Assembly: GCA_003331875.1 (NCBI GenBank) | Contig: QOQA01000018.1 | Span: 1-34,268 of the forward strand | Direction of reading: 5' to 3' | From: Cryomorphaceae bacterium | GTDB lineage: Bacteria > Bacteroidota > Bacteroidia > Flavobacteriales > Flavobacteriaceae | DNA: 34,268 nucleotides | Shown: one piece after another, positions 1-34,268 of the stretch | Layout: the number at the start of each line of letters is the position of its first letter | Numbering within the stretch: position 1 is the first letter of the stretch | Program-made: the position numbers and the translations under genes | The notes under the pieces: generated by a model | The model's database searches: none | Seen by the model: the letters and a program-made list of their open reading frames with translations, nothing else | Told to the model about the DNA's origin: nothing

Positions 1-630
1 GTTGTACCAAAACTCCCCAAAATTGATTTTGCTATTATTGGAGAACCAACAAAAATGGAAATTGCTATTGCTGAGAAGGGGTTAATTGTTTTTGACTTGA
101 TTATTGAGGGCAAATCCAGTCACGCAGCTCATCCTAATAAAAATAATCCAATTCAAAAAATCAATAAAATAATTGATCAAATCAATGCATTAAATTTTAA
201 TAAAGTTTCCCAAACTCTTGGTAAAGTTAAAGTAACAATTACCCAAATAAATGCCGGTAAACAACATAATGTAGTTCCTTCTAATGTTAAAATGGTTGTT
301 GATGTAAGGGTTAATGATTTGTACTCAAATCAACAGATATTAAAGATATTTAATGAAAATATAGACTGTAAAATATTGCCAAGAAATCTTGACCTGAATA
401 GTAAATCAATTAACAGTAGTCATCAAATTAATTATATTGCTAAAAAATTAAAAATTAACACTTACGGATCTCCGACACTCTCTGACCAATCAAAAATCAG
501 TTGTGACTCTGTTAAGTTAGGGCCGGGTGATTCAACTAGGTCACATACTGCTAATGAATTTATTTTTTTAGAAGAAATAAAAAACGCCATACCTAGATAT
601 ATAAGAATTTTAGAGATGCTAAAAATCTAA
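1..630 (+). CDS. M20 family metallopeptidase (ArgE/DapE-like deacylase), 5' truncated by the window edge
   Basis: Frame is open from nt 1 (VVPKLPKIDFAIIGEPTKMEIAIAEKGLIVFDLIIEGKSSHAAHP). IGEPT, EKG and G.SSHAAHP are typical of M20 peptidases and their dimerisation domain. The listed ATG at 55 is internal. Confidence 0.85.
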   Translation, partial: VVPKLPKIDFAIIGEPTKMEIAIAEKGLIVFDLIIEGKSSHAAHPNKNNPIQKINKIIDQINALNFNKVSQTLGKVKVTITQINAGKQHNVVPSNVKMVVDVRVNDLYSNQQILKIFNENIDCKILPRNLDLNSKSINSSHQINYIAKKLKINTYGSPTLSDQSKISCDSVKLGPGDSTRSHTANEFIFLEEIKNAIPRYIRILEMLKI

Positions 631-2027
631 ATATGAATAGCCCTGTTTTCCAAAGCAGCGAGGGCAGCTTCTTTTAATGCTTCAGAGTAAGTAGGGTGTG
701 GATGACTCATCATAGCGATATCCTCGCAGGAGGCTTTGAACTCCATTGCTGTTACAGCTTCAGTAATTAGATCAGCTGCTCTAGCTCCGATAATATGAAC
801 TCCAAGTATTTGATCAGTTTTTTTATCAGCTAAAATCTTTACAAAACCGCTTAAATCATTACTAGCTCTTGATCTACCAAGAGCTCTCATAGGAAAATTT
901 CCTTTTTTGTAATTAATTTTTTCTTCAATAAGTTGTTGCTCAGTCCTTCCAACACTTGAGACTTCAGGCCAGGTATAAATGACATTTGGAATTAAATTAT
1001 AATCAATATGTGGTTTTTGATTTTTTAAAATTTCTGCAACTGCAATTCCTTCCTCTTCTGCTTTGTGTGCCAACATGGGTCCACTAACAACATCTCCAAT
1101 AGCAAAAATATTCTCATTTGATGTTTTAAATTGTCTATCAATAGTAATTCTTCCTAAATCATCAGTAATAACACCAACGGATTTCAAACCTAAATTTTCG
1201 GTGTAGGGTTTTCTCCCAACAGAGACGAGGCAATAATCTGAAACAAACTCTAAAGTTTCTCCGGATTTATTTTCAGCCTTAACAATTACATTGGTTTCGT
1301 TTGCTTTTACATCGAAAACTTTTGAGGATAAATGAAATTTTATTTTTTCTTTTTTAAATATTTTAAGTAATTCTTTAGAAACATCATTATCCATGAAAGG
1401 CGTAATCTTTTCTGAATATTCAATAACATTAACTTCTGATCCAAGCCTATTGTAAACTTGACCCAACTCGAGACCTATTACACCTGCCCCTATGATGGTT
1501 AGCGATTTGGGAATTTCAGTCAGAGATAGAGCCTCGGTAGATGTAATTATTCGATCTTTGTCAATATTTATAAATGGTAAAGTGGCAGGCTTTGAGCCGG
1601 TAGCAATAACACATTTGTCAAATTTTATTTTTTCATTAATATCATTATCAATTTGAATTATATTATTATCAATAAAACTTGCAAAACCATTATAAACATC
1701 GATATTGTTTTTATTCATTAAAAAATCAATTCCCTTAACGGTTTGAGATACCACATTGTTTTTCCTTTCAATCATTTTTTTGAAATCCAAAGAAACTGAT
1801 CCTTGTACTTCGATTCCATGACTAGAAATATTATGCTTCACATCGTGATAATGGTGAGAAGAATCCAATAACGCCTTTGATGGAATACAACCAACATTTA
1901 AGCATGTCCCGCCGAGGGATGAGTATTTTTCAATAACAGCGGTTTTAATTCCCAACTGAGATGCACGAATTGCACAAACATAACCACCAGGACCTGAACC
2001 TATAACAACTAAATCGTAACTTTTCAC
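627..2027 (-). CDS. lpdA: Dihydrolipoyl dehydrogenase (E3)
   Basis: GGTCLNVGCIPSKALL redox-active disulfide motif, GSGPGGYVCAIRASQLG FAD motif, and C-terminal HPHPTYSEALKEAA. Confidence 0.95.
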   Translation of the reverse strand: MKSYDLVVIGSGPGGYVCAIRASQLGIKTAVIEKYSSLGGTCLNVGCIPSKALLDSSHHYHDVKHNISSHGIEVQGSVSLDFKKMIERKNNVVSQTVKGIDFLMNKNNIDVYNGFASFIDNNIIQIDNDINEKIKFDKCVIATGSKPATLPFINIDKDRIITSTEALSLTEIPKSLTIIGAGVIGLELGQVYNRLGSEVNVIEYSEKITPFMDNDVSKELLKIFKKEKIKFHLSSKVFDVKANETNVIVKAENKSGETLEFVSDYCLVSVGRKPYTENLGLKSVGVITDDLGRITIDRQFKTSNENIFAIGDVVSGPMLAHKAEEEGIAVAEILKNQKPHIDYNLIPNVIYTWPEVSSVGRTEQQLIEEKINYKKGNFPMRALGRSRASNDLSGFVKILADKKTDQILGVHIIGARAADLITEAVTAMEFKASCEDIAMMSHPHPTYSEALKEAALAALENRAIHI

Positions 2028-2124
2028 AACTATAAAAATACTAAATGTTATCTAGATATTTATCCGTTTATATCTTTAAATTACGTTAATTAATGTCGCA
2101 TTTTATGAATATATTAGCTTAAGA

Positions 2125-3573
2125 ATGGAAAAGGGGAAGCATATACCAAACATTACACCTAAAATAAGTTTGATCGATTCTGTAATTCCAATATTTTTTC
2201 TAATTACACTTCTCTTTTTAAATGTCGGTATATATGGCGATTCAGCACTTGAGGGTTCAAATCAGTTCATATTGCTAATAGGTGCATTTTTAGCAATTTT
2301 AATAGGTGTTAAGAATAAAATAAGCATTAATTCTATTTTTGACTCAATCTCTAAAAATATCAAATCTATCAGCATACCCATATTGATTTTACTTTTAGTT
2401 GGCTCACTAGCTGGATCATGGTTACTCAGTGGGATTATTCCTTCCATGATTTATTACGGGTTTAAAATAATTAATGCCTCATTTTTTCTACCATCTTGTA
2501 TAATAATATGTGCACTAACCTCTTTTGCAACAGGGAGTAGCTGGTCAACCAGTGCAACGGTAGGAATTGCATTAATAGGAATTGGAAAAGTCTTAGGTTT
2601 TGAAACTGGAATGGTTGCTGGGGCTGTTATTTCAGGAGCATATTTTGGAGACAAAATGTCTCCTCTCAGTGACACAACAAATCTTGCTGCTGCTGTTACT
2701 GAATCGAAACTGTTTGAACATATTAAGTATATGATGATAACCACATTTCCAACAATAGTTATCACATTTATATTTTTTTTATTATTTAACTTCTTTAATC
2801 TACCAAATGAAGGTGTTACAAATCAAAATTACGTTCAACTTATTCCAGACTTCTTTAATACCAGTCCTATTCTGTTTTTGGTCCCTTTATTTGTTATTAT
2901 CTTAATTATTAAAAAAGTAAACCCTGTTATAGCTCTTTTTTTTGGAACTATATCTGCAGCTATTTTTTCCTTACTTTTTCAAAAGGATGTAATAAATGCG
3001 ATTATTCAAAATAGTCCAGAGAAAAATCTTAATGAATATATAGTTATAATGAACTCAATTATTGGTGAAACTAACATTGAAACTAATATTAGTTTTTTAG
3101 ACGAACTTTTATCATCTAGTGGTATGGCGGGTATGCTCGATACTGTCTGGTTAGTGATTTGTGCTATGGTTTTTGGAGGCGTTATGGATGGAATTGGTGC
3201 TCTAAAAAAGATAAGCTTATCATTACTCAGTTTTGCAAAATCAACACTTAGTTTATATGCAAACACTGTATTCAGCTGCCTTACTGTAAACATAACTGCA
3301 TCTGACCAATACTTATCAATTGTGATCCCTGGAAAAATGTATTCAGAAGCCTATAAAGAGAGAGGTTTAGCCTCAGTTAACTTGAGTAGAACTATTGAAG
3401 ATTCAGGAACTGTTACTTCAGTTTTGATTCCCTGGAATACATGTGGAGCATATCAATCTCAAGTTTTAAATGTTGGTGTGTGGGATTATTTCATTTATGC
3501 AATTTTTAATTGGCTAAGTCCAATAACAACTTTAATTATAGCATATCTTAAATTTAAAATAAAAAAGACTTAA
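2125..3573 (+). CDS. nhaC: Na+/H+ antiporter, NhaC family
   Basis: Multi-pass membrane protein with SWSTSATVGIALIGIG, GAVISGAYFGDKMSPLSDTTNLAAA and ASDQYLSIVIPGKMY, characteristic of NhaC. Confidence 0.9.
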   Translation: MEKGKHIPNITPKISLIDSVIPIFFLITLLFLNVGIYGDSALEGSNQFILLIGAFLAILIGVKNKISINSIFDSISKNIKSISIPILILLLVGSLAGSWLLSGIIPSMIYYGFKIINASFFLPSCIIICALTSFATGSSWSTSATVGIALIGIGKVLGFETGMVAGAVISGAYFGDKMSPLSDTTNLAAAVTESKLFEHIKYMMITTFPTIVITFIFFLLFNFFNLPNEGVTNQNYVQLIPDFFNTSPILFLVPLFVIILIIKKVNPVIALFFGTISAAIFSLLFQKDVINAIIQNSPEKNLNEYIVIMNSIIGETNIETNISFLDELLSSSGMAGMLDTVWLVICAMVFGGVMDGIGALKKISLSLLSFAKSTLSLYANTVFSCLTVNITASDQYLSIVIPGKMYSEAYKERGLASVNLSRTIEDSGTVTSVLIPWNTCGAYQSQVLNVGVWDYFIYAIFNWLSPITTLIIAYLKFKIKKT

Positions 3574-5819
3574 TGTCAGAATCTAACAGTAATTACAAGA
3601 ATATTTTTGGGATTTTTCTAATTTTTTTCTCAATACTAACTTTAATTTCAATGTTATCATATCTGTTTACCTGGCAGATTGATCAGTCTGAGCTAGATTT
3701 TATCACAAAATCCAATTCAAATATTCAGAATTATGGTAAAAAAATTGGATTAATTATATCAAATTTCTTAATATTTAAGGGATTTGGACTTGGGTCTTTC
3801 GTATTTCCTGTACTCTTTAGTATATATGGACTTTCAATGTTGCTTAATATTATTTCAAAAAAATTAGTTGATATTTCAATAAATGCAATAGTAATTTGCA
3901 TTTGGATTTCATTGATTTTAAGTTATTTAGTTGAAAATAAAATATTTGGTGGTGTTTTTGGATATGAAATCCATATTTTCCTAATTGAATATGTTGGAGA
4001 AATAGGTCTAGTTCTATTACTAGTATTTATTTTGCTGTGTTTTCTTATTTTGAATTTTAATATCAATATTATTAATCTCAAGAAAATTTCTACTAAATCT
4101 GAATTTGAAATTCAACCTAAAATTGATGACAACGAAGAAAAAGGTCTTAGTGATAGCTTTAATAAAAATGTAAATATTGATGAGGAAATAAAACCAACAA
4201 TTTCAAATTTTTCAAAACTTGAAGATGATGAATATAATAATTCTCCTGAGCAGGAAAAAAAGCTTGAGATTGAAATTGAGGATACACAGGAAGAGGAGAT
4301 CGCTGATTTAAACAATTTACCTGATTATGATCAGAAATTGGATCTAGGATCATTTGTAAAACCAAAGATTGATCTTCTAGTTGAACACGACAGTACAGGT
4401 GCAATTAAGATTGATGAAAATGAATTATCAAAAAATAAAAATAAAATTGAGGAAACACTTTTAAATTATAAGATTGAAATAAAAAGTATTAAAGCTACAA
4501 TTGGACCAACAGTAACGCTATATGAAATAGTACCAGAAGCTGGTGTTAGAATATCCAAAATTAAAAACCTTGAAGATGATATAGCACTATCACTTTCTGC
4601 TTTGGGTATTAGAATAATTGCCCCAATGCCAGGAAAAGGAACAATTGGGATTGAAGTTCCAAATGAATCGCCAAAAATTGTATCAATTAAATCTTTATTA
4701 TCATCCAAAAAATTTCAAGATGCTGAAATGGAACTTCCACTTGCCTTGGGTAAAACAATTAGTAATGAGACTTTTGTTGTTGATTTAACAAAGATGCCAC
4801 ACTTACTTGTTGCAGGTGCAACTGGACAAGGAAAATCAGTTGGAATAAATTCAATCATAACATCAATAATTTATAAAAAACATCCAGCTGATGTTAAGTT
4901 TGTACTTGTGGACCCCAAAAAAGTTGAATTAACATTATTTAATAAAATTGAAAAACATTACTTAGCGAAACTTCCCGAGGTTAATGATTCAATTATTACT
5001 GATAGTAAGATTGCAGTTAAAACATTGAAATCACTATGCAAAGAGATGGATAACAGGTATAATATGTTAAAAAATGCAAAATGTCGAAATATAAAAGAAT
5101 ATAATCAAAAGTTTAAAATAAGGGTTTTAAACCCAAATGAAGGTCATAAATATATTCCATATTTAGTACTTATAATAGATGAATTTGCAGACTTGATAAT
5201 GACAACGGGTAAAGAAGTTGAAACTAATATTGCAAGGCTAGCTCAAATGGCTAGAGCTGTCGGAATACATCTAATATTAGCAACTCAAAGACCATCAGTA
5301 AATGTTATAACTGGACTTATAAAAGCAAATATTCCAGCGAGAATCGCATTCAGGGTAACTAGTAAAATTGATTCGCGTACTATTTTAGACTCATCTGGGG
5401 CTGATCAATTAATTGGGAGAGGTGATATGTTATTTTCTCAGGGTAGTGATTTAACAAGATTACAATGCGGATTTGTTGATACACCTGAAATTGAAAAAAT
5501 TGTTTCGTTCGTTGGAAATCAAGTTGGGTATTCAACTCCGTATGTTTTACCTGAAATCGTTGATCAAGAAACAAATGTAAGTGCTGAAAATGATATTTCA
5601 GAAAGAGATCCCCTGTTTCGAGATGCAGCAGAAATAATTGTTAATGCACAACAAGGTTCTGCATCACTATTACAAAGAAAAATGAAATTAGGATACAACA
5701 GGGCAGGACGAATTATTGATCAATTAGAAGCGGCTGGGGTAGTTGGACCTTTTGAGGGAAGTAAAGCTAGATCAGTAAATGTAAAAGATCTTCTTGATTT
5801 AGATGAATTTTTAAGATAA
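3573..5819 (+). CDS. ftsK: DNA translocase FtsK/SpoIIIE family
   Basis: N-terminal TM region, acidic linker, GATGQGKSVGINSI Walker A, LVLIIDEFADLI Walker B, and a C-terminal gamma winged helix (ASLLQRKMKLGYNRAGRIIDQLEAAGVVGP). Confidence 0.95.
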   Translation: MSESNSNYKNIFGIFLIFFSILTLISMLSYLFTWQIDQSELDFITKSNSNIQNYGKKIGLIISNFLIFKGFGLGSFVFPVLFSIYGLSMLLNIISKKLVDISINAIVICIWISLILSYLVENKIFGGVFGYEIHIFLIEYVGEIGLVLLLVFILLCFLILNFNINIINLKKISTKSEFEIQPKIDDNEEKGLSDSFNKNVNIDEEIKPTISNFSKLEDDEYNNSPEQEKKLEIEIEDTQEEEIADLNNLPDYDQKLDLGSFVKPKIDLLVEHDSTGAIKIDENELSKNKNKIEETLLNYKIEIKSIKATIGPTVTLYEIVPEAGVRISKIKNLEDDIALSLSALGIRIIAPMPGKGTIGIEVPNESPKIVSIKSLLSSKKFQDAEMELPLALGKTISNETFVVDLTKMPHLLVAGATGQGKSVGINSIITSIIYKKHPADVKFVLVDPKKVELTLFNKIEKHYLAKLPEVNDSIITDSKIAVKTLKSLCKEMDNRYNMLKNAKCRNIKEYNQKFKIRVLNPNEGHKYIPYLVLIIDEFADLIMTTGKEVETNIARLAQMARAVGIHLILATQRPSVNVITGLIKANIPARIAFRVTSKIDSRTILDSSGADQLIGRGDMLFSQGSDLTRLQCGFVDTPEIEKIVSFVGNQVGYSTPYVLPEIVDQETNVSAENDISERDPLFRDAAEIIVNAQQGSASLLQRKMKLGYNRAGRIIDQLEAAGVVGPFEGSKARSVNVKDLLDLDEFLR

Positions 5820-5820
5820 A

Positions 5821-6417
5821 ATGAATAAATATTATACTTTATTTTTTTCTCTATTTTTTTTGTCTATCTCTTCACAAAATGACCTCGAAAAGATTAAAAA
5901 CAAGTATCAATCAATTAATTCATATAATCTTAATTATAACTTAGTAGTATCAACATTAAAAGAAAATAATACTGTGGTTTTAATTGAAGAATCCGGTATA
6001 ATGTATGGAAATAATTCTTCATTTATGATTAAACATAAAAATATGGATATAATAAGTGATGGAAAGAAAATTTACAATGTTATCCATAATATTAGAGAAA
6101 TTAATATAACAGAGTATTCAAACAATAACTTATGGAATCCTATTAATATTTTTAAAAATTTACTCAACAGATTAAACTCAAGTATAATTTCCTACAATAA
6201 AGATTATATTCTTGTCGAGTTTTTAATTTCTGATTTGAATAAAGTATATAAATTTTTTTTAGACAGAAATTATGATGTTTTTAAATTGGAATTAACTACA
6301 AGCGGATCTAAATCAAAAACAACTATATTTTTACAAGATCTTATTTTCAGTAATAAGATTTACAATATTGTATTTGATCATTCCAATTACGAAAATTATT
6401 ATTTAAACAAACTATGA
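5821..6417 (+). CDS. Outer-membrane lipoprotein carrier LolA-like protein, signal peptide
   Basis: N-terminal signal (MNKYYTLFFSLFFLSISSQ), about 198 aa, and position between ftsK and an LptF/G permease, which is typical for lolA in Bacteroidota. Sequence similarity is only judged by eye. Confidence 0.65.
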   Translation: MNKYYTLFFSLFFLSISSQNDLEKIKNKYQSINSYNLNYNLVVSTLKENNTVVLIEESGIMYGNNSSFMIKHKNMDIISDGKKIYNVIHNIREINITEYSNNNLWNPINIFKNLLNRLNSSIISYNKDYILVEFLISDLNKVYKFFLDRNYDVFKLELTTSGSKSKTTIFLQDLIFSNKIYNIVFDHSNYENYYLNKL

Positions 6418-7853
6418 AAGTTCTTGACAGGTATATTCTAATATCCTATTTAACAAAATTTATCAGTTTTTTTATAATAATAATGATTGTTTTTATTTTT
6501 CAAACAATATGGATGTTTATAGATGATTTGGCGGGTAAAGAATTGGATGCAGAAATCCTATTTAAATTCATTATTTATTATTGCCCTAAGCTTATCCCAC
6601 TGGTTTTACCATTGACTGTTCTTTTAGCCTCAATTATGACATATGGTGACCTTGCTGAGAATTATGAGTTTGCTGCAATCAAATCCTCTGGAATCTCATT
6701 ATTGAGATCTATGAAAAGCTTACTAATTTTTAACACTTTGCTGTGTTTTTGTGTCTTTTTTATTTCAAACAACCTTATACCCTACTCTGAATTTAAATCT
6801 TATAATTTGAGAAAAAACCTAGCAAAAGTAAAACCTACTCTAGCAATTAGCGAAGGTATATTCAATACCATGGGTAATATGAATATAAAAGTTGAAGATA
6901 AATATGGTGTTGATAATAATAATTTAAGTAATGTTATAATTCACAAAACAAATAAATACAATGATAACCTAACAGTTATAAAGTCAGAGACTGGTCAGCT
7001 TGTATTTGATGAATCATTAAATGTTTTAAATATTGTTTTAAATGATGGTTATAGATACGAAGAAATTTTAACTGAAGGAACGAACAATAAAGAATTTAAG
7101 CCACACACTACTATCAAGTTTAAAAAACATACTATCGTTTTTGATTTAAAGACATTTTATGAAGTTGATTTTAGTCAAGAAAAGTATAATAATACATTTC
7201 GAATGCAAAATATAAAACAACTTAAATTTAGTGTTGATTCACTTGAAATTAAACTGGCACAACAGTACAATAATTTTAGTGAAAGTTTTTATAAAAGAAC
7301 TGGATTATATAGCTTCCAAACTAGCTATAAAGGATCAGGAAGTATTGATAAAATTAATATTGACAATCACAAAACTATATTGGATGATTTTGAGGAAAGA
7401 TATAGAAAATCCATTCTCAAATCAATTCAAAGGAATATTGAAAATCAAAGAGTTACATTGTCAACTCAAAAAACAAATTTTTTTGTAAGGAATAAATTAA
7501 TCAATCTTCACAAATTAAGTTATTATGAAAAGTTTGCAATTTCTTTATCTCCTTTGATACTTTTTATTCTAGGTTCTTCATTAGGAGCTATAATAAGAAA
7601 AGGCGGATTTGGATACCCGGTAGTTTTTGCGTTGATGATATTTTTAATATATCATTTCATTGGAACTTTTTCTAAAAATGCTGCAGAGGATGGCACAATA
7701 AGTGCAACATTTGGTAGTATAATTTCAACATTAATAATTCTTCCTTTGTCAATTTATTTATTTAAGAGAGCAAGTATGGATAAGGAAATCTTTAATATTG
7801 AATATTTCAGTTCAAAATTTCTCAATTTTTTTAAAATTAAAAATGAAAATTAA
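6414..7853 (+). CDS. LptF/LptG family permease (YjgP/YjgQ)
   Basis: N-terminal MKVLDRYILISYLTKFISFF, PKLIPLVLPLTVLLASIMTYGDLAENYEFAAIKSSGIS, and C-terminal TM cluster with LGSSLGAIIRKGGFG. Confidence 0.9.
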   Translation: MKVLDRYILISYLTKFISFFIIIMIVFIFQTIWMFIDDLAGKELDAEILFKFIIYYCPKLIPLVLPLTVLLASIMTYGDLAENYEFAAIKSSGISLLRSMKSLLIFNTLLCFCVFFISNNLIPYSEFKSYNLRKNLAKVKPTLAISEGIFNTMGNMNIKVEDKYGVDNNNLSNVIIHKTNKYNDNLTVIKSETGQLVFDESLNVLNIVLNDGYRYEEILTEGTNNKEFKPHTTIKFKKHTIVFDLKTFYEVDFSQEKYNNTFRMQNIKQLKFSVDSLEIKLAQQYNNFSESFYKRTGLYSFQTSYKGSGSIDKINIDNHKTILDDFEERYRKSILKSIQRNIENQRVTLSTQKTNFFVRNKLINLHKLSYYEKFAISLSPLILFILGSSLGAIIRKGGFGYPVVFALMIFLIYHFIGTFSKNAAEDGTISATFGSIISTLIILPLSIYLFKRASMDKEIFNIEYFSSKFLNFFKIKNEN

Positions 7854-8970
7854 ATTAAATAAAATTTCTGAGGCATTAATGGATTTCAAAAATGGAAAAG
7901 TATTAATTGTTGTTGATGATGAAAACAGAGAAAATGAAGGTGACTTTGTTTTTCCAGCTCAAATTATTAATAAAGAAGTTGTCAATTTTATGATAAAAAA
8001 TGGTAGAGGCTTAGTTTGCGTTCCGATGACATCAAAAAGATGTAAAAAATTATTATTACAACCTATGGTAACAAAAAACACCGAGGTTATGGATACGGCA
8101 TTTACTGTTTCAGTTGATTTGAAAGGAAATGGGGTTACATCTGGAATATCTGCAAGTGATAGATCTAAGACAATCAAAGCGTTAGTAGATTTAAAAACAA
8201 AGCCAGGTCAATTAACGAGACCAGGTCATGTTTTTCCACTAGTTGCAAAAGATGGGGGAGTATTAAGAAGATCAGGTCATACAGAGGCAGCAGTAGATTT
8301 GGCTAGGTTGGCTGGCTTTTTGCCAGCTGGTGTAATTTGTGAAATTATGAATGAAGACGGTTCAATGGCAAGATTACCAGAATTATTATTAGTTGCTAAA
8401 AAATTTAATTTAAAAATCATTTCTATTGAAGACTTGATAGCCTACAGAATGAAGCACGATACTTTGATTCAAAAAATAGATGAAACATCGTTAAAGATAA
8501 TGAATTCGAATTTTAAACTACATGTTTTTAGTCAAGTTAATTCTGATAAAATACATTTTGCGATTACACACGGTTCTTGGAAAAAAAATAATCCTGTTTT
8601 AACTAGAATGATTTCAACCAAATCAATCAACAAATCAGTAAGTAGTATTCATAATCAAAGTGACATTGAATTAAATAAATGTATATATTCAATAATTAAC
8701 GAAAAAAGTGGTTCTATTATTTTTGTAAATCAAAGCAATGAAAGTTCTATTGTTCTTGAAAATTTAAGTAAAATTGGTGATACTGAAATTAAAAAACCAC
8801 TATCGTCAACAAAAAAAAACAAGATGGATTCAAAAGATTTCGGTTTAGGAGCTCAAATTTTAGAAAGTCTTGACATAAGCAAAATAAAACTCTTATCAAA
8901 TAGCAATAAGGTTAAAAGAATTGGTTTGAGTGGATATGGACTTCAAATTGTTAAAAGAGTCAAATATTAA
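7843..8970 (+). CDS. ribB: 3,4-dihydroxy-2-butanone-4-phosphate synthase with degenerate GTP cyclohydrolase II-like C-terminal domain (RibBX-like)
   Basis: DDENRENEGDFVFPAQ and HTEAAVDLARLAG are DHBPS motifs. The C-terminal half aligns by eye with RibA (ends GLGAQILESL..SGYGLQIVKRV) but lacks its Cys ligands. Start taken as ATG at 7843 rather than the ORF-track ATG at 7798, overlapping lptG by 11 nt. Confidence 0.92.
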   Translation: MKIKLNKISEALMDFKNGKVLIVVDDENRENEGDFVFPAQIINKEVVNFMIKNGRGLVCVPMTSKRCKKLLLQPMVTKNTEVMDTAFTVSVDLKGNGVTSGISASDRSKTIKALVDLKTKPGQLTRPGHVFPLVAKDGGVLRRSGHTEAAVDLARLAGFLPAGVICEIMNEDGSMARLPELLLVAKKFNLKIISIEDLIAYRMKHDTLIQKIDETSLKIMNSNFKLHVFSQVNSDKIHFAITHGSWKKNNPVLTRMISTKSINKSVSSIHNQSDIELNKCIYSIINEKSGSIIFVNQSNESSIVLENLSKIGDTEIKKPLSSTKKNKMDSKDFGLGAQILESLDISKIKLLSNSNKVKRIGLSGYGLQIVKRVKY

Positions 8971-9731
8971 ACAAACCACAGTTTAACGGAAAGTAAAAAA
9001 ATAGAAATCAATAAGAATATTTTTATTATTCCTTCACCCCTAATTACACTATACCTACTTGACCACCACGCTCCAAAAAGAGTTCCAAAACCTAGAGCAA
9101 AGCCGTAACCAAAATTTACAAGGTCATTGAATAGAAAAGTCAAAAATGCACCAATAGAATATATCAGAATTACAACACTTTTTGTTGCATTTACTCTAAC
9201 AAGATTCATTTTGTTGTAGAGATTTAAAAAAAGCATAATTATGAATCCAATTCCTGCATTTACAAATCCCCCATATATTCCGATGAAAAAAAAGACAAAA
9301 CATGATACAACTAAATTTTTTCCACTTAATCTTTCATTCAAATCTCTTTTTAATATTTTTGGACTAAATAGTATTAATATTATTACAATTATCATTATTA
9401 CAGATAGTGTTCTGTTGAAAATCTTGTCGTTTATGTCGACTGCAATATATGCTCCAATTAGAGAACCAATTAAAGCGAATAAACCAATATAGACGTTAAA
9501 TGGATAAGTTGATACACCTTTACTTTTAAATCCCATATTTGCTGAAAAAGCAGTCATTATAAGTCCTATTCTGTTAGTTCCATTTGCAATATTTGATGGT
9601 AATCCTAAAAAAATTAAAATTGGTAATGTAATTAGTGAACCACCACCAGCCATAGTGTTGATTACACCTACTATGCAACCAACCAAAACTAAAATTGGAT
9701 AATGCCAAAAATTGTCAACAAATATATCCAT
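8967..9731 (-). CDS. TSUP (TauE/SafE) family membrane transporter
   Basis: GCIVGVINTMAGGGSLITLPILIFLGLPSNIANGTNRIG and GIYGGFVNAGIGFIIMLFLN repeats are typical of TSUP/DUF81. Confidence 0.9.
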   Translation of the reverse strand: MDIFVDNFWHYPILVLVGCIVGVINTMAGGGSLITLPILIFLGLPSNIANGTNRIGLIMTAFSANMGFKSKGVSTYPFNVYIGLFALIGSLIGAYIAVDINDKIFNRTLSVIMIIVIILILFSPKILKRDLNERLSGKNLVVSCFVFFFIGIYGGFVNAGIGFIIMLFLNLYNKMNLVRVNATKSVVILIYSIGAFLTFLFNDLVNFGYGFALGFGTLFGAWWSSRYSVIRGEGIIKIFLLISIFLLSVKLWFV

Positions 9732-9791
9732 GAGTAATTATGTGTTTCGTTAATAAAGTCTTTTTTCTTTAAATTTCAAAGATTTGTTAAT

Positions 9792-9799
9792 TATATTTG
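9792..9799 (+). promoter_or_regulatory. Candidate Bacteroidota -7 element (TAnnTTTG) for the tRNA-Ser gene
   Basis: TATATTTG is an exact match to TAnnTTTG, 9 nt before the tRNA 5' end. No clear -33 TTG found. Confidence 0.5.
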
Positions 9800-9808
9800 T
9801 CTCCCAAA

Positions 9809-9893
9809 GGAGAGATGGCAGAGTGGTCGAATGCGGTGGTCTTGAAAACCATTGAGGGTCACACCTCCGGGGGTTCGAATCCCTCTCTCTCCG
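9809..9893 (+). tRNA. tRNA-Ser (anticodon TGA)
   Basis: GGAGAGA acceptor pairs with TCTCTCC at the 3' end. Anticodon loop CTTGAAA (TGA at 9843-9845), class II variable arm, GGTTCGAATCC T-arm. No encoded CCA. Confidence 0.95.
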
Positions 9894-9898
9894 CACCC

Positions 9899-9927
9899 AA
9901 CCTTATGAATTTTTCATAAGGTTTTTT
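9899..9927 (+). terminator. Intrinsic terminator downstream of tRNA-Ser
   Basis: Perfect 11-bp inverted repeat AACCTTATGAA-ttt-TTCATAAGGTT followed by a T run. Confidence 0.88.
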
Positions 9928-9985
9928 GTTAATTACTTGACAACTAATTACTAACATAAGAAAGAGTAATTCGTTATTTTTATAC

Positions 9986-11236
9986 GTGCTCTCTACAAAA
10001 GAAAATTTCTACATTAATAAAGAAGAAAAATTTTGTTCAAACACTTACCACCCTCTTCCAGTTGTTCTGTCAAAAGGAAAGGGTGTTTATGTATGGGATG
10101 TTCATGGAAAAAAGTATTTTGACTTTCTTTCCTCATACTCTGCTGTAAACCAAGGTCATTGCAATCAGAAAATTTTAAATGCTTTTCTCAAACAGTCAAA
10201 AAAACTAACTCTTACGTCTAGAGCTTTTTACAACAATGAACTAGGAAACTCACTTGAATATATAACATCTATTTTTGGATATGATAAGATGCTTCCGATG
10301 AATTCTGGAGCTGAAGCTGTTGAAGCCGCTTTAAAAATCTGTAGAAAATGGGGTTATGAGGTAAAAAAAGTTGAAAAAAATAAAGCAAAAATTATTGTTT
10401 GTGATGGAAATTTTCATGGCAGAACTACAACAGTTATTTCATTTTCATCGTGTCAAGAAAGCAAAAAAAATTTTGGACCACTAACCCTTGGGTTTGAAAT
10501 AATTGAATATAATAATGTTGAAAAATTAGAGAAAGCTCTTAAAAAAGATAAAAATATTGTGGGGTTTTTGGTTGAGCCAATTCAGGGTGAGGGTGGTGTT
10601 GTAGTTCCTGATGATGGATATTTAAAAATCTCTAAAAAATTGTGTGAAAAATATAATGTATTATTTATAGCAGATGAAATCCAAACAGGTATCTGCAGAA
10701 CTGGAAAAATGTTGGCATGTGACCATGAAGAGATAAAACCAGATATTGTTATTCTTGGGAAAGCACTTTCAGGTGGTTTTTACCCTGTATCAGGTGTCCT
10801 CGCTAATAAGAAAATAATGGGTGTACTTAAAGTTGGGCAACATGGTTCAACATTTGGTGGAAATCCGTTAGGCTCTGTAGTAGCGAAAGAATCCATAAAG
10901 TTTGCAGTTAATAACGATTTATCAAATAATGCAACAATCATGGGAGATTTGTTTAGATCCAATTTAGAAAAACTTCGAGTTAAGCATAAATTAATAAAAA
11001 AAGTGAGGGGAAAGGGTTTATTGAACGCCATTGTACTTGATTGTGAGGAGAGTTCTGAGATACCTTGGCAATTATCAATAAAAATGCGCAATAATGGAGT
11101 TTTGGCAAAACCAACACAAGGAAATAAGATAAGATTTGCACCTCCTCTTATCATAACTAAAAAACAAATATTGAAGGCAATTCAGTTAATTGATACAAGT
11201 TTTTCAGAGCTTAAATATGAATATTCAGATAAATAG
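9986..11236 (+). CDS. rocD: Ornithine--oxo-acid aminotransferase (GTG start)
   Basis: Class III PLP aminotransferase: PMNSGAEAVEAALKICRKWGYE, GNFHGRTTTVISFS, FIADEIQTGICRTGK, ILGKALSGGFYPVSGVLA, HGSTFGGNPLGSVVA. These match ornithine aminotransferase. Confidence 0.92.
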   Translation: MLSTKENFYINKEEKFCSNTYHPLPVVLSKGKGVYVWDVHGKKYFDFLSSYSAVNQGHCNQKILNAFLKQSKKLTLTSRAFYNNELGNSLEYITSIFGYDKMLPMNSGAEAVEAALKICRKWGYEVKKVEKNKAKIIVCDGNFHGRTTTVISFSSCQESKKNFGPLTLGFEIIEYNNVEKLEKALKKDKNIVGFLVEPIQGEGGVVVPDDGYLKISKKLCEKYNVLFIADEIQTGICRTGKMLACDHEEIKPDIVILGKALSGGFYPVSGVLANKKIMGVLKVGQHGSTFGGNPLGSVVAKESIKFAVNNDLSNNATIMGDLFRSNLEKLRVKHKLIKKVRGKGLLNAIVLDCEESSEIPWQLSIKMRNNGVLAKPTQGNKIRFAPPLIITKKQILKAIQLIDTSFSELKYEYSDK

Positions 11237-12131
11237 TGAAACATCATCTCTCAAAGAAGTTCTAATTGGTAACTCTTATAATTTTAAATCACCATTAAAT
11301 TTTAGAGATTTATATGACCCAACTTCTTTAATAAACTATTTAAAAGGAAGGTATCCTATAAAGTTTAGGTTACAGAATCAACTTTCAAAACTTAAAAAAA
11401 CATTAATTAAAAATGGTGTCATAGTTCATGAACTTGATATTGTCAATACAAATCAGATTTTTTCTAGAGATCTTGGATTTGTAATTGATGACAAGTTTTT
11501 TTTGTCATCAATTATTCCAGATAGAGAGCATGAATTGAAAGGATTAAAATCAATATTGAAAAATATCAATAATATAGTTAGGCTTCCAAAAAGTGCGCAT
11601 ATTGAGGGAGGTGATGTTGTAGTTGATAAGAATCATGTTTTTATCGGATACTACGGTAAAAATGACTACAAAAATCAAATTACTGCAAGAACCAATAAAA
11701 AAGCAATTAGAATTATAAGAGATAAATTGAAAAATAAAGAAATTTTTCCAATTGAATTAATAAAATCCTCCACAAAACCTACCATTAACGCTCTTCATCT
11801 TGATTGCTGTTTTCAGCCAGTTTCCAAAAACAAAGCTGTAATATGTAAAGAAGCTTTTGCCAATAAAATTGAACTTAATTTTTTAATCTCATATTTTGGA
11901 GAACAAAATATTTTTGAGGTAACACTTAAAGAAATGTCAAGGCTTTACTGTAATTTCTTTTCAATAAATGAAAATACCGTTATAACTGACAAAAGATTTA
12001 CAAGATTAATTAGATGGTTTGATGAAATTGGAATGAAAGTTGAAAAGATTGACTTCTCAGAAATATCTAAACTTGGTGGTCTATTCAGGTGTTGTACATT
12101 ACCCCTCAAAAGAGAAAAAAATAAAAAATAA
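11217..12131 (+). CDS. Amidinotransferase/arginine deiminase-superfamily hydrolase (CtlX/DDAH-like)
   Basis: RDLGFVIDDKFFLSS, HIEGGDVVVDKNHVFIGY, ALHLDCCFQPVSKNKAVICKEAF and C-terminal GGLFRCCTLPLKRE with the expected catalytic Cys. Start likely ATG at 11217, overlapping rocD by 20 nt. Confidence 0.8.
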   Translation: MNIQINSETSSLKEVLIGNSYNFKSPLNFRDLYDPTSLINYLKGRYPIKFRLQNQLSKLKKTLIKNGVIVHELDIVNTNQIFSRDLGFVIDDKFFLSSIIPDREHELKGLKSILKNINNIVRLPKSAHIEGGDVVVDKNHVFIGYYGKNDYKNQITARTNKKAIRIIRDKLKNKEIFPIELIKSSTKPTINALHLDCCFQPVSKNKAVICKEAFANKIELNFLISYFGEQNIFEVTLKEMSRLYCNFFSINENTVITDKRFTRLIRWFDEIGMKVEKIDFSEISKLGGLFRCCTLPLKREKNKK

Positions 12132-12164
12132 AAGTTTGGCTTGTTTATTGATGTTACTTTTTTT

Positions 12165-12818
12165 GTGAAATATGTATTTTTATTCTTATCTTTTTTTGTT
12201 TATTCACAGCAACTTACATTACAAGACACAGGTGTTAATTTAGAATTTATAAAAAGAGAGTTATCTGCCCCATACCAGTCAAATACTGTAATTATCACAG
12301 GTAATAAATATTATTTTAAAAAATCCATTAATGCAACCTTAAAGTTATCAAATAACGAATCACCTGTTAATGTTGTTACTAATTATAATTTACTAGAACA
12401 GACCTTTGATGTTTTTGATGGAAGTGAGACTCTAAAGTTATTACCTAATAAAATTAAAAAGGTTATATTTCCAGATAAAGAGTTTGTTTCAATAGATAAT
12501 AAATTTTATGAAGCAATTGAGGTTAATGACAATTTTTCACTGCTTGCTGATACATACTTAGAGATATATTTTCCCGAGTATACGCCTGGGATTCAAGATA
12601 AACCTGATCCAAAATACAGGAAAAAGAACTCCGTCCTGTTGTACTACAAAGACAGGTTCAATTATGTAGAAAGAAGAAAAAGTTTTTTGATATCTATGTT
12701 CAATAAAAATATGGCAAAAGAAATCAATACTTTCATGAAAAAAAACAAGATTTCCCCACGTGATAATGATGAACTAAAATCTTTGTTTGTTGAATTTCAC
12801 TCTTCGCTAAACAGATAG
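12165..12818 (+). CDS. Hypothetical secreted protein
   Basis: GTG start at 12165 gives MKYVFLFLSFFVYSQQ, a good signal peptide. The ORF track uses TTG at 12141. No family recognised. Confidence 0.6.
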   Translation: MKYVFLFLSFFVYSQQLTLQDTGVNLEFIKRELSAPYQSNTVIITGNKYYFKKSINATLKLSNNESPVNVVTNYNLLEQTFDVFDGSETLKLLPNKIKKVIFPDKEFVSIDNKFYEAIEVNDNFSLLADTYLEIYFPEYTPGIQDKPDPKYRKKNSVLLYYKDRFNYVERRKSFLISMFNKNMAKEINTFMKKNKISPRDNDELKSLFVEFHSSLNR

Positions 12819-13421
12819 GTCTAAAAATAATTTAGCTCTTCGAGATACCTCTTTCCAGTCATTATTTTCAATCAATTTATTTTCAGCAATCCAAGACCCT
12901 CCAATTCCAATAATATCATCAGATTTCGCATATTTTGCAAAGTTATTCTGGGTAATACCACCAAGAACAACGTATTTTAAATTCAAGTGTTTAAATGGAC
13001 TATTTATTCTGTTTAAATAATCTACTCCACCTAAGTTTTCGGCAGGGAAAAACTTGAGTTTATTAATTCCATATTTGATAACAGTTGAAATATCTGTAGG
13101 TGTTGAGATTCCTGGAATAAAATTAAAATCCAAATCTGTGGATTTTTTAATAATTTGAGTATCAGTTGATGGTGATAGTCCAAAGTTTGCCCCCACATCT
13201 TGTGCAAAAATAAGATCCTCAACAGATAAAATTGTACCTATTCCTATATTCAAAGGAATTTGTGAATTAACTATTTTTTCAATAGATTTTTTTGAGGCAA
13301 AAGTTCTCAAAGCAATTTCTATATTTCTAATTCCAGAATCATATAAGCATTTGGCTAAATCAATTGCTTTTTTTTGATCGTGAATTACTAAAACTGGTAG
13401 TATCTTATTATCAATAAACAT
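12807..13421 (-). CDS. 2-dehydro-3-deoxy-6-phosphogluconate/galactonate-type class I aldolase
   Basis: GIGTILSVEDL, FIPGISTPTDI, Schiff-base Lys motif KLKFFPAENLGGV, VLGGIT and GIGGSWIA match the Eda family. Confidence 0.92.
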   Translation of the reverse strand: MFIDNKILPVLVIHDQKKAIDLAKCLYDSGIRNIEIALRTFASKKSIEKIVNSQIPLNIGIGTILSVEDLIFAQDVGANFGLSPSTDTQIIKKSTDLDFNFIPGISTPTDISTVIKYGINKLKFFPAENLGGVDYLNRINSPFKHLNLKYVVLGGITQNNFAKYAKSDDIIGIGGSWIAENKLIENNDWKEVSRRAKLFLDLSV

Positions 13422-14379
13422 TGTTATTTCTGAAGTTCTTTATTTCTAAGTCAGTAAATTTATTAATATCTCCTTTAAATGTATGTGCAATAGCAAATGA
13501 AGATGCAGCAAATGATATAATTTTTTCAATATCCCACCCAGAGATGACACCATGCATGGTAGCTCCAAGAAAAGAATCACCAGCTCCTACTCTGTCAATT
13601 TGATTGACTTCATATATTTCACTTCTATAATTATGAGATTCATAGCTTATGAGTGAAGCTAAATTATTTTCTTTACGTATTGTCATAGCAATCAGAGGGA
13701 TTTTGTAAATTTTTAAAATTTCACTTACAGTTTTCTCTGTTTCATCAAAAATAGTATCACTATTAGAATTAATGTCTAATTTTAAAATTTCTCTTATTGT
13801 ATTTGTGTTAGTAAATAAAAAATCAATGCTATTTAGTATTTTTTGAGTAAATACTCTACATTCACTCATAGACCATAAATTTTTTCTAAAATTTATATCA
13901 TAAATAATTTTAATATTATTACTTTTTGCGAGTTTTATCATGTTCAATATATTATCCTGACATTCGGATGATAAAGCTGGTGTAACACCCGAAATCAAAA
14001 GGTATTTTGTTTCTTCAAAAAAACTCAAAAGATGGTCTTTTGAAATTGTGTAAAGTGAAAAACTACTATTTGCCCGGTCATATGAAATTTTAGTGGGTTT
14101 GTTATTTTTGCCTGGTATTGTGTAATAAACACCCAATCTATTTTTATCAAAATTAAGGCAACAATCTATATTGAATGATTTTAGAAATGACTCTACATTT
14201 TTGCCCATAAAGTTATCTGGAAAAGACGATAAAAATTTACAATTATGTCCTCTTTGTCCTAAAAATGCAAGAGCATTAGCCTCACACCCACCATATCCAA
14301 TTGAATATGTATTTTTTAAGGATTCACTATCGGACGAAATTCTTAACATTATTTCGCCATAAGCAAGAATTTTATCCAT
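13411..14379 (-). CDS. 2-dehydro-3-deoxy-sugar-acid kinase, PfkB family (KdgK-like)
   Basis: GEIMLRIS start, GGCEANALAFLGQRG, and catalytic QIDRVGAGDSFLGATMHG. Confidence 0.88.
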   Translation of the reverse strand: MDKILAYGEIMLRISSDSESLKNTYSIGYGGCEANALAFLGQRGHNCKFLSSFPDNFMGKNVESFLKSFNIDCCLNFDKNRLGVYYTIPGKNNKPTKISYDRANSSFSLYTISKDHLLSFFEETKYLLISGVTPALSSECQDNILNMIKLAKSNNIKIIYDINFRKNLWSMSECRVFTQKILNSIDFLFTNTNTIREILKLDINSNSDTIFDETEKTVSEILKIYKIPLIAMTIRKENNLASLISYESHNYRSEIYEVNQIDRVGAGDSFLGATMHGVISGWDIEKIISFAASSFAIAHTFKGDINKFTDLEIKNFRNNNVY

Positions 14380-15380
14380 TATACTAAATTTCCTAGTCCA
14401 AGAACTATAGCAGATATTATCAAAACAACAAGCCCAGCAAGAAGCTTATTGAATGGTCCTTTAGCATTTTTCCATTCTCCAGCCCTGTATGCCCAAAAAT
14501 TACTAATTATTAAAGATAAACCTAGAAGAATTGGCCAGCCAATAACTGGTCCGATTTCACCTAACAGAGCTGCTCCTTGTCCATAAACACCAAGTGCCGC
14601 AAACCAACAAAAACCTGCTATAATTGCCCACTTATATGCATTTAATGATTTCTCTATACTGAAAGTCTTCCATGAATTATTTCTAATGAGCAAAAAGACA
14701 GAGTATCCAAAGTTCATCAAAAAAGCTCCCCAGAGTACCACAACCCAAGCTGCCAAGCTAGAATTTCTTGGAATTACCCCGAATTCAATTGCTGTTTGTG
14801 CAACTGGTGCAGCATTTGCAAATCCTACATTAAGTAAGGATGATAACAAACCACATGTAACAGCAATTAAAATTCCTTTGGTAATATTTTTAGACTTATT
14901 TGAGGTTTCAATTAATTTATCTCTGTCTATTCCTGCCTTTGCGGTTATAGCTACTCCAATTAGTGAAATGAATAAACCAGCTATTATGTAAGGAAATGAT
15001 GGTTGAGATGTCGCATTTTCAATTTGAAATAATGGAATAAGACTACCGGCTGATCCAGCGAGCCCCATAACAATACCCATAGTTAATGATAAACCTATAT
15101 ATGGAACACTAACACCAAACATAATACCCCCAACTCCCCAAGCAAAACCTAAAGCCATCGCCCAGAAAATTGCGTCACGAGGAGAACTCGATATTATCTC
15201 AAGTAGATCAGGAATTGCAATGTATGCCCATATCATAGGAAATAATATCATTGCAACTAAAACATGAATGACCCACCATGATTCCCATGACATTGGATTC
15301 ATGTATTTCATTCCTAAACCAAAAGTTCCCTGAAAGAAACTGGCAAAAATTAAAAGTAAAAAAGGTAAAAATAATTCCAT
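14379..15380 (-). CDS. RhaT-like (L-rhamnose/H+ symporter family) transporter
   Basis: 10-TM protein with ASFFQGTFGLGMKYMNPMSWESWW, ALGFAWGVGGIMFGVSVPYIGLSLTMGI and GFCWFAALGVYGQGAALLGEIGPVIGWPI, typical of RhaT. Confidence 0.85.
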   Translation of the reverse strand: MELFLPFLLLIFASFFQGTFGLGMKYMNPMSWESWWVIHVLVAMILFPMIWAYIAIPDLLEIISSSPRDAIFWAMALGFAWGVGGIMFGVSVPYIGLSLTMGIVMGLAGSAGSLIPLFQIENATSQPSFPYIIAGLFISLIGVAITAKAGIDRDKLIETSNKSKNITKGILIAVTCGLLSSLLNVGFANAAPVAQTAIEFGVIPRNSSLAAWVVVLWGAFLMNFGYSVFLLIRNNSWKTFSIEKSLNAYKWAIIAGFCWFAALGVYGQGAALLGEIGPVIGWPILLGLSLIISNFWAYRAGEWKNAKGPFNKLLAGLVVLIISAIVLGLGNLV

Positions 15381-15382
15381 AA

Positions 15383-16825
15383 TTATTGTTTTGTTATAGT
15401 TATACGTTTTTTAATTAAGTAATCATCAAGTGCAAGCTCAGAGCAATCATGACCAACTCCACTTTCCTTAATTCCACCATGTGGAAGATAAATATCATAC
15501 TTAATACCATTTATTTGAACTTCTCCAAAATCAAGCTCATTAATAAAGCGATTTATTCTTTCTTTATTTTTTGTAAATAAGTAGGATGCTAAACCATATT
15601 TAGTATTGTTCGCAGATTTAATAACATCATCTTCTGTTTTAAAAGAAATTAGTGAAGCAACAGGACCAAAAATCTCTTCATGGAAAATATTCATTTTTTC
15701 AGTTACGCCGCTAATTACCGTAGGTTGTATCCAATTCCCAACATTCAATTTATCTAGCGATTTTCCACCATACTGAAGTTTTGCACCATCATCAATTGTC
15801 TCTTTAATTAATCCCAAAACTCTTTCTTTTGATTTGTTTGTGATCATTGGACCAATTTCATAATCCAGTTGTTTATTGAAACCTGTTTTCAATTGCTTTG
15901 CTTTAGAAATCATTTTATCCATAAACTCGTCGAAAATTTTCTCTTGAATAAAAAAACGATTAGCTGCAACGCATATTTGACCACAATTTCCAAATTTTAT
16001 AGCCGCACCAATATTTGATGCTAGTTCAATATCTGCATCATCAAAAACAATAAATGGTGCATTTCCACCGAGTTCCATGCTGTATTTTTTTATAGATGTT
16101 GATGAATCAGAGATAACTCTTTTGGCAGTTTCAGTTGACCCAATCATTGTAATTAATTTTGGTAAAGTACTCTTTGATAAAGTTGTAGCAACCTCACTTG
16201 GTTCTCCACATAAAATATTCACAACCCCTCTTGGAAAATTAATTTCATGAAGAATTTCACCAATAATATATAACGATACTGGAGATAACTCTGAGGGCTT
16301 TAAAATAATACTACATCCAGATGCAAGAGCTGGACCTAGCTTAAATCCAGCATTAAGCAATGGAAAATTCCAAGCCAAATATGCAACTACAACCCCAATT
16401 GGCTTTGAAACTAAATGATGGCTGTGAGTTCCATCAGGATCAATAATTTCTTTATCCTTTTGATAATCTTCTATAATATCTGAGTAGTATTTTAAACTGT
16501 TAGTGATTGATTCTACATCCTCCGCAGTTGCGTTGTATGGTTTTCCCATTTCATAGGAAATTGATTTTCTTAAAATCTCTTCTTTTTCTAAAATTTTATC
16601 TCTCAATATGAGCATCCACTCTTTTCTTTTCTTAACGGGTGTTTTTGACCAAGTATCAAATCCTTGCTCTGCTGATTTCAAAGCTCGTTCAGAATCCAAA
16701 CTATTTGCCCATGAAAGTGTAGCAATCCTCTCATCATTTAAAGGACTGTAAATTTCTTTTGTTACATTATTTACAGAGGAAACTAGTTCTCCCTCAATAT
16801 ACATTTTAAGTTGTCCAAAATTCAT
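15383..16825 (-). CDS. NAD(P)-dependent aldehyde dehydrogenase
   Basis: WNFPLLNAGFKLGPALASGCSIILKPSELSP, MELGGNAPFIVFDDAD (general base Glu), FGNCGQICVAANRFF (catalytic Cys), EEIFGPVASLISF. Confidence 0.93.
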   Translation of the reverse strand: MNFGQLKMYIEGELVSSVNNVTKEIYSPLNDERIATLSWANSLDSERALKSAEQGFDTWSKTPVKKRKEWMLILRDKILEKEEILRKSISYEMGKPYNATAEDVESITNSLKYYSDIIEDYQKDKEIIDPDGTHSHHLVSKPIGVVVAYLAWNFPLLNAGFKLGPALASGCSIILKPSELSPVSLYIIGEILHEINFPRGVVNILCGEPSEVATTLSKSTLPKLITMIGSTETAKRVISDSSTSIKKYSMELGGNAPFIVFDDADIELASNIGAAIKFGNCGQICVAANRFFIQEKIFDEFMDKMISKAKQLKTGFNKQLDYEIGPMITNKSKERVLGLIKETIDDGAKLQYGGKSLDKLNVGNWIQPTVISGVTEKMNIFHEEIFGPVASLISFKTEDDVIKSANNTKYGLASYLFTKNKERINRFINELDFGEVQINGIKYDIYLPHGGIKESGVGHDCSELALDDYLIKKRITITKQ

Positions 16826-16827
16826 CT

Positions 16828-17955
16828 TTAAATTTTAATTTCATTTAAATAATTCTCATCAACATCAATCCCTAAACCAGGAAGTGTATTAGTCTTTATA
16901 TATCCATCTTTCATCAAGATATTATTTTTTATAATATTTTCTCGAATTTTATTTTCAGTTCTATCGTATTCAATGTATGCATCATCTTGATAGAGTCTTC
17001 CTGGTATGGGTTCAAGATTTGATATGAAATTAATTGCTGCAAAAAATGCAATTCCTGAACCCCATGTGTGAGGAATTACTTTCACACCTTTTGTAGATGA
17101 AAGTGACGTTATACGTTTTGCTTCAGTCAAACCACCACAGGAACAAATATCCATTTGCAAAAAATCAATACATTTTTTATCCAAAAGCTTCTGAAAACCA
17201 TATCTCAAATATTCACATTCTCCAGCTGCAACTGGTATTTGGGACTTCGCCTTGAAATCTGAATATTGATCATAGAATTCAGGTGACAGTGGCTCTTCAA
17301 ACCATTTGATTTCCATGTTTTCCAATCGTTTTGAAAGTTTTAAAGCCTCATCATATGAATATGCGTGATTGGCATCAATCATAAGCTCAATATCAAAACC
17401 AATTGCATTTCTGACTGCTTTTACATTTTTTTCATCATCATCTATATTTAATCCAACTTTCATTTTGATTGACTTGAAACCATCATTTACATATCCAATA
17501 GCTTCATCACATAAATTTTGGATGAGGGTTTTAGAATCTGAAAAATAAAGACCAGTTGCATAGGGTCTTATTTTTTCTCTGTAAGAACCACCTAAAAGGG
17601 TAGAAACAGGTAATTTATGGTACTTTCCTTTAATATCCCATATTGCAACATCAATTGCACTAATTGAAGAGAGAAAAACCCCTGATCTACCATAATCATG
17701 AACTCTTCGAAATAGCGTCGACCAAATCACATCAGATTCCAATGGATTCATTCCAATTATATTCTGCTTTATATAATCAATGCATTCTTTAACAACTGGT
17801 GCAGGTCCATATGCTTCTCCCCATCCAATTAATCCATTGTCACAAATAATTTTAACAATACAAATTTTTCGATTACTATATTCCCATTGCGAAAAGAAAA
17901 ACTCTTTTTCAAGCTCCTCAGTTAAAACATATGGAATTATCTCAGATATTTTCAT
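16828..17955 (-). CDS. Enolase-superfamily (mandelate racemase/MLE group) sugar-acid dehydratase or cycloisomerase
   Basis: KMKVG (KxK), metal ligands in LMIDANHAY, KWFEEPLSPE and AAGECEY, LQMDICSCGGLTEAKRI, and VIPHTWGSGIAFFAA (His of the D-H dyad). Confidence 0.9.
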   Translation of the reverse strand: MKISEIIPYVLTEELEKEFFFSQWEYSNRKICIVKIICDNGLIGWGEAYGPAPVVKECIDYIKQNIIGMNPLESDVIWSTLFRRVHDYGRSGVFLSSISAIDVAIWDIKGKYHKLPVSTLLGGSYREKIRPYATGLYFSDSKTLIQNLCDEAIGYVNDGFKSIKMKVGLNIDDDEKNVKAVRNAIGFDIELMIDANHAYSYDEALKLSKRLENMEIKWFEEPLSPEFYDQYSDFKAKSQIPVAAGECEYLRYGFQKLLDKKCIDFLQMDICSCGGLTEAKRITSLSSTKGVKVIPHTWGSGIAFFAAINFISNLEPIPGRLYQDDAYIEYDRTENKIRENIIKNNILMKDGYIKTNTLPGLGIDVDENYLNEIKI

Positions 17956-17956
17956 T

Positions 17957-19582
17957 TTAAAACCCTTGCCAGAGACCTTTTGAATCTCCTTTAATATAAT
18001 CTATATTAATTCTACCTTTTTTTGAATCTGGAATTAACCAATATAAATTATCGAATATATAGTTAGACCCTACTAAGTCGTTAGCCTGTAAATGACTATG
18101 TAATGATATATTGCCTCTTTTCTTATATACCATATATTCAGGAATCAAAATATTATTTTTTGGTTGTATCAAAACTTCTTTGGGCCAATGGTTTTTTTTA
18201 AAAATATTGTTTTCAAAAAAAACATTTTCAATTTCTGACCCTCCACCAGGGTCAGGCTTATACTGATCACCCAAAACCATTACAGGATCATTCTCAAAAT
18301 AAAAAACGTTATTAGCCACAAAAACTCCGCTTGATGCTTTATCAACAGCTATCTTTGGAATAATATCTTTACTAACATATACTTTATTTCCGTAAATATA
18401 AGAGTTAAAAGGCCCGTTTCTTTCTTGTCCACGTCCTATGTAACCACTCAACCAAAAAGTTTTTCCCTCTTGAAATGCACCATTTTCTCCCTTTACTCTG
18501 TGGCCATCATTAATACTTACATTGTATCTGTATGAACAATTGTAATTGTTTCCCAAAATTTCAATAAAACCACCTGCATTATTTCTGCTCAAGTTTCTTT
18601 CAACAATCACATCATTACAGTTAAAATCAATATGACATCCTGCGGAATCTGCAGGACCATTAGCATTTTGAAATTTATTTCCATAAATGACAGCATAGGA
18701 GGTTCCCCATGTCCAAAGTCCACTACCCCTTCCCCATTTTCTACTATCGTCAAATGAACCAGAATAGTTGATGTCATTTCCTTTAGCAAATAAATTTCTG
18801 GTACTGTTAAAAACCATTCCAGGTCCACCTGTTCGTAAAACAGTATTATCAAATACTTGAAGGTTTTTGAACTGTTTTTCTCTTTTTCCAATAAAACGAA
18901 TGGCAGTATGAGATATGTTTTTGAATTGAGAGTTATTAATTGATATGTTCTCCAAATTTCCAGATTCTGAAAGATTTAATACTCGAATTCCCCATCCATA
19001 ACTTTTGGTTCCGTTTGGTGTACGAACTTCACTTTCATTTCTTTCATAACCAGGATCTTCATAAAAAATATCTCTAATAATTACTGAGGATACAGTTAAG
19101 CTGTCATGCACTTTGTTATTAGTAACTAAATATAAAATCCCTACCCTTAAATCAGTTTTTAATTTTTTGTGCAAAAATTCATTCGCACCACCACCATCTG
19201 CAGTAATTTCAAGATTCCTAATTTTTATGTTTGATGAGTTTTCTATAAAAATAGATGCTATTTTGCCTTTTGAATTTATCGTAGGCAACTTAGTATTTCC
19301 ATCAATTTTATAATTAGATATTTCAATTCCATCTTCATTTATCAGATCAATTGTGTTTAGAAAAGTTGAGCCGTTGGCCAATAATATTTTATCACCATTT
19401 GATAAATTAATATTATTTAAAAAATCAAGACTTTTAAAAGGTTTTTCTTTTGTTCCAAGATTTGAATTATCCCCTGTTACTGAGTTGAAGTGATAACTAT
19501 ATCCAGCATCATTTTTATCTCCGTATTGAATTTGAGAGCATGAGCTAAAGACTAAAGCAATAATTAATAAAAGCCTTTTCAT
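17957..19582 (-). CDS. Right-handed parallel beta-helix lipoprotein, candidate carbohydrate-active enzyme
   Basis: Lipobox LVFSSC at the N-terminus. Repeated NIxIxNxxF-type coils. Shares block DSRKWGRGSGLWTW...GPADSAGCHIDFNC...NLSRNNAGGFIEILG with the neighbouring gene. Confidence 0.8.
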   Translation of the reverse strand: MKRLLLIIALVFSSCSQIQYGDKNDAGYSYHFNSVTGDNSNLGTKEKPFKSLDFLNNINLSNGDKILLANGSTFLNTIDLINEDGIEISNYKIDGNTKLPTINSKGKIASIFIENSSNIKIRNLEITADGGGANEFLHKKLKTDLRVGILYLVTNNKVHDSLTVSSVIIRDIFYEDPGYERNESEVRTPNGTKSYGWGIRVLNLSESGNLENISINNSQFKNISHTAIRFIGKREKQFKNLQVFDNTVLRTGGPGMVFNSTRNLFAKGNDINYSGSFDDSRKWGRGSGLWTWGTSYAVIYGNKFQNANGPADSAGCHIDFNCNDVIVERNLSRNNAGGFIEILGNNYNCSYRYNVSINDGHRVKGENGAFQEGKTFWLSGYIGRGQERNGPFNSYIYGNKVYVSKDIIPKIAVDKASSGVFVANNVFYFENDPVMVLGDQYKPDPGGGSEIENVFFENNIFKKNHWPKEVLIQPKNNILIPEYMVYKKRGNISLHSHLQANDLVGSNYIFDNLYWLIPDSKKGRINIDYIKGDSKGLWQGF

Positions 19583-21343
19583 TTAATTACCATTATATGC
19601 TCCGATATTTGGTTTTGAATCACTTGTTACTGTGTTCCCAAAATAGTCCCTTCCTCCATTATTTTGAATATAATTTTTTACATCAGAACTTCCATTTATT
19701 ATAAATCCAGAATTAAGGGCAGGACTTCCTGATTTTAATTTATAATCATTTGCAGAATTACCACCTGCATTGGAAAGTTGTGGATCTGTACTCAATAAAT
19801 CACTAGGATCGTGATTATAGGTGTAATTTGAGTCTATAACAACATTTCCGTAATACATGTTGTTACGAAATGAATTAAACTGTTCCGTATCATTCCTAAT
19901 GTCCATAGTTAACTTGGCTTGATCACTTACATAAATGATGTTGTTGTATACATACGTATATTCAGCTTCTCTGAAAAAGATTTCAATGTGACTCATAGGA
20001 TTGTTGTTGACATCATTTATACTGGGAACAAATACTGTATTGTTGTATATGAAGTTATTATTGGATGTCACTCTTCTGTTTTCCCCTGCAAAATCAGAAA
20101 TCCAAAAAACATTTCCATGATTTTGACCTGTTCGCTTACCGTCTGCAATACTGATATTATAACGATACCCACACATTTCATTTTCACCCAAAATTTCCAC
20201 AAAACCCCCAAAGTTATTTCTACTTAGGTTGTATTGCATGACCACTCTTTCACAACCCCAGTCAATATGAGCACCATATGAATCTTGTGGTCCATAGGCA
20301 TTCTCAAAAATATTTTCTTGAATAAGTGCATCATTACATGTGTAAGTCCACAAACCACTTCCCCTATTCCACATCCTGCTATCCTCATCAGAACCTGAAC
20401 CATCAAAATGGTTATCTTCAACTAGAACATTCTTGCATCTTGCCAATACAATTCCAGACCCACCAGTATTTGTAAACTTTGAATTTTTAATTGTAATATT
20501 TCTGTGATAAAACTCTGAATCAGCCGGGGACATTCTGTTAACAATATGAATGCCGTAATGACCAGTGAGGGAAATATCAACATTATCAATTTCAATATTT
20601 GAATAGTAATTTTTTTGACTGTTATTATATGATTCAAATCTTATTCCATAACCTTGGTGTTCCTTTGTTGCATCTCCAGGGGTTGGATATACATTTGATA
20701 TCTTGACATTTTTAATATTAATATTAGATATATCTTTTCCATCACCAAATCGAAGAACTAAAACACCAAAACGCTCATCTTGTCCAGTTCTATCAGAATT
20801 ATGCATTAGTTTGTTGGATCCGTCAGATTTTCGATGAGATGCCTCATTTGTAAGTTCTATATTTGAAATTGTAATATTTTCAATATTCTCTAAAAAAACT
20901 GAAGCTTGATAACCATTTCCATCTATGACGGGAAGATCTCCAGATCCATAACTATCTGCGGATATATGATTGTCTTCTGATCCAGAGCCACGTATTTTAA
21001 AATAACCTTTCCAAGTGTCTCCTCTTTTAAACTTTATTATATCTCCTGCATTAAACGTAATACTATTTATCTTTCCTAGATTTTTAAATGCATTTTCCTC
21101 ACTTTTTCCATCATTTGAATCATCCCCCGAACTAAAACTTATATAGTATGTAGTGTTACCATCGGAAGTTGAATCTGTATAATCATCTGGGTCTGAACCA
21201 TCGTCATCAGAATTATTTCCTCCGCCATTATTTCCTCCATTATTTCCTCCGTTATTTCCTCCATTATCGCCATCACCAGAACCACTGTCAGAGGAGCACG
21301 ATATAACAAAAAGAGAAAGTATCAAAATAAAAATTTTTTTCAT
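19583..21343 (-). CDS. Right-handed parallel beta-helix lipoprotein, paralog of the neighbouring gene
   Basis: Lipobox FVISC followed by a DG/GNN-rich tether, beta-helix coils, and block EDSRMWNRGSGLWTY...GPQDSYGAHIDWGC...NLSRNNFGGFVEILG. Confidence 0.82.
   Translation of the reverse strand: MKKIFILILSLFVISCSSDSGSGDGDNGGNNGGNNGGNNGGGNNSDDDGSDPDDYTDSTSDGNTTYYISFSSGDDSNDGKSEENAFKNLGKINSITFNAGDIIKFKRGDTWKGYFKIRGSGSEDNHISADSYGSGDLPVIDGNGYQASVFLENIENITISNIELTNEASHRKSDGSNKLMHNSDRTGQDERFGVLVLRFGDGKDISNINIKNVKISNVYPTPGDATKEHQGYGIRFESYNNSQKNYYSNIEIDNVDISLTGHYGIHIVNRMSPADSEFYHRNITIKNSKFTNTGGSGIVLARCKNVLVEDNHFDGSGSDEDSRMWNRGSGLWTYTCNDALIQENIFENAYGPQDSYGAHIDWGCERVVMQYNLSRNNFGGFVEILGENEMCGYRYNISIADGKRTGQNHGNVFWISDFAGENRRVTSNNNFIYNNTVFVPSINDVNNNPMSHIEIFFREAEYTYVYNNIIYVSDQAKLTMDIRNDTEQFNSFRNNMYYGNVVIDSNYTYNHDPSDLLSTDPQLSNAGGNSANDYKLKSGSPALNSGFIINGSSDVKNYIQNNGGRDYFGNTVTSDSKPNIGAYNGN
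21212..21262 (-). repeat. 12-bp tandem repeat (ATTATTTCCTCC-type, 4 near-identical copies) encoding the GGNN linker
   Basis: ATTATTTCCTCC-GCC-ATTATTTCCTCC-ATTATTTCCTCC-GTTATTTCCTCC on the + strand. Confidence 0.85.
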
Positions 21344-21377
21344 AGTTTAGAGTAATAGGTTATCTAATATCAAGATA

Positions 21378-21390
21378 CAAATTGAATTTG
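21378..21390. promoter_or_regulatory. Palindrome CAAATT-G-AATTTG in the 62-nt divergent intergenic region (candidate operator or back-to-back promoter)
   Basis: Perfect 6-bp arms around one nucleotide, located between the divergent beta-helix and sulfatase genes. Each side ends in TTTG like the Bacteroidota -7 element. Confidence 0.35.
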
Positions 21391-21405
21391 AAATATTAAA
21401 TCTTC

Positions 21406-23067
21406 ATGTCAAAAATCATAGTACTTATTCTTTCCTTATTTTTTGCTTTTGGATGCAACTCTAATACTCAAACTAAGCCAAATATTGTTTTAATTATGAC
21501 TGACGATTTAAATGATTACAATGAAGATCTAATGGGCCATCCACAGATAATTTCTCCAAATATCAAAAAATTAGCTGATTCTGGTGTATCATTTATTAAT
21601 GCATATTCAAATGATCCAATGTGTGGACCATCAAGATCAAGTATGATCACAGGTGTATATCCGCATAATTCATCAAATTTTTGGCAGAAACCATGGTTTA
21701 ATAATAATGTTTTAAATAATACCAAAACAATGATGGAGAAATTTAAAGAGAATGGATATTATGTTGTAGGTAGTGGAAAAATTTTACACCATAACAAGAA
21801 AGAATTATGGTCTGAATTCGAACATGATGCGGACTACGGACCTGTAGCATATAAGGGACTTCGTAAAAAAGGAAAAAGAGGAATTGCTCATCCTGATGTT
21901 GCAAAACCCTTTTCTGAAATCGGACAAATAGACGGTTCATTTGGTCCTTTTAAAAATATTTCAAGTTTAGAGAAAGATGGTGAAAAGATTACATGGGCTT
22001 ATGGAGGTTCTAGGGGATACAAAGAGTTAAAATATATAAATGAGGATGACAGAGATTTGACACCTGATGAAATCAATGCTCAATGGGCTGAGGATAAAAT
22101 CAATGAGCTAGCCGAATCAGACAAAGATGCTCCTTTCTTTTTGGCTGTTGGGTTTTTAAGACCACATACACCACTTATTGCTCCACAAAAGTATTTTGAT
22201 ATGTATCCACTTGAAAAGATTGAGCTTGCAAATATTTTAGAAAATGATATGAATGATACATTTTTAAATTATGTTGAAACCAATAATGTTAAAAAGTCCG
22301 AGGGTGGTGAAAACAATTCAACACTTACTCACAAACAGCTCAGTAAAAGATCTGTTGAAATGTATTATAAACTTAAAGAATCGTATAAAAAACCCGATGA
22401 GGGATTAAAAAGATTTACTCAAGCTTATCTTGCTTGTGTAACTGCTGTTGATGATAATATTGGACAAGTAGTCAATGCAATTGATAACTCTAAGTTTAAA
22501 GACAATACAATCATTGTTTTTGTCAGTGACCACGGATGGACCATGGGAGAAAAAAACCATGTATACAAAAATTCTTTATGGGAAGAAAGTACAAGGGTTC
22601 CTTTGACAATTAGAGCTCCCGGCCTTACAGAACCTAATTCAAAAGTTAATCATCCCGTATCTCTCATTGATGTCTACCCTACTTTATTGGAATTGGCTGG
22701 CTTGGATAACAATACAATCAAAAATGATAAAGGAAAATCACTGGATGGCTTTAGCTTGAAGCCGTTCCTAAAAGATCCTAATACAAAAAAATGGGATGGA
22801 CCTGATGGAGCCTTGTCTGTTGTTTACAGCTCAGATCTGAATGAAAATACACCCTCAAATCACCATTATTCTCTAAGAACGAAAGATTGGAGGTACATAA
22901 TCTATGACTCAGGAAAAGAAGAGCTTTATAACAATTCTATGGACCCGAAAGAATGGAATAACATTATTTATGAAAAAACTCATCCACAAAGAGATGAGAT
23001 GGTAAAAATCCTAAAAGAAATAACACATCCAATGGTACCAAACGGCCTAAAGAAATTACAATTATGA
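21406..23067 (+). CDS. Type I (formylglycine-dependent) sulfatase, lipoprotein, iduronate-2-sulfatase-like (possibly SulfAtlas S1_7)
   Basis: Lipobox FAFGC, PNIVLIMTDDLND, NDPMCGPSRSSMITG (CxPSR), GFLRPHTPLIAPQKYFDMYP, VFVSDHGWTMGEKNHVYKNSLWEESTRVPL. The subfamily call is a judgement by eye. Confidence 0.9.
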   Translation: MSKIIVLILSLFFAFGCNSNTQTKPNIVLIMTDDLNDYNEDLMGHPQIISPNIKKLADSGVSFINAYSNDPMCGPSRSSMITGVYPHNSSNFWQKPWFNNNVLNNTKTMMEKFKENGYYVVGSGKILHHNKKELWSEFEHDADYGPVAYKGLRKKGKRGIAHPDVAKPFSEIGQIDGSFGPFKNISSLEKDGEKITWAYGGSRGYKELKYINEDDRDLTPDEINAQWAEDKINELAESDKDAPFFLAVGFLRPHTPLIAPQKYFDMYPLEKIELANILENDMNDTFLNYVETNNVKKSEGGENNSTLTHKQLSKRSVEMYYKLKESYKKPDEGLKRFTQAYLACVTAVDDNIGQVVNAIDNSKFKDNTIIVFVSDHGWTMGEKNHVYKNSLWEESTRVPLTIRAPGLTEPNSKVNHPVSLIDVYPTLLELAGLDNNTIKNDKGKSLDGFSLKPFLKDPNTKKWDGPDGALSVVYSSDLNENTPSNHHYSLRTKDWRYIIYDSGKEELYNNSMDPKEWNNIIYEKTHPQRDEMVKILKEITHPMVPNGLKKLQL

Positions 23068-26000
23068 GAAAAATTCTGTTATTATTATTTATATTAATCA
23101 GTTTTACAATTGAATCTCAAGAAAGATTTAACAATCAAATGCTCAATGGTGAATGGGAAATTATATATGATGAAAATAATGAGGGAAAGAAAAATAAATT
23201 TCATTCAAATGATGGTTTTAATGATGGATTGATTGAAAAAATTTATGTACCAAGTGTTTGGGAGAGATACAAGAAGGATTACGAGGGTGTTGTTTATTAC
23301 AGAACAAAGTTTAATGTTTCCAAATCTAGAGAAAACAAAAAAATTCACTTAAACTTTAATGCTTCAAATTATATAACTGAAGTATATGTAAATGATAACT
23401 CAATTGGATTTCATGAAGGTGGTTTCTCCCCATTTTCATTTAATATTGAGCACGTTGTTGATTTTGATAATGCGAATACATTAATAGTAAAAGTTATGGG
23501 TCCAATAACCATACAGGATAAAGTTATTGACGGTATTGGACAAATGGAAACTCCACAATGGAGGGGTTCTTACACAGGCGGAATATGGCAAGATGTTTTT
23601 CTATCATTTACAGGACAAACGCATATTGAAGATGTTTTTATCATTGCGAATTATGAAAATGGAAATGTAGAATTGAAAAATAAAATAGTAAATGGTCTAG
23701 GAGATGGAAAATATAGGTACAGGTATTCGATCAATAATTTAAATGATAAAAATAAAAATACTTTAAAGCACAAAGACATTATTATTAAAAATTCCAACCT
23801 AGTTGTTGATGTTAATTTAGATCACAAGGTTAAAAACCACAAACTTTGGTCACCAGATGATCCTCAGTTATACCTATTTGAGGTATATCTAGATAAAATA
23901 ATAGAAAATGAGCAAGGATTATCATATGAACAACTTGATCATGTTACTGAAAAATTTGGTTTTAGGGAGTTTACAGTTAAAAACGAACGATTTTATTTGA
24001 ACGGTAATCCAATTTATCTCAAAGCAGCATTTTTTGAGGGATTATACCCGATAAAACTATCCTTTCCCGACTCTTATGATATGATGATTAAAGAAATTTT
24101 ATTAGCCAAAAAAGCTGGTTTCAACATGATAAGACCCTGGAGGAAACCACCTCCAAAAGAATGGCTTCATTTAGCAGATTCTATTGGGGTACTAACAGTG
24201 GGAAGTATGGCAATAGAGTGTATGGATATGCCGATAGAATCCCCTTATCTTCCACAAAGGGTTGAAAATGAAATTACAGAAGCAGTTCTCAGAGACAGAA
24301 ATCATCCATCAATTGTTCAGTGGGAATTGTTCAATGAAATTAGAAGACCAGTTCTTGCTAATATGTTAAAACCCATGTCCTTGAAAGCAAGAGAACTTGA
24401 TCCTACTAGGATGATTCTTGATGAGTCTGGAGGATGGGCATACGGAGCTAACCTTTACTTACCTTTTTCAAACAAAGCTTTTAAATTTAATGATATCCAC
24501 AATTACCCTGGTCCAAACATCACAAACAATAAATTTGATGGTTTTTTAACAATCGGTAATACCAAAGAAAAAAATATTGAATTAGGACTAAATGCAAGAA
24601 CACCGGGAAGAAATGTAGTACCTGATATATCATCTTATGTTTCTGAAATTGGATATGGAAGTTTACCTGATTTGGAAAATAATGAGATTTTGTTTAGAGA
24701 AAAAGGAAACCCCATAACCTATCCTTACATATACCACATTAATTACAATAAGGATATCAAAAAAGCTTTAAAGGAAACGGGTTTGGATAAAATTTTTAAA
24801 TCTGCTACTGATTTCTACCTAAAACAGCAAGAAATTCATGGAATTGCTAATAAAAGAATGCTCGAAGCCATTAGGTCCAACCCCACTGTTATTGGTTACT
24901 GTGTACATGCTCTAACAGCCGGAGATTGGATTATTGGTGCGGGATTGCTTGATCTTTGGAGAAATCCAAAAGGGAAAGCATACGATTTAACAAAAGAGGC
25001 TAACGAGGATAGAATTATTGTGATTAGGACTGATAAGAGAAATTATTACCAAGGTGAATCTGTCAAAACAGAAATTAAAGGCATAAACGATAAAGTTGAG
25101 TTAAATGGCAACCTTTCTATCAAAATAAAATCTAAAAAAAACAATAAGGTCTTATATGAAAATAATATAAAAACAAAGCTTAAAAATGGAATATCTCTCC
25201 TACATAACAGCAATGTAGAATTAGAGAAAGGAAATTACTTAATTGAAGCAAATTTTAATTCACAAAAAACTAAATTATTTTCAACTATTGAATTTAGTAT
25301 TTATGATTTAAAATCAAAACAAACTGTAAAAAAAATAGCTCTTGCCAATAAGGACAATAAACTAAAAAAATTCCTAATTGATAAAGGGTTTGAGGTAGTA
25401 AATTTTGATCAGAAACTTAATGTCAATATTCCTGTAATGTTCAGTAATGAAAAAGCAGAATTTATTAATTCAAGTGATGGAAACGTTGTTAAAAATGAAG
25501 ATAATCAAGATAACCTTTTATCACCCAGTGGGCCTTCATCAAATACAAAAAACAGCAAACTAGAGTCAAGAATCAATGAGTTAAATAGTTTTGTGCAAAG
25601 AGGAGGAAACGTCATATATCTTTCTGTGCCTGGGAAAACTCGTGTAAGGAAAGGACCAAACCTTACTTTTATTGACGAAGGAGAAAGTTATTTGCCAGTT
25701 AAGTTTGTAAAAAATATTTCTCAAGGATTATGGGATGGAATTCTACATATTAATTCTAATCATAAAATTTTTAAAAATCTTCCGACTGATGTCAATATGA
25801 GTAATACATATGAGAACATAGCTCCAACTATAACAATGAGGGGGATTGAAGCAGAAAATATAGTTAACACGATAGCATTTGACAGAATTCCTAACGGAAA
25901 TATCATGAAAAGAAACTATATTGGATCTGGTGATGTGTGGTCAGGATCAGATCTCTCTGTTGTGAAGCATGGAAAGGGAAAAATTATTCTGTCTACACTA

Positions 26001-26075
26001 AAATTAATTGAAAATCTAGGATATGACCCTGTTGCTGAAATTGTTTTAATGAATATGATAAATTATACAGATTAA
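23064..26075 (+). CDS. Glycoside hydrolase family 2 (beta-galactosidase/glucuronidase-like) with extra C-terminal domain
   Basis: Signal peptide, jelly-roll N-terminus (YVPSVWERYKKDYEGVVYYRTKF, NASNYITEVYVNDNSIGFHEGGFSPF), acid/base QWELFNEIRRP, putative nucleophile YVSEIGYGS. Confidence 0.87.
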   Translation: MRKILLLLFILISFTIESQERFNNQMLNGEWEIIYDENNEGKKNKFHSNDGFNDGLIEKIYVPSVWERYKKDYEGVVYYRTKFNVSKSRENKKIHLNFNASNYITEVYVNDNSIGFHEGGFSPFSFNIEHVVDFDNANTLIVKVMGPITIQDKVIDGIGQMETPQWRGSYTGGIWQDVFLSFTGQTHIEDVFIIANYENGNVELKNKIVNGLGDGKYRYRYSINNLNDKNKNTLKHKDIIIKNSNLVVDVNLDHKVKNHKLWSPDDPQLYLFEVYLDKIIENEQGLSYEQLDHVTEKFGFREFTVKNERFYLNGNPIYLKAAFFEGLYPIKLSFPDSYDMMIKEILLAKKAGFNMIRPWRKPPPKEWLHLADSIGVLTVGSMAIECMDMPIESPYLPQRVENEITEAVLRDRNHPSIVQWELFNEIRRPVLANMLKPMSLKARELDPTRMILDESGGWAYGANLYLPFSNKAFKFNDIHNYPGPNITNNKFDGFLTIGNTKEKNIELGLNARTPGRNVVPDISSYVSEIGYGSLPDLENNEILFREKGNPITYPYIYHINYNKDIKKALKETGLDKIFKSATDFYLKQQEIHGIANKRMLEAIRSNPTVIGYCVHALTAGDWIIGAGLLDLWRNPKGKAYDLTKEANEDRIIVIRTDKRNYYQGESVKTEIKGINDKVELNGNLSIKIKSKKNNKVLYENNIKTKLKNGISLLHNSNVELEKGNYLIEANFNSQKTKLFSTIEFSIYDLKSKQTVKKIALANKDNKLKKFLIDKGFEVVNFDQKLNVNIPVMFSNEKAEFINSSDGNVVKNEDNQDNLLSPSGPSSNTKNSKLESRINELNSFVQRGGNVIYLSVPGKTRVRKGPNLTFIDEGESYLPVKFVKNISQGLWDGILHINSNHKIFKNLPTDVNMSNTYENIAPTITMRGIEAENIVNTIAFDRIPNGNIMKRNYIGSGDVWSGSDLSVVKHGKGKIILSTLKLIENLGYDPVAEIVLMNMINYTD

Positions 26076-26770
26076 TGGAAACTCAAAACTATATAATCGA
26101 ATTTATGTCGGATGAATGGATTAGGAATACAATCATTTCTTTTTTTTCCATCTTGATCATCCTTTTTATATCAAATAATTTTTTTAATAAAGAACAAAAG
26201 TTAAAAATTGTAAAAATCCTCTCTTTATTGATGATTATTATGACAGTTACTGACCACTCTAGAAATATTATGAATGGTCTTTGGAATGTTTCAGAGAATC
26301 TTCCACTTCAATTATGTGGTTTAACAAATTTAATTGCCTGCTCTGTTTTATTTACTAAACTTAATAAAAGAGTATTCGAGTTTTTTTATTATGCAGGGAT
26401 TATTGGTGGAATTCAAGCTTTTTTAACTCCTCAAATAAACAATTTTGATGGTACAAATTTTGAATATATATCATATCATTCCTCTCATGGCGGAATAATA
26501 TTAATTCCAATTTTTCTATACCTAAATTTAAATCACGCAATTACAAAATTTTCATGGTTTAGAGTCTGGATTTATTTAAATATAATTATTGCTTTCATAA
26601 TTCCGTTAAATTTCCAAATTGACTCCAATTATATGTATCTAGCATCTCCGCCAAATGTTGATAATCCACTTTTAATTGGTGAATGGCCATATTACATATT
26701 TTTTTGGGAGATAATAATGATTCTTTTCACATATACACTGTATGTTGTATCAACAAAAAAGTTTGTCTAA
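26075..26770 (+). CDS. YwaF/TIGR02206-like integral membrane protein
   Basis: LPLQLCGLTNLIACSVL, YAGIIGGIQAFLTP, YHSSHGGIILIPIFLY, SNYMYLASPP and GEWPYYIFFWEI match that family's pattern. Confidence 0.75.
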   Translation: METQNYIIEFMSDEWIRNTIISFFSILIILFISNNFFNKEQKLKIVKILSLLMIIMTVTDHSRNIMNGLWNVSENLPLQLCGLTNLIACSVLFTKLNKRVFEFFYYAGIIGGIQAFLTPQINNFDGTNFEYISYHSSHGGIILIPIFLYLNLNHAITKFSWFRVWIYLNIIIAFIIPLNFQIDSNYMYLASPPNVDNPLLIGEWPYYIFFWEIIMILFTYTLYVVSTKKFV

Positions 26771-27382
26771 ATGAAATCCCCAATTGAAGTTTTTTCAGAT
26801 TGGGCAATATCTGGTAAAGATGATGGAATGAAGGAAAATCATTTTAAGCCTGTAATGAAAATGATAGAGTTATTTGAAGACAAGTATAAAAATCCGTGCA
26901 TAATTGATGCAGGATGCGGAAATGGTTGGTTAATTCGCCATTTGTATGAAAAAAAAAAATACAAAAATGTTACAGGTGTTGATGGGTCAAAATCAATGAT
27001 TGCAAAAGCAAAGAATCTAGATCCTAAAAATAATTATATATGCTCTGAACTTGATTTATGGAAACCTGATGATAAAGCTGATGTTGTTATGTCAATGGAA
27101 GTCATTTACTACTTTAAAAAACCTCAGAAAATCATTAAACATATATTTGATAATTGGATTAAAAAAAACGGTGTTTTTATCATGGGTATTGATTTTTATT
27201 TAGAAAATAAAAAATGTCATGATTGGAAAGAAAAAACTGGAGTTAATACGATGGAACTTTTCAGTTCAGCAATCTGGGTTAAATTTTTTGAAAAAAGTGG
27301 TTTTAAAAATGTAAACAAGTACTTCTTTAATGGAGGGCAAGATTGGAAAGGAACATTAGTTGTTGAGGGATTTAAATTCTAA
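26771..27382 (+). CDS. Class I SAM-dependent methyltransferase
   Basis: Motif I CIIDAGCGNGWLIRHLYE, VTGVDGSKSMIAKAK, and VVMSMEVIYYFKKPQKIIKHI. Confidence 0.85.
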   Translation: MKSPIEVFSDWAISGKDDGMKENHFKPVMKMIELFEDKYKNPCIIDAGCGNGWLIRHLYEKKKYKNVTGVDGSKSMIAKAKNLDPKNNYICSELDLWKPDDKADVVMSMEVIYYFKKPQKIIKHIFDNWIKKNGVFIMGIDFYLENKKCHDWKEKTGVNTMELFSSAIWVKFFEKSGFKNVNKYFFNGGQDWKGTLVVEGFKF

Positions 27383-27733
27383 GTTTTTCTTTTTAACCTC
27401 CAGCACTCCTCCCTTTAAATTATAAATCATATTAAAACCTTTTTGCTGAATAAGTTTTGCAGCGTAATAGCTTCTTCTTCCAGATCTGCAATAAAATATG
27501 ATATTTTTTTTAGCCTTATATGATGAAATTGAATCTAAAAAAGCAGGATTGTAATAATCAATATTGATCGAACTCTTTATTCTAAATGAGTTATATTCAT
27601 CAGGGGATCTTACATCAATTAGTATAGTGGAATCTCTTTCTAAAATTTCTGACATTCTCTCAAAATCTATATCAATTATTGGTTGTTGAGAGTAGATAAT
27701 ATTTATGAAAAATAAAATAAGAACTTTTTTCAT
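27356..27733 (-). CDS. Secreted/periplasmic rhodanese-like protein
   Basis: Signal peptide (MKKVLILFFINIIYSQQ), ILIDVRSPDEYNSFRI, active loop FYCRSGRRSYYAAKLI. Confidence 0.88.
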   Translation of the reverse strand: MKKVLILFFINIIYSQQPIIDIDFERMSEILERDSTILIDVRSPDEYNSFRIKSSINIDYYNPAFLDSISSYKAKKNIIFYCRSGRRSYYAAKLIQQKGFNMIYNLKGGVLEVKKKNLEFKSLNN

Positions 27734-29101
27734 TTAAATTAGATTTCTGATTCCACTGAATCCTGTCTCAACATTAACTACTTTTTTCAAACCATTTTTT
27801 TTGATTAATGAGCATGCAATTACACTCCTATATCCACCAGCACAATAAAAGTAAGAATTCACATTTTTATCTAATTTTATATTGGAATCAATTTTTGATA
27901 ATGGGAGATTTATAGAAGATTGAAATTTTCCTTTGCTTAGCTCTAGTTTTTCTCTAACATCAATTATTTGTGAATTATGATGAGATTCCTTAATAAATTG
28001 CTCAGGACTTATTGAGCGAATACTTTCAGTAACATAACCAGCTGACTTCCAAATTTTTAAATCACCATCAAGATAACCTATGCAATTATCAAAACCTACT
28101 CTTGAGAGTCTTGTAATTGCCTCTTCCACTCTATACTTTTCAACAATTAAAATGATTTCTTGATTTATATCCTTAATAATTTCACCAACCCATGGAGCAA
28201 ATCTACCATCCAGTCCAATAAATATTGATCCAGGAATATGTTCAGCACAATATTTTGATGATTTTCTTGTATCCAAAATAACAACATCTTTAGATTTCAT
28301 TTTATGATTAACAAAATCTGAGGCTAATTTTTTAAAACTTTTACTTATTACTTCATCAATTCCCAAATAACCTTCTCTATTTAATTTAACATTTGAAGGA
28401 AAATAAGTGGGTGGGACAGGTAAGTCTGTTACTAATTCCTTAACAAATTCAGTTTTTGATAACTTTCCGTTGAGGCTGTAATTAACTTTTTTTTGATTTG
28501 CCAAAGTATCAACAGTTTCTTTCATCATATTTTTTCCACATGCTGATCCTGCTCCATGACCAGGATATACAATAATACTATCATCCAAAGGTTTTATTCT
28601 ATTGTTTATTGATTCATACAACATTTCAGCTAACTTTTCTTTACTAATGCCTTGATATCTTTGAGCTACATCAGGAATACCAACATCACCTAAAAAAAGA
28701 GTATCACCTGTAAATATTGAGTGTTGTTTATTATTGCTATCAATTAGCAAGTAACTTGAACTTTCAAGCGTATGCCCAGGTGTATGTATAAGTTGAATTT
28801 TTATATCTCCAAGCTTGAAGGTTTTGCAATCCTCGGAAATAATACAATCATATTTTGGATCTGCTTTTGGTCCATAAACTATTGAAGCATCAGTTTTCTT
28901 AGATAAAGTTAAATGCCCGCTAACAAAATCAGCATGAAAATGTGTTTGAAATATATATTTAATTTTTGAGTTTCTTTTTTTAGCTTTTTCTATGTAAATA
29001 TCTACTTCCCTCAAGGGATCAATTATTGCGGATTCACCACCGCTTTCAATAAAATATGAAGCCTGTGACAAGCAACCGGTATATATTTGTTCAACAAACA
29101 T
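27734..29101 (-). CDS. MBL-fold persulfide-dioxygenase-like protein with two C-terminal rhodanese domains
   Basis: FQTHFHADFVSGH, IHTPGHTLESSSY, IFTGDTLFLGDVGIPD, then VVILDTRKSSKYCAEHIPGS and QIIDVREKLELSKGKF...YFYCAGGYRSVIA. Confidence 0.9.
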   Translation of the reverse strand: MFVEQIYTGCLSQASYFIESGGESAIIDPLREVDIYIEKAKKRNSKIKYIFQTHFHADFVSGHLTLSKKTDASIVYGPKADPKYDCIISEDCKTFKLGDIKIQLIHTPGHTLESSSYLLIDSNNKQHSIFTGDTLFLGDVGIPDVAQRYQGISKEKLAEMLYESINNRIKPLDDSIIVYPGHGAGSACGKNMMKETVDTLANQKKVNYSLNGKLSKTEFVKELVTDLPVPPTYFPSNVKLNREGYLGIDEVISKSFKKLASDFVNHKMKSKDVVILDTRKSSKYCAEHIPGSIFIGLDGRFAPWVGEIIKDINQEIILIVEKYRVEEAITRLSRVGFDNCIGYLDGDLKIWKSAGYVTESIRSISPEQFIKESHHNSQIIDVREKLELSKGKFQSSINLPLSKIDSNIKLDKNVNSYFYCAGGYRSVIACSLIKKNGLKKVVNVETGFSGIRNLI

Positions 29102-29151
29102 TACACAAAATTAATAAGAAAGTTTAATAATTGTTTTTTTAAATTAAATTA

Positions 29152-29892
29152 GTGTTAGTGGAATATGGAATAGTTAATTTAAGTTTAGTTCCTATGAGGA
29201 AGAAAAACAATGCAAAATCTGAAATGATTTCACAACTTTTTTTTGGTGAACTTATTGAAATTACCTCAACAAAAAATAATTGGAGCTTAGTTATTTCGAA
29301 CATTGATAAATACAAAGGATGGATAAGAACTTCTCATTTTCTATCAATTTCAAAGTCTGATTACATCAAATTAAATAATAAGAAAAAAAAATTTAGTAAT
29401 ACAGAAATAAATATATCAAACAAAAATATAAGAAAATACACAATACCATCAGGAAGCTTGATTAGCAATTGTAATTATTTAGGTTTTTCTTATGATTTGA
29501 ATAACGTAAGTTTCAATAATATTGAAGAGATCAGTCTGACATTTTTAAATTCTCCTTACGTTTGGGGGGGTAAAACCAAATTTGGTGCTGATTGCTCTGG
29601 TTTTGTCCAAACTGTTTTTAAAATTTATGGAAAAATACTTCCACGTGATGCGTATGAACAGGCATTGGAGGGAATTGAAGTTACTGGCTTTAAAGACTCA
29701 AAAATAGGAGATTTAGCTTTTTTTGGAAAAAAAATTGATGCGATCACTCACGTAGGAATTATAATATCAGCTAATAAAATTATTCATTCGTCAGGAAAAG
29801 TAAGAATTGATCAATTAAATGAACATGGGATTTTTAATCTAGATAAAGAGGAAATTTCACATGATTTAAAATTAATTCGAAGAATAATCTAA
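29152..29892 (+). CDS. C40 (NlpC/P60) peptidase with N-terminal SH3-like domain
   Basis: SPYVWGGKTKFGADCSGFVQTVFKIYGKILPRDAYEQ (catalytic Cys) and AITHVGIIIS (His). SH3-like IVNLSLVPMRKKN...GWIRTSHF. GTG start; an alternative GTG lies at 29158. Confidence 0.9.
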   Translation: MLVEYGIVNLSLVPMRKKNNAKSEMISQLFFGELIEITSTKNNWSLVISNIDKYKGWIRTSHFLSISKSDYIKLNNKKKKFSNTEINISNKNIRKYTIPSGSLISNCNYLGFSYDLNNVSFNNIEEISLTFLNSPYVWGGKTKFGADCSGFVQTVFKIYGKILPRDAYEQALEGIEVTGFKDSKIGDLAFFGKKIDAITHVGIIISANKIIHSSGKVRIDQLNEHGIFNLDKEEISHDLKLIRRII

Positions 29893-31181
29893 TTGCTCAG
29901 TTCCTCTATTTTGGCATTAATCTTCTTGTAACCATCAATATTGTCAAGTTTATAATAAAACTGTGACAATAGTTTTAAAACTTCAACATCATTTGGGTCA
30001 TATTCCAAAGCCATCTCGCAATATGGAATACATTTTCTCCAAACGTCATTAAGGTCCTCTTTAAGTTGATCGTATTTAGCAATATCACTTCTTTTATTTG
30101 ACATAGCAATTTTGTCCATATCACTTATAATAACACTTTGTTCCTCCAACAAAATATTGACAATAGCAACATAAGAGTCAACATAATCAGGTTTAAATTC
30201 TATAGCTTTTTCAAAATAGGATTTTGCATCAGCAGATTCACCCTGTTCCGACGAAATAATACCCAAGTTATAGTATAAAATACCGTTTTTGGGATCTTTT
30301 TCTACTGCCAATGTCATTATGTCCTTGAATTTCTGACGATATTGAGATCTTAAATTATCGTCAGTAGCATTATTACTCAATCTTATGTATAAATCAGCTT
30401 CATTTAATATTAAATATAAATCATCAGGTTGAATTGATCTTGCCTCATTGATTGCTTCAATAGCCAAATCATCCTCACCTTTTTTCACGTATATTAAAGC
30501 AATATTTTTTACAATTTCTGGGTATCTGGATTCAGTTTGACCTATTCTTGGATTTATATATTCTTTTGACGACTGGTATATTTTATATTCTGTTTCAGTT
30601 ACTTTTTCCTCTACACCTGACTGAACATTTGTAATAAAATATTCATCAATAATTCCAGTGTAGCTTTTTTCTTTAAGAGTAAGATAATATTCGAGAGCAA
30701 GATCAAAATTCTCAGCGTTTACTGCACCACTTGCTGCGAAATATAAATAATCAATATTTGTTTCTTTATTCATATCATATGCAAGCAATAGCTTGTCAAC
30801 TCCTTGCATCCATTTTTTTGATGAATTATCCGCAACAGCTGAGTTAACGAGTGCAACTACCAGGATTTCTTCTAAATTTTTATAGTCAAGCTTCATCTCA
30901 GAGTTATAAAAAGAGGTGTTTATTGACATAAGTTTTTCTAAAGAACTTGTTGCTAATACAAAAGACTCTGTTTCAGTATAAATTTTTGTTGCGTAATAAT
31001 AGTACTGAGAATCGGTTTTACTATCTCCAGACAAAAGAAAGTCTTTATTTGAATCTAATAACGATTCAGCTTCCTGAAAAAACTTTTCGTCAATTAATCT
31101 TTTAATTTGTCTTAATTCCTTTTTTTGAGAAAATGAAAAACAAAAAAATAAAACTGCTATATATATATAAATTGATTTCAT
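29889..31181 (-). CDS. Secreted tetratricopeptide-repeat protein
   Basis: Signal peptide (MKSIYIYIAVLFFCFSFSQ) and TPR motifs (GILYYNLGIISSEQGESADAKSYFEKAIEFKPDYVDSY). Confidence 0.85.
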   Translation of the reverse strand: MKSIYIYIAVLFFCFSFSQKKELRQIKRLIDEKFFQEAESLLDSNKDFLLSGDSKTDSQYYYYATKIYTETESFVLATSSLEKLMSINTSFYNSEMKLDYKNLEEILVVALVNSAVADNSSKKWMQGVDKLLLAYDMNKETNIDYLYFAASGAVNAENFDLALEYYLTLKEKSYTGIIDEYFITNVQSGVEEKVTETEYKIYQSSKEYINPRIGQTESRYPEIVKNIALIYVKKGEDDLAIEAINEARSIQPDDLYLILNEADLYIRLSNNATDDNLRSQYRQKFKDIMTLAVEKDPKNGILYYNLGIISSEQGESADAKSYFEKAIEFKPDYVDSYVAIVNILLEEQSVIISDMDKIAMSNKRSDIAKYDQLKEDLNDVWRKCIPYCEMALEYDPNDVEVLKLLSQFYYKLDNIDGYKKINAKIEELSN

Positions 31182-31193
31182 ATTAAAAATATT

Positions 31194-33677
31194 TTATTCC
31201 TCAACAACATCTATTTCATCAATGTCAGTAACTTCTTGGTCATCTAATACAACTTTTGCAACTGCAGCAATTGAATCATTATCTTTAATATTTATCAACT
31301 TGACTCCCTGAGTTGCTCTTCCCATGACTCTTAAATCGTTAACCTCCATTCTAATTGCGATTCCTGATTTATTAATTATCATTAAATCATCTCCATCAGA
31401 AACATTCTTTAAAGATACTAAGTTGCCAGTTTTTTCAGTAATGGAAATGGTTTTTACACCTTTACCACCCCTATTAGTAATTCTATAGTCTTCTAATTTT
31501 GATCTTTTACCATATCCATTTTCTGATACAACCAATATGTCGCTATCCATATCATTAACTGAAATCATTCCAATCACCTCATCATTGTTGTCTTTTAATC
31601 TAACCCCTCTTACACCTGATGCATTTCTACCCATTGGGCGGGTTTTATTTTCCTCAAACCTTATACATTTACCAGACTTAACAGAAACCAAAATTTGTGA
31701 ATTTCCATTAGTTAATTTAGCTTCAAGTAATTCATCATCATCTTTTATTGTAATTGCATTTATACCATTCGATCTTGGTCTTGAATATTGCTCTAATGAT
31801 GTTTTTTTCACTTGACCTTTTTTTGTACACATAATAACGTAATGTTGATTAATATAATCTTCATTTTTTAAGTCTTGCGTACATATAAAAGCTTTGACTT
31901 TGTCATCAGGTTCAATGTTAATTAAGTTTTGAATTGCCCGTCCTTTAGAAATTTTACTCCCTTCGGGAATTTCATAAACTCTCATCCAAAAACATTTTCC
32001 TTTTTGTGTAAAAAACAACATATATTGATGATTAGTACCAACAAAAAGGTGCTCAAGAAAATCCTCGCTTCTGGTTGTGGAGCCACGTTGGCCCACACCT
32101 CCCCTATTTTGAGTTTTGTATTCAGATAATGATGTTCTTTTAATATATCCAGCGTGAGAAATTGTTAGGACAACTTTCTCATCAGGAATCATATCTTCAA
32201 TGCTAAGCTCACCACCCGAAAACTCAATTACGGACTTTCTTTCATCACCATGTGAACTTTTAACCTCTAACAATTCGTCTTTAATGATTGACATTCTCCT
32301 CTCTTTATTAGCTAAAATATCTTTTAAATCCTTGATCAATTCAACTAAACTGTCATATTCATTTCTTAATTTATCTTGCTCAAGACCAGTAAGTTGTCTT
32401 AGTCTCATGTCAACAATTGCCTTGGACTGATTTTCAGACAAATCATATTTCTTTACAAGGTTCAATCTAGCATCATCTGCATTTTTAGAGGCTTTAATTA
32501 TACTAATTATATCATCTATATTGTCTGAGGCTATGATTAATCCTTCAAGAATATGAGCCCTATCTTCTGCTTTTTTTAATTCATATTTTGTCCTTCTAAC
32601 TACAACCTCATGTCTGTGATCAACGAAATGAACAATCATTTCTTTTAAGTTTAGAATTTTAGGCCTCCCTTTAACAAGGGCTATATTATTTACACTGAAA
32701 GATGATTGTAGTGAGGTGTGCTTAAAAAGTTTATTTAAGACGATATTTGGAATAGCATCCCTCTTCAATATATAAACAATTCTCATTCCCTTTCTGTCAG
32801 ACTCATCTCTAATATTTGAAATACCCTCAATTTTTTTATCATTGATAAGTTGAGCTGTTTTTTGAATCATATCTGATTTATTAACCAAATATGGAATTTC
32901 TGTAACTATAATACATTCTCTACCATTAACCTCCTCAAAAATAGCTTTTCCTCTCATTACAACCCTACCTCGTCCTGTTTCAAAGGCTTCTTTTACACCA
33001 TCATAGCCGTATATAATACCACCTGTTGGAAAGTCAGGAGCTTTTATGTGATTTATTAATTCTGAAATTTCAATGTTATTATTATCAATGTAAGCAATTG
33101 TACCATCAATAACTTCACTTAAATTATGTGGAGGCATATTAGTAGCCATACCAACAGCAATACCTGAAGCTCCATTTACTAAAAGATTTGGAATTTTTGT
33201 TGGTAGTACAGTTGGTTCTTTGATAGAATCATCATAATTAAGTTGAAAATCTACGGTATCCTTGTCCAAATCCTGAACCATTTCCTCAGATATCTTTTTA
33301 AGTCTGGCTTCAGTGTATCTCATGGCAGCAGGGCTATCACCATCAATTGATCCAAAATTTCCTTGCCCATCAACGAGCATGTACCTTAGACTCCACTCTT
33401 GAGCCATTCTTACCATAGTATCGTAAACTGAACTATCACCGTGAGGGTGGTATTTACCCAAAACCTCACCTACAATAAAAGCTGATTTTTTATACTTACT
33501 GTTGGATCTCAGTCCTAATTCACTCATGCCGAACAGGACTCTCCTGTGAACAGGTTTTAATCCATCCCGAACATCCGGCAGAGCACGAGAAACAATGACA
33601 GACATTGAATAATCAATGTATGCTGATTTCATAGCTTCTTCAATATTTATTGGAATTAATTTTTCTCCTTCTGCCAT
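31194..33677 (-). CDS. gyrA: DNA gyrase subunit A
   Basis: [63 protein letters not shown], and GyrA-box-like region [13 protein letters not shown]. Confidence 0.97.
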
Positions 33678-33822
33678 TTGATTTTAAATTTGAATAAATA
33701 TAACCATCAATAGAGGAAAACCTCATCAAAAACAGATTCTAATATCATAAACTTATTAACATTTATAAACTAAATTTTGTTAAAAATTCATATGAATAAT
33801 ATTTAATTATTACATTTAATAT

Positions 33823-33841
33823 ATATGTCATTGTGACATAT
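33823..33841. promoter_or_regulatory. Inverted repeat ATATGTCA-ttg-TGACATAT upstream of clpC
   Basis: Perfect 8-bp arms with a 3-nt spacer, about 35 nt before the clpC ATG, followed by a T8 tract. Confidence 0.4.
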
Positions 33842-33876
33842 GTTTTTTTTGGTACAGGTTTTGATTTTTTTTTAGT

Positions 33877-34268
33877 ATGGATGATAATTTTTCTTCAAGA
33901 GTAAAGGACGTAATAACATACAGTAAAGAAGAAGCTATAAGGCTGGGTCATGATTTCATTGGTACTGAACATTTACTTCTAGGCATCTTAAGAGATGGTG
34001 GAGGAAAAGCAATAAAAATTTTAAAATCCTTAGAAATAGATCTTGATTTTTTGAAAAGAAAAATTGAGATATTAAGCCCACCAAATCCAATAATGAACTA
34101 TGAAGAAAATCTTAGAAAGAATCTTCACTTAACAAGACAAGCAGAAAGGGCATTAAAAACAACATTTTTAGAAGCTAAATTATTTCAAGGCAATTCAATA
34201 AATACTGCCCACTTATTACTTTGTATTTTAAGAAATGAAAATGATCCTACAACTAAATTGCTTGAAAA
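33877..34268 (+). CDS. clpC: ATP-dependent Clp protease ATP-binding subunit ClpC, N-terminal fragment (3' truncated by window edge)
   Basis: Translation from ATG 33877: MDDNFSSRVKDVITYSKEEAIRLGHDFIGTEHLLLGILRDGGGKAIKIL, a Clp_N repeat. Absent from the ORF track because it has no stop in the window. Confidence 0.9.
   Translation, partial: MDDNFSSRVKDVITYSKEEAIRLGHDFIGTEHLLLGILRDGGGKAIKILKSLEIDLDFLKRKIEILSPPNPIMNYEENLRKNLHLTRQAERALKTTFLEAKLFQGNSINTAHLLLCILRNENDPTTKLLE

Follow-up and report, generated by a model that had tools for sequence, protein, structure and literature searches.

How 3,6-anhydro-D-galactose (D-AnG) is released in bacteria without GH127 and GH129 enzymes is an acknowledged gap (PMC6923384). 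The locus described here, situated on a 34,268-nucleotide stretch of a Cryomorphaceae bacterium (contig QOQA01000018.1, assembly GCA_003331875.1; hereafter the window), offers two candidates that can be expressed and for which a catalytic pair is predicted, encoded in one operon with the putative D-AnG-catabolizing enzymes. The original prediction had delineated a five-gene block at positions 12807-17955, comprising an aldehyde dehydrogenase (ALDH), an enolase-superfamily enzyme, a KDG-type kinase and a KDPG-type aldolase, and had read it as a DauABCD-like pathway lacking both a lactonase and a sugar dehydrogenase of the SDR or GFO type. All five open reading frames are indeed present there on the minus strand, their Pfam and NCBIfam assignments bear out the proposed content, and the window yielded neither a lactonase nor a sugar dehydrogenase of either type. 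The extent of the block, however, was drawn too narrowly, as the run continues upstream into two genes for beta-helix lipoproteins (BH1 and BH2; Table 1). The operon thus consists of seven genes that run from 21343 to 12807 with gaps of at most 2 bp (overlaps of 11 and 1 nt; gaps of 2, 2, 1 and 0 nt), and it is faced by divergently oriented genes for a sulfatase and a GH2-type enzyme. This gene order is conserved across the genus and also in other genera. In our view, the seven genes quite likely serve D-AnG catabolism, with the beta-helix pair, the sulfatase and the GH2 enzyme acting on a sulfated galactan.

Table 1. Predicted features of the locus (positions refer to the window).
Feature	Position	Strand	Length (aa)	Basis
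S1-type sulfatase lipoprotein	21406..23067	+	553	PF00884; CGPSR formylglycine motif; divergently transcribed
GH2-type beta-galactosidase/glucuronidase-like enzyme, signal peptide	23064..26075	+	1003	PF02836, PF00703, PF02837
BH1, GH136-like beta-helix lipoprotein, candidate glycosidase	19583..21343	-	586	predicted fold and profile search
BH1 D354 to D361, proposed acid/base and nucleophile pair	20261..20284	-		alignment to ErLnb136 D568/D575
BH2, GH136-like beta-helix lipoprotein, candidate glycosidase	17957..19582	-	541	predicted fold; lipobox in sequence
BH2 D312 to D319, proposed acid/base and nucleophile pair	18626..18649	-		alignment to ErLnb136 D568/D575
DauB, 3,6-anhydro-D-galactonate cycloisomerase (predicted)	16828..17955	-	375	PF13378/PF02746, MR/MLE; 5olc best solved relative
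DauA, 3,6-anhydro-D-galactose dehydrogenase (predicted)	15383..16825	-	480	PF00171 452 bits; 6pnu/6pop
RhaT/DMT-type sugar-proton symporter	14379..15380	-	333	PF06379 and RhaT models
DauC-like 2-keto-3-deoxy-acid kinase, PfkB type	13411..14379	-	322	PF00294, 97 bits
DauD-like KDPG/KHG-family aldolase	12807..13421	-	204	PF01081 162 bits; TIGR01182 175 bits

When the predicted models of BH1 (pLDDT 76, pTM 0.82) and BH2 (pLDDT 80, pTM 0.83) were searched against the PDB, the first six matches in both cases were GH136 enzymes (1.6e-19 and 7.6e-15, respectively), with the next family following at 1.6e-6 for BH1 and 3e-6 for BH2. The GH136 match spans the full length of both proteins, and a profile search with BH1 arrived at the same family (1.6e-50). 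GH136 is an exo-acting, retaining family that releases disaccharides by cleaving beta-linkages, and the catalytic residues of ErLnb136 are the aspartates D568 and D575 (PMC7335108). As in the GH136 enzymes LnbX (5gqc), ErLnb136 (6kqs), TnX (7v6m) and BsaX (7v6i), a full-length beta-helix carries two aspartates that are seven residues apart, and in BH1 this pair is kept without exception throughout an alignment of 24 family members. The substrate-stacking Trp548 of the lacto-N-biosidases furthermore aligns with an aromatic residue in both proteins (Tyr334 in BH1, Trp292 in BH2). The overall identity to these enzymes is, however, 17-22 %, and the middle Asp of the GH136 D-A-D motif is replaced by His in BH1 and BH2. 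The contexts differ as well, namely milk oligosaccharides for GH136 and, presumably, a marine sulfated galactan for the beta-helix pair. Gut-bacterial GH136 proteins moreover require a helical partner subunit, GH136I (PMC7335108); no such domain or adjacent gene was recognized here by Pfam or NCBIfam. A GH110-like alpha-galactosidase, to which a weak match (E 0.37) had pointed, was also considered for BH1 and BH2 and was discarded, as the fold search ranked GH136 far ahead. We infer from these similarities that the pair has a role in glycan cleavage. By analogy to GH136, it would most likely cut beta-linkages from the non-reducing end and thus yield disaccharides of the D-AnG-alpha-1,3-Gal type, as GH167 does in Pseudoalteromonas; alternatively, one of the two proteins may have assumed the anhydrogalactosidase step that GH127/GH129 perform elsewhere.

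The beta-helix genes are closely tied to dauB. They occur in exactly the 16 dauB-bearing genomes of the genus plus one partial genome, and in three genus members the link persists although dauB has been replaced by one of a remote clade and the neighboring genes differ. In a sample of 400 genomes from the family, dauB is present in 35, while only four strong matches to BH1 were obtained, all within about 3 kb of dauB. Further members of the beta-helix family reside at other sites of these genomes where dau genes are lacking, and the family as such is hence not specific to D-AnG. Every one of the 20 dau loci with beta-helix genes also contains an S1 sulfatase gene, and a GH2 gene adjoins dau genes in other genera, too. 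Assigning the sulfatase to a subfamily from solved structures was attempted, but the best matches were mixed.

It is conceivable, albeit rather unlikely in our estimate, that BH1 and/or BH2 directly replace GH127/GH129 as the missing alpha-1,3-(3,6-anhydro)-D-galactosidase. This scenario draws on the location of the beta-helix genes in the dauB operon of a genus without GH127 and on a survey of 80 dauB loci from named records, in which beta-helix genes were found in 20 loci, GH127 in another 20, and both together in none. There is also a precedent in GH110, likewise a beta-helix family, which cleaves the alpha-1,3-galactose of lambda-carrageenan (PMC7939477). Against it stands the nearest fold, GH136, which is retaining and acts on beta-linkages, with GH110 matches to BH1 and BH2 at least 10 orders of magnitude weaker. 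In addition, GH16 is equally missing from the beta-helix loci (0 of 20, as compared to 14 of the 20 GH127 loci), and the mutual exclusion with GH127 therefore need not reflect a one-for-one swap. A GH78-like (alpha/alpha)6 enzyme, which follows the GH2 gene in several dau loci, was examined as another candidate for the missing anhydrogalactosidase; since it is present in a single genome of the genus (G016, 1 of 23), it does not account for the missing step in this case.

We consider it very improbable that the locus belongs to an ordinary carrageenan system of the Zobellia type, with GH127 and GH129 genes that simply reside in unassembled parts of the genomes. In favor of this reading, none of the 23 genus genomes is complete (55-87 %), and the Pfam search for GH129, which gave no match in the genus, gave none in any positive control genome either. 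GH127, however, is missing from all 23, including the 16 dau-bearing ones, and equally from G026, a relative with 93 % completeness; the controls worked, and the same search detects GH127 in other dau-bearing genomes. A DauABCD variant, in which the GH136-like pair, the S1 sulfatase and the GH2 enzyme would cleave the glycan, is probably the better description of this locus.

The assignment of the enolase as DauB and of the ALDH as DauA is strong at the sequence level. Among solved structures, DauB of Zobellia (5olc) is the best relative of the enolase (438 bits, 51 % identity), and a tree groups it with 5olc and DauB homologues of Bacteroidota, apart from AtGCI (support 91/86). The catalytic Lys166 and His296, the metal ligands Asp194, Glu220 and Glu246 as well as the pocket residues Asp87 and Trp298 described for DauB (PMC5698469) are conserved without exception when the enolase is aligned to 5olc, and the motifs FSQW and GECEY recur in 81 and 80 of 82 DauB homologues, respectively. 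The ALDH carries the active-site motifs GQICV and ELGGN and is closest to the characterized DauA of Pseudoalteromonas (6pnu/6pop; 482 bits, 47 % identity; next relative 317 bits). Clustering with rhamnonate dehydratases (123 bits for the solved ones, 147 bits for the NCBIfam L-rhamnonate dehydratase model) or with lactaldehyde dehydrogenases, either of which would have spoken against the original prediction, was not seen in these comparisons. Together with the RhaT-type gene, these matches support D-AnG as the sugar; there is less certainty that the polymer is carrageenan, as the locus contains neither a carrageenase nor GH127.

There is little probability that the enolase belongs instead to an oxidative pathway for galactose, a uronate or a deoxysugar, acting there as galactaro-lactone cycloisomerase or as sugar-acid dehydratase. 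AtGCI (4ggb) is its second-best solved relative (299 bits), and many dehydratases of the superfamily match weakly; the identity to AtGCI, however, amounts to 37 %, the window holds no uronate or sugar 1-dehydrogenase and no lactonase, and the pairing with a DauA-type ALDH is steady (the ALDH cluster is represented in 75 loci and that of dauB in 81). The L pathway requires two additional oxidoreductases for 2-keto-3-deoxy-L-galactonate, and both are absent from the window. Hence, and with 143 bits to the Vibrio L-form cycloisomerase (ACI, 5xd7) as compared to 438 to the D-form enzyme, an operon for 3,6-anhydro-L-galactose from agar or porphyran seems very improbable, even though the reaction logic is identical and the Vibrio enzymes are distant homologues (PMC5698469).

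In the proposed D-AnG pathway, the RhaT-type symporter would import anhydrogalactose or a small oligosaccharide. DauA would then oxidize D-AnG to 3,6-anhydro-D-galactonate, DauB would open the anhydro ring to give 2-keto-3-deoxy-D-galactonate, and, following phosphorylation by the PfkB-type kinase, the aldolase would release pyruvate and glyceraldehyde-3-phosphate. The two GH136-like proteins, predicted to be lipid-anchored, would probably process a D-AnG-containing sulfated galactan together with the S1 sulfatase and the GH2 enzyme. The symporter gene, which had been left unused in the original prediction, adds support, since the same transporter type adjoins dauB in Zobellia (DMT sugar/H+ symporter; PMC5698469) and in Flammeovirga. 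Catabolism of L-rhamnose or L-fucose, at which a RhaT-like transporter might hint, was rejected in view of the placement of the enolase and the ALDH and of the RhaT-type symporters found beside dauB elsewhere.

The kinase is of the PfkB type and not of the DgoK type known from the textbook dau cluster (DgoK is present in 10 of the 20 GH127-bearing dauB loci), and its matches to the NCBIfam models for KDG/KDGal kinases fall below the cut-off. The aldolase exceeds the TIGR01182 cut-off, gives a better match to the KDPG (Eda) model than to that for KDPGal and clusters with aldolases of other dau loci. Both the kinase and the aldolase share only 29-42 % identity with their counterparts in other dau loci. 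Neither appears to be a strict orthologue of the corresponding Zobellia enzyme. An attempt to read the stereospecificity of the aldolase from the residue that precedes the GG[IV] motif was abandoned, as this residue tracks the kinase type and no published rule was found in its support.

The genomes of the host genus are roughly 1-1.5 Mb in size, stem largely from single cells and appear to originate from tropical waters of the open ocean. Red seaweed does not readily suggest itself as a source there, which raises the question which planktonic glycan contains D-AnG. We tentatively suggest, as a plausible idea that we rate somewhat below an even chance, that BH1 and BH2 represent the first case of GH136-like enzymes acting on D-AnG-containing sulfated galactans and that they replace the route via GH127 in streamlined flavobacteria of the open ocean. 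If true, a planktonic source of D-AnG glycans away from red macroalgae would follow.

The Zobellia galactanivorans cluster ZGAL_3145-3159 (PMC5698469) shares the DauA and DauB types, a kinase, an aldolase, the DMT/RhaT-type symporter and an S1 sulfatase with the window. Of its GH127, GH16/GH82 and AraC regulator genes none is found in the window, and GH129 was not detectable; conversely, the PfkB-type kinase and the two GH136-like lipoproteins in the operon set the present locus apart. With respect to the core carrageenan utilization system, defined as dauABCD, dagA, cgsB, cgrA and cgtAB (PMC5698469), dagA (GH127) was found in 0 of the 23 genomes of the genus, with controls that worked. A SusC/D pair is likewise absent from the window but adjoins the cluster in two relatives from the genus. 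The Pseudoalteromonas PS47 locus (PMC6923384) likewise has a DauA (6pnu) and serves D-AnG catabolism without GH127/GH129, yet it features GH16, GH167 and unsolved beta-propeller candidates instead of GH136-like beta-helix proteins. Lastly, plasmid p1 of Flammeovirga kamogawensis (NZ_CP076130) differs by two GH127-type genes, SusD, a DgoK-type kinase and the lack of a beta-helix gene, whereas its RhaT, DauB, DauA, kinase and aldolase genes stand in a row with sulfatases and GH2 alongside, as observed here.

Exactly the five open reading frames of the original prediction, a DauABCD-like block, were found, each of full length and scoring far over its own Pfam cut-off, and consecutive frames either overlap (by 11 and 1 nt) or stand 2 nt apart (at two junctions); the claimed absence of a lactonase and of an SDR/GFO sugar dehydrogenase holds within the window as well. 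The observation is confirmed, yet its scope is wider than first proposed, as the unit continues upstream into two further genes, BH1 and BH2 (see table); 62 bp beyond the BH1 end, and pointing the other way, come an S1 sulfatase and a GH2 gene. While the pathway itself is already known, this variant of the locus is new, and the part of greatest interest borders on the five genes originally noted rather than falling among them. The gene pair on the other side of the block appears to be of an arginine/ornithine type, with no relation to the sugar operon, and the order of the two genes that follow GH2 is kept in related genera.

Coordinates of features in the window and in compared loci (L), genomes (G) and contigs (C)
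Feature	Location	Strand
Aldolase, PfkB-type kinase, RhaT-type symporter, aldehyde dehydrogenase, enolase-superfamily enzyme	12807-17955	minus
dauC and dauD	12807-14379	
BH2, next gene upstream of the five, without real gap	17957-19582	minus
BH1, upstream of BH2, same unit	19583-21343	minus
Class-III aminotransferase gene overlapping arginine-deiminase/DDAH-like gene	9986-12131	
TMEM164-like membrane acyltransferase gene and methyltransferase gene	26075-27382	
Other-clade dauB	L058 (12012-13187), L059 (9898-11067), L062, L127	
Second GH136-like branch	G000:C17:84-1517 (L051), L054:5847-7865, L055:7548-9560	
BH2 in two open frames	L067:7811-9409 (G022:C8)	
GH2, then GH78-like (alpha/alpha)6 protein	L083, L084, L085, L086, L087, L091, L095, L099, L127, L147	
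Large PUL	L152, L155 (G016:C4, G008:C10)	

The solved structure nearest to the enolase is 5olc (438 bits, 51 % identity), Zobellia DauB (ZGAL_3156), which turns 3,6-anhydro-D-galactonate into 2-keto-3-deoxy-D-galactonate (PMC5698469), followed by AtGCI (4ggb; 299 bits, 37 %), as compared to 143 bits for the Vibrio L-anhydrogalactonate cycloisomerase 5xd7 and 123 bits for rhamnonate dehydratases. All catalytic, metal-binding, and shared pocket residues named in PMC5698469 are retained, and a tree of 85 rows places the enzyme inside the DauB group with 5olc, separate from AtGCI (support 91/86). Likewise, the aldehyde dehydrogenase is closest to 6pnu (482 bits, 47 %; second best 317 bits), a DauA from Pseudoalteromonas that acts on D-anhydrogalactose (PMC6923384). 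The transporter is of the same type as those beside dauB in Zobellia, where the DMT-type ZGAL_3157 adjoins the gene (PMC5698469), and in Flammeovirga kamogawensis (order RhaT, DauB, DauA, DgoK-named kinase, aldolase; upstream GH127-type genes, GH2, sulfatases, and SusD). Together, these placements and the transporter type support the anhydrogalactose reading; so far as sequence can tell, the enolase does not group with rhamnonate or fuconate dehydratases, nor the dehydrogenase with lactaldehyde dehydrogenases.

The kinase, being of PfkB type, departs from the textbook cluster: among 80 dauB loci, a DgoK-type kinase occurs in 10 of the 20 GH127-bearing and in none of the 20 beta-helix-bearing loci. 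Scored against both models, the aldolase is nearer to KDPG (Eda) than to KDPGal, though sequence is no guide to its stereospecificity; it shares only 29–42 % identity with its counterparts in dau loci of other genera. Among members of the genus itself, divergence is much faster in dauC and dauD (45–82 % identity) than in dauB (87–97 %, replaced copies excepted) despite their belonging to one operon.

The enzymes that usually free the sugar (GH127 type) are missing here: GH127 was found neither in any of the 23 genus genomes, with positive search controls, nor in the relative G026, which is 93 % complete and carries the same operon, while a GH129 search gave no match in these or in the control genomes. 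The window holds no SusCD pair; SusD genes are present in every genus genome. In G008 and G016, the cluster borders directly on a large PUL that encodes SusCD and six S1 sulfatases, and in other members SusCD relatives are located elsewhere with LacZ-type GH2. Maribacter, Carboxylicivirga, and several MAGs carry GH2 followed by a GH78-like protein beside their dau genes.

BH1 and BH2 (32 % identical) both start with lipoprotein signals and yield at most a weak N-terminal GH136 match in family libraries. Model quality is acceptable to good (pLDDT 76 and 80, pTM 0.82 and 0.83), and for both the top six PDB fold matches, which span the full length, are GH136 lacto-N-biosidases (1.6e-19 and 7.6e-15); the next-best family trails by some nine to thirteen orders of magnitude. 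A sequence profile of the family retrieves the same enzymes (1.6e-50) and aligns BH1 D354/D361 and BH2 D312/D319 with D568 (acid/base) and D575 (nucleophile) of the lacto-N-biosidase ErLnb136 (the printed chain is two off from the paper numbering, an offset on which W548, D568, and D575 concur); both residues are invariant in 24/24 aligned members. In one genome, BH2 is split by an internal TGA, possibly a pseudogene or a sequencing error. The same GH136-like family has a second branch (36 % identical), which is spread through the genus but not accompanied by dau genes; in several genomes it lies no more than about 15 kb from a GH16 gene.

Of the 23 genus genomes, 16 have dauB; these 16, and one partial genome besides, also have a BH1 orthologue (Fisher p ~7e-5, inflated through common ancestry and physical linkage). 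Within a sample of 400 genomes of the family, 35 contain dauB and four a strong BH1 match, in each case within about 3 kb of dauB. Three genus members (G002, G008, G016) have dauB swapped for an other-clade copy located elsewhere, which suggests gene replacement, and BH1-BH2 still head the run, seen complete (dauA, transporter, kinase, aldolase) in L058 and L060; this copy is 55–57 % identical and adjoins a GH2 gene rather than lying inside the operon. Beta-helix loci are distributed over several distinct regions of the DauB tree (four state changes), including the Flavobacteriaceae MAG behind L146. Among the 80 named-record loci, 20 carry the beta-helix gene, 20 GH127, and none both (p ~0.002, overstated as most beta-helix loci belong to one genus); S1 sulfatase accompanies all 20 of the former.

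From family placement we infer that the window enzymes perform the DauA-D steps established in Zobellia, which convert D-anhydrogalactose to pyruvate and glyceraldehyde-3-phosphate (PMC5698469). Upstream, we favour a scheme in which a sulfated galactan would be trimmed by the S1 sulfatase and GH2 and cut at beta-linkages, from the non-reducing end, by the GH136-like pair to give anhydrogalactose-containing disaccharides, because GH136 enzymes are exo-acting, retaining, and disaccharide-releasing at beta-linkages (PMC8106489). Alternatively, one of the pair may be the alpha-1,3-anhydrogalactosidase itself; the enzyme releasing D-anhydrogalactose in Pseudoalteromonas was stated to be unknown (PMC6923384), the same gap as here.

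G000 and its genus have small, incomplete genomes (0.9–1.5 Mb), and among their named counterparts many are MED-G MAGs or single-cell genomes whose names begin with AG-, a naming that points to an open-ocean origin. If this origin is correct, D-anhydrogalactose use would be common among open-ocean flavobacteria, a surprise given that the sugar is known chiefly as a constituent of carrageenan.
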